Assembly: GCF_900110085.1 (NCBI RefSeq)
Contig: NZ_FOCK01000013.1
Coordinates: 1 to 64,000, forward strand
Direction: 5' to 3'
Length of the DNA stretch: 64,000 nt
From: Prevotella sp. ne3005
GTDB taxonomy: Bacteria > Bacteroidota > Bacteroidia > Bacteroidales > Bacteroidaceae
A program made the position numbers and the translations under genes. Positions 1-64,000 of this stretch are shown in pieces (the first letter of the stretch is position 1; every line of letters starts with the position of its first letter). The notes beneath the pieces were generated by a model. That model had not been told where the DNA came from. It did not search any database and was given only the letters and a program-made list of their open reading frames with translations.

Positions 1-140
1 GTGCGGGTGTCGGCGGGTTGACCGCGGATGTCGAGCCCGCCCTCGTAGCAGATGCCTATCGAGTGGGCATTGTGGTTCAGGCAGTGGGCACCGATCATGA
101 ACTCCGGACGGCCGGGCTCTATCTTTGATTTCGCTTTCAT
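1..140 (-). pseudogene. N-acetylmuramoyl-L-alanine amidase, N-terminally truncated, running off the left edge
   Basis: The reverse strand reads MKAKSKIEPGRPEFMIGAHC and continues through LNHNAHSIGICYEGGLD to the window edge. This is the middle of the short Amidase_2 (PGRP-like) enzymes common in Bacteroidales prophage-like islands, which cleave the peptidoglycan stem peptide. The family N-terminus, which carries the first zinc-ligand histidine, is missing: an in-frame TAA lies a few codons upstream of the ATG and the 22-bp tandem repeat takes the place of the missing part. I call it a remnant. The right-hand boundary is visible; the C-terminal half lies outside the window, so I cannot say whether that part is intact. 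Confidence 0.7.
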
Positions 141-152
141 AATGATTCTGAT

Positions 153-234
153 TTAGTCGTAATATAACTACCAGTTAGTCGTAATATAACTACCAGTTAG
201 TCGTAATATAACTACCAGTTAGTCGTAATGTAAC
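153..234. repeat. 22-bp tandem direct repeat, three full copies plus a partial fourth
   Basis: The unit TTAGTCGTAATATAACTACCAG-type sequence (22 bp, key core TTAGTCGTAATATAAC) occurs without mismatch at 153-174, 175-196 and 197-218. A fourth, partial copy at 219-234 has one change (TAATGTAAC). There are no unique spacers between copies, so it is not a CRISPR array. It abuts the truncated amidase and may mark where that gene was broken, or may be an iteron-like or recombination site. Confidence 0.85.
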
Positions 235-300
235 ACAGACTGAGTAGCAACAAGACTGATTACAACATAATCTATTGATAATTAATAAGTTAACTATTAA

Positions 301-414
301 GTGTGAAGGAAGTGAAGGAAGAAATACAAACTTTATATAAGGAAATTGATTCATCTCGAGATGAATGTATTTCTATAGAGGAAGTTACGAAAAGTACCTT
401 CACATCCTTCACAC
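301..414. repeat. Nested inverted repeat / extended hairpin
   Basis: The outer arms are 301-318 (GTGTGAAGGAAGTGAAGG) and 397-414 and pair at 17 of 18 positions. Inside them AGAAATAC (320-327) pairs with GTATTTCT (367-374), and the centre is a perfect 18-bp palindrome, ATTCATCTCGAGATGAAT, at 349-366. An open frame crossing the region (303-497) is better explained by this structure than by a gene. Next to primase-like and amidase remnants it could be an origin-like or attachment site of a decayed satellite element, or a structured RNA. Confidence 0.7.
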
Positions 415-419
415 TAGGG

Positions 420-611
420 TCAGAACGGGAGTCCCTGTTCCATAGCACCGTGCTGATTATCAATCATATACGCATCCTGCATCGCCAGCATGTTTGACTG
501 TTGTTCATCTGGCTTCAATTCATATACCCGGTAGATGTTGCCACTTCTGCTGTGCAGTGGTGTATAGCCCAGGGCTTTCATCGCCAAACCTACCTTGCGT
601 GATGTTTTCAT
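420..611 (-). pseudogene. C-terminal remnant, possibly of a phage-type primase/helicase (VapE/DUF3987-like)
   Basis: Only 63 codons remain from the ATG at 609-611. The visible part, with KTSRKVGLAMKALGYTP followed by HSRSGNIYRVYEL, looks like the small winged-helix tail that ends many Bacteroidales VapE/DUF3987-type primase-helicases, where a tyrosine-rich 'GN.YRVYE' strand follows a helix. No upstream partner is present: about 140 bp of AT-rich non-coding DNA follows before the next remnant. The amidase remnant nearby fits a decayed phage-satellite island. The family assignment is weak; it may be a short independent gene. Confidence 0.35.
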
Positions 612-750
612 GACGGGCAATAATTACAAAATCTATTTTTCTTGTCTACAAAGATAACAAAAATAATGCATATATGCAAACTTTATCGTATTTTTAACCC
701 AAAATAACGTCTAAAATGCAAGATTTATGTACCACACCGCGTTATTTGCC

Positions 751-846
751 CTATTTCTTGCTTTCGAACGTGATTGACTTGCGAATCGTGCTCAGATAGT
801 TTGGGGTGATGCAGAGACGCTATTTTTTTCCGAATTTCTGTTCCAT
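751..846 (-). pseudogene. Crp/Fnr-type regulator with large internal deletion
   Basis: The reverse strand starts ATG with MEQKFGKK and then a stop. In another frame, directly after, comes RLCITPNYLSTIRKSITFES followed by KK and a stop. The intact Crp-like protein at 4160-4735 begins MEQKFGKN and ends LCVTPQQLSRIRKAVTFSEK. Both ends of the family are therefore present, but roughly 160 codons between them, including the cyclic-nucleotide-binding fold, are gone and the frame is broken. It cannot be functional. It is a deletion relic of a paralog of the downstream gene rather than a copy made recently, since the C-terminal residues have diverged. Confidence 0.85.
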
Positions 847-866
847 TACCGACAACGCTACTCAAA

Positions 867-1048
867 CTAATTATTATTGTCCAAAATCCACTCTTTGAAG
901 AACGGGTCTTCTAACTCATAATGGTCAGAGTAGATGACGTAGCCATCCTGTCCCATGCCACGGAATCGTTCTCCGCTGTAGTCTTATTCTGTGCCTGTGT
1001 TACTATGGTCATCAGGCAAACCGTTGAAAATAGAATCTGTCTTTTCAT
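867..1048 (-). pseudogene. Exported-protein gene, frameshifted and probably internally deleted
   Basis: From the ATG at 1046-1048 the reverse strand encodes a good signal peptide, MKRQILFSTVCLMTIVTQAQ. Shortly after, the frame that looks coding changes, and the second frame gives GERFRGMGQDGYVIYSDHYE and ends EDPFFKEWILDNNN-stop. No single frame joins them. I infer an exported protein gene fused by deletion. The start resembles that of the outer-membrane protein at 5422-7446 (MKRLLFLPLLAAMIAVHAQ), and the upstream operator is shared with that gene. The C-terminal part has no family I recognise. Confidence 0.65.
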
Positions 1049-1122
1049 TTTAATATGATGATTTAATCATTATAGCATACACACTTCCTTAGGAATCGTT
1101 CAGGCTTTAACATTCGCGAGTG

Positions 1123-1192
1123 CAAAGGTACTGTCATTTATGTCTGACAAACGAATTTTCTTCCTGACATTTGTCTGACATTTGCCTGACAG
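1123..1192 (-). promoter_or_regulatory. Promoter with TGTCAGACAA-type operator repeats (relic copy)
   Basis: On the reverse strand three 11-bp-spaced repeats (TGTCAGGCAAA, TGTCAGACAAA, TGTCAGGAAG) lie at 1161-1192, 29 bp before a TACCTTTG -7 box at 1123-1130. An extra site, TTTGTCAGACA, lies in the spacer at about 1141-1151. The intact operator at 7503-7538 has the same three repeats 28 bp from its -7 box. This promoter now drives only pseudogenes. Confidence 0.65.
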
Positions 1193-1195
1193 TGC

Positions 1196-2134
1196 CTATT
1201 TTTCATCTTCTTTTATACAATATACCAATATGGTGTCGGCCTGCATATCAAGGCCATATTCGCATAATTCCTCTTTAGTATCATATCTTCCGTATGCCTC
1301 TGTAACAGGGTGGATATTATTTAAGATAATTGGAGGCCACCATCCATTTTTAGTGTAATACTTACCTGTATCTTTCCTATAAAAAACAGCATGAATAAAT
1401 TTCTTATAGGCGTTTTGGAATACAAGCACACAATTATCTGGCAGATCGGCTTTCTTCAGAACACTATATTTGCAGGGATAGTTGCCTTTTTGTGTGAGAA
1501 TATGGTCGAAGAATGCATTGAGTTGATCCCCATCGGTAAATGTAGTATTACGTGTGATAATCGGTGCAGGGTTGATGCCATGAAAGTCCAACAGAAGATT
1601 CAAGGCATAGAAGATACAGGTCTGCCCGTTATTCATCAATATATCTGCTGTTTTCATCTGTCGCATAGAATCAATCAATGCTATTATCTCCGATTCTTTC
1701 AGCCCGCTAATCTCGACTTCAAACCTCTGATAAGGAGCCTTCTGACTCTCCACTTCAAGCATCCTTTTCCCCATAACAGAATCAATCACGACCTCTTTCC
1801 TTTCTTCGTAGCAAAGTGTATCTTTACCAAATATGGCCCTATAGTAGCGAAAGCGAATAGAGTTTCCCGTCTGACGATTGTACTCTTCAATCTTATCAAA
1901 ATATCTTGTGAGAGAATCACGATAAACTCCACCAAACATCGATTGCACTCCCATCTGTTTTCCTCCCTTCAATGAAGCAACTTTTGGCGAAGTTTTCTTG
2001 GGAACAAAAGAATGAGTTATTCCTTCTACGATTTTCAGTTGTTGCGCATGATTATCTTGTGCCGATGCAAATATCACTGCCGAAAGCATGGCCAGCAAGA
2101 TTAGAAGTCGTCTATAATGTTTCTGTTGTCTCAT
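1196..2134 (-). CDS. Exported hypothetical protein, possibly papain-like
   Basis: A 312-residue protein with a signal peptide (hydrophobic residues about 8-25, ending SAQ). No family is recognised with confidence. The region NGQTCIFYALNLLLDFHGI (about residues 166-184) has a Gln-x-Cys at the start of a helix, followed much later by HAVFYR and KNGWWPP. This order of Gln/Cys, His and Asn is what papain-fold enzymes use, so a cysteine-peptidase-like or inactive papain-like fold is possible; this is inference. It lies 5 bp after the carboxypeptidase-regulatory-domain gene and is probably cotranscribed with it. Its stop codon sits only 4 bp from the relic operator. Confidence 0.7.
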   Translation of the reverse strand: MRQQKHYRRLLILLAMLSAVIFASAQDNHAQQLKIVEGITHSFVPKKTSPKVASLKGGKQMGVQSMFGGVYRDSLTRYFDKIEEYNRQTGNSIRFRYYRAIFGKDTLCYEERKEVVIDSVMGKRMLEVESQKAPYQRFEVEISGLKESEIIALIDSMRQMKTADILMNNGQTCIFYALNLLLDFHGINPAPIITRNTTFTDGDQLNAFFDHILTQKGNYPCKYSVLKKADLPDNCVLVFQNAYKKFIHAVFYRKDTGKYYTKNGWWPPIILNNIHPVTEAYGRYDTKEELCEYGLDMQADTILVYCIKEDEK

Positions 2135-2139
2135 GTTTC

Positions 2140-3090
2140 TTATTTTGATATTTTCAAACCGAGTTTGGCAGATGGTGTCCTGCCTTTATAAAAGACCTGT
2201 GCCTCTTCGCTCTTATATGCGGGTTCGTCTTGTTCTCGCATCCAATCCATGCCTCGGCGCTCGGCTCCACCGCTTTGCTTTGCAAAGAATGTCTTTTTGT
2301 TCCAGGTTCTGTTTTCCTTCTCATTCAAGGTCATATTGAGGGAAGGAACAAGATTGCATGATTCTGAGACCTTCGCTGTGGTTATCCATTCCACTACAAC
2401 AAATACGCCAGTCTGGGGAAATGGTATAGGACATGTAAGGCTGACACCGTCTTTGCCGAGTCTCTGACCGGAAGGGAGTATGATGCCGCCATTAATGAGG
2501 GACTCGTCTTTGGGAGCACCAGTCTTGGCATCTGGCAGTCGTAGGTCAAAGCGGAGAGTGGCATAGATGGGTGTCTTGATTTCCGTGAACACCAGCCAGT
2601 GGGTGGAGTAATCGAGACTCGCTAATATGGATTGGATGTATGGCGTTTCAGTCCAAGTGCTGTCGTAGGGGATGAATAAAGCCATCTCAAATCCATTAGC
2701 ACCTTTGTGCTTGGTTTGCGTCTTTGTTTTCATCAATCCCACTTCTGTGGTCTTTATTCGTTTGGGAGCCTTTGCGCTAATGGCGACTTCATCAAGATTG
2801 ATGCTCTTCGGAACAAGAATGATCGTTTGCGAGTCGGCTGTTATCTTAAAGATACTCTTTGTCTCGTAGCAGATATGAGACAACCGTATCTGTGCTGCTT
2901 CGTTTGGAATGGCAATTGCCCCTTTTTCGTCTGTGTAGCCACCAGTGTCATTCCCGAAATAGACACTCACAAACGGTATTGGCTCATTGGTGATGCTGTC
3001 CTTGACAATTATCGTCTGAGACATTCCGAATGTCGCTGTCAACAACATTGTCAGCAGGAGCAGGAATCGTCTTGTTTGTCTCATATTCAT
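2140..3090 (-). CDS. Exported protein with carboxypeptidase-regulatory-like domain
   Basis: A 316-residue exported protein. The signal peptide covers about 1-24 (ending GMSQ). Residues about 25-95 form a CarboxypepD_reg-like beta-sandwich: IIVKDSITNEPIPFVSVYFG followed by a 'TDEKG' turn and a hydrophobic strand pattern, as found at the N-terminus of TonB-linked receptors. No plug or barrel follows; the rest (about 100-316) is soluble and of unknown fold, with no TonB box. It is the first gene of a two-gene unit with the exported protein at 1196. Such short regulatory-domain proteins are usually periplasmic or outer-membrane lipid-anchored, but no lipobox cysteine is seen here. Confidence 0.75.
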   Translation of the reverse strand: MNMRQTRRFLLLLTMLLTATFGMSQTIIVKDSITNEPIPFVSVYFGNDTGGYTDEKGAIAIPNEAAQIRLSHICYETKSIFKITADSQTIILVPKSINLDEVAISAKAPKRIKTTEVGLMKTKTQTKHKGANGFEMALFIPYDSTWTETPYIQSILASLDYSTHWLVFTEIKTPIYATLRFDLRLPDAKTGAPKDESLINGGIILPSGQRLGKDGVSLTCPIPFPQTGVFVVVEWITTAKVSESCNLVPSLNMTLNEKENRTWNKKTFFAKQSGGAERRGMDWMREQDEPAYKSEEAQVFYKGRTPSAKLGLKISK

Positions 3091-3096
3091 TTCGTT

Positions 3097-3189
3097 TTAT
3101 TGTTTGACGTTCTCGACGTGGAGACCGCGCGACTGTAGCAATGCCGTCAAATGAGCGGGCGATGTGTAGGTCTTTGAATAATGTGCCAT
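3097..3189 (-). pseudogene. Abi-family (Abi_2) phage-resistance gene, 30-residue N-terminal fragment
   Basis: The reverse strand reads MAHYSKTYTSPAHLTALLQS then RGLHVENVKQ and a stop. This matches the start of Abi_2 (AbiD/F-like) abortive-infection proteins, which open with a 'P.....Q...L..RGL.I.d...A' helix pair before the catalytic-looking core. Full members are about 300 residues, so about 90% is missing and the gene at 3090 begins 6 bp after the stop. It is a remnant of a defence gene. The identification rests on a short stretch. Confidence 0.5.
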
Positions 3190-3192
3190 AAG

Positions 3193-3240
3193 AAAAAAAA
3201 CGACCCGCCGATTTAAGCATTGTGAAGAGGCTTGGCGGGT
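3193..3240 (-). terminator. Rho-independent terminator of the TlpA-like gene
   Basis: On the reverse strand ACCCGCC (3234-3240 side) pairs with GGCGGGT (3202-3208 side) around a loop of about 25 nt and is followed by GTTTTTTTT. It sits just after the stop codon of the gene at 3255-4025. Confidence 0.7.
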
Positions 3241-3254
3241 TCTCGTGGGTGCAT

Positions 3255-4025
3255 TTATTCCGCCTCGGCCTCTTTGATCTTTGCTAACAGTTCCTCGCGC
3301 TTCGTCTCGTTGGTGCCGTGGACGGCGTGGCGGACGATGCCCTTCTTATCGACAACGATGGTCAGTGGGAAACCCTCATAGCCAATCCACGCCATCATAT
3401 CCTTCGCCTCGACGAGGTGCGTCCATGTGAAGTGGTGCTTGTCGGTGATGCGTTTGGCGGTCTCAGCATCGTGGTAGGTGGCCGAGAAGAACATTACGCC
3501 AGGCAATTGCTCCTTCCACTCGGAAAGGATGGGCATTTCGGCACGGCAGGGGCCACAGCCGGAGTACCAGAGGTTAATCACCATGACGCGACCCTTCACG
3601 CTGTCGTTCGTCCATGTGCGGCCGTCCATATCCCTTTCCGAGAACTGCGGGAACGGCTCACCCTCCTTGGGTGAATACCACGTGCCGTCGGCCTTGACGC
3701 CCGCCTGTGTCAGCGAGGTCATCGTGGCCATCATATTAAGACCGCTTAGGAACTGGTCGGCGTTGTGAACCTGTTCGCGGGGAATAGCCTTGCGAATGAC
3801 TGACTTGGGCAGCGTGGCGTTGACGTTGATGACGGTGACGCTGTTACCCTCCTTGTCCTTCAGTCGCGACATGGTTTTCTCTCCGTCGGGCAACTGTGGC
3901 ATTTCGCGGAAGAAATAGCCGTTGGAAAGGAACTTTGGGATAACTGTGTCGATGCGCTCTTCCTGTGCCTGCCCCGTCATTGCAACGAGGGCAAGCAGGA
4001 TGGTGATGATGGTTTGCTTGTTCAT
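3255..4025 (-). CDS. TlpA-like periplasmic thioredoxin
   Basis: A 256-residue exported protein. The start is set at MNKQTIITILLALVAMTGQA (ATG at 4023-4025), which gives a clean signal peptide; the open frame extends far upstream but crosses a promoter. The C-terminal half is a TlpA/ResA-type thioredoxin domain with active site WYSGCGPC (Cys157, Cys160) and the cis-proline region GFPLTIVVD. The N-terminal region (about 20-120) is an extra domain of unknown role. Such proteins reduce or resolve disulfides in the periplasm, often for cytochrome c maturation or stress. A second TlpA-like protein lies at 8334. It has its own promoter and terminator. Confidence 0.88.
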   Translation of the reverse strand: MNKQTIITILLALVAMTGQAQEERIDTVIPKFLSNGYFFREMPQLPDGEKTMSRLKDKEGNSVTVINVNATLPKSVIRKAIPREQVHNADQFLSGLNMMATMTSLTQAGVKADGTWYSPKEGEPFPQFSERDMDGRTWTNDSVKGRVMVINLWYSGCGPCRAEMPILSEWKEQLPGVMFFSATYHDAETAKRITDKHHFTWTHLVEAKDMMAWIGYEGFPLTIVVDKKGIVRHAVHGTNETKREELLAKIKEAEAE

Positions 4026-4055
4026 TATTCTTTGTTTTTTATACGTTTTGAGCCA

Positions 4056-4063
4056 CAAAGTTA
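4056..4063 (-). promoter_or_regulatory. -7 box TAACTTTG for the TlpA-like gene
   Basis: The reverse strand reads TAACTTTG, a match to the Bacteroidota TAnnTTTG -7 box, 30 bp before the chosen ATG at 4025. It lies inside the longer open frame and so supports the later start. Confidence 0.55.
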
Positions 4064-4159
4064 CAGAAAATCCCACGAAAAAGCCCCGACATGACCGAAA
4101 AAGTGTCTGTCGAGGTGAAAGTCTGAACAAATGTTCAGGGGTTTTGTGAATATTTGGAA

Positions 4160-4735
4160 TTATTTCTCCGAAAACGTGACGGCCTTGCGGATGCGTGACA
4201 ACTGTTGGGGAGTGACGCAGAGGAACGAGGCGATGGCATTCAGGGGGAGATGGCGGGCGATGCCTGGGCAGCGGCGGAGCAGCAACTCGTAGCGTTCGAG
4301 GGGCGTGGCGCGGTGGAGGTCGGTGTAGCGGGCGCGGGCCTGACTGAGCAGGTGCTCGGCAATGAGGCAGCGCAGATCCATCGACTTCTTGTCCTGACTG
4401 AACCGCTTCACCAGCTGTTCGCCGCTGACACGGATGATGCGGGTAGGCACCATCGCCTCGATCGTGGTCAGCGCGGGGCCACCGTCGAGGCAGGCGGGAT
4501 AGTCGCCCGCAAACTCGCCTTCGAACGAGAACCATGTGATGTGCTCCTTGTCGTCGCTGATGCCGTGTGTCACGTACTTGAAGCACCCTTCGGTGACGAA
4601 GCCGAACCACCGTGCGGGGTCGCCCTCGCGCTCCAACTGTTCGCCCTTGCGGTACTCCACCATCTTGCCCTCGCGCTCGCAAAACTCGCGCAGCGCCTCA
4701 ATGTCAATACTGTTTTTTCCGAATTTCTGTTCCAT
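4160..4735 (-). CDS. Crp/Fnr-family transcriptional regulator
   Basis: A 191-residue protein with an N-terminal cyclic-nucleotide-binding-like beta-roll (VEYRKGEQLEREGDPARWFG at about residues 27-46, then the FSFEGEFAGDYP turn) and a C-terminal helix-turn-helix (LPLNAIASFLCVTPQQLSRI). It belongs to the short Bacteroidota Crp/Fnr clade. No Fnr-type cysteine cluster is present. The start MEQKFGKN is chosen because a -7 box lies 20 bp upstream, whereas the alternative start at 4798 is above that box. A decayed paralog sits at 751-846. The ligand is not predictable. Confidence 0.88.
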   Translation of the reverse strand: MEQKFGKNSIDIEALREFCEREGKMVEYRKGEQLEREGDPARWFGFVTEGCFKYVTHGISDDKEHITWFSFEGEFAGDYPACLDGGPALTTIEAMVPTRIIRVSGEQLVKRFSQDKKSMDLRCLIAEHLLSQARARYTDLHRATPLERYELLLRRCPGIARHLPLNAIASFLCVTPQQLSRIRKAVTFSEK

Positions 4736-4755
4736 CGTCTGTGCTTGTTTGGCTG

Positions 4756-4763
4756 CAAAGTTA
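4756..4763 (-). promoter_or_regulatory. -7 box TAACTTTG for the Crp-type gene
   Basis: The reverse strand has TAACTTTG followed by GCAGCC, 20 bp before the MEQKFG start. It fixes the start codon at 4735. Confidence 0.6.
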
Positions 4764-4822
4764 CAAAATTTCCTACGAAAGCGTTCATAGCAAGACAAAA
4801 AAATGCTTTCATAATTATGCTG

Positions 4823-5425
4823 TTATTCCGATACTGCTTTGGGCGTTTGTGACTCGCCTTGCTTTAGTTGTAGATGCGGACGTTCCCAGATTTGCCAGTC
4901 GTCTATCTCTTTGAAGAGACGAGTAAGGACGTCTTTATAATCGTCGGGATAGATCATCGTATAGACGAACCATAGTTTATGATTGACCATAATCTTGGTG
5001 TAATAACTATAGCCGTCGATGCGACTGCCATTTTCACATTGTGGGCCAGAGAGGATGAAGTAATCGCTGCCGAGTTTGCGGTCTGTTGCTTGAAGCACCT
5101 GTGCCAGCGAGTCCATCCCGTCCTTTAATGACTGGCCGTTGTTATGCATCACATAGCTTTCGATGACGACGGTGATCCACTGGTCGCCGTACTCGAAACG
5201 TATACGGCCTTTTTCCTCCTGAAGGGAATCGGGTTGGGCGGTGAAGAACGAGGGCACGCGGACAACGTAGTCATAGTCCTTATCCTTGTATTCGTACATA
5301 TCGGCATATGTAAGGTAACGCCCGAATACCTCCTTGTGTGACTTCAACTCGGCACAAGAATGAATCCAGTCGATGCTTGCAGCCATGAGGATGATGGCAA
5401 TGATTATGAAGATGGCCTTTCTCAT
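4823..5425 (-). CDS. Hypothetical membrane-anchored or exported protein
   Basis: A 200-residue protein starting MRKAIFIIIAIILMAASIDW, a strong N-terminal hydrophobic segment that could be a signal anchor. The rest is soluble, with the pattern YDYVVRVPSFF, SYVMHNNGQS and YSYYTKIMVNHKLWFVYTMI, which looks like a mixed alpha/beta fold. I do not recognise the family. Its ATG overlaps the stop of the outer-membrane protein gene (ATGA, 5422-5425), so the two are translationally coupled and this protein probably works with that barrel protein. Confidence 0.75.
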   Translation of the reverse strand: MRKAIFIIIAIILMAASIDWIHSCAELKSHKEVFGRYLTYADMYEYKDKDYDYVVRVPSFFTAQPDSLQEEKGRIRFEYGDQWITVVIESYVMHNNGQSLKDGMDSLAQVLQATDRKLGSDYFILSGPQCENGSRIDGYSYYTKIMVNHKLWFVYTMIYPDDYKDVLTRLFKEIDDWQIWERPHLQLKQGESQTPKAVSE

Positions 5426-7446
5426 TTGCTTTGTAGGATTCCTGTTTCTGTATCCCGATGATTCATGGTACGCTGAATGTCGCGATATTTGCGTCCAGAA
5501 GAGAGATGCCACGTAACATTGAGTGTCATCATATTGCCGAAGTCACGGCTGTGCTGTGACACTTCCTTGTGGATATAACGGCTAAGCACCTCCGTCTTGT
5601 TGGTAAGCGGACGGGCGCAGAAGGGATGCTGGGCGTAGAGGGAAAAGGTGATATTCTTCAACTGATAAGAGGCTGTGAGATACCATGCGGGTGCCTGATG
5701 TCCCCGATGCTCACCCTCCATGAAATTCCAACCATTATCTGCGTATGCAGTCAGCGTCCATCGGCCAAGATAGGCTTCTACGCTGGCACCACCGTTGAAT
5801 GCCGTATAGGTATGGCGATAGTCATCCGTGAAGTTGAAGAAACGGTAGATGCCTCCATAGAGGGTGACGGACAGATGCTCTGGTATAGCCTCCCAGCGGT
5901 TGTAACTTTGGATAAAGAAGAAACTACACTCGTTGTCATCGTTCGTTTGTGTTTGATAGAAATGCCCGTCCTTGCGGGTGTATTTCTCCATGTTGCAGTT
6001 GGCATTCAGTCGCCAATAACCTTGCAACTCGCTCATGATACGGGGCGTAGAGTACGTCAGACGGAGATCGTGCGAAGTGACGCGATTGGGAGTGATCTCA
6101 GGATTACCCACTAACGTCTCCATAGCGTTCTGTTTGATTGAGACATCGCTGACGAGGGCTATCTGTGAGACGTGCTGCGATATTTCAAAGTCGTACTTCG
6201 CCTTCAGGTTCCTGGCCAATGGATAGGCAAGCGTCATCTTTGGACGGAACAGCAGGAAACGGTCATTCCATTCGCCTTGTCGATAGTAGCGTGAGCTCAC
6301 GCCGAGTCCTCCCATATAGCCAAGTTTACCAAGACGACCTTTCAGTTGTCCGAAGAAGTAAAACATGGACGAACGCATGGAATTGTCGGCATTGGCATCG
6401 CCCGAATACACATTATTAATATATTTCTGCCCATACTGAGTACCCAAAGAGAGCGTGAAGGGCTTCAGACGGTTTTCGTAGACGGCCTCTGTCCAGAGCG
6501 AATACGTTTTGCCCGTCACGTCGTAGGCATAATTGCCTCCTTCGTTGTGCTCTGCATAGCTGTCGGTCTTGATATACGTTCCCACGGCATTGGCAGTAAG
6601 CGACTGATGCCCCCTGAAATCGCGATGGAAATAAAGATCGAGCACTGGTGATGAAGTGCGGGAGGCGTAATGGTCTTCGAAGTTGTCAAACTTAGACCAC
6701 GACCTGTGAGGCTGAATATCGCGACTGGCAGAGAGTTTCGATTGGAACACGTAGTTTGAATCACTCAGGCTATAGGTGAGTTGGATGTTGTGATTGAGAC
6801 TCTTGTTTTGCCCATCTGATTGCCGGCGCAAAATGCTTCGTTTCTCACCGGACTCCAGTTCGTATGTCGCCTGTTCTTCATATTCCGTCCCCTTGAAGTT
6901 TTGGTAGCCCAGAGAGTAGTTCGCTCCAAACTCGCTCTTTCCATAGTTGAACTTCCCATAGACGGTCTCATCACCATTCACAGCAGTGAGTGTATTCGTG
7001 AGGTCTGCCCCGATATCGTAACCGCTGACGGGTTTCTTCACGATGATGTTGACAACATAGGCTACACCTTCGCCATAGCGTACTCCTGGATTGTCGATAT
7101 AGTCGATATATTGCACTGCCTTCATGTCGAGCGCCAACAGGTCCTCTTTCGATGCCACGATGTCGTTGATGCGTACTTGCACGCTGCCAAGATTGGAAAG
7201 CGCCGTAATGGTATGCATCACGGGGTCGATACGCAGATGAGGAAGTGTCAGTTTCGACAACAGCGAGTAGCCATTCGTGGAACTCTCCAACTGCTGGCGT
7301 GTGGGATAGATGGTCTGACCATCTACACGTTGTACGACCTTCGAACCTTTTACAGTAACCTCTTGCAGTGTTTCTCCCTCCTTGACGTCCTGGGCATGAA
7401 CTGCTATCATTGCGGCGAGAAGGGGCAAAAATAATAATCTCTTCAT
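5422..7446 (-). CDS. Outer-membrane beta-barrel protein (TonB-receptor-like, OMP_b-brl_3 type)
   Basis: A 674-residue exported protein; start at MKRLLFLPLLAAMIAVHAQ (ATG 7444-7446), since the open frame above it covers the promoter. After the signal peptide comes ETLQEVTVKGS, the usual start of a plug-like domain, then a plug-like stretch ending PGVRYGEGVAYVVNIIVKKP (about 125-150), and then repeated amphipathic strands to the C-terminus. There is no N-terminal carboxypeptidase-regulatory domain, so it is shorter than typical members. It likely inserts in the outer membrane, with substrate unknown. Upstream are the 11-bp repeat operator and the membrane regulator gene at 7544, which probably controls it. 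Confidence 0.85.
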   Translation of the reverse strand: MKRLLFLPLLAAMIAVHAQDVKEGETLQEVTVKGSKVVQRVDGQTIYPTRQQLESSTNGYSLLSKLTLPHLRIDPVMHTITALSNLGSVQVRINDIVASKEDLLALDMKAVQYIDYIDNPGVRYGEGVAYVVNIIVKKPVSGYDIGADLTNTLTAVNGDETVYGKFNYGKSEFGANYSLGYQNFKGTEYEEQATYELESGEKRSILRRQSDGQNKSLNHNIQLTYSLSDSNYVFQSKLSASRDIQPHRSWSKFDNFEDHYASRTSSPVLDLYFHRDFRGHQSLTANAVGTYIKTDSYAEHNEGGNYAYDVTGKTYSLWTEAVYENRLKPFTLSLGTQYGQKYINNVYSGDANADNSMRSSMFYFFGQLKGRLGKLGYMGGLGVSSRYYRQGEWNDRFLLFRPKMTLAYPLARNLKAKYDFEISQHVSQIALVSDVSIKQNAMETLVGNPEITPNRVTSHDLRLTYSTPRIMSELQGYWRLNANCNMEKYTRKDGHFYQTQTNDDNECSFFFIQSYNRWEAIPEHLSVTLYGGIYRFFNFTDDYRHTYTAFNGGASVEAYLGRWTLTAYADNGWNFMEGEHRGHQAPAWYLTASYQLKNITFSLYAQHPFCARPLTNKTEVLSRYIHKEVSQHSRDFGNMMTLNVTWHLSSGRKYRDIQRTMNHRDTETGILQSK

Positions 7447-7466
7447 ACGTTTGCTGTTTTTGATTG

Positions 7467-7497
7467 CAAAGGTATGAAGAGATTGCTCGTTATCCAA
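7467..7497 (-). promoter_or_regulatory. Promoter of the outer-membrane barrel gene
   Basis: The reverse strand shows TTGG (7494-7497), a 19-bp spacer, and TACCTTTG (7467-7474), a near-ideal Bacteroidota -33/-7 pair. The ATG lies 20 bp further on at 7446. Confidence 0.75.
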
Positions 7498-7502
7498 AAA
7501 TA

Positions 7503-7538
7503 CTTCCTGACATTTGTCTGACAATTGTCTGACAAACG
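7503..7538 (-). promoter_or_regulatory. Operator with three 11-bp direct repeats (TTGTCAGACAA)
   Basis: The reverse strand has TTTGTCAGACAA, TTGTCAGACAA and ATGTCAGGAAG in series, each repeat 11 bp from the next, ending just above the -33 box. Direct repeats with one-turn spacing and a TGTCA core are what OmpR/PhoB-type winged helices bind. The gene immediately upstream encodes a protein with such a domain. The same motif stands before the relic promoter at 1161-1192. Confidence 0.7.
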
Positions 7539-7543
7539 GCTAA

Positions 7544-8203
7544 CTACCTCATAGTCAGCCCGTAGGATTTACCCCTGTCTGATTCGATTTTGAGGTCGGA
7601 ATGTTCTTCTATGATGGGCTTCAGTCGCCGGATAAGCGTATAGAGCGTCTCGCTGGCATCCTCTTTCTTGGGCCAGAGGGCATCGCATATCTCCGCCTTC
7701 GACAGTTTGTGCGAGGGCGACTTCCACAGCATCTCCATCAATTGCTGCTGCATGGGGGTAAGTTTTATGATGCAGCCTTTCGCATCCACGAAATTCCCTT
7801 CCTGCAATGCCAACCCGCCATACAATCCCAAAGTCATTCCGCGCAGATATATACAGAAGAGTCCCCATAGCAATGCCATCGACCACAGCACCATCGCTGG
7901 CCGTTGGTCTGACAGCGACAGGATGGTTGCCGTTGACACCTGCGGACGTGGGCGGAACTCCCTTCTGGTATCTACCGCCAACACAGCCCTACCTCTCAAT
8001 GCCTCCATCTGCAGGTGCTTGTTGAACACCTGTATCGTGTCAGCACTTATCACGTCTGACTGCTGTTCGTCCAAAGCCTTGGCCAGTGCCTGGTTCATAT
8101 CCTCAGTCACCAACTCCTCCGTAGCCTTATAGCTTGTCAGGCTCACCATGCTCGAAGCTATTATCAGTGCAAAGAGCACCACTACTGCATATCGTTGTTT
8201 CAT
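7544..8203 (-). CDS. Membrane-anchored winged-helix transcriptional regulator
   Basis: A 219-residue protein with two hydrophobic segments (about residues 5-23 and 103-127) flanking a presumably periplasmic domain of about 80 residues, followed by a C-terminal winged helix of the OmpR/PhoB type (LTPMQQQLMEMLW, KAEICDALWPKK, TLYTLIRRLKPIIE, then RGKSYGL for the wing). It resembles ToxR/CadC regulators in using a membrane-bound DNA-binding domain, but the order is membrane first and DNA-binding domain last. Start at MKQRYAVV (ATG 8201-8203), as a -7 box lies 30 bp above. The operator at 7503 sits just after its stop codon. Confidence 0.82.
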   Translation of the reverse strand: MKQRYAVVVLFALIIASSMVSLTSYKATEELVTEDMNQALAKALDEQQSDVISADTIQVFNKHLQMEALRGRAVLAVDTRREFRPRPQVSTATILSLSDQRPAMVLWSMALLWGLFCIYLRGMTLGLYGGLALQEGNFVDAKGCIIKLTPMQQQLMEMLWKSPSHKLSKAEICDALWPKKEDASETLYTLIRRLKPIIEEHSDLKIESDRGKSYGLTMR

Positions 8204-8232
8204 CGCAGAGAATAATTGTTTGATATCGGTCG

Positions 8233-8240
8233 CAAAGTTA
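8233..8240 (-). promoter_or_regulatory. -7 box TAACTTTG for the membrane regulator
   Basis: TAACTTTG on the reverse strand, 30 bp before the ATG at 8203; it lies inside the longer open frame and supports the later start. Confidence 0.55.
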
Positions 8241-8333
8241 CACATTTTCCTGTAAACTTGTCGCGATTACATGGGGAAAAATACAAAAAAAGTGTTATTG
8301 CGACCATAGAGGCAGGCGGAGATGTCAGTATTG

Positions 8334-9794
8334 TTATTTCAGAGAAACATTGCGGATGACAAAGGCGCCATCGCCGTCACCCTCTTTGAAGTCGAAGTTC
8401 TCAGGAAGAGCGTCGAATGGTTCAAAGGTAAGCGTGAAGTCAGAATAGCATAATCCACTCAGGAGGTATTCCGTTGAAGCTGTTGCTTTCACGGTGGGAT
8501 AGTTGTTTTCGTCAAGCTTGATGCCGTCTGCAGCCGTCAGTTTATACTTCTTGCCATTGGCCTCAAGATAGGAATCCTTGGCGATGCGGAACCAGTAGTC
8601 TTTATGGCCATAATAACGGAAACTGATGGTGGTGCCGTTGGCTGTAGCATTAATTTGGCGGACGCTGAACTGGTAATTGGCACTGTTGTCTTGCTTGATC
8701 TCGAGTCCGTTTACGACGTCAGCTATTCCTATAAACCATCCCGGATTATAACCCATATCTTTCCAGACGATGCGCCTATCAGGCGAGATCAGAACGTAAT
8801 AAGGTATGGCTCCCATATCGCAGTATATGCTGTTGACGCTGCTTCCCCTCATGCCATCGCTCCAGTTCTTCCAAACAATATTTTTGCTAAAGCCGTTATT
8901 TTTCCAGGTAGAAACATCATCTTCATTAATACCAATGATCTCAAGCTTTCCTTTCACCCTCTCATAGACCTCTCTCATCTCTGGTTCTGACATTCGGCAC
9001 GGGCCACAACCGATGGCCCAGAAGTCGAGCAATACGTATTTACCATCGGCGAAGGCGTCAAACAACCGGTGTTTGTTGCCCTGCATATCGAAAAGCTCTG
9101 CATCAACAGCCTTATCGCCCAACTGCAGGACTTTTGGGGGATAAATATAGGTGTGTATCTCTGCCAGTTGGGCTTCAAACCCTTTCGGCGCACGAGCAGC
9201 AAAAGTCTTCTCAAGATTCTTCAATTGCTCCATGTATGGAAAGTCTTTCATGTTTTTCGGCATCCTGGCTATGTTACTTAGTTTGCTGATTGAGGCAACA
9301 TCCACAGGTAATGAGGAAAGAATGTCAAGCTCTTGCTTCATCAACACCAAGTTGATAGAGTCGAACTTTGCCCTATCTCGATTCTGTTCTATTCGGATTA
9401 AATCTACGATGGTTTCACGACAATAGTCTCTTATGCGGTTTAATGTCTGCTGTTCAGGAATCGGACTATCTACTTTCCATAGTGGAAAGAGGCAATCTGT
9501 GCCCGATACTTTCACCGTCACTCCAGGCTTCAGCATCAGGTTCAAAGTAAAATTGGGGCAACCTTCGCCAATACAAGACATACCGCCCACAGAGAGTTCT
9601 TCTACTGGAACAGTCAGGCTGAAATGTCCAGCCCTAACGCTGTCTACAATTTCCCATGAAGTGCCAGCACCACCAATAACCAATGTGCCTTCTTTGAGTG
9701 CGGGTGAATAACCAGTGATAGTTGCTGTCTTTGTCTGTGCCAGCCCCATCAATGCGACGAGGGCGAGCATCGTTGTAATAATAGTCTTCTTCAT
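8334..9794 (-). CDS. TlpA-like thioredoxin with N-terminal DUF4369-type domain
   Basis: A 486-residue exported protein with signal peptide MKKTIITTMLALVALMGLAQ. Residues about 22-110 look like the DUF4369 beta-domain found before TlpA-like thioredoxins in Bacteroidota (ATITGYSPALKEGTLVIGG, ending in a 'GVTVKVSG' strand). A helical middle region follows, then the thioredoxin domain with active site GCGPC (Cys263, Cys266), and an unusual extra C-terminal domain from about 375 to the end. The cis-proline position reads AIPYYVLI. It is likely a periplasmic disulfide reductase. No convincing -7 box was found in the 113 bp before it. Confidence 0.87.
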   Translation of the reverse strand: MKKTIITTMLALVALMGLAQTKTATITGYSPALKEGTLVIGGAGTSWEIVDSVRAGHFSLTVPVEELSVGGMSCIGEGCPNFTLNLMLKPGVTVKVSGTDCLFPLWKVDSPIPEQQTLNRIRDYCRETIVDLIRIEQNRDRAKFDSINLVLMKQELDILSSLPVDVASISKLSNIARMPKNMKDFPYMEQLKNLEKTFAARAPKGFEAQLAEIHTYIYPPKVLQLGDKAVDAELFDMQGNKHRLFDAFADGKYVLLDFWAIGCGPCRMSEPEMREVYERVKGKLEIIGINEDDVSTWKNNGFSKNIVWKNWSDGMRGSSVNSIYCDMGAIPYYVLISPDRRIVWKDMGYNPGWFIGIADVVNGLEIKQDNSANYQFSVRQINATANGTTISFRYYGHKDYWFRIAKDSYLEANGKKYKLTAADGIKLDENNYPTVKATASTEYLLSGLCYSDFTLTFEPFDALPENFDFKEGDGDGAFVIRNVSLK

Positions 9795-9833
9795 ATTTTG
9801 TTGTATTTTAGTTAATTGAATTCTTCTTTAGAT

Positions 9834-9860
9834 CAGCACCCGTCATCACGACGGATGCTG
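9834..9860. repeat. Inverted repeat in the 9795-9907 spacer
   Basis: CAGCACCCGTC and GACGGATGCTG pair over 11 bp (one G-T pair) around the 5-nt loop ATCAC. There is no T-run, so it is more likely an operator or leader hairpin of the gene at 8334 than a terminator. Confidence 0.55.
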
Positions 9861-9887
9861 AAGACATGTGGAATTTTAAAATTATAA

Positions 9888-9909
9888 AGCAATAATTCTA
9901 TTTATTGCT
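9888..9909 (-). terminator. Hairpin terminator overlapping the stop of the gene at 9908
   Basis: AGCAATAA (9888-9895) and TTATTGCT (9902-9909) form an 8-bp stem; on the reverse strand it is followed by TTATAATTTT. It begins in the stop codon of the exported protein gene. Confidence 0.5.
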
Positions 9910-11059
9910 ATTTCACAATGATTCTTGGATGATAACCGAACAATTTCTGGTTATCGCGAAGTTGTTGGATGCTTAAGTTGGGGATGACTTTGCCAGACCA
10001 GTTGGCGCCCCAGGCATTAAAGGGTTCTCCCTCCGGTTCGATGTATGTGATGGCAGATATACTGAGAGGCAGGGGATCGAAGACCAACACATAAGCTACA
10101 TAATCGCCAGCATTGCCCTCCATAAAGAACAGCTCGTCGAGCGGAAGGCCCTGTACTTCACGAATCTTGTACTGACGACCAGCATTGTCGAGCAGTTTGA
10201 TGTCATGACCGAAACTCCAATACTCTGTAGTCCAGTTTTGTTCGTAGCCAATGGCAAGATAGGTGGCCTCGGGTGTGCGCCATAGAGCCATCGTCTCATT
10301 GTCCAGAGGTTTGATCAGATGAGCTTCCCTCATCACCTTCCAGGTGTTCCAGTTCTGCATATCATAGGGTTTGTCTTCGCTCATGTGTTCTTTATGCACT
10401 ATGGGCTTATGGAACTGCGGAATGGTATCGTAGGCCAGTGGTTCGGATGTACCATCGGACTCATGGCGGATGGTGATAGGAGCACCGGGACTACCCATCA
10501 TTCCCCAGTTGGGAAGACCGTAGATCCTTACCTCTTTCGTCGTTTCTGCCAAAGGTGCGAAGAATACTTTCAGATCTACCACATCGCCCGTTTTCGCCTT
10601 GATGGTGAAATGCTTGCGGTAGGTGTCGGGCTCTGTACGGCGGATACGATATTGTGCGCCAGTCTCCTGATCTACGATACACGTCTCCTCAGAGGCCAGC
10701 CACATGTCGGCCACTTCATCGGCAGGCATAGTAAAGTAGCAATGCAGCACGGTCTCATTATTCTCACTCGTCAGTCGCCAACTCATAGGAACATATGATT
10801 CGTCGTATGGCAAGTTTGGCAGCTCGGGGAAGATTTTCAGGATATCCTTCTCCGTGGCGACATTCTCTACTTCGCAATAGTCCTTGATCCACGCCATATT
10901 CGTCGCATACCATTTGGCTGTGGTCTTTTTCGTCTTCGGATCCTTTTTTACTTGAGGACAAGAGAAGAATATGCCCATTCTCTTGGCGTATTCATGAGTT
11001 TGTGCCTGCGAGGTGAGACCTGTCACCACCAGAAGGCCTATTAAAATGATTCTTTTCAT
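9908..11059 (-). CDS. Exported hypothetical protein in the sigma-factor operon
   Basis: A 383-residue protein with signal peptide MKRIILIGLLVVTGLTSQAQ. The rest is rich in beta-strand patterns and aromatic residues (for example WSFGHDIKLLDNAGRQYKIR and DYVAYVLVFDPLPLS), arranged as what look like two similar halves, each carrying an 'RQYKIR/AQYRIRR' strand. No known family is recognised. It lies 12 bp after the anti-sigma-like gene and closes the operon, so it is likely the output or the signal partner of the ECF system. Confidence 0.75.
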   Translation of the reverse strand: MKRIILIGLLVVTGLTSQAQTHEYAKRMGIFFSCPQVKKDPKTKKTTAKWYATNMAWIKDYCEVENVATEKDILKIFPELPNLPYDESYVPMSWRLTSENNETVLHCYFTMPADEVADMWLASEETCIVDQETGAQYRIRRTEPDTYRKHFTIKAKTGDVVDLKVFFAPLAETTKEVRIYGLPNWGMMGSPGAPITIRHESDGTSEPLAYDTIPQFHKPIVHKEHMSEDKPYDMQNWNTWKVMREAHLIKPLDNETMALWRTPEATYLAIGYEQNWTTEYWSFGHDIKLLDNAGRQYKIREVQGLPLDELFFMEGNAGDYVAYVLVFDPLPLSISAITYIEPEGEPFNAWGANWSGKVIPNLSIQQLRDNQKLFGYHPRIIVK

Positions 11060-11071
11060 ACGGCTTCGTTT

Positions 11072-11935
11072 TTAAAAGTTTGATGTACTATAGTTAGTAT
11101 GCATCAGCTGTTCGCGATAATTCTGATAACAGACTGAAGAGACGTCCGCTTCTATCGGAGAGTGGGAACTGAAGAGCAGGATACGATCGCCTATGATGCG
11201 CTCTGCTATCCAGAGGTATTTCTCGTTCTTGCGCAGATCCTTCAGGGTGAAGAAGAACTGCTGGTGGGAGAAGTTCAACAGGTAGCCGGGCGTCTTACTG
11301 TCGTACCAGCAGGCGGCCTGCAGCAATCGACCGAAGAGGTTGAGTTCCTCCTTGTCCTCAAAGACGTAGGCCATGCTGACGGCCGTGCTGTCGCTACTGC
11401 CTATAGAGCACATTAGCGGCACTGCCTTCACCTTATTATAATCGGCTATCTTGGTAATGAATTCAACCATGCGGCTAGGAGCCTGATAAGTGGAATCTTC
11501 CTCTGGGCTGTAAACAGCATAATGAAGGTTGGGGTCTGTATGCAGACTAACGGCAACGGTATCCACTGGGGTTTTAGGAGTGACCTTAACGGGCTTGGGG
11601 GTAGGACTTGTGGTTGTGCAAACTGCCTGGGCGGATTTTACAGTCTGTTTGGATGGAGTGCCCGTACTGTCAGTCCTGACAGGTTGCACGGTCTGGACGA
11701 TGAGCGAACCGGCTTCTGTCTGCTTGTTGAAGGGGACTAATGCCACGCCAATACCTATTAACAGCAACAGTGAGGCGGCAACAGCCACCCAGCGCCAGAG
11801 AGGACGACGGCTCCGCCTGGGGACAATCTCCTGCATGATGCCGTCGCAGAAATCGGCAGGCACTTCGGGCTTTGTCCTTCGGGCTTCCCTCCGGCTTAGA
11901 GCCTCACGCAAATCCTTATCATTCAATTCATTCAT
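11072..11935 (-). CDS. Single-pass membrane protein, likely anti-sigma factor
   Basis: A 287-residue protein. About 50 cytoplasmic residues, charged and helical (MNELNDKDLREALSRREARR and PEVPADFCDGIMQEI), precede one transmembrane segment (about 50-69, WVAVAASLLLLIGIGVALV), a Thr/Pro-rich linker and a periplasmic domain that ends in a beta-rich region. The layout is that of an anti-sigma factor. Its start overlaps the end of the sigma gene by 8 bp, which is the usual sign of coupled sigma/anti-sigma expression. No zinc-anti-sigma HxxxCxxC motif is seen, so it would belong to a different class. Confidence 0.72.
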   Translation of the reverse strand: MNELNDKDLREALSRREARRTKPEVPADFCDGIMQEIVPRRSRRPLWRWVAVAASLLLLIGIGVALVPFNKQTEAGSLIVQTVQPVRTDSTGTPSKQTVKSAQAVCTTTSPTPKPVKVTPKTPVDTVAVSLHTDPNLHYAVYSPEEDSTYQAPSRMVEFITKIADYNKVKAVPLMCSIGSSDSTAVSMAYVFEDKEELNLFGRLLQAACWYDSKTPGYLLNFSHQQFFFTLKDLRKNEKYLWIAERIIGDRILLFSSHSPIEADVSSVCYQNYREQLMHTNYSTSNF

Positions 11936-12485
11936 TTTCCTTTTGTCTGATCATTTGTAAGAGTTTCTTTCTGATGCGATGGAGCCGGGTGGCCAATGCG
12001 TTGGGTTCAGCATCCATGATGTAAGAGATTTCCCGTAACGGGCGATCCTCGTAATAATAGAGATGTAACAGCATCCGTTCGTCGGGCGGCAGGTCGTCAA
12101 TGACCTCTTCCATCAGTATGATACGCTCCTCGCGCCCCGTTGACAGTTCCTCGTCATCTTCCAAAGCAGGAATGTCGGCGATGTCGACATAGTGAGGCTG
12201 TTGGTGCTTCAGACGGTTCAGTGACTCGTGGTAAGCGATACGACAGACCCATGTGCAGAACGACGAATGGAATCCGAATGAAGCCAGTGAGCGGAAAGCT
12301 TTCACGAAGGCATCTTGTGCTACCTCTCTGGCATCCTCGGCATTAGGCAGCATCCGCGATGTGAAGTCGAGCACGTGTTGTGAATAGGTATTCACAAACC
12401 AGGCATACTCCTCAGGCTTACCGTCGAGTATTTGCCCGATACGCTGACGTTCGCTTTGCACGTCTATGCTGATGATCTCTGTCAT
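11928..12485 (-). CDS. ECF-type RNA polymerase sigma factor
   Basis: A 185-residue sigma-70 family protein with region 2 (YSQHVLDFTSRMLPNAEDAR then EVAQDAFVKAFRSLASF, about 34-70) and region 4 (LPPDERMLLHLYYYEDRPLR then EISYIMDAEPNALATRLHRI, about 130-175). It lacks region 3, as expected for the ECF group. It heads an operon with the anti-sigma-like gene (8-bp overlap) and an exported protein. A candidate self-recognised promoter lies immediately upstream at 12492-12522. The target regulon cannot be read from this window. Confidence 0.9.
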   Translation of the reverse strand: MTEIISIDVQSERQRIGQILDGKPEEYAWFVNTYSQHVLDFTSRMLPNAEDAREVAQDAFVKAFRSLASFGFHSSFCTWVCRIAYHESLNRLKHQQPHYVDIADIPALEDDEELSTGREERIILMEEVIDDLPPDERMLLHLYYYEDRPLREISYIMDAEPNALATRLHRIRKKLLQMIRQKENE

Positions 12486-12491
12486 TCTACC

Positions 12492-12522
12492 TAATAGACA
12501 AGAGAAAAATCAAATGATTACA
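12492..12522 (-). promoter_or_regulatory. Candidate ECF promoter (TGTAATC ... GTCTATTA) for the sigma operon
   Basis: The reverse strand reads TGTAATC (12516-12522), then about 16 bp, then GTCTATTA (12492-12499). This resembles the TGTAAC / CGTC arrangement recognised by ECF sigma factors and differs from the TAnnTTTG class. The predicted start of transcription falls next to the ATG at 12485, giving an almost leaderless mRNA. Autoregulation is inference. Confidence 0.45.
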
Positions 12523-12551
12523 GGTTTATGTGTTAAATTATGTTTTTGATG

Positions 12552-15092
12552 TTATTTTGTCCTGATGGTGGTAATCGTCAGTACACCCGCGGAGAGGGCG
12601 GGAACGGAGAGCACAACATCGCCTCCGTCGGTCTTGGGGGCGGCTTTCTGAAGGGCGACAGCTTGTTTGTTCTCCATACTGTTGGCCACGGTGAGCGAAC
12701 CAGGAGCGTAATACTCGAAGGCTGCATCCAAGACACTGGCCCAATCGCCCTTGATACGCAGGGTAGCAGGTTCGTCGGTAGGGTTCACCACCTTCACGAT
12801 CACACCCGAGCCATTCTCCTGCATGGTGGTGCTTACACTCAGGTTGCCGGTATCGCCGTTGAAGGCCAGACGATATTTCGAGAAGTGATCGTACCAGAGT
12901 TCGGTCACCTGGCAGTTGGGAGCCTTGAACAGGTCCTTGTAGTCGAAGTTGATAAAGGCATTGTTCCAGTCGGGAGCATCGGTACGGCGGATGAATAGTG
13001 CGGCAGCACCCATGGCCACCACGTCGCGGGCCTCACACATGTTGAGGAATCCTCCAGCAAAGAGACCGGTGCGCCAGTCAATACTGTTCAGGTTCCACTC
13101 TGAGATGAACAGCTTAATATTGGGATTGGGGCCTTCGGCAATCATCTTGGCATAGTTGTCGTACTGCTGAGCGAGACGAACGGGACCGGTGGCATAGCCG
13201 CCCTGCTGCTCATAGTGGTGCAGACTCAGGTAGTCGAAATATTGGCCGCTGCGATTGATGAACTGCTCGTCCTCGCGGAACCCGCCGCAGGCGATGATCT
13301 TGATGGAGGGATCGATCTTGCGCATCGCGGTACTGAAGTCGCGTACGCACTTCTCATAACGGTCGATACCCATCTCCCACATCTCATTGTCGATCTCCCA
13401 ATATTTCACGTTGTAGGGCTCGGGATGGCCGTTGGCGGCACGCTTCGCACCCCACTCGTCGGTGGCTGGGGCATTGCAGTAGCGCAGCCAGTTGACCGCA
13501 TCCTGAAGAATCTGGTCGTATTCTTCGGCAGGACGCTCGAACTTCACGCTCACCACGATGACAGGCTCGGAGTTGACCTCACGGCAGAAGCGGATGAACT
13601 CATCGGTGCCAAAGCAGTTCTGGTCATAATCCATCCACATCCAGTGGGCCCAGCGCTCACGGTTCTCCTGCGGGCCAATGCCCCATTTCCAGTCGTACTG
13701 CGCCACATAACCGCCGCCTGGCCAGCGCAAACAGGTGGGATGGAGTTCCTTGACGGCCTGCAGGATGTCGGGACGGAATCCGCCCAGGCTGATACCTGTC
13801 TGAGTGGTCATAGTGGCCATGTCGACCTGAACTGTACCGCCCTTGACGGCAATGGCAAAGTCGCCGTCGCAACAGGTCTGCGGTTCGAGCGTGAATGCAT
13901 ATTTCTTCCATTCATTGCCGACTTTGCCAAGCGACTGACGCGCCACATACTGGCCCTCAGCATTGCGCAGGCCGACTATCAGCTCACCTTTGCCTTTGGC
14001 ATAGATGGAGCCTACATATTTTTCACCAGAGATAATGCTTTGCGGTCCCTGGAAGATGCCAGCCTCGGTCTTGCCTGCCGTCATCTCCTGCGAATAGCGC
14101 ATGTTCACGGCATCGTCCTTAACCAAACGGTACTTGCCGCCATCGCCGAAGGCCGTCCACTGCTGTGCCACAGCCGGTATGCGGACATCGCCAGGCGTGC
14201 CCTCAAAGAGTACCTTACCGTCGGCTGATGTGACTTTGATATTGCGGTAGGTGGCCTCGGTATAGTTAACCCAGAAGGTCAGGAAGTTGCGGTCTACCTT
14301 CTCCAGACCATCAAAGTTGAGCACCTGCTGGCCATCCCAGAAGACGGTCACCCTGCTGCCACGGCTCTCTATACGCAACTTATGCCACCGCTGTTCCTCG
14401 TTGACCTGTTCTTTGGTAGCCGGGGCCGAGGCCAACGGTGAAAGCACGTTCATGCGGCGACCGGGGCGTCCACCGAAGCCTGGCATCTCACGCTCTTCCA
14501 TGGTGCAGATGGAGAAATCGGCCGTAGCGTTCTGCTGCTGAAGTTTGGCACGTGCAGCAGCCTCATTGGCAGCTTCTATCTGCGCCTGAGTCTGTGCCGG
14601 GGTGAACATGCGACTCTCATAATAAGGGTCGTGTATGCGGACGAAATAAGACGAACCGTCGGCCTTGTTACGGACAGCGAAACGGATGTCCATCAGTCCC
14701 CCACTCCATGCGCGTCGGGCCAGTTTGTAAGCACGCCAGTTGACGTCCATCGTCAGGTCGAAGTCACTAGTATCTATACTATCGATCTTGAGCGGCTGCT
14801 CATAACGGGTAGGTGAATGCAGCACCATGTCGTCGTCCATAAACCATCCGTCGAAATAGCCGTCACGCGGATGGATGCCCGGATACTGCTCGGGCTCAAA
14901 GGAGCGTTCCTGTATGAGCTCCTGCCAGACACCATTGTTGGCACTGAAGTAGATGTGTTCAAAGAGCTGTCCATAGAGCATCTCATCGATGATTCCTGAG
15001 GGCTGGCGGCTCTCAACTTTGATTTCATACTCGCTTTGACCTTTGGCAATCATCCCTGTCAACAGGAATGCCAACAATAGATACCTTTTCAT
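12552..15092 (-). CDS. GH51 alpha-L-arabinofuranosidase with inserted beta-sandwich domain
   Basis: An 846-residue exported glycosidase (signal peptide to about residue 18). The opening GIIDEMLYGQLFEHIYFSAN and the motif LRWPGGGYVAQYDWK are typical of GH51. The acid/base glutamate is in EIDNEMWEMG (Glu570) and the nucleophile in FISEWNLNS (Glu665). Between the two N-terminal segments is an insert (about 95-300) resembling a concanavalin/LamG-like domain, which makes it longer than simple GH51 enzymes of about 510-660 residues. It would release arabinose from arabinoxylan or pectin side chains in the periplasm. It is a single-gene unit with its own promoter. Confidence 0.88.
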   Translation of the reverse strand: MKRYLLLAFLLTGMIAKGQSEYEIKVESRQPSGIIDEMLYGQLFEHIYFSANNGVWQELIQERSFEPEQYPGIHPRDGYFDGWFMDDDMVLHSPTRYEQPLKIDSIDTSDFDLTMDVNWRAYKLARRAWSGGLMDIRFAVRNKADGSSYFVRIHDPYYESRMFTPAQTQAQIEAANEAAARAKLQQQNATADFSICTMEEREMPGFGGRPGRRMNVLSPLASAPATKEQVNEEQRWHKLRIESRGSRVTVFWDGQQVLNFDGLEKVDRNFLTFWVNYTEATYRNIKVTSADGKVLFEGTPGDVRIPAVAQQWTAFGDGGKYRLVKDDAVNMRYSQEMTAGKTEAGIFQGPQSIISGEKYVGSIYAKGKGELIVGLRNAEGQYVARQSLGKVGNEWKKYAFTLEPQTCCDGDFAIAVKGGTVQVDMATMTTQTGISLGGFRPDILQAVKELHPTCLRWPGGGYVAQYDWKWGIGPQENRERWAHWMWMDYDQNCFGTDEFIRFCREVNSEPVIVVSVKFERPAEEYDQILQDAVNWLRYCNAPATDEWGAKRAANGHPEPYNVKYWEIDNEMWEMGIDRYEKCVRDFSTAMRKIDPSIKIIACGGFREDEQFINRSGQYFDYLSLHHYEQQGGYATGPVRLAQQYDNYAKMIAEGPNPNIKLFISEWNLNSIDWRTGLFAGGFLNMCEARDVVAMGAAALFIRRTDAPDWNNAFINFDYKDLFKAPNCQVTELWYDHFSKYRLAFNGDTGNLSVSTTMQENGSGVIVKVVNPTDEPATLRIKGDWASVLDAAFEYYAPGSLTVANSMENKQAVALQKAAPKTDGGDVVLSVPALSAGVLTITTIRTK

Positions 15093-15124
15093 TCTTAAGA
15101 TGTTTTTAGTTTATGATGACGATG

Positions 15125-15132
15125 CAAAGGTA
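15125..15132 (-). promoter_or_regulatory. -7 box TACCTTTG for the arabinofuranosidase
   Basis: TACCTTTG followed by GCATCG on the reverse strand, 32 bp before the ATG at 15092. Confidence 0.6.
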
Positions 15133-15207
15133 CGAATTTTTTCCAAATACTCAAACGTTTACACGACTTTTTCAGGGGTTGGCGGTACAACTTATCGGAA
15201 ATGTGCG

Positions 15208-15215
15208 TACCTTTG
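15208..15215 (+). promoter_or_regulatory. -7 box TACCTTTG for the 81-residue protein gene
   Basis: TACCTTTG followed by GCACC; the ATG lies 41 bp further on at 15257. It is divergent from the arabinofuranosidase promoter, 75 bp away. Confidence 0.6.
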
Positions 15216-15256
15216 CACCATCAAACAAACAAACTACAATTAAAATATAGACAGCT

Positions 15257-15502
15257 ATGAGTAAGAAATTTGTAATCGGAGACCGTTTGAAGGATGAGTG
15301 GATCTCAGTATTGGACACTGAAAAGAAGAAGCTCGAGTTTACCAACCACTTGGCCAGCGCCAAGGAGTATCTCCTCGAAGAGGATGCGCAGGCCAACCTG
15401 CAGAAAATCCAGGAGACAGGCTACTTCTCTGACCTCCAGATCTATATGAAGGAGGACAACAAAGCCTACAAAATTGACGAGAGAGATTCCTTCCAGTCGT
15501 AA
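15257..15502 (+). CDS. Small conserved-looking hypothetical protein
   Basis: An 81-residue soluble, charged, mostly helical protein (MSKKFVIGDRLKDEWISVLD, then KKKLEFTNHLASAKEYLLEE). There is no signal peptide or membrane segment. Its own promoter with a TACCTTTG box and a strong terminator right after the stop show that it is a real gene and expressed on its own. I do not recognise a family. Charged small proteins of this type in Bacteroidota are often abundant in the cytoplasm, but no function can be given. Confidence 0.8.
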   Translation: MSKKFVIGDRLKDEWISVLDTEKKKLEFTNHLASAKEYLLEEDAQANLQKIQETGYFSDLQIYMKEDNKAYKIDERDSFQS

Positions 15503-15540
15503 AACAATAATCCCCAGCCGTTTGGCTGGGGATTATTGTT
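15503..15540. terminator. Bidirectional terminator, 17-bp perfect stem
   Basis: AACAATAATCCCCAGCC (15503-15519) pairs perfectly with GGCTGGGGATTATTGTT (15524-15540) around GTTT. It lies between convergent genes ending at 15502 and 15546 and shares its AATAATCCCC arm with the terminators at 25273 and 37771. Confidence 0.9.
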
Positions 15541-15545
15541 GCAAG

Positions 15546-16598
15546 CTAAGCACGGAATGTCTCGCGCTTCATCTTGGCGTCGAAAAGCCACTTGATGACC
15601 TTCGGATATCGCATGGCCCAGCGGATGAGCCGCCAACCGAAAGGACTGAAGAAGAACTTGAAGACATGCACCTGGTGCTCCATCTTACGGAACTCCTCGG
15701 CGTTGGCCTTGCGGAAGGGAATACCCTCGACAATGGCACGCTTAGCGTTGGCAGCGGTTTTGAAGGCATCGTACAGACCCTCACCAGTCAGTTTGTTGGC
15801 AAAGCCACCCGCATCGCCTATGAGAATCACATTGTCTGCCGTAGGCGGCACCGTATTCAGCGGAATATATGCACCGCAAATACGGTCGACAGGCACACCG
15901 AACTTCGTAAGCGTCTTGCGGAATGTCTCCTTGTGGCGAGGCACGTCATCGTTGGACTCCAGCGAGGCAAAACCGTACATCTCGCGACCGATGCTGGAGA
16001 ACTTATAGAACACGCCTGGCTTATAGTTGCTGGAGAAATGGACAAACACATCGTCACCAATTACACCCTCGTTGAACTGTTCGAGGAACAGAGCATGCAG
16101 CTTAGGTTCGCCATGAATCTGACGGCGGATGAGACTGTTGGCACCATCAGCTGCCACGAGGTAGCGGCATGAGAACTGTTCGCCTGACTTCAGGGTGACT
16201 AGCACTCGGCCGTCGGCCTGCTGCTCGAAACGGGCGAATGAGCCCTTGAGGAGCTCACCACCCTGGGCCTGATAATACTTCACCAGAGAATAGTCGAAAT
16301 CCTTACGGCGCGTCATACGAATCTCGTACTCCGCACGGAACTCGCAAACGGGATCGTTCTCGAACTGGCAGCGCATACGGTAGATGGGGCGATAGTCGTA
16401 CTTGATGCCAGGCAACAACATATCAAGGAGGCGCCAGGCCTTTACCGTCAGTCCTCCGCCACACACTTTGTCACGAGGGAAAGTGGCGTGATCCACAATC
16501 ACACACTCTACCCCAGCCCGCTTCAGCAGACTGCCACAAACGGAGCCGGCAGGGCCGGCTCCGATAATCAATACTTCTACTTGTCTTACTTCACTCAT
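15546..16598 (-). CDS. Geranylgeranyl-reductase-family FAD-dependent oxidoreductase
   Basis: A 350-residue flavoprotein. The FAD-binding Rossmann motif is IIGAGPAGSVCGSLLKRAGV (about 10-29), the second motif RYLVAADGANSLIRRQ (about 144-159) and the third NVILIGDAGGFANKLTGEGL (about 256-275). This order is that of the GGR/FixC group, which reduce isoprenoid double bonds or pass electrons to quinones. The CGGGL motif near residue 46 is also typical. The ATG directly follows the mutase stop codon, so it is cotranscribed with mutAB. A role in quinone or lipid reduction is inference. Confidence 0.82.
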   Translation of the reverse strand: MSEVRQVEVLIIGAGPAGSVCGSLLKRAGVECVIVDHATFPRDKVCGGGLTVKAWRLLDMLLPGIKYDYRPIYRMRCQFENDPVCEFRAEYEIRMTRRKDFDYSLVKYYQAQGGELLKGSFARFEQQADGRVLVTLKSGEQFSCRYLVAADGANSLIRRQIHGEPKLHALFLEQFNEGVIGDDVFVHFSSNYKPGVFYKFSSIGREMYGFASLESNDDVPRHKETFRKTLTKFGVPVDRICGAYIPLNTVPPTADNVILIGDAGGFANKLTGEGLYDAFKTAANAKRAIVEGIPFRKANAEEFRKMEHQVHVFKFFFSPFGWRLIRWAMRYPKVIKWLFDAKMKRETFRA

Positions 16599-18764
16599 TT
16601 ATTCTTTATCAAGCAGGATATTCATCATCTCAACGGCAGCCTTCGCTACGGAGGTGCCAGGACCGAAGATGGCAGCGACGCCAGCCTTGTAGAGGAAGTC
16701 GTAGTCCTGGGCAGGAATCACACCACCCGCGATAACCATAATATCCTCACGTCCAAGCTTTTTCAGCTCTTCGATCAACTGAGGAATGAGGGTCTTATGA
16801 CCTGCAGCCAGTGAAGAAGCGCCCACCACATGGACATCGTTCTCCACAGCCTCACGGGCAGCCTCGGCAGGTGTCTGGAACAATGGTCCCATATCCACGT
16901 CGAAGCCACAGTCGGCATAACCCGTTGCCACAACCTTTGCACCACGGTCGTGACCGTCCTGACCCATCTTAGCGATGAAGATACGGGGACGACGACCTTC
17001 CTTCTGTGCGAACTCATCGGTCAGCTTACAAGCCAACTCGAAGTCACTGTCGTTCTTTGATTCTGAACTATACACGCCTGAAATTGTTCTGATTACTGCT
17101 TTATAACGGCCTACGATCTCTTCGCAGGCATCTGAAATCTCACCCAGCGTACAACGGAGCTGTGCAGCCTTCACGGCCAGGTCGAGCAGGTTGTTCTCAC
17201 TCTTACGGCCTTCGTTGAAGTCGCGCACACAATCGGTGATAGCCTTCAAGGCAGCCTGGCAGGCAGCCTCGTCGCGCTTGCTGCGAACCTCCTTCAGACT
17301 CTCTTCCTGCTGCTTGCGAACAGCGGTGTTGTCGACCTCGAGGATATCGATAGGATCCTCGTGCTCGAGGCGGTACTTGTTGGTACCCACGATGGTCTGA
17401 ACACCTGAGTCGATACGAGCCTGAGTACGGGCAGCAGCTTCCTCGATACGCATCTTGGGCAGACCGGTCTCGATGGCCTTGGCCATACCACCCAGCTTCT
17501 CAATCTCCTGAATATGCTCCCAAGCCTTGTGAACGAGCTCGTTGGTAAGGGTCTCCACATAGTAGGAACCAGCCCATGGGTCGATCTGCTTGCACACCTT
17601 CGTCTCGTTCTGGATGTAGATCTGGGTGTTACGGGCGATACGGGCGGAGAAATCGGTAGGCAGAGCAATTGCCTCGTCGAGGGCGTTGGTGTGCAGCGAC
17701 TGGGTATGACCCAGCACAGCAGCCATAGCCTCGATACAGGTACGACCTACGTTGTTGAACGGATCCTGCTCGGTGAGCGACCAACCAGAAGTCTGAGAGT
17801 GAGTACGGAGAGCCAATGACTTCGGATTCTTGGCACCGAAGCTCTTCACGATCTTTGCCCACAGCAGACGACCTGCACGCATCTTGGCAATCTCCATGAA
17901 GTGGTTCATACCAATGGCCCAGAAGAAGCTCAGACGAGGAGCAAAAGCATCCACATCGATACCAGCATTCACACCAGTACGCAGGTAGTCCATACCGTCG
18001 GCCAGCGTGTAAGCCAACTCGATATCAGCAGTAGCACCTGCCTCCTGCATGTGATAGCCAGAGATAGAAATCGAATTGAACTTAGGCATCTTCTGCGAGG
18101 TATACTCGAAGATATCAGCGATAATCTTCATCGAGAATGCAGGGGGATAGATATAGGTATTACGCACCATGAACTCCTTCAGGATATCGTTCTGGATAGT
18201 GCCTGCCATCTCCTCAAGCTGAGCACCCTGCTCCAGACCTGCCACGATGTAGAATGCCAGAATTGGCAATACTGCACCATTCATAGTCATTGATACAGAC
18301 ATCTTGTTCAAGGGGATACCAGAGAAGAGCACCTTCATATTCTCCTCGTTACAGATACTTACTCCAGCCTTACCAACATCACCCACAACACGGGCGTTGT
18401 CGGGGTCGTAACCACGGTGTGTAGGCAGGTCGAAGGCCACAGAAAGTCCCTTCTGACCAGAAGCCAGGTTACGGCGATAGAATGCATTCGACTCTTCAGC
18501 AGTAGAGAATCCGGCATACTGACGGATAGTCCACGGGCGGAACGGATACATCATTGAATACGGACCACGAAGATAGGGCGGGATACCTGCCGTGAAGTCG
18601 AGGTGCTCCATTCCTTCGAGGTCTTCTTTCGTATAGACAGGGCGTACCTCGATGTGCTCGGGGGTCTTCCAGTTCTCTACGATTCCATTGTCTTTAATCC
18701 ACTTGGCACCATCCTGAGCCTTGATGCCTGCATAGATATCAATATCTTTAAACTGTTTACGCAT
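16599..18764 (-). CDS. mutB: Methylmalonyl-CoA mutase, large (catalytic) subunit
   Basis: A 721-residue protein that isomerises succinyl-CoA and methylmalonyl-CoA with adenosylcobalamin. The N-terminal TIM-barrel substrate domain includes [20 protein letters not shown] (about 63-82) and the partner-like stretch [20 protein letters not shown]. The C-terminal B12-binding domain has the full base-off motif [19 protein letters not shown] and AGGVIP. Length matches the family. It lies 19 bp after the small-subunit gene. In Prevotella it serves the succinate-propionate route. Confidence 0.95.
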
Positions 18765-18783
18765 AATTCAAGTCTCCTATTCT

Positions 18784-20637
18784 TTAAATACCAAGTTTCT
18801 GATTATATTCTTTCAAAGTCTCAAGTACGTTACACTTCACGTGAATGTAGTTCTCGATGCCGGCAGCCTTCAGGTCCTCCATACATGCAGGAGCTCCAGC
18901 CACGACAAACATGGCGCGGCCATTCAGATACTTGAAGGCAGGGATGGCATACTCAGCATACTCATCGTCGGAAGAGCAGATGACCACGATGTCGGCCTTA
19001 GCCTCAAGCGCTGCATCGACACCTTCCTCAACGGTCTTGAAGCCGAGATTGTCAATCACCTTATATCCAGCACAGGCAAGGAAGTTGCATGAGAACTGGG
19101 CACGTGCCTGACGCATAGCCAGATTACCAATGGTCAGCATGAAGGCCGTAGGAACCTTGGTCTCCTCTGTATGGATACGAAGGTCTTCAAAGTCGGCGGC
19201 CAGACGGGTACTCTCAATAGCTTTAAAGGGGTGCTCCTCTTCGTCGGCCTGACCACAGCAGCAACCACAGGCCTTAGCCTTCTTACCTTCACTCTTCTCT
19301 GTGAAGTTGGGGAACTGGTTGGTACCCAGCAGGAACTCCTTACGCTTAGCAGCATCACCATGACGCTTCACATTCGTAGCATTGATATCATCCTGAATAG
19401 TGCCAGCCTTGACAGCAGCGAGGAAGCCTCCCTCCTCTTCTACCTTCAGGAACAATTTCCATGCCTCAGTAGCCAAAGCATCGGTTAGGTGCTCAATATA
19501 ATAAGAGCCTGCCGAGGGGTCAACGATACGGTCGAAATGACTCTCCTCCTTGATCAGCAACTGCTGGTTGCGGGCGATACGCTCAGAGAAGTCGGTTGCT
19601 TCCTCGTAGGGTGCATCAAATGGTGTCACCACCATCGAATGGACACTACCTAAGGCAGCACTCATGGCCTCGGTCTGAGAGCGGAGCAGATTCACGTAAC
19701 TATCGAACAATGTCTGGTTATACACTGAGGTTGAAGCATTTACAATCATCTTGCAGGCCTCATCGTTCTTCGGTTCATACTGCTTCACAATCTGAGCCCA
19801 GAGCAGACGGGCTGCACGGAACTTGGCAATCTCCATGAAGTAATTCTCAGAGACACCCATGTTGAATTTAATGCTCTTGGCAGCAAGATCAACATCGACG
19901 CCAGCATCGGTCAACTGCTGCAGGTACTCATTACCCCAAACCAAGGCATAGCCCAACTCCTGAGCGATATAAGCACCGGCATTGTTCAGCGCATCGCTGC
20001 TGACAGCGACGCAACAGAAGTTAGGATACTCCTTCAGCGCTTCAACGAGCTTCGGAGCAATCTCCAGAATCGGGGTCACGTCCTTACCCTTCATCACCAT
20101 CTTGGCCATGGGGTCCCACTCGATAGAGCCGACAACCTTTTCCTTATCATAACCCTTCTTGGCGAAGAACTCCACCAAAATCTGAGCCAGCTCAAGTGAG
20201 TGTTTCGGACAAGTTGCGAAGTTCACCTCAATGATGTCGCAATAGATACCATCAAGCAAAGCCTCAACAGTCTCCTTGCTCACTAACTTACCAGGAAGCT
20301 TGAAGCCTAAGGAGTCGATACCCTTGTTCAGGATGTCAAGAGCCTTGGCGTTGGCTGCCTTGGGATCGTCCACCTTGATGTTTTGACGGACATACCACAC
20401 GTTGGAGTCCTTCTTGTTACCACGCACGAACGGGAACTCTCCGGGGAGAGCGTCGGGCGTCTTCAAATTCGCCAAGTCTTCGCGGCGATAGAAGGGCTGT
20501 ACATTAAAACCTTCATTAGTTCTCCATACCAGACGTTTCTGGAAGTCGGCACCCTTGAGGTCGACCTGAATTTTGTCGAGCCACTCCTGAGTGGTCGGCG
20601 CAGTAAACTCGGTAAAGAGTTTTTCTTTGTTTGCCAT
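18784..20637 (-). CDS. mutA: Methylmalonyl-CoA mutase, small subunit
   Basis: A 617-residue subunit of the heterodimeric mutase. Its TIM-barrel domain aligns with the large subunit, for example FDRIVDPSAGSYYIEHLTDA, but the C-terminal cobalamin-fold domain lacks the DxHxxG ligand motif, as is normal for the non-catalytic subunit. Between the two domains is a cluster of four cysteines, ACGCCCGQADEEEHP (Cys457, 459, 460, 461), which is unusual. It is the first gene of the mutAB-GGR unit. No cobalamin riboswitch was recognised in the 5' region. Confidence 0.94.
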   Translation of the reverse strand: MANKEKLFTEFTAPTTQEWLDKIQVDLKGADFQKRLVWRTNEGFNVQPFYRREDLANLKTPDALPGEFPFVRGNKKDSNVWYVRQNIKVDDPKAANAKALDILNKGIDSLGFKLPGKLVSKETVEALLDGIYCDIIEVNFATCPKHSLELAQILVEFFAKKGYDKEKVVGSIEWDPMAKMVMKGKDVTPILEIAPKLVEALKEYPNFCCVAVSSDALNNAGAYIAQELGYALVWGNEYLQQLTDAGVDVDLAAKSIKFNMGVSENYFMEIAKFRAARLLWAQIVKQYEPKNDEACKMIVNASTSVYNQTLFDSYVNLLRSQTEAMSAALGSVHSMVVTPFDAPYEEATDFSERIARNQQLLIKEESHFDRIVDPSAGSYYIEHLTDALATEAWKLFLKVEEEGGFLAAVKAGTIQDDINATNVKRHGDAAKRKEFLLGTNQFPNFTEKSEGKKAKACGCCCGQADEEEHPFKAIESTRLAADFEDLRIHTEETKVPTAFMLTIGNLAMRQARAQFSCNFLACAGYKVIDNLGFKTVEEGVDAALEAKADIVVICSSDDEYAEYAIPAFKYLNGRAMFVVAGAPACMEDLKAAGIENYIHVKCNVLETLKEYNQKLGI

Positions 20638-20689
20638 AAATACGTTAAATTATTATATAAGTATGTTTTAAGTTACACCTAACAGCCGA

Positions 20690-20697
20690 CAAAGATA
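20690..20697 (-). promoter_or_regulatory. -7 box TATCTTTG for the mutase operon
   Basis: TATCTTTG on the reverse strand, 52 bp before the mutA ATG at 20637, with a TTGAC/TTTGG-like region about 15-25 bp above. The intergenic region 20638-20874 (237 bp) is AT-rich and holds only the two divergent promoters and leader hairpin. Confidence 0.55.
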
Positions 20698-20803
20698 CAA
20701 ACTTTTTAGCCAAATCAGTCAATTGAATTGTGAAAGAAATAAAAAAACGGTTTTTATTCAAAATTTAGTGCACAAAATTGCACATTATGAGCAATTTTTT
20801 GAG

Positions 20804-20811
20804 TACCTTTG
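20804..20811 (+). promoter_or_regulatory. -7 box TACCTTTG for the transporter-decarboxylase operon
   Basis: TACCTTTG followed by CAGCG. A GTGCACAAAATTGCAC palindrome lies at 20768-20783, where a -33 region or an operator would be. Confidence 0.6.
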
Positions 20812-20813
20812 CA

Positions 20814-20834
20814 GCGTGTTTGGAAAAAACACGC
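20814..20834 (+). other. Leader hairpin at the mRNA 5' end
   Basis: GCGTGTTT (20814-20821) pairs with AAACACGC (20827-20834) around GGAAA. Transcription from the adjacent promoter should begin here, so it would be an extreme 5'-end stem, which often protects mRNA. Confidence 0.5.
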
Positions 20835-20874
20835 TTCGAGTACAGGCAAATTATAGGTTATTTATTATACGTAT

Positions 20875-22569
20875 ATGGAATCAATTCAATGGTTGAAAGA
20901 CCTCTTCACAACTACCGATTCTGTGGCACACATCACATTGCTCTATGCCATTGTGATTGCCATCGGTGTGTATTTGGGTAAGATCAAGGTCTTTGGAATT
21001 TCACTTGGTGTCACCTTTGTGCTCTTCGCCGGCATCTTGGCAGGACACATCGGATTCACCGCCCCCACTTCTATCCTCACATTCGTACAGGACTTCGGCC
21101 TGATACTCTTCGTCTTCATGATTGGTATGCAGGTTGGTCCGGGCTTTTTTGAGAGTTTCGGCACCCAGGGCATCAAACTCAACGGCCTGGCTGCCAGTGC
21201 CATCCTGTTGAACATCCTCGTGATGTTTGCCTGCTATTACATCTTCTTCGACACCAACAACACGACAAACCTCCCCATGATGGTGGGTACGCTCTATGGT
21301 GCCGTGACCAACACCCCGGGACTTGGTGCTGCCAACGAAGCCCTCAACACCGTATTCCCTAGTGGCGGCGCCCCACAGATTGCCTCAGCATACGCCTGTG
21401 CCTATCCGCTTGGCGTGTTGGGCATCATCGGTGCTACTATATTAATAAGGTATATATGTAAGGTCAAACTGGAGAAGGAAGAAGAGGAACTGAAAGCTCA
21501 GGAAGAGACTAATGCAAATAAGAAGCCCTACAAGATGCACTTGGAAGTGACCAATAAATATCTTGAGGGAAAGACTCTGTTGCAGGTACACGACTTCCTG
21601 AACCGCGACTTCGTGGTTTCACGTCTTGTCCATGAAGGTGAGCTCTGCATCCCCAACCGCGACACCATCTTTCATCTGGGTGACCAGATGCTTATTGTGT
21701 GTGCAGAAGCCGACCAAGAGGCAATCATGGCTTTCATCGGTCCGAAACTCGACATCGACTTCGAGCAGCAGGACCAGCCGTTAGTATCCAAACGCATCCT
21801 GATTACCAACCCGAAGATTAACGGTAAGACCTTGGCATCACTCCACTTCTCAAGTGTACATGGCGTTAACGTCACCCGTGTCACACGTCATGGCCTAGAC
21901 CTCTTTGCCTCTGCTTCCCTACCCTTGCAGGTGGGTGACCGAATCATGGTGGTGGGTCCGGAGGATGCCGTAGACCGCGTAGCAAACAAGATGGGCAACT
22001 CCCTCCGCAGACTTAATGCTCCAAACATCGCCACCATCTTCGTGGGAATCTTCCTTGGCCTTATCTTCGGTTCACTGCCCATAGCCATCCCCGGCATGCC
22101 AGTTCCCGTGAAACTCGGTCTGGCTGGCGGTCCGTTGATTATTGCTATCCTCATCGGCCGTTACGGCTATAAGATTCACCTTGTGACCTATACCACTACA
22201 TCGGCGAATATGATGCTCCGTGAAATCGGACTCGTGTTGTTCCTCGCCTCGGTGGGTATCAAGGCTGGTGCAGGCTTCTTTGAGACAGTCATCGAGGGCG
22301 ACGGTCTGCTCTATGTGCTGACAGGATTCCTGATTACGATCATACCTATTCTAATTATAGGTCCTATCGCCAGGATACGCTATAAGTTTAACTATTTCAC
22401 CATTGCCGGTATGATTGCAGGTACCTATACCGACCCCCCTGCTCTGGCCTATGCCAACAGCATCTGTTCGAAGGAGGCCCCTGCCGTAGGTTACTCAACG
22501 GTATATCCGCTGTCAATGTTCCTGCGTATCTTCACGGCTCAGATTGTGGTGCTCTTTTTCTGTGGGTAA
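20875..22569 (+). CDS. AspT/YidE-type membrane transporter with two RCK_C domains
   Basis: A 564-residue inner-membrane protein with two membrane halves of five to six segments each (about 20-190 and 385-560), separated by two TrkA_C/RCK_C domains ([20 protein letters not shown] and [20 protein letters not shown]) of about 80 residues each. This is the aspartate:alanine exchanger (AAEx, YbjL/YidE) layout. The substrate is not predictable; exchange of a dicarboxylate or amino acid, such as succinate or aspartate, would suit the neighbouring mutase and decarboxylase genes. It opens the operon with OadG, biotin carrier and OadB. Confidence 0.88.
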
Positions 22570-22572
22570 TCG

Positions 22573-22612
22573 CCTAGGCCATTCTAGGTTCTCCTAGGTC
22601 ATCCTATAAAGA
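22573..22612 (+). repeat. 10-bp tandem repeat (CCTAGG-containing) in the operon spacer
   Basis: CCTAGGCCAT, TCTAGGTTCT, CCTAGGTCAT and CCTATAAAGA follow one another with a 10-bp period between the transporter stop and the OadG start. The CTAG tetranucleotide is generally rare in bacteria. Confidence 0.6.
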
Positions 22613-22638
22613 ATAATAATACACCAAATAAACAAAAA

Positions 22639-23652
22639 ATGAATAAAGTAAAGATCCTGCTCAGCGGGCTATTGTTGTTAAGCGCCTCAGGGGTGATGGC
22701 TCAGGGAGCCAAGAACATCCGTCTCAATGAGGTACTGACCAACAATACCACCAGCATTGTGGATGAGTTCGGGCAGCGTGAGGCATGGATTGAGTTGGAG
22801 AACGTATCGTTCACCACCTACAATATCCGTGGCATGTATCTCACGACTGACCGTAGTGTACTCGATCCTAAGATGAGCGTTCCCGAGCGTATCAAGCGCA
22901 TGAGTGTCATCCCCAATGGTGAAACGCGCACACAGATCGGTGGACGTCAGCACATCACGTTCTTCTGCAACTCCAACCCTGCACAGGGGAAGTTGCACCT
23001 ATCTCTTTCCGTACCCATGTCAGAACCTGTATGGATAGGATTCTACAACGGTAATGCCGTGGAGCTTATCGACTCCGTCACCGTCCCAGCCCTAGCAGCT
23101 GACCAAAGCTATGCCCGTCATGGCAACAGCTGGAGCGTCAAGTCGGCAGAGAATGTGACACCCGGCATCGAGAACTTCATCATGACCGACGAGACCAAGG
23201 ATGCCAAACTGAAGCGTGACGATCCTCACGGATTCGGTATCACCCTGCTCGCCATGGGTATCGTGTTTTTCTGCCTGGCCGTGCTCTTCCTGTTCTTCTG
23301 GCTCTTCGGACTGATCATGCGTCACTTTGACGAGGCAAAGAATGTACAGCCCATCAAGGCCGTAACCAAGACCGTGGAGGTTACCCATGACATTGCCCAT
23401 GCCACAGGTAACATCCTGCAGGATGGTCTGAAGACGAAGGGTATTGACAAGGAGGTCTACATCGCCGTAATCTCCATGGCCCTGAAGCAGTATCAGGACG
23501 ATGTCCATGATATCGAGAGCGGTATCATCACCATCAAATCCCGTCAGACAGGCTGGACCGATGAAGGCAATCAGATGACTCACTTCTCCAAGCCCGTCAT
23601 CCCGTCATCACATAACGCTCCGCAAATTCCAACAACTCCAGAAATCCATTAA
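22639..23652 (+). CDS. OadG-family protein with N-terminal lamin-tail-like domain
   Basis: A 337-residue exported or inner-membrane protein. The signal peptide (to MAQG, about residue 23) is followed by a lamin-tail-like beta-sandwich (NIRLNEVLTNN, EAWIELENVS, TYNIRGMYLTTD, about 26-180). One transmembrane segment (about 203-228, ITLLAMGIVFFCLAVLFLFF) then leads to a charged cytoplasmic tail that fits the OadG gamma subunit of Na+-pumping decarboxylases. OadG anchors the carboxyltransferase and biotin carrier to OadB. The extracellular domain is the Bacteroidota variant of the family. The genes for the carrier and OadB follow directly. Confidence 0.8.
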   Translation: MNKVKILLSGLLLLSASGVMAQGAKNIRLNEVLTNNTTSIVDEFGQREAWIELENVSFTTYNIRGMYLTTDRSVLDPKMSVPERIKRMSVIPNGETRTQIGGRQHITFFCNSNPAQGKLHLSLSVPMSEPVWIGFYNGNAVELIDSVTVPALAADQSYARHGNSWSVKSAENVTPGIENFIMTDETKDAKLKRDDPHGFGITLLAMGIVFFCLAVLFLFFWLFGLIMRHFDEAKNVQPIKAVTKTVEVTHDIAHATGNILQDGLKTKGIDKEVYIAVISMALKQYQDDVHDIESGIITIKSRQTGWTDEGNQMTHFSKPVIPSSHNAPQIPTTPEIH

Positions 23653-23657
23653 GACTT

Positions 23658-24113
23658 ATGAATAAGTATCAGTATAAAGTACAAGGCGTCGATTACGACG
23701 TAGAGATAGAAGAAGTAGAGGGCAACGTTGCCAAGGTTGTTGTCAACGGCATCCGCTTTGATGTGGAATTGAAGCAGCCCATCAACCCCTCCAGTACCCT
23801 GAAGAAGGTGCGTGTAGAAGCTCCGAAGCCTGTAGCCCGTCCTTCTGTGGCTCCTGCTCCGGCAGCAGCACCTGCCGCACCTGCCGCACCTGCAGGTGCA
23901 GGTTCTGCCGTCAAGGCTCCTCTGCCCGGCACGATTATTGAACTGAAGGTCAACGTAGGCGACAAAGTCAACGTAGGCGATGTCGTACTCGTGCTCGAGG
24001 CTATGAAGATGCAGAACAATATTGAGTCTGAATACGCAGGTACCGTTACCGCCATCAACACCAAGCCTGGTGAATCGGTCATGGAAGGTGCATTACTCTT
24101 AACCATCGGATAA
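23658..24113 (+). CDS. Biotin carrier protein of a Na+-translocating decarboxylase
   Basis: A 151-residue protein. The N-terminal 50 residues form a beta-rich adaptor, followed by an Ala/Pro-rich hinge (about 58-92) and a biotinyl/lipoyl domain with the biotinylation motif VLEAMKMQNNIESEY (Lys at about 117). It would carry carboxybiotin from the carboxyltransferase alpha subunit to OadB. It starts 5 bp after the OadG stop and ends 3 bp before OadB, a tight operon. The alpha subunit is not in the window. Confidence 0.92.
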   Translation: MNKYQYKVQGVDYDVEIEEVEGNVAKVVVNGIRFDVELKQPINPSSTLKKVRVEAPKPVARPSVAPAPAAAPAAPAAPAGAGSAVKAPLPGTIIELKVNVGDKVNVGDVVLVLEAMKMQNNIESEYAGTVTAINTKPGESVMEGALLLTIG

Positions 24114-24116
24114 GCT

Positions 24117-25274
24117 ATGGATTTAGGACAGTTTATCATTCAGAACTTTCAGGAATTCCTGACCTATACGGCCTTTGCCAATGCCACGGTCGGGAATCTG
24201 ATCATGATTGCGGTGGGAGCCTTCTTCATCTGGCTTGCCATCAAGAAAGACTTCGAGCCGCTGTTGCTCGTCCCCATCGGACTGGGCATCATACTCGGCA
24301 ATATTCCCTTCCGTGCTGATGCCGGACTGGAAATCGGTCTCTATGAAGACAACTCTGTACTGAACATCTTCTATCAGGGTGTACGTCAGGGTTGGTATCC
24401 GCCACTGATCTTCCTCGGCATTGGTGCCATGACCGACTTCACTGCCCTGTTGGCCAATCCAAAGTTGATGCTTATTGGTGCTTCGGCACAGTTTGGCATC
24501 TTCGGTGCTTACATGGTAGCATTGGCCATGGGTTTTGAGCCCTCTCAGGCTGCAGGTATCGCCATCATTGGTGGTGCCGACGGTCCTACCGCCATCTTCC
24601 TCTCGTCGAAGCTTTCGCCAAACCTGATGGGAGCAATCGCCGTGTGTGCCTATAGTTACATGGCTCTGGTACCCGTCATTCAGCCGTTTATCATGCGCCT
24701 GCTCACCACTAAGAAAGAGCGTGTCATCAAGATGAAGCCCGGTCGTGAGGTGTCTCAGACAGAGCGTATACTCTTCCCCATCATCGGATTGCTGCTCACC
24801 ACGTTCATCGTACCTTCAGGTCTGCCTCTGCTGGGTATGCTATTCTTCGGCAATCTGCTGAAGGAGAGTGGTAAGACCACCCGTCTTGCCAAAACTGCCG
24901 GTGCTGCCCTGAACGATATTGTCGTGATGCTGTTGGGTCTCACCGTAGGCTGCTCAACGCAGGCCAGCGAGTTCCTGACTTTCAACACGATTAAAATCTT
25001 CGCCCTCGGTGCCATGGCCTTTATGATTGCCACCGCCTCGGGTGTCTGCTTCGTGAAGATTATGAACCTCTTCCTGCCGGAAGGTAAAAAACTGAATCCG
25101 CTGATTGGTAACGCAGGTGTGAGTGCCGTGCCGATGGCAGCCCGCATCTCCAACAACCTCGGTTTAGAATATGACCGTCACAACTTCCTGCTCATGCACG
25201 CCATGGGCCCGAATGTGGCAGGTGTCATCGGATCGGCCGTTGCGGCCGGTGCCTTGCTAGGCTTCCTGTCATAG
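24117..25274 (+). CDS. Na+-translocating decarboxylase beta subunit (OadB/MmdB type)
   Basis: A 385-residue inner-membrane protein with about nine to ten hydrophobic segments and the family motifs GIGAMTDFTALLANPKLML, the GGADGPTAIFLSSKL loop carrying the Na+-site aspartate, and NAGVSAVPMAARISNN. It decarboxylates carboxybiotin and exports Na+. With OadG and the carrier, and mutAB divergently encoded, the likely substrate is methylmalonyl-CoA (propionate formation), though oxaloacetate cannot be excluded from sequence alone. It ends at a strong terminator. Confidence 0.93.
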   Translation: MDLGQFIIQNFQEFLTYTAFANATVGNLIMIAVGAFFIWLAIKKDFEPLLLVPIGLGIILGNIPFRADAGLEIGLYEDNSVLNIFYQGVRQGWYPPLIFLGIGAMTDFTALLANPKLMLIGASAQFGIFGAYMVALAMGFEPSQAAGIAIIGGADGPTAIFLSSKLSPNLMGAIAVCAYSYMALVPVIQPFIMRLLTTKKERVIKMKPGREVSQTERILFPIIGLLLTTFIVPSGLPLLGMLFFGNLLKESGKTTRLAKTAGAALNDIVVMLLGLTVGCSTQASEFLTFNTIKIFALGAMAFMIATASGVCFVKIMNLFLPEGKKLNPLIGNAGVSAVPMAARISNNLGLEYDRHNFLLMHAMGPNVAGVIGSAVAAGALLGFLS

Positions 25275-25312
25275 ACAATAATCCCCTGCCAGTTGGCAGG
25301 GGATTATTGTCT
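25273..25312. terminator. Bidirectional terminator, 18-bp perfect stem
   Basis: AGACAATAATCCCCTGCC (25273-25290) pairs with GGCAGGGGATTATTGTCT (25295-25312) around AGTT. It overlaps the OadB stop and ends 2 bp before the convergent lipoprotein stop. Confidence 0.9.
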
Positions 25313-25313
25313 A

Positions 25314-25817
25314 TTATTTGATGGGGTCTACATAACCCTCATACTTTATCTCGTCCTTACCTTCTGGTCTTAACGTTACCTTTGCCAACCCATCGCTCAT
25401 TACCTGGATATTGAAACTGTATGCGTCGGAGCCACTCTTGGCCGAGAAAGTAATCAACCCTGCTTTCTGTTTCGGCATCAGAGTCAGGTTATAGCCTTCC
25501 ATCTGCGTACGGAGAATGATGGACCTGTCGAATTTACGTTCTCCACGAGTCTTAAAATGAGGCACATCGTCACGTCCCAGGTAAGGAAGATCGGTACTAA
25601 TCTCATTACCGTCAACTTTCAGATAATACATTCCTGTCAACGTGATAGGAGTACTGCGCAAGGGTGTCATCTCACGCATGCTGATTTTGTACTGCTGAGT
25701 ACCAACGGCAGCCTTCACTTTCTGCATGTGTTCTGCCTCACGGGCAGCCCTCTCTTCCGATGTGGCACAGCCCATAATCGTCAAGGCAGCCACAAACAAT
25801 AGAAATAGCTTTTTCAT
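25314..25817 (-). CDS. DUF4251-type lipoprotein
   Basis: A 167-residue lipoprotein. The signal MKKLFLLFVAALTIMGCATS has a lipobox cysteine (Cys17). The mature part opens with a charged helix (SEERAAREAEHMQKVKAAV) and then strands such as REMTPLRSTPITLTGMYYLK and DLPYLGRDDVPHF. This pattern fits DUF4251, a Bacteroidota family of small cell-envelope lipoproteins of unknown function, which often appear in several copies per genome. It is a single-gene unit with a -7 box upstream and shares the terminator at 25273. Confidence 0.8.
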   Translation of the reverse strand: MKKLFLLFVAALTIMGCATSEERAAREAEHMQKVKAAVGTQQYKISMREMTPLRSTPITLTGMYYLKVDGNEISTDLPYLGRDDVPHFKTRGERKFDRSIILRTQMEGYNLTLMPKQKAGLITFSAKSGSDAYSFNIQVMSDGLAKVTLRPEGKDEIKYEGYVDPIK

Positions 25818-25850
25818 AAAACTTGGTTTTTAAAGTCAATTTATTATCTG

Positions 25851-25858
25851 CAAAATTA
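25851..25858 (-). promoter_or_regulatory. -7 box TAATTTTG for the DUF4251 lipoprotein
   Basis: TAATTTTG on the reverse strand, 33 bp before the ATG at 25817. Confidence 0.5.
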
Positions 25859-25931
25859 CAACTTTTTCCTTAATTTACATCCTTTTCATTATTTTTTAAC
25901 GAATAGAACCTCACTTTTCGCTTTTTTATCG

Positions 25932-25939
25932 TACCTTTG
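25932..25939 (+). promoter_or_regulatory. -7 box TACCTTTG 4 bp from a start codon
   Basis: TACCTTTG is followed by CACT and then ATG at 25944. The distance leaves no room for an untranslated leader, so the transcript should be leaderless or nearly so. Confidence 0.65.
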
Positions 25940-25943
25940 CACT

Positions 25944-26546
25944 ATGATTTACACGGAAGGAAGACCAAAGATTGCCATCATCGATCCCAACACGCTGGCC
26001 ACGATGGGATTGAAACAGATGCTACTGAACGTGATGCCCATCATGTCGGTAGACACTTATGGTTCGTTCATGGAACTGGAAGCCAACCAGCCGGATCAGT
26101 ATTTCCACTACTTCGTCTCGATGGCCATTGTTCTTGAAAACAAGCCTTTCTTCCTTGAACGTAGCCGCAAGACCATCGTATTAACCCTCAGCCTCGACTC
26201 CATGTCGCAGCTATCGGAATTTCATAGTCTTTGCATTAATGTGCCGGAACAGGAACTGGTACGCTCCCTACTGATGCTTGAACAGCATGCTCATGGCCAA
26301 GGGCATAATATGCCTCCGATGCCTTCTGTCCTGACTCAGAAGATTCTCTCCGACCGTGAGATTGAGGTGATGAGTCTTATTGTACAGGGATTCATCAACA
26401 AAGAGATTGCCGAGAAATTGAACATCGGGTTGGCTACTGTCATCACCCACCGCAAGAATATCATGGACAAACTGGGGATGAAAAGTGTCTCCGCCCTGAC
26501 CATCTATGCCGTGATGCACGGTTATGTAGACATCAACAAGATATAA
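25944..26546 (+). CDS. LuxR-type response-regulator-like transcription factor
   Basis: A 200-residue protein. The N-terminal 125 residues form a receiver-like fold that starts KIAIIDPNTLATMGLKQML but has no obvious phosphorylation-site aspartate in the usual place after strand 3, so it may be a pseudo-receiver. The C-terminal LuxR/GerE helix-turn-helix (LSDREIEVMSLIVQGFINKE then IAEKLNIGLATVITHRKNIM, about 137-180) is well conserved. Its HTH closely resembles that of the convergent hemerythrin regulator at 26573, so the two probably share an ancestor and may share targets. Confidence 0.85.
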   Translation: MIYTEGRPKIAIIDPNTLATMGLKQMLLNVMPIMSVDTYGSFMELEANQPDQYFHYFVSMAIVLENKPFFLERSRKTIVLTLSLDSMSQLSEFHSLCINVPEQELVRSLLMLEQHAHGQGHNMPPMPSVLTQKILSDREIEVMSLIVQGFINKEIAEKLNIGLATVITHRKNIMDKLGMKSVSALTIYAVMHGYVDINKI

Positions 26547-26572
26547 GAAATCCCGCCGTTTGGCGGGATTCT
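26547..26572. terminator. Bidirectional hairpin terminator between the two LuxR-type genes
   Basis: GAAATCCCGCC (26547-26557) pairs with GGCGGGATTCTT (26562-26573) around GTTT, over about 10 bp. It lies between converging stops at 26546 and 26573. Confidence 0.75.
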
Positions 26573-27532
26573 TTATAACTTCACACTCGAGATATCAACC
26601 AATCTGTTGACGATAGCATAGATCGTCAGACCTGCCGGAGAATGGATCTGTAGTTTCCGGGCAATATTACGCCGATGGGTAATCACCGTGTTGATGGAGA
26701 TACACAGATGGTCGGCAATCTCCTTGTTCGACATGCCTTGCACCAACGAGATAATCACATCTTTCTCTCTATCGGAAAGGGCATCAGGATTCTGTACACC
26801 ACCCTTGAACACCATGCCCGTGATATTCCTCGAAACATCCTGCTGCTTCGTCATCTGCTCTAACCGACGGATGGCAGGCACAAAGATATGATCCTCTACT
26901 TGGGCATGCTGGCGTAACCACTCCTCGTTGTCATAGATATCATGGAGGGTAGCCGTCAACTGGTTGTTGTGGAGTCCGTCCTGAGGCAGGTATTTGATAA
27001 TCAGGAGTTTCAGCTCCCGAAGTTTCTTGTCGGCAGCACCGTGGTGCTTTGAGAAGGTCTCTACATTATAATCATTGGCAGGCTGTCCTTCCAGCAAGGT
27101 ATTGACATAGGGGAACAGCGTTTTCTGCTCATACTGCATATGACGGCGAATCTCATGGGCATACTCATCATAGAAACGCAGGATCAGTCTTGCAAGCGAG
27201 TCGTCCTCATTCAGCGATTCCTGCAACTCCCTACGGATAAAAGGCAACTGGAAGTCGAGGAAATAAGCATGACTCGCCTCCAGATAGTGCATCAGGGTCT
27301 GAACACTGATCTGCTCGTCGGCCTCAAACTCGCCATAACCGTTGATGGTATAGTTAACCACCGCCAAAAAGGTATAGGTATCTACATTATTATCCTCACA
27401 AGTCTCCTGCACCGTCTTGTCGCCAAAGCCCAGACTGATACCGAAGCTGCCAAGCGACTGCAGCAGGTCATAATTATCGCGGATCAGGGAAATCATCTTG
27501 TCATCCGCCTCATACATCTTCTGATTTTTCAT
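26573..27532 (-). CDS. Hemerythrin-domain LuxR-type transcriptional regulator
   Basis: A 319-residue fusion. The first 70 residues (LIRDNYDLLQSLGSFGISLG) resemble the ScdA/RIC N-terminal module. Residues about 80-225 are a hemerythrin-type four-helix bundle with histidines and glutamates at the expected places: EASHAYF, RRHMQYEQKTLFPYV, SKHHGAAD and QVEDHIFVPA, consistent with a di-iron site. The C-terminus is a LuxR HTH (LSDREKDVIISLVQGMSNKE then IADHLCISINTVITHR). It would sense O2, NO or iron and act on transcription. It is divergent from the porin-imelysin operon and shares its 210-bp control region, so that operon is the likely target. Confidence 0.83.
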   Translation of the reverse strand: MKNQKMYEADDKMISLIRDNYDLLQSLGSFGISLGFGDKTVQETCEDNNVDTYTFLAVVNYTINGYGEFEADEQISVQTLMHYLEASHAYFLDFQLPFIRRELQESLNEDDSLARLILRFYDEYAHEIRRHMQYEQKTLFPYVNTLLEGQPANDYNVETFSKHHGAADKKLRELKLLIIKYLPQDGLHNNQLTATLHDIYDNEEWLRQHAQVEDHIFVPAIRRLEQMTKQQDVSRNITGMVFKGGVQNPDALSDREKDVIISLVQGMSNKEIADHLCISINTVITHRRNIARKLQIHSPAGLTIYAIVNRLVDISSVKL

Positions 27533-27565
27533 CGTCGTATGCTACCTAATAATGATTATCGGGTG

Positions 27566-27573
27566 CAAAGGTA
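27566..27573 (-). promoter_or_regulatory. -7 box TACCTTTG for the hemerythrin regulator
   Basis: TACCTTTG on the reverse strand, 33 bp before the ATG at 27532. Confidence 0.6.
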
Positions 27574-27643
27574 GGCATATTTTCCGACTTGTGCAATAAT
27601 CAGAAGTAGGTATTTTTCGGGGTCTAAACCTTCCAAAATCCCC

Positions 27644-27719
27644 ATTTTTAGGCGATTTCACTATTTTTAGGTATTGGTGATTTGGCAAAGAGGCTGTACC
27701 TTTGCACACGTTTTTTAGG
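27644..27719 (+). promoter_or_regulatory. Repeated ATTTTTAGG motif around the porin promoter
   Basis: ATTTTTAGG occurs at 27644-27652 and 27663-27671, 19 bp apart, above the promoter. TTTTTTAGG occurs again at 27711-27719 in the leader. A two-turn spacing of identical sites suggests a dimeric activator or repressor. The divergent hemerythrin-LuxR gene is the obvious candidate; this is inference. Confidence 0.4.
27674..27704 (+). promoter_or_regulatory. Promoter of the porin-imelysin operon
   Basis: TTGG (27674-27677), a 19-bp spacer and TACCTTTG (27697-27704) form a near-ideal -33/-7 pair; the ATG is at 27743. Confidence 0.75.
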
Positions 27720-27742
27720 TATATTAAGTGATTATTAAGATC

Positions 27743-29047
27743 ATGAATAGTATTATTAATAAGGTATTATTAAGTGTCACGATTGGTCTATCCACCATGA
27801 CTACACAGGCACAGGAAGTGGCTGGCGACAGTGTGATGCAGCATGTCAAGGGCAACAAGTTTTCAATCGGCGGCTATGGCGAGGTGGCTTATAGCCGTAA
27901 TTTCTTTAGTGACCATGTAAGCCGATACAGTCAACCCGAACAGCACAAGGACGATCCGAGCCATGGACGCTTCGACATCCCCCACGCCGTGGTCTATATG
28001 GGTTACGATTTCGGAAAGGGCTGGACCTTCGGCACCGAGATAGAGTTTGAACATGGCGGCACTGGCATCGCTTACGAGAAAGAAGACGAGGAAGGTGGCG
28101 AATGGGAACAGGAGACCGAGAAAGGCGGTGAGGTGGAACTGGAACAGTTCTGGATTCAAAAGGCTTTCTCTAAGGCCGCTCACCTGAGGTTCGGACATAT
28201 CGTAGTACCCGTCGGCCTGACAAATGCACATCATGAGCCTCTTAATTTCTTCACTGTCTACCGTCCGGAGGGCGAGAACACCATCCTGCCCTGTACATGG
28301 CATCAGACGGGTGTTTCGTTCTGGGGACGATATAAGGACTTCCGCTACGAGGCCCAGTTCCTGGCTGGTCTGAATGCCGACAACTTCACCAACATCAACT
28401 GGATCAAGAAAGGTCCGAGTTCACCACTGGAGTTTGAGGTGGCCAACAAGTATGGTGTGGCCCTGCGCATAGACAACTACTCCATTCCCGGTCTGCGCAT
28501 CGGTGTGAGTGGCTACTATGGCGAGAGCATCGGCAACAGCTTCCCTAGGAATGCCAACGGTGTGGATGCAGAGTATAAAGGCCAGGTGGCCGTGGGGGCC
28601 ATCGACTTTACCTACCAAGGTCATAACTGGGTGGTACGCGGCCAGGCCGACTATGGTTATCTGGGCGATGCCGACCAACTGAAATATGTATATAACCGAC
28701 TAAACTCGAAATCGCCTTACAAGCACTCGGCCTTCGTCAGCAAGAATGCCTATGCCATTGGCATCGAGGCAGGTTATGACGTTTTCTCTCAGATTCAGAA
28801 ACTGCGCAAAGACGATCAGAAACTGTACATATTCGGACGCTATGAACAGTACAATCCCTACGCCTGCAATACCAAGGGAACAGCCTACGACTATACTGAG
28901 GTGAAACGCATGGCCGTAGGTGTGAACTATCACCCTGTGCACCAGATTGTCATCAAGGCCGAATACTCCAAACGATTCCTGAAGAGCCTTTATAACAACG
29001 AGCCGTCAGTAAATATCGGCGTGGCCTACGAAGGATTCTTTTTATAA
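27743..29047 (+). CDS. Outer-membrane porin (phosphate-selective-porin-like)
   Basis: A 434-residue exported barrel; start at MNSIINKVLLSVTIGLSTMT (ATG 27743) rather than the GTG at 27728, which adds five residues before the signal peptide. After TQAQ the protein opens with KFSIGGYGEVAYSRNFFSDH and continues in amphipathic strands to a C-terminal aromatic strand ending YEGFFL, as in OprP/OprO-like porins. An acidic segment of Glu/Gly residues (EDEEGGEWEQETEKGGEVEL) suggests a cation-binding loop. It heads a six-gene operon with imelysin and a di-heme protein, so passage of iron or an iron complex is likely. Confidence 0.84.
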   Translation: MNSIINKVLLSVTIGLSTMTTQAQEVAGDSVMQHVKGNKFSIGGYGEVAYSRNFFSDHVSRYSQPEQHKDDPSHGRFDIPHAVVYMGYDFGKGWTFGTEIEFEHGGTGIAYEKEDEEGGEWEQETEKGGEVELEQFWIQKAFSKAAHLRFGHIVVPVGLTNAHHEPLNFFTVYRPEGENTILPCTWHQTGVSFWGRYKDFRYEAQFLAGLNADNFTNINWIKKGPSSPLEFEVANKYGVALRIDNYSIPGLRIGVSGYYGESIGNSFPRNANGVDAEYKGQVAVGAIDFTYQGHNWVVRGQADYGYLGDADQLKYVYNRLNSKSPYKHSAFVSKNAYAIGIEAGYDVFSQIQKLRKDDQKLYIFGRYEQYNPYACNTKGTAYDYTEVKRMAVGVNYHPVHQIVIKAEYSKRFLKSLYNNEPSVNIGVAYEGFFL

Positions 29048-29049
29048 AA

Positions 29050-29085
29050 GGTAAAAAAGTAAAACAAGGTAATAACGTAATAATA
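29050..29085 (+). repeat. GTAA-rich short repeats in the porin-imelysin spacer
   Basis: The 47 bp between the two genes contain GGTAAAAAAGTAAAACAAGG, then TAATAACGTAATAATAAAAG, a loose GTAA(A/T) repetition. It is another case of a repetitive operon spacer. Confidence 0.35.
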
Positions 29086-29094
29086 AAAGCAACG

Positions 29095-30408
29095 ATGAAA
29101 AAGATTCTTATTCTCTCAGTAGCGTGCCTGATGGGCGCTCTGACCATGACATCATGTAGTGACAATGACAGCAACAGTAATGAAGACACGGAATTCAATG
29201 TTGTGACAACAGCTCCAATCGTTGATCAGGACAGCTATACTGCCAACACTACTGCATCCAACTACGCTGTAAAAACATTCGGAGAGACTGCCATCGACGG
29301 CTGTAGCGACCTCGTTGACGAACTGACAGCAGCCAATGCCACCATCGCATCGTCTAAGCTCTCCGAGGCTCAGGAAACTTATCTACGGGAGGTGCTCAAA
29401 AACCTTGTTAACAACGTGATTATACCTACCTACACCAAACTCGCCGACGAGACAGAGGCTCTGGAGAAGACCCTGAACGGACTGACCACCAACACCATCA
29501 GCCAGACCCAGATCAACGCTGCCTGCGAAGACTTCAAGAAAGCCCGTCAGTACTGGGAGCAGAGTGAGGCCTTCCTCGGAGGTGCCGCCTCCGACTTCGA
29601 CGTCGATCCCACCATCGACTCATGGCCGCTGAACCGTTCGCTGCTGTTGAGCTACTTCAACAACGGCATGGACGATGAGATGCTCGACGATGCCACCATC
29701 CTCGGCTTCCATGCTCTGGAGTTCATCCTCTTCCGCGACGGACAGCCCCGTAAGGTGGCAGAACTGCAGGCAAACGATACCTACAAGAACTTCGAGAAGA
29801 TTACCGGTGCCCAGGAGCTGACCTACGCACAAACCATCTGTAAGCTGCTGAAGGAGCGCACCTTCCAGTTGCAGTGTGCCTGGGACGGTGGTGCCAATGC
29901 CAGTCGTCTGGCCATCGTGAAGGCTGCCGGACTGGACTATCAGACGGAGAAGGGTCTCTCGTATGGTGAGAACCTGACCACGGCAGGCTTGGATGGTAGC
30001 AAGAGTTCTTTCCCCACGCTAAAGGCAGCCATCGCACAGGTACTCTCCGACGATGAGGGAAGTTGTGTAGCCATCGCCAACGAGGTGGGTACCGCTAAGA
30101 TTGCCAACCCCTTCTCTGCAGGTGACGTGTCGTATGTGGAGTCACCCTATAGCTATAACTCTATCACCGACTTCCGCGACAACATCCGTTCTATCCGTAA
30201 CGTCTGGCTGGGTTCAACCGATAAGTCGGCTAACAAATACAGTTTCCACACCTTCTTTGCCAGCGTGAAGAACGAGGCTGTGAACAACAAGGTAGAGAAC
30301 GCATATGTGAGTGCCATCGAGGGCATCTGCAACATGCCGTCACCCTTCGTAAAATACTGCTGCACCATCTGGGGCATCGCCTTCGAGGACGATGAGGATT
30401 GGGAATAA
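29095..30408 (+). CDS. Imelysin-family (M75) lipoprotein
   Basis: A 437-residue lipoprotein; the signal MKKILILSVACLMGALTMTS runs into a lipobox ending in Cys21 followed by SDNDSNSNED. The imelysin motif GxHxxE is at GFHALEFILF (His206, Glu209), with a second conserved region WDGGANASRLA. Imelysins include EfeO and ICMP-type proteins and bind iron; peptidase activity is not shown for most. It sits outside or at the periplasmic face of the envelope, between the porin and the di-heme lipoprotein. An iron-capture role is the best-supported reading. Confidence 0.9.
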   Translation: MKKILILSVACLMGALTMTSCSDNDSNSNEDTEFNVVTTAPIVDQDSYTANTTASNYAVKTFGETAIDGCSDLVDELTAANATIASSKLSEAQETYLREVLKNLVNNVIIPTYTKLADETEALEKTLNGLTTNTISQTQINAACEDFKKARQYWEQSEAFLGGAASDFDVDPTIDSWPLNRSLLLSYFNNGMDDEMLDDATILGFHALEFILFRDGQPRKVAELQANDTYKNFEKITGAQELTYAQTICKLLKERTFQLQCAWDGGANASRLAIVKAAGLDYQTEKGLSYGENLTTAGLDGSKSSFPTLKAAIAQVLSDDEGSCVAIANEVGTAKIANPFSAGDVSYVESPYSYNSITDFRDNIRSIRNVWLGSTDKSANKYSFHTFFASVKNEAVNNKVENAYVSAIEGICNMPSPFVKYCCTIWGIAFEDDEDWE

Positions 30409-30438
30409 GCAATATAAACATTCTAAATAAAACCCTTT

Positions 30439-32199
30439 ATGACAATCAATTCAAAATTACACCACATGATGTGTGCTGCGCTTCTGATGAGTGCAGCACT
30501 CGTCAGTTGTACAGACGACACCACCACCAGCAGTCTGGGACCGCTCGTTCCCGAAGAAGAGACCTTCGGTAAAGCTAATGACGTATTCAGTGCCGAGGAA
30601 TGGTTCCCCGGCGGAGAACTGGGAACCACCGAAAAGGCCAGTTACTCAGCTTCTACTCCTGCCATAGAGAATATTGCTGGCATGGAAGATGACTTCAATA
30701 CCGGTGAAGATTTCTTCGAACATCTCTACACCTTCGATGTAGCTCCCCGTAAGGGTCTTGGTCCAGCGTGGGTACGAAACAGCTGTATCGCCTGCCATCC
30801 CAGCTACGGACATGGCAAGCGCCAGACGGAATACCGTGCCAACACCATCGGTAACGGTTATCTGCTCGTAATCTACCATCCCGACAACAATGCTTACATC
30901 TCAGAGGTGACAGGAATGCCGCAGACAGCAGCCATGGCTCCATTCAAGGCTCCTATCGACGAGAACCAGATTCAGATTGAATGGAAGACAGTCGATGCAA
31001 TGGAGAGTGGACTGGCCATGAATTTCCCCGACGACGGTGAGAAATATGAACTCATCTATCCCGAGGTGCGCATCCCGCAGTCGGCTTTCAACACCAACCC
31101 CAAGCCCACGAACTACGATGTACGCCTGGAGTCGACCATCGGCGTCTATGGCACTGGACTGCTCGACGCTCTCGACGATGAGGATATCGAAGCCCAGTGG
31201 AAGGCAGAGTCAAAATATGTGGAACTGAACCCTGCCATGTGGGACAAGGAGGCTGGAAAGTTCAAGGCTTCAGCTTATTACAGCGCTCCCTACAACGACA
31301 CTGGTTCGCACCGTGGCTCTCATGGTCCCCTCAAACGTTTCACCTATGCCATGACGCGCGGTTCTCTACAGGACGGTGCCGGTGCCAATGCCATTTGGAA
31401 CATCACCAACGTTACCCGCAGCGACCGTCACTGGCTCTATACCACCACAGCCTGGGCCAAGGCTCAGAGCGAGGATCCTGAGGTCATCAGCTATATCAAG
31501 GAACATGGTTCTTCGACTGCCAGCATTCTGCATCCTTATTATGCCGACGGCACAAACGAGGGTATCGCCAACCGTGTCTACGAGGTTCTGAACACCCCAT
31601 CCGTGGCATACAAGGAGACCTTCGAGAAATATCTGCTTAACGATACCTATTATGGTGGCCAAGAAGAGATGAACGACAAGCAGTACTACCAGTTTATGGT
31701 GTGGCATCGCGGACTGGCTGTTCCCGCCGCCCGTAACCTGAACGACGACGCCGTGAAGCGCGGCAAGACGCTCTTTACCGAGATAGGCTGTGCCAACTGT
31801 CACCGTCCATCATGGAAGACAGGCTCAGACAACATGTGGATCGATGCCAGCATCAAGGCCTATGCCCAGAGCATCGGAAAGGATGCCCGGAGTATCATGC
31901 CCAGATATGCCGGCCAGACCATCTGGCCCTATACCGACATGGTGCAGCACCGGCTCTTCATGATGAACGACATCCGCACAGGCTGGTGCCGTACGACACC
32001 TCTTTGGGGACGCGGTCTCTCACGTCAGCTGACTGGTGCCGACGACCGTCTGCATGACTGTCGTGCCCGAACGGTCATCGAGGCCATCATGTGGCACGGC
32101 TACAGCAAGAAGTCGGATGCCTATAAGCCCACGGAGAAATTCTATAACCTACCGAAGGCCGACCGTGACGCCATCGTGAAGTTTATCGAATCTATATAA
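30439..32199 (+). CDS. Di-heme oxidoreductase-family lipoprotein (DUF1111-like)
   Basis: A 586-residue lipoprotein (lipobox ...AALVSC, Cys24 region) with two c-type heme motifs: CIACH (Cys116-His120) in NSCIACHPSYGHGKRQ and CANCH (Cys451-His455) in EIGCANCHRPSWKTGS. This is the pattern of the 'thiol oxidoreductase' di-heme family related to bacterial di-heme peroxidases. The final helix includes WHGYSKKSDA. Covalent heme needs a cytochrome c maturation system. In iron operons such proteins are suspected to move electrons to or from imelysin-bound iron. It starts 31 bp after the imelysin gene. Confidence 0.9.
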   Translation: MTINSKLHHMMCAALLMSAALVSCTDDTTTSSLGPLVPEEETFGKANDVFSAEEWFPGGELGTTEKASYSASTPAIENIAGMEDDFNTGEDFFEHLYTFDVAPRKGLGPAWVRNSCIACHPSYGHGKRQTEYRANTIGNGYLLVIYHPDNNAYISEVTGMPQTAAMAPFKAPIDENQIQIEWKTVDAMESGLAMNFPDDGEKYELIYPEVRIPQSAFNTNPKPTNYDVRLESTIGVYGTGLLDALDDEDIEAQWKAESKYVELNPAMWDKEAGKFKASAYYSAPYNDTGSHRGSHGPLKRFTYAMTRGSLQDGAGANAIWNITNVTRSDRHWLYTTTAWAKAQSEDPEVISYIKEHGSSTASILHPYYADGTNEGIANRVYEVLNTPSVAYKETFEKYLLNDTYYGGQEEMNDKQYYQFMVWHRGLAVPAARNLNDDAVKRGKTLFTEIGCANCHRPSWKTGSDNMWIDASIKAYAQSIGKDARSIMPRYAGQTIWPYTDMVQHRLFMMNDIRTGWCRTTPLWGRGLSRQLTGADDRLHDCRARTVIEAIMWHGYSKKSDAYKPTEKFYNLPKADRDAIVKFIESI

Positions 32200-32200
32200 A

Positions 32201-32779
32201 ATGTTGAGGATAATAAAACGTTATTTGTTGATGCTGACCCTGCTATCCTACGCAGGGTCAGTTTCTGCTATTGTTACAGAGGCCCTTCCCAAGGCGCAGG
32301 CCAAACACTTCTGCCAGTTGCTCATCAACGACGGCAATAGCATCGCTCCGCTGAACTATCACGCCCGTAGTCTCATGACACAGGAAGACAGTCTGACCGC
32401 AGAACAGCTGTTTGCAGGCTACATCTTTTTCCAGGACAACTGGAAGACCATGCGCTTCTTTCCCCACACTGGCGAGGACGGCATCGTCACATGGTATGCA
32501 CCGACAGACCAGCTTCCGTCGACACTCAGCCCAGAGCATCAAAAATATATCCGCGAGGTGTTTCCCCGCCTCAGCAACGAGATACAGGCCGGTAATTGGG
32601 AAACCGTCGATGCCTATATCGACAAGATGATAGAATATCAATGCAAATACGGGGGTAGTGAGGCCGCAGATACCATTGAGCCGTCCCACCTGATAGGGAT
32701 AATCGTACTTTTCTTGATAGGTTTGGCTGTTATTTCATTTTTAATTCGTAACTTTGCAGCCAAAATAACAAAACAATGA
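32201..32779 (+). CDS. Small exported membrane protein resembling a cytochrome c biogenesis segment
   Basis: A 192-residue protein with an N-terminal signal sequence (to about residue 24, SVSA), a periplasmic domain (about 25-160) and one C-terminal transmembrane helix (about 165-187, HLIGIIVLFLIGLAVISFLI). The domain has the pattern APLNYHARSLMTQEDSLTAE then QLFAGYIFFQDNWKTMRFFP, which resembles the extra periplasmic segment found inside large Bacteroidota CcsA/CcsB-type cytochrome c biogenesis proteins (a 'P.n..A..........ls.eq...g..f....W' pattern). It follows the di-heme gene by 1 bp, which supports a heme-attachment or assembly role. This similarity is from memory and needs testing. Confidence 0.6.
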   Translation: MLRIIKRYLLMLTLLSYAGSVSAIVTEALPKAQAKHFCQLLINDGNSIAPLNYHARSLMTQEDSLTAEQLFAGYIFFQDNWKTMRFFPHTGEDGIVTWYAPTDQLPSTLSPEHQKYIREVFPRLSNEIQAGNWETVDAYIDKMIEYQCKYGGSEAADTIEPSHLIGIIVLFLIGLAVISFLIRNFAAKITKQ

Positions 32780-33918
32780 ACGAACAACTCTCACATATCG
32801 ATTTTGAGAATACCCGTGCCGATATCTTTTGCTTTGATACATGCACGGAGGTCAGAGAATATCATGCGATGATTCACGTCACCCAAAAAGGGCTGACGTA
32901 TGCCCAGCAGCTGGAGGCAGTGATGGATGCCTACAATGGCCTGCTCAGTCAGTTGCCCGACACCCAGGCCGTGTTCAAGCGCTACTTCCTGAGCGACGCC
33001 GCCAACCAGGCCGACGACATCATCGTTACCGACGTCACCGACTGTGCCAAGAGCATTATCCAGCAGGCACCCCTCGACGGTACGAAAGTGGCCCTTTGGG
33101 TCTATCTGATGTCAAACGTTCAGACAGGTTTGACCAAGAGCGGCCTTTACGAAGTGCGCCATGGTGAGTTCCGTCACCTCTACAATGCCTCGGCCCATAA
33201 CCTGGCAGCCAACTCGGAGTACCAGATGCGCCTGCTCTTCAACGAGTATATCATGCAGCTTGCTGAAGAGGGCTGCACACTCTCCGACAACTGCATCCGC
33301 ACATGGCTCTTTGTCAACGATATCGACCTGAACTACGGCGGTGTGGTTCGCGCCCGCAATCAGGTATTCTTTACCCAGGGCCTCACGGTACACACCCACT
33401 TCATTGCCTCTACAGGCATTGGCGGTCGTCAGGCCGACCCCAACGTTCTCTCGCAGATGGACAACTACGCGGTTGCAGGTATCAAGCCTGAGCAGATACA
33501 CTATCTCTACGCCCCTACCCATCTGAACCGCACCAGCGACTATGGTGTGAGCTTCGAGCGCGGCACCTATATCGACTATGCCGACCGTCGCCATGTGTTC
33601 ATCTCGGGTACCGCCAGCATCAACAACAAGGGCGAGATTCTTTTCCCCAAAGATGTAGAGAAGCAGACCCGCCGTATGTGGGAGAATGTAGAGGCCCTGC
33701 TGAAGGAAGCCGATTGCACCTACGATGATGTCTGTGAGATGATTGTCTATCTGCGTGATGTGGCCGACTACGAGCTTGTACGCAGTCTCTACGAGGAGCG
33801 CTTCCCCGGCAAGCCCTATATCATTGTCCACGCTGCCGTCTGCCGTCCCGGTTGGCTGGTAGAGATGGAGTGTATGGCCTTGAAGAAGATTGAAAACAAC
33901 GCATATAAACCGTTTTAA
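32776..33918 (+). CDS. Chorismatase/Rid-like (YjgF-superfamily) protein
   Basis: A 380-residue cytosolic protein without signal peptide. The C-terminal half (about 225-370) is an YjgF/Rid-like fold with HVFISGTASINNKGE, QTRRMWENVEALLKEADCTY and the ending HAAVCRPGWLVEMECMA. The N-terminal half has IRTWLFVNDIDLNYGGVVRA and HFIASTGIGGRQAD. This two-part layout matches chorismatases (FkbO/Hyg5/XanB2), which turn chorismate into hydroxybenzoates or dihydroxy-cyclohexadiene acids. It overlaps the previous gene by 4 bp (ATGA). A link with iron uptake, through a chelating or redox-active aromatic acid, is speculation. Rid-like deaminase is the alternative. Confidence 0.65.
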   Translation: MNEQLSHIDFENTRADIFCFDTCTEVREYHAMIHVTQKGLTYAQQLEAVMDAYNGLLSQLPDTQAVFKRYFLSDAANQADDIIVTDVTDCAKSIIQQAPLDGTKVALWVYLMSNVQTGLTKSGLYEVRHGEFRHLYNASAHNLAANSEYQMRLLFNEYIMQLAEEGCTLSDNCIRTWLFVNDIDLNYGGVVRARNQVFFTQGLTVHTHFIASTGIGGRQADPNVLSQMDNYAVAGIKPEQIHYLYAPTHLNRTSDYGVSFERGTYIDYADRRHVFISGTASINNKGEILFPKDVEKQTRRMWENVEALLKEADCTYDDVCEMIVYLRDVADYELVRSLYEERFPGKPYIIVHAAVCRPGWLVEMECMALKKIENNAYKPF

Positions 33919-33928
33919 TGTGACGACT

Positions 33929-34318
33929 ATGAACAAGAAATATCAGTTCCTTTTGCTGGCTGTCGCACTCTGTCTCCAGAGCTTTATGGTAGGTGACGAC
34001 ACCATGACAAAAGAAGATGGCGTGTACGTCATCAATACAACCGAAATCGGTAAGGACATCGAAGGCTACCAGGCTACCACCCCATTGAAAGTCTACATCA
34101 AGAAAGACAAGGTCGAGAAGATAGAGTTCCTCAAGAGTCAGGAGACGCCTAAGTATTATGCGAAGGTGAAAAAGGCCTTGCTCAACACATGGGATGGAAA
34201 GAAAGTCAAGGACGCCAAGGCGCTGAAGGTCGATGCTGTCACAGGAGCCACCTTCTCCTCCGATGCTGTCATCGAGAACGTTCGTCTAGCCCTCGATTAC
34301 TACCAGAATCACAAGTAA
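33929..34318 (+). CDS. Exported FMN-binding protein with flavinylation motif
   Basis: A 129-residue exported protein; the start MNKKYQFLLLAVALCLQSFM (ATG 33929) gives the signal peptide, while the open frame begins earlier inside the previous gene. The FMN-binding motif DAVTGATFSS is at residues 102-111; Thr108 is the threonine to which ApbE transfers FMN in this family. Such proteins carry electrons outside the cytoplasmic membrane. It is the last gene of the operon, 10 bp after the Rid-like gene, and its last 10 bp overlap the convergent serB. It could reduce iron or the di-heme protein. Confidence 0.82.
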   Translation: MNKKYQFLLLAVALCLQSFMVGDDTMTKEDGVYVINTTEIGKDIEGYQATTPLKVYIKKDKVEKIEFLKSQETPKYYAKVKKALLNTWDGKKVKDAKALKVDAVTGATFSSDAVIENVRLALDYYQNHK

Positions 34319-35556
34319 CCCTGATCTCCGAGATAAGAATCTTTGAATCCTAAGAAGTAGAGCACACCGTCGAGGCCGATGGTGTTGATGCTTTGTTTGG
34401 CATTGGCCACCACACGCGGTTTGGCATGGAATGCTATGCCGAGACCAGCCTCAGAAATCATCGGCAGGTCATTGGCACCGTCTCCTACGGCAATCGTCTG
34501 GGCAAGGTTCACCTTCTCCACCTGGGCAATCAGTTTCAGAAGTTCGGCCTTACGGTGACCGTCGACGATCTCACCCACATAACGACCCGTCAGTTTGCCG
34601 TCGTCACCAATCTCCAGTTCGTTGGCATACACATAGTCAATGCCGTAACGGCGCTGCAGATACTCTCCGAAATAGGTGAATCCACCCGAGAGGATGGCAA
34701 TCTTATAACCACAACGCTTCAGGATGGTCATCAGGCGGTCAACGCCCTCGGTGATAGGCAGATGCTCGGCAATGTCCTGCATCACGCTCACGTCGAGTCC
34801 CTTCAGCAGGGCAACCCTTCGGGTAAAGCTCTCCTTGAAGTCAATCTCGCCGCGCATAGCACTCTCCGTGATGGCTCTGACCTCGGCCCCCACCCCGTTG
34901 CGCTCGGCCAGCTCGTCGATACACTCCGTCTGAATCAGCGTGGAGTCCATATCGAAACAGATCAGACGGCGCATCCTTCGGAACATATCGTCGCGCTGGA
35001 ACGAGAAGTCCATCTCCATTTCCGACGAGAGCTTCATCAGCTTCGACTGCATCTCCTGACGGTTGGCAGGCTCGCCGCGCAGCGAGAACTCGATACAGGC
35101 ACGGGTGTGCTTGGCCGGATTCTTGATACTCTTGCGGCCTGTCAGTCGGATGATCGAGTCGATATTGAATCCCTGATCGGCAATAACTTTCGTGGCAGCT
35201 TCTATCTGGCGGGCCTCCAGTTCGCGCCCCATTACCATCAGGATATAGCGGTTCTTGCCCTGATGACCCACCCAGTCCTCATACTCATCGTCGCCAATGG
35301 GTGAAAAGCCTATCTGCACGCCAAGCTCCGTAGCCTTGAAGAGCAGTTCCTTCATCACCTGCCCCGAGTGTATCTCGTCCATGCGGATAAGGATACCCAG
35401 GGAGAGTGTGGAGTGGATGTCGGCCTGGCCGATATCGAGAATCTGCGCATCATACTTGGCCAATATGCCCATCACCGAAGCCGTCAGTCCCGGGCGGTCC
35501 TGACCTGTGATTCTCACGAGTATTTGTTCCTTACGATTCTGCTGTTCCATTTTCAT
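34309..35556 (-). CDS. serB: Phosphoserine phosphatase with two ACT domains
   Basis: A 415-residue enzyme of serine biosynthesis (HAD superfamily). Two N-terminal ACT-like domains (ILVRITGQDRPGLTASVMGI and YILMVMGRELEARQIEAATK) cover about 10-180, and the HAD phosphatase domain follows with motif I CFDMDSTLIQTECID (about 203-217), motif II LSGGFTYF and motif IV VGDGANDLPMI. Length fits the long SerB class. ATG at 35556 or 35550 (MEQQN) are both possible. It has its own TACCTTTG promoter at 35573. Confidence 0.93.
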   Translation of the reverse strand: MKMEQQNRKEQILVRITGQDRPGLTASVMGILAKYDAQILDIGQADIHSTLSLGILIRMDEIHSGQVMKELLFKATELGVQIGFSPIGDDEYEDWVGHQGKNRYILMVMGRELEARQIEAATKVIADQGFNIDSIIRLTGRKSIKNPAKHTRACIEFSLRGEPANRQEMQSKLMKLSSEMEMDFSFQRDDMFRRMRRLICFDMDSTLIQTECIDELAERNGVGAEVRAITESAMRGEIDFKESFTRRVALLKGLDVSVMQDIAEHLPITEGVDRLMTILKRCGYKIAILSGGFTYFGEYLQRRYGIDYVYANELEIGDDGKLTGRYVGEIVDGHRKAELLKLIAQVEKVNLAQTIAVGDGANDLPMISEAGLGIAFHAKPRVVANAKQSINTIGLDGVLYFLGFKDSYLGDQGYL

Positions 35557-35572
35557 TCATTCATTTTGTGCG

Positions 35573-35580
35573 CAAAGGTA
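35573..35580 (-). promoter_or_regulatory. -7 box TACCTTTG for serB
   Basis: TACCTTTG on the reverse strand, 16-22 bp before the candidate ATGs. Confidence 0.6.
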
Positions 35581-35624
35581 CACAAAAAAGCCGATAAAAC
35601 CAAATTAGTTTGAAAAGATTTTCG

Positions 35625-35632
35625 TACCTTTG
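35625..35632 (+). promoter_or_regulatory. -7 box TACCTTTG for the prolyl oligopeptidase
   Basis: TACCTTTG followed by CCATC, 32 bp before the ATG at 35665 and 44 bp from the divergent serB box. Confidence 0.6.
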
Positions 35633-35664
35633 CCATCAGATTCATTCAAACAACAAAAAACGAT

Positions 35665-37767
35665 ATGAAAAGACTAATTCTCATGACCATGGCAGCATTA
35701 GCTACCACTACAGTCCCGGCACAGGGGCTGCAGTACCCCAAGGCCGCGAAAGACGGCACTGTTGACGAGTATTTCGGCACGAAAGTGGCCGACCCCTACC
35801 GCTGGCTGGAGAACGACACGAGTGCTCAGACTGCCGCCTGGGTGGAGGCAGAAAACAAGGTAACCAATACCTATCTCCAGAAGATCCCCTTCCGTGGAAA
35901 ACTGCTGAAGCGCCTCACCGAGCTGGCCAACTACGAGAAGATCACCGCCCCCCGCAAGCGTCACGGCAAGTGGTATTTCTACAAGAACAACGGCCTACAG
36001 AACCAGTATGTGATGTATGTCATGGACAAGCTGGGCGGTGAGCCCCGCGTGTTCCTCGACCCCAACAATCTGAGCGATGACGGAACGGTGGCCCTGAAAG
36101 GCGTCTACTTCTCCAACAACGGCAAGTATGCTGCCTACACCATCTCGCGTAGTGGCAGCGACTGGGAAGAGATCTTTGTGATCGACCTGAAGACCGGCCA
36201 GCTGACCGACGACCACATCGAGTGGGCCAAGTTTACCAGTGCCGCCTGGAAGGGCGACGGCTTCTACTATAGCGCCTACGACGCCCCTGTCAAGGGTAAG
36301 GAGTTCTCAAACGTCAACTCTGGCCATAAGATCTACTATCATAAGATCGGTACGCCCCAGAGCGACGATGTGCTGTTCTATCAGAATGCCGCCTACCCCA
36401 TGCGGTTCTATTATGTCGACGTCAACGAAAGTGAGACCAAGATGTATCTCTACGAGTCAGGAGCAGGCTCTGGCAACAACCTCTTCGTGCGTGACCTGAC
36501 GAAACCGGAATCGCAGTTCATTCAGATGACTTCCAACATGGACTATCAGTACAGTCCTGTCTACGACGACGGCAATCGTATCTGGCTCTACACCAACTAC
36601 GGGGCTCCCAAGGGGCGTATCATGACAGCCGATATCCGTCAGCCGGGTGTCGACAGCTGGCAGGAGCTGGTGGCCGAGCAGGAGAACGTGCTCGGTGGCG
36701 CCGATGTCATCAACCGTCAGCTCATCCTCACCTATCAGAAGGATGCCTCCGACCATGCCTACCTCTATGGTCTCGACGGCCAGCTGCGCCATGAAGTGCA
36801 ACTGCCATCGGTGGGTAGCGTAGGCTTCACCGGTGACGAGAAAGAGGCCGAGTGCTTCTACACCTTCACCTCGTTCACCATCCCCGGCACCATCTACCGC
36901 TACGACATGGACAAGAACGAGAGCACCCTCTACATCTCGCCGAAAGTCAAGTTCCGTCAGGACGACTACACCTCCGAGCAGGTGTTCTTCCAGAGCAAGG
37001 ACGGCACGCGCATCCCCATGTTCCTTACTTATAAGAAAGGTCTCAAGCGCAATGGCAAGAACCCCGTCTACCTCTATGGCTACGGCGGCTTCAATATCTC
37101 GCTCGGCCCCAGCTTCTCGGCTACCCGCATCCCCTTCCTCGAGAATGGTGGCATCTATGCACAGGTGACGCTCCGTGGCGGCAGCGAATATGGCGAGGAA
37201 TGGCATCTGGCAGGTACGAAGATGCAGAAGCAGAACGTCTTCGACGACTTCATCGGAGCTGCCGAATACCTGATCAGCGAGGGCTATACCTGCAAAGACC
37301 GGCTGGCCATCGTCGGTGGTTCCAATGGCGGTCTGCTCGTCGGTGCCTGCATGACCCAGCGCCCCGACCTCTACCGTGTGGCCATCCCTCAGGTGGGTGT
37401 GATGGACATGCTGCGCTACCATAAGTTCACCATCGGTTGGAACTGGGCCAGCGACTATGGCACCAGCGACGACTCGAAGGAGATGTTCGAGTATCTCAAG
37501 GGCTACTCCCCACTCCACAACCTGAAGCCCGGCACAACCTACCCTGCCACCCTCGTGACCACTGCCGACCACGACGACCGTGTGGTACCCGCCCACTCGT
37601 TTAAGTTTGCAGCCACCCTGCAGGAGTGCCATCAGGGCAGCAACCCCGTACTCATCCGCATCGACACGAAGGCGGGTCACGGCGGCGGCAAGCCCCTGGC
37701 AAAGGTGCTCGAGGAGCAAGCCGACATCTACGGCTTCATCCTCTACAATATGGGATTGAAATTCTAA
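35665..37767 (+). CDS. Prolyl oligopeptidase (S9A), exported
   Basis: A 700-residue exported serine peptidase with signal peptide MKRLILMTMAALATTTVPAQ. The N-terminal beta-propeller (about 30-420) precedes the alpha/beta-hydrolase domain with the nucleophile in GGSNGGLLVGA (Ser553), the acid in TADHDDRVVPAHSFKF (about Asp638) and the base in KAGHGGGK (His672). All three residues of the triad are present. It cleaves small proline-containing peptides, here in the periplasm. It is a single-gene unit ending at a 22-bp stem terminator. Confidence 0.93.
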   Translation: MKRLILMTMAALATTTVPAQGLQYPKAAKDGTVDEYFGTKVADPYRWLENDTSAQTAAWVEAENKVTNTYLQKIPFRGKLLKRLTELANYEKITAPRKRHGKWYFYKNNGLQNQYVMYVMDKLGGEPRVFLDPNNLSDDGTVALKGVYFSNNGKYAAYTISRSGSDWEEIFVIDLKTGQLTDDHIEWAKFTSAAWKGDGFYYSAYDAPVKGKEFSNVNSGHKIYYHKIGTPQSDDVLFYQNAAYPMRFYYVDVNESETKMYLYESGAGSGNNLFVRDLTKPESQFIQMTSNMDYQYSPVYDDGNRIWLYTNYGAPKGRIMTADIRQPGVDSWQELVAEQENVLGGADVINRQLILTYQKDASDHAYLYGLDGQLRHEVQLPSVGSVGFTGDEKEAECFYTFTSFTIPGTIYRYDMDKNESTLYISPKVKFRQDDYTSEQVFFQSKDGTRIPMFLTYKKGLKRNGKNPVYLYGYGGFNISLGPSFSATRIPFLENGGIYAQVTLRGGSEYGEEWHLAGTKMQKQNVFDDFIGAAEYLISEGYTCKDRLAIVGGSNGGLLVGACMTQRPDLYRVAIPQVGVMDMLRYHKFTIGWNWASDYGTSDDSKEMFEYLKGYSPLHNLKPGTTYPATLVTTADHDDRVVPAHSFKFAATLQECHQGSNPVLIRIDTKAGHGGGKPLAKVLEEQADIYGFILYNMGLKF

Positions 37768-37770
37768 TCA

Positions 37771-37820
37771 AATAAAACAATAATCCCCGCTCGGATTTGA
37801 GCGGGGATTATTGTTTTATT
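37771..37820. terminator. Bidirectional terminator, 22-bp perfect stem
   Basis: AATAAAACAATAATCCCCGC plus TC (37771-37792) pairs perfectly with 37799-37820 around the loop GGATTT. It is the longest stem of the AATAATCCCC family and overlaps the stop codon of rny on the reverse strand. Confidence 0.92.
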
Positions 37821-39357
37821 TTGCGTAGGCAACGCTTCGTGTTTCTCGGATAACGGTAATCTTCACCTGTCCGGGATAGGTCATCTCGTTCTGGATCTTC
37901 GTGGCGATATCACCGCTCAGAGCCTCTGCCTCTGCATCGTTCATCTTATCGGCACCCACGATGACACGCAGCTCACGACCGGCCTGAATAGCATAGGTCT
38001 TGGTGACACCGGGATAGCTCATGGCGATGGCCTCCAAGTCATTCAGACGCTTGATATAAGCCTCTACGATCTCACGGCGGGCACCAGGACGGGCACCGGA
38101 GATGGCGTCACACACCTGAACGATGGGCGCCAGCAGCGTCTGCATCTCCATCTCGTCGTGGTGGGCACCGATGGCATTGCAGATGTCGGGCTTCTCCTTG
38201 AACTGCTCGGCAATCTTGGCGCCGTAGAGTGCGTGAGGCATCTCACTCTCCTCGTCGGGCACCTTACCTATATCGTGCAACAATCCGGCACGCTTGGCCT
38301 TCTTCGGGTTCAGACCCAGCTCGGCAGCCATCACGGCACAAAGGTTGGCCGTCTCACGGGCATGCTGCAACAGGTTCTGACCATAAGAAGAACGGTATTT
38401 CATCTTACCGATGATACGGATGAGCTCAGGATGCAGACCGTGGATACCCAGGTCGATGGCAGTACGCTTACCCGTCTCGATGATCTCGTTGTCGAGCTGC
38501 TTCTTCACCTTGGCAACCACCTCCTCGATACGGGCGGGGTGGATACGGCCGTCGCTCACCAGCTGGTGCAGGGCCAGACGACAGGTCTCACGGCGTACGG
38601 GGTCGAAACCGCTGATGACGATGGCCTCGGGCGTATCGTCAACCACAATCTCCACACCGCAGGCAGCCTCCAGGGCGCGGATGTTACGACCTTCACGGCC
38701 AATCACGCGGCCCTTCACGTCGTCGTTGTCGATATGGAACACGCTGACGCTGTTCTCCACAGCCGTCTCGGTAGCCACACGCTGGATGGTCTGGATCACA
38801 ATCTTCTTGGCCTGCTGGTTGGCATTGAGCTTTGCCTCGTCCATGATCTCGTTGATATAGCTGGCGGCTGCGGTCTTGGCCTCGTCCTTCATCGACTCCA
38901 CCAGACGGTTCTTAGCCTCCTCGGCACTCAGTCCCGACACCTCCTCCAGCTTCTCGCGCTCCATCAACTGCATCTTCTCCAGCTCCTCGGCCTTCACGCT
39001 GAGCAGCTTCTTCTCGTTGTCGATGCGGTTCTGCTGGTTGTCGAGCTCGTTCTTACGGCGGCCCAGCTCTTCCTGGCGCTGGTTCAGCGAAATCTCACGC
39101 TGCTTCAGTTTGTTCTCACTCTGCTGGATGTGCTGGTTGCGCTGCTGCACCTCCTTCTCCAGCTCGCTCTTCTTGTTCAGGAACTTCTCCTTCACCTCGA
39201 GCAGTTTCTTCTCCTTGATGACGTCGGCCTGCTTCTCGGCAGCCTCAATCATCTCCTTGTATTTCCCTTTCAGTACGTAACGGAATACCAGATATCCGCA
39301 GACACCTCCAAGTGCGAGGGCGCCGGCAGCAATCAAAAGTACAAAAATTAAATCCAT
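37816..39357 (-). CDS. rny: Ribonuclease Y
   Basis: A 513-residue endoribonuclease that starts mRNA decay. It has one N-terminal transmembrane helix (about 4-22), a long coiled coil (about 30-190), a KH domain ([20 protein letters not shown], about 208-227) and an HD domain with [12 protein letters not shown] (about 352-363) and AHHDEME. The length matches the family. It is the last gene of an operon with the coiled-coil protein and ZapA, 7 bp after zapA, which suggests coupling of division and RNA-decay gene expression as in other Bacteroidales. Confidence 0.95.
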
Positions 39358-39364
39358 AAAAAAT

Positions 39365-39685
39365 CTATATTGTTAAAACGTTCTCACTCTCAAGTGCTTC
39401 CTCAATCTCAGAAGTCAGCTTGGCGAGAACGTCATGGAAGGGAGCCGTATCGTTCTTACCGTGCTCCCGCTCATACATCAAGGCCACATCGATCAGCGTC
39501 ATCAGCGCGATGGTGTGATCTGCCTTCCGCCCCTTATAAGCCTGTGCATAGGCATTATAACGGTCGGTGATGAGCTTGGCTGCCTTGCGGAAATACTCCT
39601 CGTCGGAGCGCTTCACCGTCATCTCGATTTCCTCATCGTAGACGTGCAGCCTGATATGTAGTTTCTCGTTATTCACTTCTGCCAT
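39365..39685 (-). CDS. zapA: Cell division protein ZapA
   Basis: A 106-residue protein with the ZapA opening [20 protein letters not shown], then a helix [20 protein letters not shown] and a C-terminal coiled coil. It binds FtsZ and bundles its filaments at the division site. The start is the ATG at 39683-39685. Its partner-like coiled-coil protein is encoded 12 bp upstream and rny 7 bp downstream. Confidence 0.88.
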
Positions 39686-39697
39686 TGTATAGCACCG

Positions 39698-39997
39698 TTA
39701 TTGTTCCTCGTCGCTTAGGATGACGATGCACTTGTTCACGTCGCGGATCATCCTGGCCAGCCGGGCTTTGGCACTCTCCAGGTCACCGTCGGTGATCTCC
39801 ATCATCTTTGCCGTTTTCAGCGACATATAGTCGTTTTCCGCCTGAGCCAGCTTAGCCTGCAGGTCCTTGATCTCCTGCTCGTTCTTCGCAATCACCGTGC
39901 GCAGCTCCTCACCCTCCTTCTTCAGCTTCTGAAACTGGAGGATCATTTGCCTCACACGCGTCTGAAAAGTTGCTAATGCCTGCTCGTTTGGATTCAT
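39698..39997 (-). CDS. Small coiled-coil protein upstream of zapA (ZapB-like position)
   Basis: A 99-residue protein, almost entirely alpha-helical, with a heptad-rich coiled coil (LQFQKLKKEGEELRTVIAKN then EQEIKDLQAKLAQAENDYMS, about 20-60) and a basic region near 75-85. There is no signal peptide. The position directly before zapA suggests a division partner similar in role to ZapB, but sequence alone does not show that. It starts the zapA-rny operon. Confidence 0.75.
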   Translation of the reverse strand: MNPNEQALATFQTRVRQMILQFQKLKKEGEELRTVIAKNEQEIKDLQAKLAQAENDYMSLKTAKMMEITDGDLESAKARLARMIRDVNKCIVILSDEEQ

Positions 39998-40016
39998 CTC
40001 GTAACTATTTGGAGTA

Positions 40017-40024
40017 CAAAGGTA
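40017..40024 (-). promoter_or_regulatory. -7 box TACCTTTG for the coiled-coil-zapA-rny operon
   Basis: TACCTTTG followed by TACTCC on the reverse strand, 19 bp before the ATG at 39997. Confidence 0.6.
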
Positions 40025-40030
40025 AACCTT

Positions 40031-40118
40031 TTTAATTGAAAATAGAAGATTGAAGACGGAAGATTATTATTTTTTAACAATCCATCCCCCTTTCAATTTT
40101 CAATCTTCAATCTTCAAT
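40031..40118. repeat. Imperfect inverted repeat built from (GAAGATTGAA) units
   Basis: On the plus strand the left arm carries AAAATAGAAGATTGAAGACG then GAAGATTATTA; the right arm, TTTTCAATCTTCAATCTTCA then ATAATCA, is a near reverse complement. It may act as a terminator for the gene at 40121 and is another short-repeat spacer. Confidence 0.5.
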
Positions 40119-40120
40119 AA

Positions 40121-40735
40121 TCACTCCTCCGCCTTCTTTGGTTCCTTCTTAGCAAGCATCACGACCTTATACACAAAGTCGGTCACCCACTTCTGCGAGA
40201 AGCCCAGGCGCTGGTTGTATTGGCGCACGGCCACCACCGTCTTCATCACCGAGGCGTCCGAGAAGTCGTTCTTATTAAAGATGTCGCCGACGGTCTTCTC
40301 CGTCATCGTGTAGAGCGCCTTCTTCATGAAGCCTGGCAGACGGAGTTTGAACTTCATCAGGTTGCCTGTCAGCATCATGATGTCCTGTGTAAAGCCCTGG
40401 AACTGCAGCAGATAGGTCTGTGCGTCCTGTATCTTCTTACAGCGCTTACGCAGGCTCTGGTCGATCTCCTTGAAGAAGTCGTCCTCCATGCCATACATCT
40501 CCTTCAGCATCTTCTTACAGCGGCTACGCTCGCCAACACCTAATTTATTATTCACAGTCGGCACCTTCAGGGTAGCCTTGAAGACACGTAGGTCGGGCAG
40601 CGCAGCCAGGTTGGTGATACCCAGGTCGGCAGCCATCGCCGCCTGGAAATACACGCGGATCAGCGACATGAAGTCCTCCATGCCGCCCACATTCTGCTCG
40701 TCGCTCTTTCCGAAAATTTTATTCCAAAATCCCAT
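40121..40735 (-). CDS. Conserved-looking hypothetical cytosolic protein
   Basis: A 204-residue protein; the start MGFWNKIFGKSDEQNVGGME (ATG 40733-40735) is chosen because a TAACTTTG -7 box lies 31 bp above. It is basic and largely alpha-helical (GERSRCKKMLKEMYGMEDDF, QSLRKRCKKIQDAQTYLLQF, LPGFMKKALYTMTEKTVGDI), with a C-terminal lysine-rich tail. There is no signal peptide or transmembrane segment. I do not recognise the family. It is a single gene divergent from rfbA. Confidence 0.78.
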   Translation of the reverse strand: MGFWNKIFGKSDEQNVGGMEDFMSLIRVYFQAAMAADLGITNLAALPDLRVFKATLKVPTVNNKLGVGERSRCKKMLKEMYGMEDDFFKEIDQSLRKRCKKIQDAQTYLLQFQGFTQDIMMLTGNLMKFKLRLPGFMKKALYTMTEKTVGDIFNKNDFSDASVMKTVVAVRQYNQRLGFSQKWVTDFVYKVVMLAKKEPKKAEE

Positions 40736-40765
40736 AATTATTCGTAATTTATCAAATTTCGCGTG

Positions 40766-40773
40766 CAAAGTTA
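40766..40773 (-). promoter_or_regulatory. -7 box TAACTTTG for the hypothetical gene at 40121
   Basis: TAACTTTG on the reverse strand, 31 bp before the ATG at 40735; it decides the start. Confidence 0.55.
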
Positions 40774-40794
40774 CTAAAAATAAAATAAATATCG

Positions 40795-40802
40795 TACCTT
40801 TG
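40795..40802 (+). promoter_or_regulatory. -7 box TACCTTTG for rfbA
   Basis: TACCTTTG followed by CAGC, 22 bp before the ATG at 40825 and 21 bp from the divergent box at 40766. Confidence 0.65.
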
Positions 40803-40824
40803 CAGCAACAAAATAACAAAAAAT

Positions 40825-41691
40825 ATGAAAGGTATCGTTTTAGCCGGCGGTTCTGGCACACGCCTCTACCCCATCACCAAGGGCATCAGCAAGCAGCTGA
40901 TTCCTATCTTCGACAAGCCAATGATCTACTATCCCATCTCCACGCTGATGCTTGCCGGCATCCGTGAGATCCTGATTATCTCCACCCCTTACGACCTGCC
41001 GGGCTTCAAGCGCCTCCTGGGCGACGGCTCCGACCTGGGCGTGCGCTTCGAGTATGCCGAACAGCCCTCTCCCGACGGACTGGCCCAGGCATTCATCATC
41101 GGTGAGGAGTTTATCGGCGACGACTGCGCTTGTCTCGTCCTGGGCGACAACATCTTCTATGGCGGCGGCTTTACGGGCATGCTCAAGCAGGCTGTGGCCA
41201 ATGCCGAACAGAACAATCGTGCCACCGTTTTCGGCTATTATGTCAACGACCCCGAGCGCTATGGCGTGGCCGAGTTCGACAAGGATGGCAACTGCCTCAG
41301 CATCGAGGAGAAGCCCGAGCACCCGAAGTCGAACTACGCCGTGGTAGGACTCTACTTCTACCCCAACAGCGTGGTGGAGATTGCCAAGCACATCAAGCCC
41401 TCCGCCCGTGGAGAACTGGAGATTACCACCGTCAACCAGGAATATCTGGCCAAGAAAGAGCTGCTGGTGCAGACGCTGCAGCGCGGCTTTGCGTGGCTCG
41501 ACACCGGCACCCACGACTCGCTCTCCGAGGCATCCACTTTCATCGAGGTCATCGAGAAGCGCCAGGGTCTGAAGGTGGCCTGTATCGAGGAGATAGCCTA
41601 CAAGCGCGGCTGGATCGACAAGGAACAGCTCCGCCGTCTCGCCGAGCCCATGGCCAAAAATGACTACGGCAAATATCTGCTAAACTTATGA
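40825..41691 (+). CDS. rfbA: Glucose-1-phosphate thymidylyltransferase
   Basis: A 288-residue nucleotidyltransferase making dTDP-glucose, the first step to dTDP-rhamnose. The N-terminal [20 protein letters not shown] motif (2-21) binds the nucleotide and [15 protein letters not shown] holds the catalytic lysine region; [10 protein letters not shown] and the [18 protein letters not shown] region are typical. The length is standard. rfbD lies 14 kb away at 54939, and rfbB and rfbC are not in the window, so the dTDP-rhamnose genes are scattered. It overlaps the permease gene by 4 bp (ATGA). Confidence 0.95.
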
Positions 41692-42995
41692 TACAAAAAA
41701 TTTTCGGATTCAATCCCGCCACGATGACGCTTCGCAAGGAAGTGATTGGCGGCATTACCACATTTCTGACGATGGCCTACATCCTGGCCGTCAACCCCAG
41801 TATTCTATCGGCCACAGGCATGGATGCCGGAGCCGTGTTTACCACCACCTGCATCTCGGCTGTCGTAGCCACGCTGGTCATGGCGCTCTATGCCAAGCTG
41901 CCCTTTGCGCTGGCTCCGGGCATGGGCCTCAATGCCTTCTTTGCCTACACCGTGGTGCTCACCATGGGCTATAGCTGGCAGTTTGCCCTGACCGCCGTGC
42001 TCATCGAGGGTGTCATCTTCATCCTGCTCACCATCACCGGGCTGCGGCAGTACATCGTCAATGCCATCCCGCTGATCCTGCGCCGCGCCATCAGTCCCGG
42101 TATCGGCCTGTTTATTGCCTTTGTCGGTCTGAAGAGTGCAGGTATCGTCACCTCGTCCGAGGCCACCTTCATCACCCTGGGCAATCTGCACGATCCCGCT
42201 GTGCTGCTGGGCATCTTCGGTATTGTGCTCACAGCCTCTCTGCTGGTCAAGGGCATCACCGGCTCGCTGCTCATCGGCATCCTCGTCACCACCGTTGTGG
42301 GCATTCCCTTGGGCATCACCAACTTCGGGGGCATCGTCTCTGCGCCTCCCTCCATCGAGCCCATATTCTGGCAGTTCGAGTGGCACAACATCCTGACGGT
42401 CGATATGGTTGTTGTCGTGTTGACATTCCTGTTTATCGACATGTTCGACACCATCGGCACCCTTATTGGCGTGTCCAACCGTGCCGGTATGGTAGATGAC
42501 GATGGCAACGTGAAGAATCTCAACCAGGCTTTCATGGCCGACGCCATCGGTACCACCGTGGGCGCCATTCTTGGCAGCTCTACCGTGACCACCTATGTGG
42601 AGAGTGCCTCGGGTGTCAATGCCGGCGGCCGTAGTGGTCTCACCAGCTTCACCACTGCCCTGTGTTTCATTGTCGCCCTACTCTTTGCGCCGCTCTTCCT
42701 GGCCATTCCCGGTCAAGCCACAGCAGCCGCCCTGATACTGGTCGGTGTGATGATGATGCACGACATCCGCAAAGTTGATTTCTCCGACTATGTCACCGGC
42801 ATCCCCTGCTTTATATGCATTGTGCTGATGCCGCTTACCTACAGCATCTCCGACGGTATTCTGATGGGTGTCATCTCCTATGTGCTCATCCACTTGCTGA
42901 CGGGCACCCTCAAGGACAAGGATGAACGCAACAACATCAACTGGGCAACCATTCTGTTGGCCGTCCTCTTTGTGTGTCGCTACGCATTCCTATAG
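41688..42995 (+). CDS. NCS2-family purine permease (AzgA type)
   Basis: A 435-residue inner-membrane protein with about 12-14 hydrophobic segments. The opening [20 protein letters not shown] and the motif [16 protein letters not shown] (about 84-99), followed by [14 protein letters not shown] and the [17 protein letters not shown] segment, mark the AzgA group of hypoxanthine/guanine/adenine:H+ symporters. Coupled to rfbA by an ATGA overlap, although the functions look unrelated; shared expression may be incidental. Confidence 0.92.
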
Positions 42996-43039
42996 ATTCC
43001 TATAGCAAATAAGAGGGGCCTGCCCCTTCTATGCACAAT

Positions 43040-43126
43040 AGTAAAACAATTTGTTTTGGTCTGTAAAAGACTATCTCCACGAGGTGAAAAGATAGTTTCT
43101 TCGAAACCAAAACAAGTTGTTTTACT
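43040..43126. repeat. Long nested hairpin with 21-bp arms
   Basis: AGTAAAACAATTTGTTTTGGT (43040-43060, first 20 nt shown by positions) pairs with 43106-43126 over 21 positions with one G-T pair. Inside, GACTATCT (43069-43076) pairs with AGATAGTT (43090-43097) around a 13-nt loop. The arms themselves carry the palindrome AAAACAA/TTGTTTT. It lies in a gene-free stretch (42996-43224) and could be a small RNA, an mRNA 3' structure or a MITE-like repeat. Confidence 0.7.
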
Positions 43127-43162
43127 GTCATAGAATACATCTCTATGATGCTTTATATTTAT

Positions 43163-43205
43163 AATAACAATCCCCGCCAGAATTCACTTCTGACGGGGAT
43201 CTTAT
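43163..43205 (-). terminator. Terminator of the barrel-protein gene (13-bp stem)
   Basis: On the reverse strand ATCCCCGTCAGAA pairs with TTCTGGCGGGGAT (one G-T pair) around GTGAA, followed by TGTTATTATAAA. It shares the ATCCCC/GGGGAT arm with the other terminators. Confidence 0.75.
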
Positions 43206-43224
43206 GTCTAAATAACTTGAAATC

Positions 43225-43914
43225 TTAGAGGGCGAACTTGTAACCAACGGTGAGCTGGAATACCTGGTTCTTTACACTCTCGTCGATATCCTTAACAATC
43301 TTGGTCAGACCGAGGTTGTAACGAGCGTCGATGTAAACGGGGACTGTGGGAACCTGATAAGAGACACCAATGGGAATTGAAACATCGAACTTCTTGCATT
43401 GATCCTTGACATCTTCGTCGTATTTGACGGTAGCACTCGAACCACCGATAGAGCCTGTCATATCATACTTTCTCTTTGCACTCAGCAGGAAACCAAGCTG
43501 AACACCAGTCTTGACGGCAAAGCCCTTGAAGAGATAAACGTTGGCCACAATGGGGAGGTTCAGATAGTTCAGCTGAATTTTGTTATCCTTCAACTTAAGA
43601 GATTCGCCACCTATTTTCAGCTCAGTATCTTCCCACTGGCATCCCTGCATAGCGAAGTTCAAACCAGCAGCAAGGCTGAACATATCGGCCAGCTGATACT
43701 CAGCCTCAACACCAATCAGAGCACCTGCGTAGAAAGATTTGTCGGCATCCAAGCTGACACCTGCAGCGGTAGGGATCTTAATATCAGGCATATTGCTTAC
43801 CTTGCTGATAACACCACCGATCTTCGGCTGCAGAGAGAATGTACCAGCCTCAAACTGTGCATTTGCACTAACTGTAGCAACCAAGAGGGCTGCAATCATC
43901 ATTAATTTCTTCAT
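43225..43914 (-). CDS. Small outer-membrane beta-barrel protein
   Basis: A 229-residue exported protein; start MKKLMMIAALLVATVSANAQ (ATG 43912-43914), with the open frame above crossing the promoter. Alternating strands (FEAGTFSLQPKIGGVISKVS, FYAGALIGVEAEYQLADMFS, GVQLGFLLSAKRKYD, VYIDARYNLGLTKIV) end in VFQLTVGYKFAL, the usual C-terminal barrel signature with a terminal hydrophobic residue. It fits the OMP_b-brl_2 porin-like family with eight strands. No specific substrate can be given. Single gene with its own promoter and terminator. Confidence 0.85.
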   Translation of the reverse strand: MKKLMMIAALLVATVSANAQFEAGTFSLQPKIGGVISKVSNMPDIKIPTAAGVSLDADKSFYAGALIGVEAEYQLADMFSLAAGLNFAMQGCQWEDTELKIGGESLKLKDNKIQLNYLNLPIVANVYLFKGFAVKTGVQLGFLLSAKRKYDMTGSIGGSSATVKYDEDVKDQCKKFDVSIPIGVSYQVPTVPVYIDARYNLGLTKIVKDIDESVKNQVFQLTVGYKFAL

Positions 43915-43966
43915 AATCGTGTTAATTTTAAACGTTAAAAATGTTTTATTTATTTCGTTCACGGTG

Positions 43967-43974
43967 CAAATATA
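43967..43974 (-). promoter_or_regulatory. -7 box TATATTTG for the small barrel gene
   Basis: TATATTTG followed by CACCGTG on the reverse strand, 53 bp before the ATG at 43914. Confidence 0.5.
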
Positions 43975-44064
43975 TATATAATTTCCCAAACTAGCAAGAA
44001 AAAATGCAAAAAAGTGCACTTTAAACATAAAAAAGTTAAAATAGGACAGAGAAGCATGCCCTTT

Positions 44065-45999
44065 TTATTTACTGTATTCCTCTATGGCGCGGACGAGGGC
44101 GGTGGGGTTGCCCATGTCGAACATGCGGCCCTGGAGGCGCACACCCATCATGCCACTACGCTTGCGAACAGCCTCGAGGGCGGAGGTCAGCTCTATCTCG
44201 GTGACATGGTCGCCCTCAATCTCCTTCTGCATGATGTCTTCATGCAACTGTGAGAACACCTCCGGGGTAAGGATATACTGACCGAAGACGCTGTAGTACT
44301 CCTTCTCTCCATTCTTATTGCGCACACCAAGGAACTCCTCAGCATAGCTGGCCTTGGGCTTTTCGTGCATCGTATCGACACTGAGCACATGGCTACCCTT
44401 GTCTTCCCATACACCGTGGAGGATGCCATAACGGCTCACCTCGGCCAGAGGGATAGGATGGATGCTGACCATCAGGGAGTTGTAACGCTCGTATTCCTCG
44501 ACCATCTGCAGGGCACAGGGCTTGTTGGAGTCGCTACGATAGAGCGTGTCGCCCAAAAGGAGCATGACGGGCTCGTTGCCGGCAAACTGGGCAGCCTGAT
44601 AGACAGCGTGACCAAAGCCACGCTTCTCTTTTTGATAGACATAGTGGAGGCGCTTGCCAATGTCGAGGATATGGTTCTCGTACTCCTGAGCCTCGGGATT
44701 GAGTTTGCGCAGATGTTCCTCCTCCAACGGACGCTCAAAGTAGTCGGCATACTGCTGGCGTTCCTCTTCTGAGCCAAGCACCAGACAGATCTCCTCGATG
44801 CCGCTCAGAACGAGTTCTTCGAGCAGGATGAGGATGACGGGGCGCACCATGCCGTCGGGACAAGGTATGGGGAAGAAGTCCTTCTTCAGTGCACGGGTGG
44901 CGGGATACAACCGGGTGCCAAAGCCTGCCACGGGGATGATGGCGCGACGCACGGTGTGTACGGGCTTCAGCGTGAGGGAGTAGGCCTTCATGCCATGCTC
45001 GTTGAGATAAGCCGTCAGCTGGGTCTGAGCCTCCTCGCTGCGAGCCAGGAACTGCACCGAGCCGTCGCCATGGGAGCCGACGCCCTTACCACCCCAGACA
45101 AGGGGCAGGATGGCGGGATCGGCCAGAACGGCATCCAGCTTGGGCGACTTCAGGGCAGGCGACATGGGAGCCACCTGACTGTTGAAGAGTGCCTCGGCCT
45201 CGGTCATCAGACGTCCCAGCGACTCGGCATCGCCCTCGGCCATAAAGCGGATGGCGCGGTCGACAATCTCAAGGTTTTTCTCACCCAGTGCCTCGTGCTC
45301 CCTCCGCTCGGCCTCGGTGGTGGGGAAGGGATAGGCCTTGTTCAGGTCGGACAGAATCTTGATAGTATCCTTCTCGGCACAGAGGTCGGCAAATACCCAG
45401 TAGAGGTGTTTCTTCACGTTGAGCGAGCGCACCTCGATCTCATCGCCGTCGAAGGTCATGAGGTTGGGCTTCACACCAAAGGCACAGGCCTGGTCCAGAC
45501 GGCCACATCGGCTACTGGTACGGAGTTCGCCCACATAGGCGATATTCATCTCGCCCAGGGTATTGAGGTTGAGATTATACAAGAGGTTGAAGGCGCGGGC
45601 CACGAGAACACAGATGGCTGCCGACGAGGAGAGGCCGCTTTTCATGGGGAGCGTCATCGACGTGATGCGGATGCGCACACCACCCACCTTATACCATTCG
45701 AGCATATAGGAGGCCACACCGGCACAGTAGCAGAAGAAGCCGCCCGACTTGGCGACACGCTTCAGCTCGGCCTCGTCCATACGACAGGAGAAATCCTGCC
45801 ACACGCCACCGATCTCCGGGGCGTCGCTATAGAGTTCGAAGATGCTCGACTTCTCGACTTCGGCATAGATACCTTGTTCAATACCCGTCACGATGGCGGC
45901 ACCCGGTTTAATATCAGCGTTCATTGTACGATAGTGTCCAGCCCAGTCTGTATGTTCTCCAAAAAGGCACAAGCGCCCAGGAACGAATAGTTTCATCAT
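44065..45999 (-). CDS. Bifunctional sugar kinase (GHMP) - sugar-nucleotidyltransferase (GalU-like)
   Basis: A 644-residue fusion. The N-terminal half (about 1-345) is a GHMP kinase: PGRLCLFGEHTDWAGHYR (motif 1), PMKSGLSSSAAICVLVARAF (phosphate loop, motif 2) and WGGKGVGSHGDGSVQFLA (motif 3). The C-terminal half (about 355-644) is a GalU-type uridylyltransferase: AIIPVAGFGTRLYPATRALK, KDFFPIPCPDGMVRPVILIL, EKRGFGHAVYQAAQF and LLLGDTLY. It would phosphorylate a sugar at C1 and convert it to a nucleotide sugar in one polypeptide. The order is opposite to Bacteroides Fkp, where the pyrophosphorylase is N-terminal. Sugar specificity is not evident. A single-gene unit. Confidence 0.88.
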   Translation of the reverse strand: MMKLFVPGRLCLFGEHTDWAGHYRTMNADIKPGAAIVTGIEQGIYAEVEKSSIFELYSDAPEIGGVWQDFSCRMDEAELKRVAKSGGFFCYCAGVASYMLEWYKVGGVRIRITSMTLPMKSGLSSSAAICVLVARAFNLLYNLNLNTLGEMNIAYVGELRTSSRCGRLDQACAFGVKPNLMTFDGDEIEVRSLNVKKHLYWVFADLCAEKDTIKILSDLNKAYPFPTTEAERREHEALGEKNLEIVDRAIRFMAEGDAESLGRLMTEAEALFNSQVAPMSPALKSPKLDAVLADPAILPLVWGGKGVGSHGDGSVQFLARSEEAQTQLTAYLNEHGMKAYSLTLKPVHTVRRAIIPVAGFGTRLYPATRALKKDFFPIPCPDGMVRPVILILLEELVLSGIEEICLVLGSEEERQQYADYFERPLEEEHLRKLNPEAQEYENHILDIGKRLHYVYQKEKRGFGHAVYQAAQFAGNEPVMLLLGDTLYRSDSNKPCALQMVEEYERYNSLMVSIHPIPLAEVSRYGILHGVWEDKGSHVLSVDTMHEKPKASYAEEFLGVRNKNGEKEYYSVFGQYILTPEVFSQLHEDIMQKEIEGDHVTEIELTSALEAVRKRSGMMGVRLQGRMFDMGNPTALVRAIEEYSK

Positions 46000-46028
46000 T
46001 TGTGTTATTTTAGTTCTATTAATGTGTG

Positions 46029-46036
46029 CAAAGATA
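46029..46036 (-). promoter_or_regulatory. -7 box TATCTTTG for the bifunctional kinase gene
   Basis: TATCTTTG followed by CACAC on the reverse strand, 30 bp before the ATG at 45999. Confidence 0.6.
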
Positions 46037-46097
46037 ATAAAATAAGTAAATAGTAAAGAGAGATTAGTGAAATTTTTTAAGAAAAAAGGCTATTTTC

Positions 46098-46128
46098 TTG
46101 GTTATTTCGGGAATTATCACTACTTTTG
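46098..46128 (+). promoter_or_regulatory. Promoter of the sigma-factor gene
   Basis: TTGG (46098-46101), 19 bp, TACTTTTG (46121-46128): a standard -33/-7 pair. The 75-bp leader to the ATG at 46203 is free of obvious structure. Confidence 0.65.
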
Positions 46129-46202
46129 CGGCAGATTAATAACCCTTTAAACAGATTATTGCCTATCGAAACAGACTTTACTCCATTCAAAATTTGAAGA
46201 GT

Positions 46203-46799
46203 ATGAGTACACTGAAAACAATGTCCGACGAACAGTTGGCATTGGCTTACATCGATGGCAATAACCGTGCATTCGACGAGTTACTTTCAAGGAATCAGGA
46301 CAGAGTCTTCACCACGATCATGTATGCGGTGAAAGATGAGGATCTGGCCAACGACCTTTTTCAGGAGACCTTCCTGAAGGTGATAACCAAGTTGCAGAAC
46401 GGCCAGTATTCGGATACGGGTAAGTTCTCGTGGTGGCTGACACGTATCGCCCACAACGTGGTGATCGACCACTTCAGGGCCCAGAAGAGCAGTAAGATTG
46501 TGGAAGCCCCGAAGGACAACGACCTGAGCAACCTGCGCGGTGAGGCCATCCACAACCAGAGCCGTGAGAGCGAGCTGAACAACGAACAGGTGATGGAAGA
46601 CGTGAAGCGTCTGGTAGAAGCCCTGCCGGAGGCACAGCGCGACGTGGTGAACATGCGTTATTTCCAGGAACTGTCGTTCAAGGAGATTGCCGAACAGACC
46701 AATGTCAGCATCAACACGTCGCTGGGGCGCATGCGTTATGCTCTCATCAACCTGCGCAAGCTGACAAGACAGTACGGGGTAAACCTGAACTTGGAGTAA
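46203..46799 (+). CDS. RNA polymerase sigma factor, sigma-70 family (ECF-like)
   Basis: A 198-residue protein; start MSTLKTMSDEQLALAYIDGN (ATG 46203), since the upstream in-frame TTG adds only three residues. Region 2 reads DLANDLFQETFLKVITKLQN and WWLTRIAHNVVIDHFRAQ (about 48-95); region 4 reads LPEAQRDVVNMRYFQELSFK then EIAEQTNVSINTSLGRMRYA (about 140-180). It is a standalone gene with a housekeeping-type promoter and no anti-sigma gene beside it, unlike the sigma gene at 11928. Its regulon is unknown. Confidence 0.9.
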   Translation: MSTLKTMSDEQLALAYIDGNNRAFDELLSRNQDRVFTTIMYAVKDEDLANDLFQETFLKVITKLQNGQYSDTGKFSWWLTRIAHNVVIDHFRAQKSSKIVEAPKDNDLSNLRGEAIHNQSRESELNNEQVMEDVKRLVEALPEAQRDVVNMRYFQELSFKEIAEQTNVSINTSLGRMRYALINLRKLTRQYGVNLNLE

Positions 46800-47447
46800 T
46801 TACAGGGCTCTCAGATGACGGATGACCTGCTCAGGGTCGGTGGCACCGAAGACATAGGAGCCGCTGACGAGCACGTCGACACCCGCCTCTACCAAGCGCG
46901 GAGCCGTCTCGCCCTGCACGCCACCATCTACCTCAATCAGGGTCTGACAGCCTTTCTCGTCAATCATCCGACGCAGGCGCTTCACCTTGTCGATGGTATT
47001 CTCGATGAACTTCTGTCCGCCGAAGCCGGGATTGACACTCATCAGCAATACCATCTCCACATCGCCGATGATATCCTCAAGCACGCACACGGGTGTTGAG
47101 GGATTCAGCGTCACACCGGCCTTCATGCCGGCATTGTGGATCTCCTGAACCGTGCGGTGGAGATGGACACAAGCCTCATAATGCACATTCATCATCATGG
47201 CACCGAGCTTGGCCGTCTGCTGGATGTAACGCTCGGGATGCTCAATCATGTAATGCACATCCAGCGGTTTCTTACAGACCTTTGCCACAGCCTCGAGCAC
47301 AGGGAAGCCGAAAGAGATGTTGGGAACGAACGAGCCGTCCATCACGTCGAGGTGGAGCCAGTCGGCCTCACTCCGATTAATCATGTCGATGTCGCGGTCG
47401 AGATGCAGAAAGTCGGCAGCGAGTAATGATGGGGATACTAATGCCAT
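46800..47447 (-). CDS. rpe: Ribulose-phosphate 3-epimerase
   Basis: A 215-residue TIM-barrel enzyme of the pentose phosphate pathway. Start MALVSPSLLAADFLHLDRDI (ATG 47445-47447); the longer open frame upstream is rejected because it is not homologous and overlaps a small open frame. Motifs: WLHLDVMDGSFVPNISFG (metal-binding His and Asp), VHYMIEHPERY (second metal histidine), MSVNPGFGGQKFI and EVDGGVQGETAP. It converges with the sigma gene, sharing no spacer (46799/46800). The length is standard. Confidence 0.95.
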   Translation of the reverse strand: MALVSPSLLAADFLHLDRDIDMINRSEADWLHLDVMDGSFVPNISFGFPVLEAVAKVCKKPLDVHYMIEHPERYIQQTAKLGAMMMNVHYEACVHLHRTVQEIHNAGMKAGVTLNPSTPVCVLEDIIGDVEMVLLMSVNPGFGGQKFIENTIDKVKRLRRMIDEKGCQTLIEVDGGVQGETAPRLVEAGVDVLVSGSYVFGATDPEQVIRHLRAL

Positions 47448-47458
47448 AATCCTTTTGC

Positions 47459-47572
47459 TTAATTCAGGCTCACAGCCTGATTGATGTTTGTACGATAGGT
47501 GTAGGCTACCTGACGGATGATGTCGAGTGTCTGCGCTCTCGGTTTGAACTTCTCTGGAGTAGAATCCTTCAT
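47459..47572 (-). CDS. Possible small protein of 37 residues upstream of rpe
   Basis: The reverse strand reads MKDSTPEKFKPRAQTLDIIR then QVAYTYRTNINQAVSLN and a stop, in a frame different from the rpe extension. The charged N-terminus and amphipathic helix look protein-like, and it ends 11 bp before rpe and begins 50 bp after fmt, so it fits the operon. No family is recognised and no ribosome-binding signal is seen, as is normal here. Without other genomes this remains a candidate. Confidence 0.4.
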   Translation of the reverse strand: MKDSTPEKFKPRAQTLDIIRQVAYTYRTNINQAVSLN

Positions 47573-47622
47573 AGGCAATCACACTTTTTGGGGGTTCTTT
47601 ACCTAAGAAACGCTGATACACC

Positions 47623-48600
47623 TTATTTTATTATATAGCGGTCGAAATTTTTGTTGCCGTTGAGGAAGTCGCGGGCCTTCATGCGGTTCTTGCCAGCCAA
47701 CTGCAGTTCGTCGATCTGCAGCAGGAAATCGGCAGTGGTGATATAGAGCACGCCCTTATAGACCACAATCATACCAGGACGCATGCCAGGATTCTTCTCG
47801 GTCTTAGTGGTCTTAAAGATCTTCAGGTCGACGGGCTTTCCGTCGGGGCCCATCAGCGTGGTCCACGCCCCGGGATAGGGACTCAGTCCGCGGATGAAGT
47901 CGTAGATGCGCTTCGAGGGGCGGTTCCAGTTGATCTCACACGTCTGCTTGAAGAGCTTCGGTGCGTCGTAGAGGTATTTCACATTACCCATCAGATCATC
48001 CTGCGGGATGCTCTCGGGCATGCCGTCGGCGGCGATAATCTTCTCGATGGTCTCCAGACATATCTCAGCCCCGAGGTGCATCAGTCCGTCGTAGACATAT
48101 TCCGCATCGGCGGTGTCGGGGATGTCGAAGGGCTTCTGCAGGATGACACGTCCGGTATCGATATCCTTGTCGAGGAAGAAAGTGGTGACGCCTGTTCGCT
48201 TCTCACCATTGATGACGGCCCAGTTGATGGGGGCAGCACCACGATACTGAGGCAACAGGGCGGCATGGACGTTGAAGGTGCCATACTGCGGCATGTCCCA
48301 CACCACCTCGGGCAACATGCGGAAGGCCACGACCACCTGGAGGTTGGCCTTATAGCCACGCAACTGTTCCACGAAGGCGGGATCCTTCATCTTCTCCGGC
48401 TGCAGCACGGGCAGCTGATGTTCCAAGGCGTATTTTTTCACTTCCGAGGGTTGTACCTCCGTCTGATGACGACCCACGGGCTTGTCGGGCTGTGTGACCA
48501 CTGCCACGACATTGTACTCATTCTCTACCAACGCCTTTAGTGTCTCCACCGCAAACTCCGGCGTTCCCATAAACACAATACGTAAATCTTTCTTCTCCAT
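47623..48600 (-). CDS. fmt: Methionyl-tRNA formyltransferase
   Basis: A 325-residue enzyme that formylates initiator Met-tRNA. The N-terminal Rossmann-type formyltransferase domain opens LRIVFMGTPEFAVETLKALV (5-24), with the catalytic region NVHAALLPQYRGAAPINWAV (Asn, His) and the conserved DKDIDTGRVILQKPF (Asp). The C-terminal OB-like domain (about 210-325) reads RIYDFIRGLSPYPGAWTTL. Length is standard. It follows the ClC gene with a repeat-filled 45-bp spacer. Confidence 0.95.
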   Translation of the reverse strand: MEKKDLRIVFMGTPEFAVETLKALVENEYNVVAVVTQPDKPVGRHQTEVQPSEVKKYALEHQLPVLQPEKMKDPAFVEQLRGYKANLQVVVAFRMLPEVVWDMPQYGTFNVHAALLPQYRGAAPINWAVINGEKRTGVTTFFLDKDIDTGRVILQKPFDIPDTADAEYVYDGLMHLGAEICLETIEKIIAADGMPESIPQDDLMGNVKYLYDAPKLFKQTCEINWNRPSKRIYDFIRGLSPYPGAWTTLMGPDGKPVDLKIFKTTKTEKNPGMRPGMIVVYKGVLYITTADFLLQIDELQLAGKNRMKARDFLNGNKNFDRYIIK

Positions 48601-48646
48601 AACTCCTTATCTTCTTAACTCCTTAACTCCTTAACTTCTTAACTCC
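48601..48646 (-). repeat. 8-bp tandem repeat (TTAACTCC) between ClC and fmt
   Basis: TTAACTCC occurs at 48615-48622, 48623-48630 and 48639-48646, with TTAACTTC at 48631-48638 and weaker copies below. Read in the gene direction the unit is GGAGTTAA, which contains a Shine-Dalgarno-like GGAG next to the fmt start. It runs from the ClC stop to the fmt ATG. Confidence 0.75.
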
Positions 48647-50418
48647 TAATCTTCACTCATGTCATGTACCATCTTACGATAGAGTGTATAGAGGCGCTGA
48701 CGAGAGATATAGCCCTTCAGGCGACTCTCAACGTCGAGCACGGGAAGCCAGTTGGCACCCGTCCGTTCAAAAGTACGCATCACATCAGCCATCGGCGTAG
48801 CATCGCTCAGCAGGGCCTTCGGCTCAGTCATCAGCTGCGAAGCCTTGAAATGATGGTATAGTTCAATACGGAACACGACACTACGGATCTTCAGAATATC
48901 AATCTCGCCCAAAAGCATACCTCCGGCATCCATTACTGGCAGCACCGAAGAATGGCTGCGGCTGATCTTCTGGACTATCTGCCCAAGCTCCATGTCGGGC
49001 GTCACACCCAAGAAGTCCTTCTCGATTACCGAGTCGAGGTTCATCAGCGTCAGGGCGGCATGGTCGGTATGGTGGGTCAGCAGCTTACCCTGACGGGCCA
49101 GACGGTAGCCGTAGATACTATGGGGCTCGAACATGATAATCGTGAGATAGGCACACACGCTGACAATCATCAGGGGCATGAACATCGAGTAACCGCCCGT
49201 GAGTTCGGCAATGAGGAAGACACCCGTCAGCGGGGCATGCATCACACCCGACATCACGCCAGCCATGCCCAGCAGGGCGAAGTTCTTCTCGGGCACATAG
49301 ACACCAATCTGGTTGATGTTCCACAGACGAGAGAAGAGGAAACCCGTGAAACAGCCGATGAACAACGAAGGGGCAAACGTACCACCGCAACCGCCACCGC
49401 CATTAGTGGCCGAGGTGGCCACCACCTTCGTAAACAGCACGAGGGCGATATACGGCAGGAGCATGGCGCCCTGACCGGCAAAGAGGGAGTTGTTGAGGAT
49501 GCGGTTCCAGTCGGCCTCCGTCCGTCCGTTGAGCAACAGGTTGATACTGGAATAACCTTCACCATAGAGTGCCGGGAAGAGGAAGATGAGCAGACTCAAC
49601 GCCACACCGCCGATGGCCAGTTTGATGTGCGGATGATCCTTGAACTTGGCAAACACGCCTTCGCAGGCACCCATCATCCGGATGAAATAGAGCGATACCA
49701 GACCACAGCTGATGCCCAAGAGGACACAGGCAGGGATGCGCTCCACCGACCAACCGCTGTCAAGATGGAAGGTAAAGAGGGCTGCATCACCACTGAAGAT
49801 ATAGGTGAAGACTGTGGCTGTCACACAAGAGACGAGAATAGGCAGAAGGGCCGACATCGTCATATCGATCATCAGCACCTCAAGCGTGAACACCAGTCCG
49901 GCTATCGGGGCCTTAAAGATACCGGCAATAGCACCGGCTGCACCACAGCCCACGAGGGTCATAAGCATCTTACGGTCGAGATGGAACAGCTGTCCGAGGT
50001 TCGAGCCGATGGCAGAGCCTGTGAGCACGATAGGAGCCTCAGCACCCACAGATCCACCGAAACCGATGGTAATGGCTGAAGCGATGACCGAAGACCAGCA
50101 GTTGTGCGACTTCAGCCGCGACTTGTTCGTAGAGATGGCATAGAGTATGCGGGTAATACCGTGCGAGATATTATCCTTAACGATATACCGTACAAAGAGC
50201 GAGGTAAGATAGATACCCACGACGGGATAGACCAGATAGAGCCAGTTGGCGCCGGTGCGGTCGAAAGAGCTCGTCAGGAGTAATACGATCTGGTTGATAA
50301 TCCTATGGAGGAAGAAGGCAGCCACGGCAGCAAAGAAGCCCACGATGAGGGCGAGGATAATCATGAATGCCCTCTCGCTCACGTGCTCCACCCGCCACTC
50401 ATGCAGCCGCTGCAGCAT
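48646..50418 (-). CDS. ClC-family chloride channel/transporter with CBS domains
   Basis: A 590-residue membrane protein; start MLQRLHEWRVEHVSERAFMI (ATG 50416-50418), 7 bp after the TsaC-type stop, since the longer frame overlaps that gene. About ten to twelve membrane segments carry the ClC signatures GSVGAEAPIVLTGSAIGS (gating Glu retained in the GxExP position) and NGGGGCGGTFAPSLFIGCFT (GxFxP). A C-terminal pair of CBS domains (about 450-590, FLGVTPDMELGQIVQKI and MADVMRTFERTGANWLPVLD) regulates transport. Substrate may be Cl- or F-, with H+ exchange possible. Confidence 0.92.
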   Translation of the reverse strand: MLQRLHEWRVEHVSERAFMIILALIVGFFAAVAAFFLHRIINQIVLLLTSSFDRTGANWLYLVYPVVGIYLTSLFVRYIVKDNISHGITRILYAISTNKSRLKSHNCWSSVIASAITIGFGGSVGAEAPIVLTGSAIGSNLGQLFHLDRKMLMTLVGCGAAGAIAGIFKAPIAGLVFTLEVLMIDMTMSALLPILVSCVTATVFTYIFSGDAALFTFHLDSGWSVERIPACVLLGISCGLVSLYFIRMMGACEGVFAKFKDHPHIKLAIGGVALSLLIFLFPALYGEGYSSINLLLNGRTEADWNRILNNSLFAGQGAMLLPYIALVLFTKVVATSATNGGGGCGGTFAPSLFIGCFTGFLFSRLWNINQIGVYVPEKNFALLGMAGVMSGVMHAPLTGVFLIAELTGGYSMFMPLMIVSVCAYLTIIMFEPHSIYGYRLARQGKLLTHHTDHAALTLMNLDSVIEKDFLGVTPDMELGQIVQKISRSHSSVLPVMDAGGMLLGEIDILKIRSVVFRIELYHHFKASQLMTEPKALLSDATPMADVMRTFERTGANWLPVLDVESRLKGYISRQRLYTLYRKMVHDMSED

Positions 50419-50425
50419 TGTCGGA

Positions 50426-51007
50426 CTATTTCCTGATGATTGTGACTTCACCGTTCTCTTTCAACTTGATAATACTTGAGGGCGTATGGGGCTTATGCTC
50501 CTGACGGCGCGACCAACAGACATAATCGACAGCCTCCAGAATGCGGGGGTCGATGTCGCCATAGTTCTGTGCAGCTGGTTCTCCACTGATATTGGCGGAG
50601 GTAGAGACAATAGCCTTTTGGAAGCGGTAGCAGAGCTCCTTGGAGAAAGGCTCGTTGGTGATACGGATACCCACACTACCATCCTCGGCAATCAGATTCG
50701 TGGCCAGATTGATGGCACCGTCAAGAATCAGTGTGGTAGGTTTCACGTCACCTTCTTTCAGACTGTCGATGAGCTGCCAAGCCACATCGGGCACCTGACG
50801 GAAGTAACGCTGCATACGGGCATCGCTGTCGACGAGGCAGATAAGGGCCTTCGAGTCGTCACGCTGCTTGATTTCATAGACGCGTCTCACCGCCTCGGCA
50901 TTCGTAGCATCGCAACCGATGCCCCATACGGTATCCGTAGGATAGAGGATCACCCCACCCTTCCGCATCGTCTCGACGGCACGCTTGATATCTTCTTCTC
51001 TTGTCAT
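50426..51007 (-). CDS. tsaC: L-threonylcarbamoyladenylate synthase (TsaC/Sua5/YrdC family)
   Basis: A 193-residue protein with the YrdC-type core: MRKGGVILYPTDTVWGIGCD (about 13-32), EIKQRDDSKALICLVDSDAR (about 45-64) and the C-terminal SVGIRITNEPFSKELCYRFQ followed by STSANISGEPAAQNY. It makes threonylcarbamoyl-AMP for tRNA t6A formation. It is the short TsaC form without the Sua5 domain. Start MTREEDIKRAVE (ATG 51005-51007), as the -7 box is 22 bp above. It heads the ClC-fmt-rpe run. Confidence 0.92.
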   Translation of the reverse strand: MTREEDIKRAVETMRKGGVILYPTDTVWGIGCDATNAEAVRRVYEIKQRDDSKALICLVDSDARMQRYFRQVPDVAWQLIDSLKEGDVKPTTLILDGAINLATNLIAEDGSVGIRITNEPFSKELCYRFQKAIVSTSANISGEPAAQNYGDIDPRILEAVDYVCWSRRQEHKPHTPSSIIKLKENGEVTIIRK

Positions 51008-51029
51008 TACGTCATTATTATTTATTTTG

Positions 51030-51037
51030 CAAAGGTA
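51030..51037 (-). promoter_or_regulatory. -7 box TACCTTTG for tsaC
   Basis: TACCTTTG followed by GCAAAATA on the reverse strand, 22 bp before the ATG at 51007; it rules out the longer frame. Confidence 0.65.
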
Positions 51038-51162
51038 CATATTATTTCCGAAACAACCAAATCTTTCTTCAGAAAGTACATTTTTCGCCACTGATACACA
51101 AAAAAAGAGGAAAAACAAACACAAAAAGCACTGTTATTATTGTGACAATAAAAGTTTTTTTG

Positions 51163-51170
51163 TATCTTTG
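51163..51170 (+). promoter_or_regulatory. -7 box TATCTTTG for the SpoIIE-type phosphatase
   Basis: TATCTTTG followed by CAGCAG, 32 bp before the ATG at 51203. Confidence 0.6.
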
Positions 51171-51202
51171 CAGCAGATTAATATGCTCATATATCATTCT
51201 AA

Positions 51203-53290
51203 ATGACAAAGCATTACATTTTTTATATAGTCCTGCTTTTGGCAATCCTGACAGGATGCGAAAGAGGCAGCAACAAGAATAACAGTCAGCGTATAGACGC
51301 AGAGAACATGGTATATGCTGCCTACTTAGCCAAGGACTACCCTCGCATCATTGAGCTCGCCGACAGTTTCAAAAAGCAGAAAAGCTTCTCTGAAGGCAAG
51401 GCCTATTATTGGCTGGGCTACGCCTACGACAGGCTGATGCAGAAGCGCATGGCAGAACTATACTGGAAAACGGGAATCGAGGCTGTTGAGAACTCCACCG
51501 ACGAGGAGAATATAAGAGTCTATGCCGGCATCACCAACCGTCTAACAGGACTGATGAATACGTGGGGCGAGTATGAGTCTGCCCTCAAAGTTGCCATACC
51601 CGCCACGGAACGGTTGAAAAGCCTGGGGTGTGACACGACGAGCGAATATACCAACCTGCTTATCTACATTGGATGTTGCCAGAGCCGCTTCGGACTGGGT
51701 GAAGAGGATACCAACAAACATATGGAAGAAGGCTATCAATCCCACCTCAGCCTCATCCAGCGCCATCCTTATGCCACGACATACCGCGATGCCATCATCG
51801 GCGTTATCAACATCTGCTACACCCTTATGGAGGTAGAAGACTACGAGAAAGCTACCGTATGGCTAGACCGCCTTGCCGAGTTGATCAGCAAGTATGAGAA
51901 ACAAGAAGATGCCAAGCCTGATTATGCAGAAAAGCAATGGGCACGCTATTACATCTACCTTGCCAGAGCATTAGAGGGTTTGGGGCGAAAAGATGAAGCT
52001 ACCGAGGCCTACAAGCAGTTCTGCAAGACAGACTTCTTCAAGACGGCTGAGGGAAAGATCCTGGCCAGCGACTACCTGAAACTGGCAGGTCTATGGCAGG
52101 AAGCAGCAGACAACTTCGGAAGCATGGAGGTATTTATGAAGGAATATGGTACCAGCTATTCGCTGGAGAACATACAGAAGCTGCTCCTGAAGAAGTTCGA
52201 GGTTAACATGAGAGCCGGACGGCTAGACACAGCCCGTGCAGTCAGTATGGACATCACCGAACGTCTCGACTCAGCTATCACGCTTTCGCGCATCGCCGAA
52301 GCCCGTGAAGAGGAGGCCGTCCACAAGAAAGAACTGGAGATAACGGCCGAAAACGAGCAATACGTGCGCCAGCGCCACATCGGACGAGTAATCGGTATGT
52401 CGGCAACCATCCTGTTCCTCATCATCTACATTCTTGTGCGCCATCGCATGGGAGTCCGTCTGAGAAAGGCTCACAACGACCTAAAGGTAGCCTACGACCA
52501 GCTTGAAGAGGCCACCACAGCCAAGGAGCGAATAGAAAGTGAGCTCCGCATTGCCCGCGACATACAGATGTCGATGATTCCCAGTGTATTCCCCAAGGTT
52601 GAGGGGCTCGACATGTACGCCTCGATGACTCCCGCCAAGGAGGTGGGCGGCGACCTTTACAACTTTCTTGTAAAGGGTGATAAGCTATATTTCTGTATCG
52701 GCGACGTCAGCGGCAAGGGGGTTCCCGCCTCGCTCTTCATGACGCTGGCCACGCGAGGATTCCTCACACTGGCCTCTACGGGTAGGAAACCCGCAGAGAT
52801 TGCCACCCGTTTGAATGTCGAGCTGTCGAATAACAACGAAATGGGCATGTTTGTCACCATGTTCATCTGCTGTTTCGATCTGAAACTGGGACGAATAGAA
52901 TATTGCAACGCCGGGCACAACCCACCCGTCATAGGCAATGCCGATGGACAATTATCCTTCCTTGATGTTGAAGAGCCTAATGCCCCCATCGGACTATGGC
53001 CAGATCTGGAGTATAAGGGTGAGGAGATTGAATTCTTTAACGATCGGTTGATGCTACTCTACACCGACGGACTCAACGAAGCCGAGAACCGCCAACAAGA
53101 GCAGTATGGCGAGGACCGTATTATAGAGCTGATGACACCACTCTACCACAACAGCACGCGTGACATCATCGAGGCCCTCAAGGCTGACACGACCCTCTTC
53201 CGAGACGGTGCCGAACAAAACGACGACCTCACCATGCTCGCCCTACGGGTATCGTCATCCATTTCATCAAGAACAATCAATCCTGAATAG
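51203..53290 (+). CDS. SpoIIE-family phosphatase with TPR-like sensor domain (lipoprotein-like signal)
   Basis: A 695-residue protein. The signal MTKHYIFYIVLLLAILTGCE has a lipobox-like cysteine (Cys19). Residues about 30-390 form TPR-like helical repeats; one transmembrane helix follows (about 394-412, VIGMSATILFLIIYILV), a coiled-coil linker, then a PP2C/SpoIIE domain from about 450 with SELRIARDIQMSMIPSVFPK, YASMTPAKEVGGDLYNFLVK, CIGDVSGKGVPASLFM and LLYTDGLNEAENRQ (metal Asp residues present). It likely dephosphorylates an anti-anti-sigma-like partner in response to envelope signals. A close paralog lies at 57069-59138 in inverted orientation. Confidence 0.86.
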   Translation: MTKHYIFYIVLLLAILTGCERGSNKNNSQRIDAENMVYAAYLAKDYPRIIELADSFKKQKSFSEGKAYYWLGYAYDRLMQKRMAELYWKTGIEAVENSTDEENIRVYAGITNRLTGLMNTWGEYESALKVAIPATERLKSLGCDTTSEYTNLLIYIGCCQSRFGLGEEDTNKHMEEGYQSHLSLIQRHPYATTYRDAIIGVINICYTLMEVEDYEKATVWLDRLAELISKYEKQEDAKPDYAEKQWARYYIYLARALEGLGRKDEATEAYKQFCKTDFFKTAEGKILASDYLKLAGLWQEAADNFGSMEVFMKEYGTSYSLENIQKLLLKKFEVNMRAGRLDTARAVSMDITERLDSAITLSRIAEAREEEAVHKKELEITAENEQYVRQRHIGRVIGMSATILFLIIYILVRHRMGVRLRKAHNDLKVAYDQLEEATTAKERIESELRIARDIQMSMIPSVFPKVEGLDMYASMTPAKEVGGDLYNFLVKGDKLYFCIGDVSGKGVPASLFMTLATRGFLTLASTGRKPAEIATRLNVELSNNNEMGMFVTMFICCFDLKLGRIEYCNAGHNPPVIGNADGQLSFLDVEEPNAPIGLWPDLEYKGEEIEFFNDRLMLLYTDGLNEAENRQQEQYGEDRIIELMTPLYHNSTRDIIEALKADTTLFRDGAEQNDDLTMLALRVSSSISSRTINPE

Positions 53291-53305
53291 ATTTAGCAAA
53301 ATAAA

Positions 53306-54892
53306 TCAGAACTCACTGGTAAAGTGGAACTTAATATGCTTGAAGTCCTCCTGCGCCATGGAGAGCACGTAGCCTGAATCGGCGAGGAACACATCACGTC
53401 CTTCCTTGTCCTTGGCCATATACTGATACTTGCGCTTCTTGAAGTTTTCAAGTTCTTGCGGATCGTCGCTCTCTATCCAACAAGCCTTGTAGAGATGCAC
53501 AGGCTCCCAACGGCACTTGGCGTTGTACTCATTCTCCAGACGGTACTGGATGACCTCAAACTGCAACTGACCGACGGTGCCGATGATCTTACGGTTGTTG
53601 AACTGATTGACGAACAACTGAGCCACACCCTCATCCATCAGCTGGTCGATGCCCTTTTGCAACTGCTTGGCTTTCATGGGGTCATCGTTCTCGATATACT
53701 TGAACAATTCTGGCGAGAAGGAAGGCAGTCCGCGGAAATGCAACTGCTCACCTTCGGTGAGGGTGTCGCCAATCTTAAAGATACCATTGTCTGGCAGTCC
53801 GACGATATCACCGGGCCAGGCCTCGTCGATAGTACTCTTTCGCTGAGCCATGAACTGTGTGGGGCTCGAGAAGCGCAGACTCTTTCCCTGACGCACATGC
53901 AGATAGGGCTGGTTACGCTGGAACTTACCGCTGCACACCTTACAGAAGGCAATACAAGAACGGTGGTTGGGGTCGATATTGGCGGTAATCTTGAAGATAA
54001 AGCCCGTGAACTTGGGTTCTTCGGGATTCACGTCACGCTCCTCGGCTTTCGTAGGACGGGGACTGGGAGCAATCTCCACGAAACAATTCAGCAGTTCCTG
54101 CACACCGAAGTTGTTAAGGGCAGAACCGAAGAAGACGGGCGCCACCTCGGCCTCGCGATAGGTCTCCACCTCAAACTCGGGATAGACGCCATCCACAAGT
54201 TCCAGGTCCTCACGAAGCTTGGCAGCATTCTCCTCGCCTACCCGCTGGTCGAGTTCTTCGCTGTTGATGTCCACCTCTACCTTGTCCGTCACACGCTGTT
54301 TGTCAGGGGTGAAGAGGTCGAGCTTCTGCTCATAGATGTTATACACGCCCTTGAACTTGGCACCCTGATTAATGGGCCAACTCAAAGGACGCACCTTGAT
54401 TTCCAGTTCCTGTTCCAGTTCGTCGAGCAAGTCGAAAGGATCACGACCCTCACGGTCCATCTTATTGATGAAGATGATGACGGGTGTCTTACGCATACGA
54501 CAGACAGTCATCAGCTTACGGGTCTGCGTCTCCACACCCTTGGCACCATCCACCACGATAATGGCAGAGTCGACTGCCGTGAGGGTACGGAAGGTATCCT
54601 CGGCAAAATCCTGGTGACCCGGGGTATCGAGGATGTTCACCTTATATTCTATGTCTGAGCCTTCAGGAGTGTAGTCGAACTCCATCACAGAGGTCGACAC
54701 CGAGATACCACGCTGCTTCTCAATGTCCATCCAGTCGCTGGTGGCAGTCTTCTTAATCTTATTGTTCTTAACGGCGCCAGCCACCTGTATCTGTCCACCA
54801 AACAGCAGGAACTTCTCCGTCAGTGTTGTCTTACCCGCATCCGGGTGCGAGATGATCGCAAATGTTCTTCTTCTTTCTATTTCTGTATTCAT
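53306..54892 (-). CDS. prfC: Peptide chain release factor 3
   Basis: A 528-residue translational GTPase. The P-loop is [17 protein letters not shown] (about 17-33), G3 [21 protein letters not shown]4 [20 protein letters not shown]; domains II and III follow with [20 protein letters not shown]. It releases RF1 or RF2 from the ribosome after peptide release. The length is standard for RF3. It converges on the phosphatase gene with 15 bp between stops. Confidence 0.95.
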
Positions 54893-54902
54893 GCGCTTTC
54901 GC

Positions 54903-54935
54903 TAAATGATAAATGATGAATGACAAATGATAAAT
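54903..54935 (-). repeat. ATGA-rich short tandem repeat upstream of prfC
   Basis: AAATGATAAATGATGAATGA then CAAATGATAAAT, imperfect 7-8 bp copies, fill most of the spacer between rfbD and prfC. Similar repeats fill the spacers at 48601, 22573 and 40031. Confidence 0.55.
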
Positions 54936-54938
54936 ACT

Positions 54939-55796
54939 TTAATCATTTAGAAGTTTGCGCACGCAAACTTCGAGACTCTCTTCCCAATAAGGGACCTCTA
55001 TACCGTATACAGTCTTGATCTTTGTCTTGTCGAGCACGGAATAATGCGGACGACTGGCGGGTGTTGGATATTCCGACGTGTGGAGAGGGCGCACATGACA
55101 GGTTGTGATACCTGCTATGCGGTGGATGGCTTTCGTGAAGTCGTACCATGAGATGACACCCTCGTTGGAGAAATGATAGACACCTGGCACCACCCCTTGG
55201 TTGATGGCAGCAAAGATGGCCACAGCCAGGTCATGGGCATAGGTGGGTGTGCCAATCTGGTCGAAGATGACACCCAACTCAGGTTTCTCTTTACCCAGAC
55301 GAATCATTGTCTTAACAAAATTATTGCCGAAGGTGGAATAAAGCCATGCCGTACGGATGACCATCGTCTTCTCACAAGCTTTCTGAGCAGCCTGTTCACC
55401 TTCGAGTTTCGTCACACCGTAGACGCTGTTCGGACATGTGGGCGCATCTTCCGTATAAGGCGTGTGGTTCGTACCGTCGAACACATAATCGGTGGATATC
55501 TGAATCATCCAACCGCCCCGTTTCGCAATGGCTGCTGCCAGATAACCGGGTGCCAGACTGTTCAACTTTCGGCAAAGTTCCTGATTATCTTCTGCCTTGT
55601 CCACAGCGGTATAGGCGGCACAGTTTACGATGCCATCGATGGCATGGTCCATCACCATCTTCTCAATGGCAGCCTGATCCGTAATATCCAGTTCTGCTAC
55701 ATCCGTATTAAAATAGGTGTGCTGGGGATTTTCCTTCTCCAGCAACTGCATCTCATTACCCAACTGGCCATTACAGCCTGTTATCAATATATTCAT
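54939..55796 (-). CDS. rfbD: dTDP-4-dehydrorhamnose reductase
   Basis: A 285-residue NADPH-dependent reductase, last step to dTDP-L-rhamnose. Start MNILITGCNGQLGNEMQLLE (ATG 55794-55796); the upstream TTG would overlap the preceding stop. The Rossmann motif GCNGQLG (about 7-13), the substrate-site STDYVFDG and the YxxxK pair (VYGVTKLEGEQ) are all present. Length is standard. rfbA is 14 kb away, rfbB and rfbC are outside the window. It starts 1 bp after the DUF4924 stop, so it is cotranscribed with it. Confidence 0.93.
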   Translation of the reverse strand: MNILITGCNGQLGNEMQLLEKENPQHTYFNTDVAELDITDQAAIEKMVMDHAIDGIVNCAAYTAVDKAEDNQELCRKLNSLAPGYLAAAIAKRGGWMIQISTDYVFDGTNHTPYTEDAPTCPNSVYGVTKLEGEQAAQKACEKTMVIRTAWLYSTFGNNFVKTMIRLGKEKPELGVIFDQIGTPTYAHDLAVAIFAAINQGVVPGVYHFSNEGVISWYDFTKAIHRIAGITTCHVRPLHTSEYPTPASRPHYSVLDKTKIKTVYGIEVPYWEESLEVCVRKLLND

Positions 55797-55797
55797 G

Positions 55798-56343
55798 TTA
55801 TTCAAATTTCAGTCCTTCTTCCTTGTCTTTTTTATAATAGTCTGAGAGCATACCAATGAAGGTGGTAATCTCCTTGACGGCATGTTGCGTGTCTGGGGAG
55901 ATATCCTTCTTCTGCAGGCGCAGCAACATCACGCCATAGAGCGAGTTGAAACAGGTTTCAATCTCATTCTCCTCCTTGTTGGCTCCATGGTTGCGCAGTT
56001 CCACAATATACGGCAGCACCTTATAGTACGCTGTATTATAGAAGGGAAACTTCGGCGACTGCAACAGCTGGTTGTGGAGTTCGACGAGCATCTGCAACGT
56101 CACCTGATTGATCTGCAGGTGGCCTTTCTCACGACACCCCTCCTGGTTCATCATACGGATAAGGTTGCCAAACCAGTCTATCTCTTCCTCTTTCTGCTCC
56201 TCGTCATAGTCGAAGCGTTCCACATACTCTCTCTTGATGCGGGTCAGCGAACAGTCGAAGGCCCGTATCGTATCCTCTATCTGCCACATATACAACAGAT
56301 ATTCGGCAATATTCTTCTTTCGTAATTCTTGAGCTACAAACAT
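55798..56343 (-). CDS. DUF4924-family cytosolic protein
   Basis: A 181-residue helical protein without signal or membrane segments. It opens MFVAQELRKKNIAEYLLYMW and has QIEDTIRAFDCSLTRIKREY, QEGCREKGHLQINQVTLQML, LNQLL and YYKVLPYIVELRNHG. These match DUF4924, a Bacteroidota family of unknown function frequently found next to lysE-like and rfbD-type genes. It sits 3 bp after the LysE gene and 1 bp before rfbD, an operon of three. No function can be given. Confidence 0.8.
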   Translation of the reverse strand: MFVAQELRKKNIAEYLLYMWQIEDTIRAFDCSLTRIKREYVERFDYDEEQKEEEIDWFGNLIRMMNQEGCREKGHLQINQVTLQMLVELHNQLLQSPKFPFYNTAYYKVLPYIVELRNHGANKEENEIETCFNSLYGVMLLRLQKKDISPDTQHAVKEITTFIGMLSDYYKKDKEEGLKFE

Positions 56344-56346
56344 AAT

Positions 56347-57012
56347 CTAAAAGAATCTCACGAGGTTCGTTGTAGTACCTAACAGCATGATGACGCTGCC
56401 TAAGATCACGGCCACACCGATAACCTCATTGATGATCTTAATGCCGTTAGTATCGAACTTCGTACGTATTTTATCCACCAGCCATGTCAGTCCCCACCAC
56501 CATAACAGGGCACCGCCAACAATACTGGCAAAGCCCACCAGCATCTCAAAGGGATGATCGGGCAGCACGAAGGCAAACTGAGCATACATGGCCAGGAACA
56601 GGAAGATAATCAATGGATTAGAGAAGGTCACGAGGAAAGCAGTCCACGTGTTGTACCAGAGGGTACCCTTCTGCTGTCCTGACTGGTGCATTTTCCTGGT
56701 AGGATCAGAGCGGTAGGTATAGACACCGAAGCAGAGCAACATGACACTTCCTACAATCTGCAGATAGAAACGGTTCTGCGTATTGGTGATAAAGTCCATG
56801 ACGAACGACATACCGAAACCGGCAAAGGCCGCATAGATGATATCACTTACCGCAGCACCTATACCAGTGGCAAGACCATACCAGCGTCCTTTGTTCAGCG
56901 TTCGCTGTACACAAAGGATGCCGACAGGACCCATCGGGGCAGAGGCAATCACGCCGATCATCATCCCCTTGAAGATAAAGTCCAATATGTTTATTGGCAC
57001 ATGAAAAGGCAT
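56347..57012 (-). CDS. LysE-family exporter
   Basis: A 221-residue inner-membrane protein with six hydrophobic segments and the LysE opening GMMIGVIASAPMGPVGILCV (about 15-34), followed by RTLNKGRWYGLATGIGAAVS and SNPLIIFLFLAMYAQFAFVL. The family exports amino acids and related compounds (RhtB/LysE). The substrate is not clear. It starts the operon LysE-DUF4924-rfbD, with a TAATTTTG -7 box 9 bp above the ATG. Confidence 0.85.
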   Translation of the reverse strand: MPFHVPINILDFIFKGMMIGVIASAPMGPVGILCVQRTLNKGRWYGLATGIGAAVSDIIYAAFAGFGMSFVMDFITNTQNRFYLQIVGSVMLLCFGVYTYRSDPTRKMHQSGQQKGTLWYNTWTAFLVTFSNPLIIFLFLAMYAQFAFVLPDHPFEMLVGFASIVGGALLWWWGLTWLVDKIRTKFDTNGIKIINEVIGVAVILGSVIMLLGTTTNLVRFF

Positions 57013-57020
57013 AACGGGTG

Positions 57021-57028
57021 CAAAATTA
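57021..57028 (-). promoter_or_regulatory. -7 box TAATTTTG for the LysE-DUF4924-rfbD unit
   Basis: TAATTTTG followed by CACCC on the reverse strand, 9 bp before the ATG at 57012, again implying a very short leader. Confidence 0.5.
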
Positions 57029-57068
57029 CAAAATTATTACTACACTACCAAATCTAAATAGCCCTATT

Positions 57069-59138
57069 TTATTCTACACGTAAACAGAGCATCGTCATAT
57101 CATCGTTAGGCTCAGCGCCATCACGGAACCGCTCGACATCAGCCTTGAGAGCCTCAAGCAACTTTCGGGCATTATGGAAACGGGCGGCACGGAGGAAAGC
57201 CAGCAGGCGTTCGTCACCATACTGTTCCTGGCTGGTATTCTCCGCCTCATTGAGTCCGTCGGTATAGACAAAGAACGGCCGGCCCTTGACATTTTCAATC
57301 GACTCGCCCACGAACTCCAGTTCTGGCCAAAGACCAATCGGCGCATTCGGTTCCATCTCAAGAAACGCACCATGTTGTTGATCGTCATAGATAATCGGGG
57401 GATTATGGCCGGCATTACAGAAGTCGAGCCTGCCAGACTGTAGGTCAACCAGTCCGAGGAACATGGTTACGAACATGCCCTGTTCGTTGCCCTCAGTCAA
57501 AGCATTGTTCATGCGTGTGGCTATTTCCGCCGGCATCATGCTCTGGGCTGCCAGCGTACGGAAAAGACGGGTGGCCTGAGCCATGAAAAGCGAAGCGGGC
57601 ACGCCCTTACCCGAGACATCACCCACACAGAAATAGAGTGAATCGCCTATGAGCAGATAGCCGTAGAGGTCACCACCCACCTCCTTGGCAGGTGTCATCG
57701 AGGCATAGAGGTCGAGGCCCTCACGATCGGGCGACACATTGGGCACCATCGACATCTGGATATCCCTTGCAATACGCAGCTCACTCTCAATACGCTCCCG
57801 GTGGGCTGTAGCCTCCTCCAACTGATCATAAGCCTTTTTCAGTTCGTTATGCGCAGCCGCCAGTCGATGAGAAGCTTTACGTTTGTAAAGGGTATAGACA
57901 ATGAAGAAGGTCAGGAGCATAAGCATCGACAAGCCTGTAGCCATCAGGCGCTGTCTCGACATCTCTGCCTGTTGTTTGGCAATTTCCATCTCTTTGCCTT
58001 GCGTATCATAGATGGTAGCCAACTCTGCCATCTCACTGTTCTTCTGAGCAACAATAGCATTGTCCAGCACCGAGAATATCTTCTCTGCTGTGGCACGGGC
58101 AGAATCCCTGAACCCAGCCTTCTCATTGGCATGATATTTCGGCAAATAATAAAGCTGTATATTGTCAAGCGACATCTCTGCTCCCTTGTCACTTAGAGCC
58201 TTGTCCAAATTGGCATAATTCTTGGCTGCCTCCCTATAGCGATGGGCTGCCACCAGATAGTCATTAGCATTAATCTTACCGCTTCCTGTCTTTGAATAGG
58301 CCGTCTTCAAAAAATCATTATAGGCCTGGGCAGCCTCACCGCCCTTATCCAGTCCCTGCAAAGCAACAGCCCGCATGATGTCGATACGTCCTTGATACTC
58401 ATCAAAATATTCCGTACGGGCATCGGGCCACTGGCGGTATTTCTCCAACAGCATCTCCGAACGGTCTATCCAGTAGATGGACTCTGCATAACGACGGGTA
58501 TTGATATAAGCCATACTAGTATAGACAGTGCCAAGCACTGCCTCCTGATAACCTCGGCTCGTAGAATCCTGACTCCAGCGGTTGGCATAGTGGCCACGGG
58601 CCTTGAGGAAACTCTCGTTAGCCTCCCTATCTTGCCCGAGATTCAACTGACAGCAGCCGATATTATTCAGCAAGATGGCATAGTCAATATCGGACCCTAT
58701 CCCCGATTCGTCCATTTTCTTTACAGCAGGAACAGCCACGCGCAAAGCTCCTTCGAAGTCACCCTTAATCACCAGGAGCTCCGACAGGCGACGTGCCGAC
58801 TTGTTATAGCTGAGCTGATCTTCATCACTCTTCACCTCACAGTCCAAGGCTTTCTTATAGCAGATTTCCGCCATACGGTACTGTCCTTGATGATAGTAGG
58901 CCACTCCACGCCAGCGGTTGGCATCCAGCATTGAGAGCGTTCCTTCCAACTCAAAACTGTCAGTCAGCACCAGCATCCGTCCATATTGCTTCTGGATTCC
59001 CAGGTCAAAGAGCATACTGTCTACGCTGTTAGCACGGGGAGAATGAAGCTTTTTTCGCTGAATATTACATGAAAGAATGAAGAGGACAAGCATCATGCTC
59101 GCCACGACCAAAACCCTACTCGACATTCTGTTCATCAT
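57069..59138 (-). CDS. SpoIIE-family phosphatase with TPR-like sensor domain, second paralog
   Basis: A 689-residue protein built exactly like the one at 51203: lipoprotein-like signal MNRMSSRVLVVASMMLVLFI ending in LSC, TPR-like repeats (about 35-380), one transmembrane helix (about 395-415, ATGLSMLMLLTFFIVYTLY), a coiled coil and a SpoIIE/PP2C domain with RIARDIQMSMVPNVSPDREG, KEVGGDLYGYLLIGDSLYFC, GDVSGKGVPASLFMAQATRL and VYTDGLNEAENTSQEQYGDE. The catalytic halves are nearly identical in motif and the sensor halves diverge. The two genes face opposite ways and flank five other genes. ATG at 59138 or 59135. Confidence 0.86.
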   Translation of the reverse strand: MMNRMSSRVLVVASMMLVLFILSCNIQRKKLHSPRANSVDSMLFDLGIQKQYGRMLVLTDSFELEGTLSMLDANRWRGVAYYHQGQYRMAEICYKKALDCEVKSDEDQLSYNKSARRLSELLVIKGDFEGALRVAVPAVKKMDESGIGSDIDYAILLNNIGCCQLNLGQDREANESFLKARGHYANRWSQDSTSRGYQEAVLGTVYTSMAYINTRRYAESIYWIDRSEMLLEKYRQWPDARTEYFDEYQGRIDIMRAVALQGLDKGGEAAQAYNDFLKTAYSKTGSGKINANDYLVAAHRYREAAKNYANLDKALSDKGAEMSLDNIQLYYLPKYHANEKAGFRDSARATAEKIFSVLDNAIVAQKNSEMAELATIYDTQGKEMEIAKQQAEMSRQRLMATGLSMLMLLTFFIVYTLYKRKASHRLAAAHNELKKAYDQLEEATAHRERIESELRIARDIQMSMVPNVSPDREGLDLYASMTPAKEVGGDLYGYLLIGDSLYFCVGDVSGKGVPASLFMAQATRLFRTLAAQSMMPAEIATRMNNALTEGNEQGMFVTMFLGLVDLQSGRLDFCNAGHNPPIIYDDQQHGAFLEMEPNAPIGLWPELEFVGESIENVKGRPFFVYTDGLNEAENTSQEQYGDERLLAFLRAARFHNARKLLEALKADVERFRDGAEPNDDMTMLCLRVE

Positions 59139-59163
59139 CAGACACTTTTAGTTTTTAATGGTG

Positions 59164-59171
59164 CAAAGTTA
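59164..59171 (-). promoter_or_regulatory. -7 box TAACTTTG for the second SpoIIE-type gene
   Basis: TAACTTTG followed by CACC on the reverse strand, 26 bp before the ATG at 59138. Confidence 0.6.
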
Positions 59172-59265
59172 CAAAATAAATCTGAAACACAAGGAAAAAC
59201 GTCCTTTTTTCCGCAAAGAAATGGTTAATTTCCGTAAAAATAGGGAAAGAAAGGAAGAATATTCG

Positions 59266-59273
59266 TAACTTTG
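59266..59273 (+). promoter_or_regulatory. -7 box TAACTTTG for the glucokinase-trpC unit
   Basis: TAACTTTG followed by TAGC, 48 bp before the ATG at 59321. Confidence 0.6.
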
Positions 59274-59320
59274 TAGCTTGAAAACAAGAATCAATCTTAA
59301 TTATTAGAACTATAACAAAA

Positions 59321-60310
59321 ATGAATGAGCAAAATGCAGCAATCAAGCCTTACGTCATCGGCTTGGATTTAGGAGGAACGAATTCTGTGTTCGGTATAGT
59401 AGATGCCCGTGGCGACATCAAGGCCACGACAGCCATCAAGACTGGCAACTATGAAAAGGCGGAAGACTATGTCGACGCCTGTGTGGAGGCACTACAGGTC
59501 ATCATCGACCAGGTGGGCGGTATCGAGAAGATCAAGGCCATGGGTATAGGTGCCCCTAACGGCAACTATTATAACGGCACCATCGAGTTTGCCCCCAACC
59601 TCCCTTGGGCCCACAACGGCGTAGTCCCCCTCGCCAAGTTGTTCAGCGAGCGTTTGAACAATATCCCCGTAGCCCTGACCAATGACGCCAATGCAGCTGC
59701 CATTGGTGAGATGGTTTATGGTGTGGCACGCGGTATGAAGAATTTCATTGTCATCACCTTGGGTACTGGCGTAGGCTCTGGTATCGTGGTCAACGGTCAG
59801 CTGCTCTATGGTCATGACGGTTTTGCCGGTGAGTTAGGTCATGTGACGATGGTACGCGGTGAGGAAGGCCGCCCCTGCGGCTGTGGTCGTACCGGTTGTC
59901 TGGAGTGCTACTGCTCTGCCACTGGTGTAGCCCGCACGGCGCGTGAGTTGTTGGCAAAGACAAACCGTCCGTCGTTGCTGCGTGAGTTGGATCCCGAGAA
60001 GATCACTTCTCTCGATGTGTCCATCGCTGCCGGCAAGGGCGACGAACTGGCCAAGGAGATCTACGAATTCACAGGAAAGATGCTGGGTGAGGCCTGTGCC
60101 GACTTTGCTGCCTTCTCTTCTCCCGAGGCATTCATCTTCTTCGGAGGTATGGTGAAGGCAGGTGAGCTGCTCATGAAGCCCATCCGCGAGGCCTACAACG
60201 AGCATGTATTGAAGATTTTCAAGAATAAAGCCCAGTTCCTCGTGAGTGGTCTTGACGGTGCCAGTGCTGCCGTTCTGGGTGCTTCTGCCATCGGTTGGGA
60301 AATTCAATAA
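59321..60310 (+). CDS. ROK-family glucokinase
   Basis: A 329-residue sugar kinase. The phosphate motif is IGLDLGGTNSVFGIVDARGD (about 13-32), the sugar-binding region AMGIGAPNGNYYNGTIEFAP and ALTNDANAAAIGEM, and the ROK zinc site is PCGCGRTGCLECYCS (about 186-200). It phosphorylates glucose (or a related hexose) for glycolysis. The length is typical of Bacteroidota glucokinases. It is followed 12 bp later by trpC, probably in the same transcript. Confidence 0.92.
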   Translation: MNEQNAAIKPYVIGLDLGGTNSVFGIVDARGDIKATTAIKTGNYEKAEDYVDACVEALQVIIDQVGGIEKIKAMGIGAPNGNYYNGTIEFAPNLPWAHNGVVPLAKLFSERLNNIPVALTNDANAAAIGEMVYGVARGMKNFIVITLGTGVGSGIVVNGQLLYGHDGFAGELGHVTMVRGEEGRPCGCGRTGCLECYCSATGVARTARELLAKTNRPSLLRELDPEKITSLDVSIAAGKGDELAKEIYEFTGKMLGEACADFAAFSSPEAFIFFGGMVKAGELLMKPIREAYNEHVLKIFKNKAQFLVSGLDGASAAVLGASAIGWEIQ

Positions 60311-60322
60311 AGGAATCTCACC

Positions 60323-61111
60323 ATGACAGATATCCTAGAAACTATCGTTGCACATAAAAGAAAAGAGGTGGAGCTCTTCAAGAAAGAGCTCCCGTTAGAG
60401 ACGCTTGAAAACAGAGTAAACATCATTATGGGTGCCCGACCCGTATCGATGTCAGAAAGTCTGCGCAATTCAGATACTGGCATCATAGCCGAGTTCAAGC
60501 GGAAATCGCCCTCGAAAGGATGGTTTAACAAGCAGGCAAATGTCCGGACTATCACCAAGAGCTATCAGGAGAATGGGGCCACGGCCCTAAGCATCCTGAC
60601 AGACATCAACTTCTTCGGTGGTAACAACCTTGACATGCGGGATGCACACCTGGCAAAAGTCAAGTTACCGATGCTCTACAAGAACTTCATCATCGATGAG
60701 TACCAGCTCTACCAGGCCCGTCTGAACAAGGCCAACGCCGTATTGCTGATTGCCGCCTGCCTCTCAAAGGACGAGTGTCGGCAGCTGATGGCAAAGGCTC
60801 ACGATCTGGGGATGGAGGTCTTGCTGGAGATGCACACTGAGGAAGAGACGGAGTATGCGGAACTGGAGCCCGACATGTGTGGTATCAACAACCGCAACCT
60901 CGGCACTTTCGTAACCGATGTGAACAACTCCGTCAATCTGGCTTCGCGTTTGCCAGAGGATGCCGTGAAGGTCAGCGAGAGCGGCATCTCCGACCCTGAT
61001 ACCGTCAGGATGTTGAGAAGCATTGGCTACAAGGGGTTCCTCATGGGAGAACATTTCATGAAAACTGCTGACCCCGGTGCCGAACTGGCGCAGTTTATCG
61101 CACGGTTATAA
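60323..61111 (+). CDS. trpC: Indole-3-glycerol-phosphate synthase
   Basis: A 262-residue TIM-barrel enzyme of tryptophan synthesis. It has the opening ILETIVAHKRKEVELFKKEL, the catalytic IIAEFKRKSPSKGWF (Glu and Lys), LPMLYKNFIIDEYQLYQAR (catalytic Lys region), CGINNRNLGTF and KVSESGISDPDTV. Length is standard. It lies outside any trp operon in this window, behind the glucokinase gene, so it is either a stray or a second copy; the rest of the pathway is not visible here. Confidence 0.93.
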   Translation: MTDILETIVAHKRKEVELFKKELPLETLENRVNIIMGARPVSMSESLRNSDTGIIAEFKRKSPSKGWFNKQANVRTITKSYQENGATALSILTDINFFGGNNLDMRDAHLAKVKLPMLYKNFIIDEYQLYQARLNKANAVLLIAACLSKDECRQLMAKAHDLGMEVLLEMHTEEETEYAELEPDMCGINNRNLGTFVTDVNNSVNLASRLPEDAVKVSESGISDPDTVRMLRSIGYKGFLMGEHFMKTADPGAELAQFIARL

Positions 61112-61163
61112 ATCATCCGGTCATTCTGCAAAAAGATAACGTTTACGTTGTTTTTTTCACGTT

Positions 61164-61219
61164 TTAGTTCGTAGTTTTGCTTTTTTTGTGTATCTTTGCA
61201 CAAGCAAACTACGAACTAA
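61164..61219 (+). promoter_or_regulatory. Promoter flanked by an inverted repeat for the pectinase gene
   Basis: TTAGTTCGTAGTTTTGC (61164-61180) is nearly complementary to GCAAACTACGAACTAA (61204-61219), one extra T apart. Between them lies TATCTTTG (61191-61198), the -7 box. Arms on both sides of a promoter suggest an operator for a dimeric regulator, or a hairpin near the mRNA 5' end. Confidence 0.6.
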
Positions 61220-61233
61220 TCATTATATATTAT

Positions 61234-64000
61234 ATGAAGAAGTTTTTCCAATTGATGACGCTCTGTCTGCTTCTCCCCTTCACTGCAGCTGCCCAAAGCT
61301 GGAATGAGGCTGAATATAAGCAGATTGAACAGAGCATCCGCGTACCTCAGTTTGCGGATAAAGTGTATGTAATCACCAAGTACGGGGCAAAAGTGACCAA
61401 TACTGCAGCCCAGAACCAGAAAGCGATTCAAAAAGCGATTGACCTCTGCTCGAAGAAGGGTGGCGGTCGTGTGGTCATCCCTGCCGGACAGAAGTTCCTC
61501 ACGGGTGCCATCACCCTGAAGGATGGTGTGAACCTCCATGTCGAGGAAGGAGCAGTGTTGGAGTTCGCCTTCCAGCCTGAGCTCTACCCCATCGTAGAGA
61601 CCTCGTGGGAAGGACTGGAATGTTTCAACCTCTCACCCTGTGTCTATGCTTTCAAGGCCAAGGATATTGCCATCACAGGCAAGGGCACCATCGACGGTGG
61701 TGGGTCTAATGAGACATGGTGGCCCTGGAACGGTAATCCCCGCTTCGGATGGAAACAAGGCATGATCAGTCAGCGTGGCGGTTCTCGTGCCCGTCTGTTG
61801 AAGAACGGCGAGGACGGCATCCCCATGTATAATGAAAAAGGTGAGCGTTCGCCCGAGCGCATATTTGGTCCGGAAGACGGTCTTCGTCCCCAGCTCGTCA
61901 GCTTCAACAAGTGCGAAGGAATCCTGCTAGAGGATGTGACGCTGTTGCGTTCACCGTTCTGGGTGATCCATCCCCTCCACTCTACCGACATCACCGTCCG
62001 TCGTGTGAAGATGATCAACGACGGTCCTAACGGCGACGGTTGTGACCCTGAGTGCTGCGACCGTGTGCTCATCGAGGACTGTTTCTTCAATACTGGCGAC
62101 GACTGTATCGCCATCAAGAGCGGACGCAATCGCGACGGCCGTGAGCGTAACATGCCCTCAAAGAACATCATCATCCGCAACTGTGAGATGAAGAACGGTC
62201 ACGGTGGTGTGGTGGTAGGTTCTGAAATCTCTGGCGGTTGTCAGAATGTCTATGCCCACGACTGTGTGATGGATTCTCCTGAGCTGGAGCGTGTATTGCG
62301 CATCAAGACCAACAGCTGTCGTGGCGGTATCATCGAGAACATCAACATGCGCAATATCAAGGTAGGCGTCTGCAAGGAGAGTGTGCTGAAGATCAACCTT
62401 GACTATGAGCACAATGAGATCTGCTGCCGAGGCAACTACCCCACCGTGCGCAATGTCTATATGGAGAATGTCACCAGTGAGAAGTCGCAGTATGGCGTAC
62501 AGATCATCGGTCTCGAAGAGGACACCTATGTCTATGACATTCTCGTCAAGAGCTGCCACTTCAATGGCGTAAAGGACGGTAACTTCATGAGTGGCAAAAC
62601 GCGCAATGTACAGTTCGACAACCTTTTCATCAACGGCAGTCTGTCGCTCCTAAAAGCTCCCTACGAGCACTACTCCGAGTGGCTCACCTACTCCGAGATG
62701 AAGCGCGTGCCCAAAAGCTATCTGCTCGATTTCTCCAAGAGCCCCAAGTGGAGCTACGTGATGGGTATCGAACTGGAGTCGATGCTCGACACCTATCTAA
62801 AATATGGTGGTGAGGATATCCGCACATACTGTCAGGAGTATACCGACACGATGATTAACCAGAAAGGCGAGATCCGCACATACGACATCAAGGATTACAA
62901 CCTCGACCAGATCCGTACCGGTCACTTCGTAGCCCGCATGTATCAGCTCTATCCGGAGAAGAAGAACCTGCTGGCTATCCAGACTTTGATGAAGCAGTTA
63001 AAGGACCAGCCACGTACCGTTCAGGACAAAGTATTCTGGCACAAGGCCATCTACAGCTATCAGGTATGGCTCGACGGTATCTTCATGGGGCTGCCCTTTT
63101 ACACGATGACCGCCCGCGACCTGCTCAAGGCCAAGGATGCCAAGAAAATCTACGACGATGCCGTCGACCAGATCAGCGTCACCTATCAGCGCACCTTCGA
63201 CCCCAAGACGGGTCTGAACCGTCACGCCTGGGACGAGACGAAAGAGATGTTTTGGGCAGATAAGGAAACCGGACAGACACAACATTGCTGGGGCCGTGCC
63301 CAGGGTTGGTACTCGATGGCCCTCATCGAACTGCTCGATGCCCTGCCCGAGGACTATGCCCGCCGTCAGGAAGTCATCGACCTGCTGCAGAAAGACCTCG
63401 ATGCCATCATCAAGTGGCAGGATCAAGAGAGTGGCGTGTGGTATCAGGTGATGGACGAGCCAGGCCGTGAAGGCAACTACCTCGAGGCCACCTGCTCATC
63501 GATGTTTGCCTACGTTATGCTGAAAGCCTACAATAAGGGCTACCTCGGCACCAAATACCGCGATGCAGGTGTGAAGGCCTATCAGGGCATCATCAAGAAC
63601 TTCATCCGCGTGAACGCCGATCAGACCATCTCCCTGACTAAATGTTGTGAGGTGGCAGGTCTCGGACCGGGTGTCAGCGCCAAGGTTCTGAAGGCGGCTC
63701 CCAACGTCAAGGAAAACAAACGGCGCGATGGTTCGTTTGAGTATTATATCTCTGAGCCCATCCGCGACAATGATGCCAAGGGCGTCGGGCCATTCATCTG
63801 GGCATCGCTTGAAATGGAGAAATTAGGATATACAGTTAGCAACGTGACGGCCTCTATAGACCGTCACGCTGTCGTTAATCGCAACAACCCCGTCATCACG
63901 GATACCGACTTTCTGGCCGCTCTGACCGTGGGCAATGGCCACTTTGCTGCCACTGTCGATGTAACGGGTCTGCAGAGCTACCCTTTTGAGTATGGGGCAG
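61234..64000 (+). CDS. Multi-domain pectin hydrolase: GH28 - GH105 - third glycosidase-like module (partial)
   Basis: At least 922 residues, open at the right edge. The signal peptide is MKKFFQLMTLCLLLPFTAAA. Residues about 35-500 are a GH28 polygalacturonase-type beta-helix, with the catalytic pattern NGDG (Asn266-Asp268), GDDC (289-290), GHGG (His323) and RIK (356-358). About 540-865 is a GH105 (unsaturated rhamnogalacturonyl/galacturonyl hydrolase) with WLDGIFMG (Asp614) and WGRAQGW (686-692). From about 872 a third module begins (HAVVNRNNPVITDTDFLAAL then TVGNGHFAATVDVTGLQSYP), resembling the start of six-hairpin glycosidases. It would depolymerise pectin or rhamnogalacturonan in the periplasm. 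Its end and any PUL context are outside. Confidence 0.88.
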   Translation, partial: MKKFFQLMTLCLLLPFTAAAQSWNEAEYKQIEQSIRVPQFADKVYVITKYGAKVTNTAAQNQKAIQKAIDLCSKKGGGRVVIPAGQKFLTGAITLKDGVNLHVEEGAVLEFAFQPELYPIVETSWEGLECFNLSPCVYAFKAKDIAITGKGTIDGGGSNETWWPWNGNPRFGWKQGMISQRGGSRARLLKNGEDGIPMYNEKGERSPERIFGPEDGLRPQLVSFNKCEGILLEDVTLLRSPFWVIHPLHSTDITVRRVKMINDGPNGDGCDPECCDRVLIEDCFFNTGDDCIAIKSGRNRDGRERNMPSKNIIIRNCEMKNGHGGVVVGSEISGGCQNVYAHDCVMDSPELERVLRIKTNSCRGGIIENINMRNIKVGVCKESVLKINLDYEHNEICCRGNYPTVRNVYMENVTSEKSQYGVQIIGLEEDTYVYDILVKSCHFNGVKDGNFMSGKTRNVQFDNLFINGSLSLLKAPYEHYSEWLTYSEMKRVPKSYLLDFSKSPKWSYVMGIELESMLDTYLKYGGEDIRTYCQEYTDTMINQKGEIRTYDIKDYNLDQIRTGHFVARMYQLYPEKKNLLAIQTLMKQLKDQPRTVQDKVFWHKAIYSYQVWLDGIFMGLPFYTMTARDLLKAKDAKKIYDDAVDQISVTYQRTFDPKTGLNRHAWDETKEMFWADKETGQTQHCWGRAQGWYSMALIELLDALPEDYARRQEVIDLLQKDLDAIIKWQDQESGVWYQVMDEPGREGNYLEATCSSMFAYVMLKAYNKGYLGTKYRDAGVKAYQGIIKNFIRVNADQTISLTKCCEVAGLGPGVSAKVLKAAPNVKENKRRDGSFEYYISEPIRDNDAKGVGPFIWASLEMEKLGYTVSNVTASIDRHAVVNRNNPVITDTDFLAALTVGNGHFAATVDVTGLQSYPFEYGA

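Follow-up and report, generated by a model that had tools for sequence, protein, structure and literature searches.

Gene content and conservation of a Prevotella imelysin/di-heme locus with a chorismatase-like gene and a facing hemerythrin-LuxR gene

The locus and its conserved envelope block

The window, i.e. the whole stretch of 64,000 nucleotides analysed here, comes from Prevotella sp. ne3005, a rumen Prevotella. The genes, order, spacings and motifs given in an earlier note on this DNA were all recovered: every gene is open at its expected place, and the recomputed spacing is a control region of 210 bp followed by gaps of 47, 30, 1, -4 and 10 bp. The genes lie where they had been placed, but the feature extends further to the left, as far as luxR1. 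The features are as follows:

25944-26546, plus strand: luxR1, LuxR-type regulator (GerE, 64.8 bits), outside the coordinates first proposed
26548-26571, no strand: GC-rich hairpin followed by T-rich sequence, possible terminator between luxR1 and the hemerythrin-LuxR gene
26573-27532, minus strand: hemerythrin-LuxR regulator with a RIC-like di-iron domain and a GerE domain (PF01814, 51 bits; PF00196, 60.6 bits)
27533-27742, no strand: divergent control region with operator-like words TTTTTAGG at 27645, 27664 and 27712
27743-29047, plus strand: outer-membrane barrel ("porin")
29095-30408, plus strand: imelysin (M75) with a lipoprotein-type start
30439-32199, plus strand: DHOR di-heme c-type protein with a lipoprotein-type start
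32201-32779, plus strand: stand-alone middle domain of a CcsBA cytochrome c synthase
32776-33918, plus strand: chorismatase-like protein, predicted CH-II type from fold and marker residues
33929-34318, plus strand: exported FMN_bind protein with DAVTGAT, adjacent and probably not a component

In many relatives luxR1 adjoins the hemerythrin-LuxR gene, and in others it lies directly 5' of the chorismatase-like gene. The hairpin at 26548-26571 is without statistical support, six terminator-like sites having been found against 6.7 expected in shuffles.

The barrel, imelysin, DHOR and Ccs-derived genes form a recurrent block in nearly all of the 72 DHOR-anchored Prevotella loci compared, and this set is an ordinary Prevotella unit. 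Indeed, the imelysin gene is present in 72/72 loci, the barrel gene in 71/72 (always 5' of the imelysin gene, the remaining locus ending at a contig edge) and the Ccs-derived gene in 67/72. These 72 regions were taken from 85 matching genomes besides that of the window; the 13 genomes left out (G179, G181, G238, G253, G197 and G255 among them) hold mostly partial or weak matches, with four full-length ones. Such conservation is too strong for a chance neighbourhood of unrelated genes, which is therefore ruled out.

As regards the individual proteins, the "porin" has a conserved position before the imelysin gene, and its sole barrel match is sub-threshold (PF13568, E 0.0056). The imelysin is the only match of the genome to the Peptidase_M75 model (PF09375, 128.8 bits, cut-off 23.5); its GFHALE motif starts at residue 204 (HALE at 206-209), i.e. 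GxHxxE at 204-209 in the canonical order, and by sequence it matches PDB 3n8u and 4ecg. Elsewhere, type-B operons carry an extra Porin_O_P gene and a gene for a lipoprotein with one CxxCH; the idea that all of them encode permuted imelysins proved wrong, the tblastn pieces being in swapped order in 9/17. The di-heme protein, previously called "DUF1111-like", belongs to the DHOR family (PF06537, 108 bits against a cut-off of 22), with CIACH at 116 and CANCH at 451; PF06537 is annotated as a putative peroxidase, and a sequence search of the PDB with this protein gave no match. The imelysin and di-heme genes stand as one unit, and units of this kind have a previously reported connection with iron uptake (PMC3143127); there, imelysins and DHOR proteins are described as common in the envelope and their chemistry as poorly understood. 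For P. bryantii, PMC7709123 reports an imelysin whose abundance is higher in acetate and valerate cultures.

The small membrane protein aligns with CcsBA (hhalign, 99.8%, E 6.1e-30, CcsBA columns 219-435), the matched segment falling between the ResB (66-160) and CcsA (468-657) parts of the CcsBA of locus L024; it has no match to the Pfam models ResB and CcsA, nor to the PDB at E up to 0.001. Within the CcsBA synthase of this unit it corresponds to the middle domain, and the gene is therefore part of the old operon and not of the addition.

The chorismatase-like gene and the adjacent flavin gene

The predicted structure of the chorismatase-like protein (AlphaFold, pLDDT 88.3) has a full-length, two-domain chorismatase fold. 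Foldseek against the PDB placed chorismatase chains at all of ranks 1-6, ahead of every Rid chain, with TM scores of 0.62-0.64 (query) and 0.70-0.73 (target) over 333-341 columns at 18-20% identity. Furthermore, 26 residues are invariant in 11 family rows and common to Hyg5: Glu363 corresponds to the catalytic Glu334 of Hyg5, and Gly214, Gly278 and Cys356 correspond to the CH-II markers Gly173, Gly240 and Cys327. The 19 positions tested, including the catalytic Glu and the CH-II markers, are invariant in 94/94 rows, which are not independent, a few copies being identical or from one genome (e.g. L055 and L212, L065 and L157). Since the catalytic Glu also aligns with the Rid Glu, and the Gly173 position is also Gly in FkbO, it is Gly278 and Cys356 that carry the CH-II discrimination; at both, the window protein agrees with Hyg5, where FkbO has Ala.

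These two residues, together with a full-length fold closest to chorismatases, make a domain-duplicated Rid deaminase (or RNase) of the ordinary sort improbable, a reading suggested by the protein's C-terminal third, which has a Ribonuc_L-PSP (Rid) Pfam match and is best matched by Rid models and structures in sequence searches. The N-terminal part alone gave nothing significant against the PDB. The FkbO/Hyg5 subfamily model TIGR04444 matches all 11 family rows; with 42.7 bits against a cut-off of 325, the window protein is not filed as a member. No chorismatase above cut-off was found in 345 genomes of the phylum with a profile which, at E 1e-12, misses the window's own gene and is blind to the Prevotella family. 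The predicted activity is most likely cleavage of chorismate to 3-hydroxybenzoate plus pyruvate; among the genes of the window operon, none for the use of 3-hydroxybenzoate was seen.

The claim that this gene belongs to the setting is borne out: it lies beside DHOR in 13/72 Prevotella DHOR loci (and is not in the operon in 59/72), and in four of nine other genomes of the order with a full-length copy, several families being spanned. In 16 of the 86 DHOR genomes, a single contig carries DHOR and the enzyme gene no more than 9 kb apart, against about 0.34 expected, i.e. about fiftyfold. Among 120 genomes, both genes were detected in 58, DHOR only in 28, the enzyme only in 8 and neither in 26 (p 1.5e-5); the corresponding counts were 31, 14, 3 and 9 for genomes at least 90% complete (p 0.009), and 42, 44, 4 and 30 with stricter enzyme hits (p 1.4e-4), kinship being ignored in all three tests. 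Of the 66 enzyme-positive genomes, about 20 have only copies at 40-46% identity; the stricter count takes account of these.

The enzyme gene also has a life outside the operon. In the best 80 of 579 confirmed enzyme loci, a sample biased to close relatives, script-assigned classes place 30 copies in unrelated surroundings, 12 directly behind luxR1 (13 with L035, by tblastn) and 8 behind an MFS transporter gene. In a 104-row tree (quick LG+G4, long-branch warnings, 27 of the 99 inner branches being open), the nearest relatives of the window copy are the luxR1-linked ones, and the gene enters or leaves the operon at least 19 times. All this favours an independent, often relocated, LuxR-controlled gene having no more than promoters in common with the iron module, an account that we regard as rather unlikely: the linkage to DHOR is far above chance over several families, and the membership changes are fewer than the 27-38 seen in 30 shuffles. 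On these sequence comparisons, a chorismatase relative appears to have been attached to the iron/heme set repeatedly in related bacteria.

The flavin protein has an FMN_bind domain (PF04205, 58.7 bits, above the cut-off) and DAVTGAT at 102, and the genome encodes one ApbE flavin transferase (303.3 bits); flavinylation is predicted. Motif and transferase are what speaks for the chain of the earlier note, in which electrons would pass, in either direction, between this protein and the di-heme protein. Such a chain is very improbable: the gene is widespread (89/120 Prevotella genomes), adjoins the chorismatase-like gene in 3/30 mapped loci, window included, and in 7 of the best 80 of 579 loci, and is never a same-strand neighbour of DHOR (0/72 loci), the one neighbour (in L144) being on the opposite strand. 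As the gene is near the operon only by exception, an electron chain through its product is not supported, and on its spread and missing DHOR linkage the protein was dismissed as an operon component; electron transfer to or from iron would fall to the di-heme protein alone. The note had made conservation of the last three genes beside the first three its own test, and the outcome is divided: the Ccs-derived gene is kept, the chorismatase-like gene is recurrent in a minority, and the flavin gene is not conserved.

The hemerythrin-LuxR regulator and the control region

The RIC family is named after iron-sulphur cluster repair. In the regulator, His88, His131, Glu135, His164, His209 and Glu213 are invariant in 14/14 rows, in agreement with the di-iron site proposed earlier, and we take them to match the six His/Glu iron ligands of RIC di-iron proteins. 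The protein weakly matches the ScdA and YtfE structures and scores 46.8 bits with the RIC model TIGR03652 (cut-off 204.7). Contact of O2 or NO with the di-iron site is the probable trigger of the regulator.

Besides the words listed above, the control region contains TTTTTAGGTATTG at 27664-27676 and TACCTTTG / CAAAGGTA at 27697 and 27566. The operator-like word AATACCTA/TAGGTATT is present in 53/60 HHElux-barrel control regions against 0.56 expected, these regions including a few identical or same-genome copies and not being independent. Where the regulator faces a chorismatase-like gene, the TAGGTATT word is present in 3/3 cases (in L077 a remnant cytochrome gene comes first); the motif thus follows the enzyme gene, a further point against its being an independent relocated gene. 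In L023, separate hemerythrin and LuxR genes adjoin the chorismatase-like gene. Two extensions failed. A search of the window genome for a wider regulon gave 19 sites with up to two mismatches against 26 in the reversed control, the exact site occurring only in the window; as the genome has a single strong operator-like site, no wider regulon backs the sensor reading. Nor does this operator extend to the enzyme genes linked to luxR1, the site (up to one mismatch) being found in 0/12 of their upstream regions; for other enzyme copies it was found in 3/79, near the background of 52 in 2000 random 300-bp pieces.

The resemblance of the regulator to RIC/ScdA/YtfE proteins and the putative-peroxidase annotation of DHOR suggest stress defence in place of uptake. 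The regulator would then sense O2, NO or peroxide and DHOR would be a peroxidase, while the imelysin would keep iron from Fenton chemistry and the chorismatase would yield a phenolic reductant, or pyruvate that scavenges peroxide. We consider this unlikely, though worth keeping in view: the score of the regulator is well below the RIC cut-off, and it is with iron uptake that imelysin operons have been connected to date (PMC3143127).

Proposed role and comparison with known systems

The iron/heme envelope set is of a known kind. Less ordinary are two features: the chorismatase-like gene, and the hemerythrin-LuxR gene facing a conserved operator-like word. Starting from the observed gene content, conservation, residues, fold and motif, we give about an even chance to an Efe/ICMP-like envelope iron module under hemerythrin-LuxR control which recruited a chorismatase-like enzyme, with the flavin protein as a bystander. 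The barrel and the imelysin lipoprotein would take up or hold iron, the presumed substrate, and the DHOR lipoprotein, in whose making a CcsBA-type synthase assists, would perform a redox step beside the imelysin, possibly as a peroxidase or oxidase. The divergent regulator, with O2 or NO at its di-iron site as the putative signal, could act on the TAGGTATT words between the transcription units as candidate operators. The cytosolic chorismatase-like enzyme would have been recruited to the same control, here and repeatedly in other lineages, and its aromatic acid would most likely serve the module, at a guess by reducing the di-heme protein or by binding iron weakly.

A bolder version, which we find rather doubtful, is that anaerobic Bacteroidales, under an O2/NO-sensing di-iron regulator, make a chorismate-derived aromatic acid on demand to drive or protect the di-heme/imelysin module, i.e. 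a self-supplied aromatic co-factor for iron capture, distinct from both siderophores and quinones. Titles and abstracts on Bacteroid chorismatase, 3-hydroxybenzoate or hemerythrin-LuxR, with few subscription journals among them, describe no such link. If the chorismatase shares the response, the substrate question of DHOR becomes directly testable with one metabolite, and the regulator with its conserved word offers a ready promoter test of O2, NO or iron as the signal. If true, a chorismatase outside secondary-metabolite clusters, with markers that do not vary throughout a large Prevotella family, would widen the enzyme class.

Among known systems, P. aeruginosa PA4370-PA4373, EfeUOB and the Bacteroidales imelysin operons likewise have a GxHxxE imelysin beside a di-heme DUF1111/DHOR protein, and share with the window locus the envelope location and the implied iron role; in comparison with the operons described in PMC3143127, the window locus adds the barrel, the CcsBA-derived gene, the hemerythrin-LuxR regulator and the chorismatase-like gene. 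Unlike EfeUOB, the window operon has no EfeU permease among its genes. The small membrane protein is homologous to the middle, extracytoplasmic-looking part of CcsBA (a ResB-CcsA fusion), but ResB and CcsA are absent, so that it cannot alone be a complete synthase. With RIC proteins (ScdA, YtfE; TIGR03652) the regulator shares the hemerythrin-type domain, and five of its six invariant His/Glu align with His/Glu of ScdA, whereas His88 is one column off and the protein, below the TIGR03652 cut-off, is fused to a GerE domain. The flavin protein has the FMN_bind domain and DxxTGAT of RnfG-like/FMN_bind proteins, but it is short, single-domain, exported and not tied to the operon. Finally, the FkbO/Hyg5 chorismatases (PDB 4bps, 5ag3, 5a3k) have in common with the window enzyme the full-length fold, the catalytic Glu and the CH-II Gly, Gly and Cys; identity is about 20% and the TIGR04444 score far below the subfamily cut-off, and whereas FkbO and Hyg5 are set among polyketide/peptide synthases, the window enzyme is set among heme/iron genes.

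Operon layout and core unit

In the window's genome (3.57 Mb in 21 contigs), a hemerythrin-LuxR gene diverges from six co-directional genes, with the following features:

25944-26546, forward strand: separate LuxR gene (luxR1)
26573-27532, reverse strand: hemerythrin-LuxR gene (the regulator)
27533-27742: control region between the regulator and barrel genes
27743-34318, forward strand: operon genes for a barrel protein ('porin'), an imelysin, a di-heme protein (DHOR), a small membrane protein and a chorismatase-like enzyme, and an FMN_bind flavin gene
32776-33918, forward strand: the enzyme gene

The gene order, directions and spacings claimed in the earlier note agree with the recomputed gaps (47, 30, 1, -4 and 10 bp, with a divergent control region of 210 bp). 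The domains and motifs that it named were confirmed by domain and motif checks, except for the 'porin', which gave only a sub-threshold barrel match.

DHOR is present in 86 of 120 Prevotella genomes. Its surroundings were taken from 72 of the 85 non-window genomes with a match, and were mapped with the proteins of the window plus a small number of reference proteins. An imelysin gene is found upstream of DHOR at all 72 loci, a barrel gene at 71 and a downstream CcsBA-derived gene at 67, and the divergent regulator is visible inside the fetched stretch at 39. The core of the window operon is ordinary for Prevotella. Imelysin and DUF1111 operons, Bacteroidales included, have already been described and tied to iron uptake (PMC3143127). 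Besides operons of the window type (type A), others (type B) have two more genes, one for an extra Porin_O_P barrel and one for a lipoprotein with a single CxxCH. At 9 of 17 type-B loci (e.g. L049, L055, L099, L106, L111, L210, L212, L213, L214), the tblastn pieces of the imelysin lie in swapped order, which is what circular permutation would give; circularly permuted imelysins exist in Bacteroidales (PMC3143127).

The likening of the small membrane protein to a cytochrome c biogenesis segment held: when 16 window-type proteins were made into a profile, it matched four CcsBA proteins in their middle part (hhalign 99.8%, E 6.1e-30), at columns 219-435, between ResB and CcsA. CcsBA is a ResB-CcsA fusion, and the short form cannot by itself be a complete synthase. 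This form is found alone at 9 of the 72 DHOR loci, and both forms at 2. Since the window's genome encodes two further CcsA genes, one of them preceded by two CxxCH-rich genes (NrfH- and NrfA-like by eye), c-type heme attachment is possible in this host. At five loci (L151, L152, L175, L176, L181), the CcsBA gene apparently lacks the middle, a form complementary to the short one in the window: it aligns with the reference over roughly 4-218 (L176: 4-235) and then from 556 onward (L152: 570). L161 and L184 have, after a short middle-domain gene, another and divergent pair resembling ResB and CcsA (26-34% identity), comparable to the two pairs that the window's genome has at other sites. An orphan ResB/CcsA-like pair also lies on contig 18 of that genome (L216), and none of the ORFs listed near this pair is a CxxCH gene.

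Nature of the chorismatase-like enzyme

From the sequence alone, only the C-terminal third of the enzyme is recognisable, as a Rid domain. Its predicted structure (mean pLDDT 88.3) matches chorismatases across the full length, the six best PDB chains coming from 5a3k, 5ag3 and 4bps. The active site was tested by using L236, a more chorismatase-like Bacteroidota protein whose PDB alignment shows Hyg5 and FkbO, as a bridge, and by placing the family rows, L236, Hyg5 and FkbO in one joint alignment. Twenty-six residues are common to Hyg5 and invariant in 11 family rows (ten genomes), including (i) Glu363, which corresponds to the catalytic Glu334, and (ii) Gly214, Gly278 and Cys356, the counterparts of three CH-II markers, given for Nat-hyg5 as Gly164, Gly231 and Cys318 in PMC7170507, whose numbering is that of Hyg5 minus nine. 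Unlike the window enzyme and Hyg5, FkbO has alanine at the counterparts of Gly278 and Cys356. Nineteen checked positions are invariant in 94/94 rows. The enzyme thus probably works like a chorismatase, as is well supported by the alignment and the model; it falls outside formal chorismatase membership because it scores 42.7 bits and TIGR04444 requires 325. Its reaction on chorismate is a prediction.

Distribution of the enzyme and flavin genes

An order-wide draw of 149 genomes gave 15 with a match and ten with a full-length copy, the window's among them. In four of the other nine (L019, L022, L023, L024), the enzyme gene belongs to the barrel-imelysin-DHOR operon, three of them with two genes in between, for an additional barrel and for a lipoprotein with one CxxCH (by Pfam for L022 and L023, by eye for L019); at L023 it is followed by separate hemerythrin and LuxR genes. 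The enzyme gene was found in 66 of the 120 Prevotella genomes and co-occurs with DHOR.

Co-occurrence of the enzyme gene and DHOR in Prevotella genomes (p values ignore kinship)
Set; both; DHOR only; enzyme only; neither; p
All 120 genomes; 58; 28; 8; 26; 1.5e-5 (Fisher)
Good genomes only; 31; 14; 3; 9; 0.009
Strict hits only; 42; 44; 4; 30; 1.4e-4

In 16/86 genomes no more than 9 kb separates the enzyme gene from DHOR, against about 0.34 expected. The earlier note had presented the chorismatase-like and flavin proteins as additions to the operon. The former is a recurrent but minority member, present at 13 of the 72 fetched DHOR loci (7/66 of type A, 6/6 of type B). The latter was not borne out as a component: the flavin gene, found in 89/120 Prevotella genomes, occurs on the same strand near DHOR at 0/72 loci and once on the opposite strand, and adjoins the enzyme gene at 3/30 mapped loci (window counted) and at 7 of the best 80 of 579. 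The flavin protein is best seen as a neighbour, not as part of the operon; one ApbE gene is encoded in the window's genome, so its flavinylation is possible.

The locus classes cover the 80 best of the 579 enzyme loci: 24 belong to the operon, as does probably a further locus where the contig is cut, 12 have luxR1 immediately upstream and 2 nearby, 3 face a hemerythrin-LuxR gene, 8 stand behind an MFS transporter gene, and 30 are elsewhere, of which L035 is luxR1-linked by tblastn. The transporter (L083, L089, L090, L093, L094, L095, L097, L098; the one checked, L093, gave MFS_1 at 72.9 bits) could possibly export the enzyme's product. On a 104-row tree, operon membership takes at least 19 changes, against 27-38 in 30 shuffles, and the nearest neighbours of the window copy are luxR1-linked. 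In several relatives luxR1 is directly next to the enzyme gene, with OadB alongside; in the window, the segment from the regulator to the small membrane protein separates them, reflecting either insertion or loss. At L028 (G059, from the family to which the window's genome belongs), the enzyme gene is fragmented with stops between the pieces, seemingly a decayed copy, and at L019 (G105) and G261:C9 two copies lie close together.

Regulation, possible role and comparison with known systems

All regulator rows (14/14) share the six His/Glu residues that one would expect at a di-iron site. The structures nearest to the hemerythrin domain are ScdA and YtfE (best E 5.6e-4), and in the alignment with ScdA five of the six residues coincide, His88 being off by one column. 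Between the regulator and barrel genes, the word AATACCTA/TAGGTATT occurs in 53/60 regions against 0.56 expected (type B 13/13, type A 40/47), and TTAGGTATTG with at most one mismatch in 56/60 control regions against 52/2000 random 300-bp pieces. Where the regulator lies opposite the enzyme gene (L044, L047, L077), 3/3 regions also contain an operator-like word. No barrel, imelysin or DHOR gene separates the two at these loci; L077 retains between them a remnant of the gene for the one-CxxCH lipoprotein. The full site occurs once in the window's genome, where weaker sites, sought as signs of a wider regulon, are no commoner than in the control. In the simplest reading, the regulator and the word form a putative dedicated local switch.

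From family knowledge, the imelysin would bind iron and DHOR would perform a redox step, and the enzyme is predicted to supply 3-hydroxybenzoate and pyruvate. We can only guess that its product might serve the module as a reductant for DHOR or as a weak iron ligand; another guess is that 3-hydroxybenzoate, together with pyruvate, may protect against peroxide. Stress defence instead of iron uptake is nearly as good a reading of the module's purpose.

In the literature (titles and abstracts), no description was found linking a chorismatase-like gene to an imelysin/di-heme operon. Imelysin/di-heme operons are of a known kind; what sets the variant here apart is the recurrent chorismatase-like accessory, the reduced CcsBA and a hemerythrin-LuxR regulator whose site is conserved.
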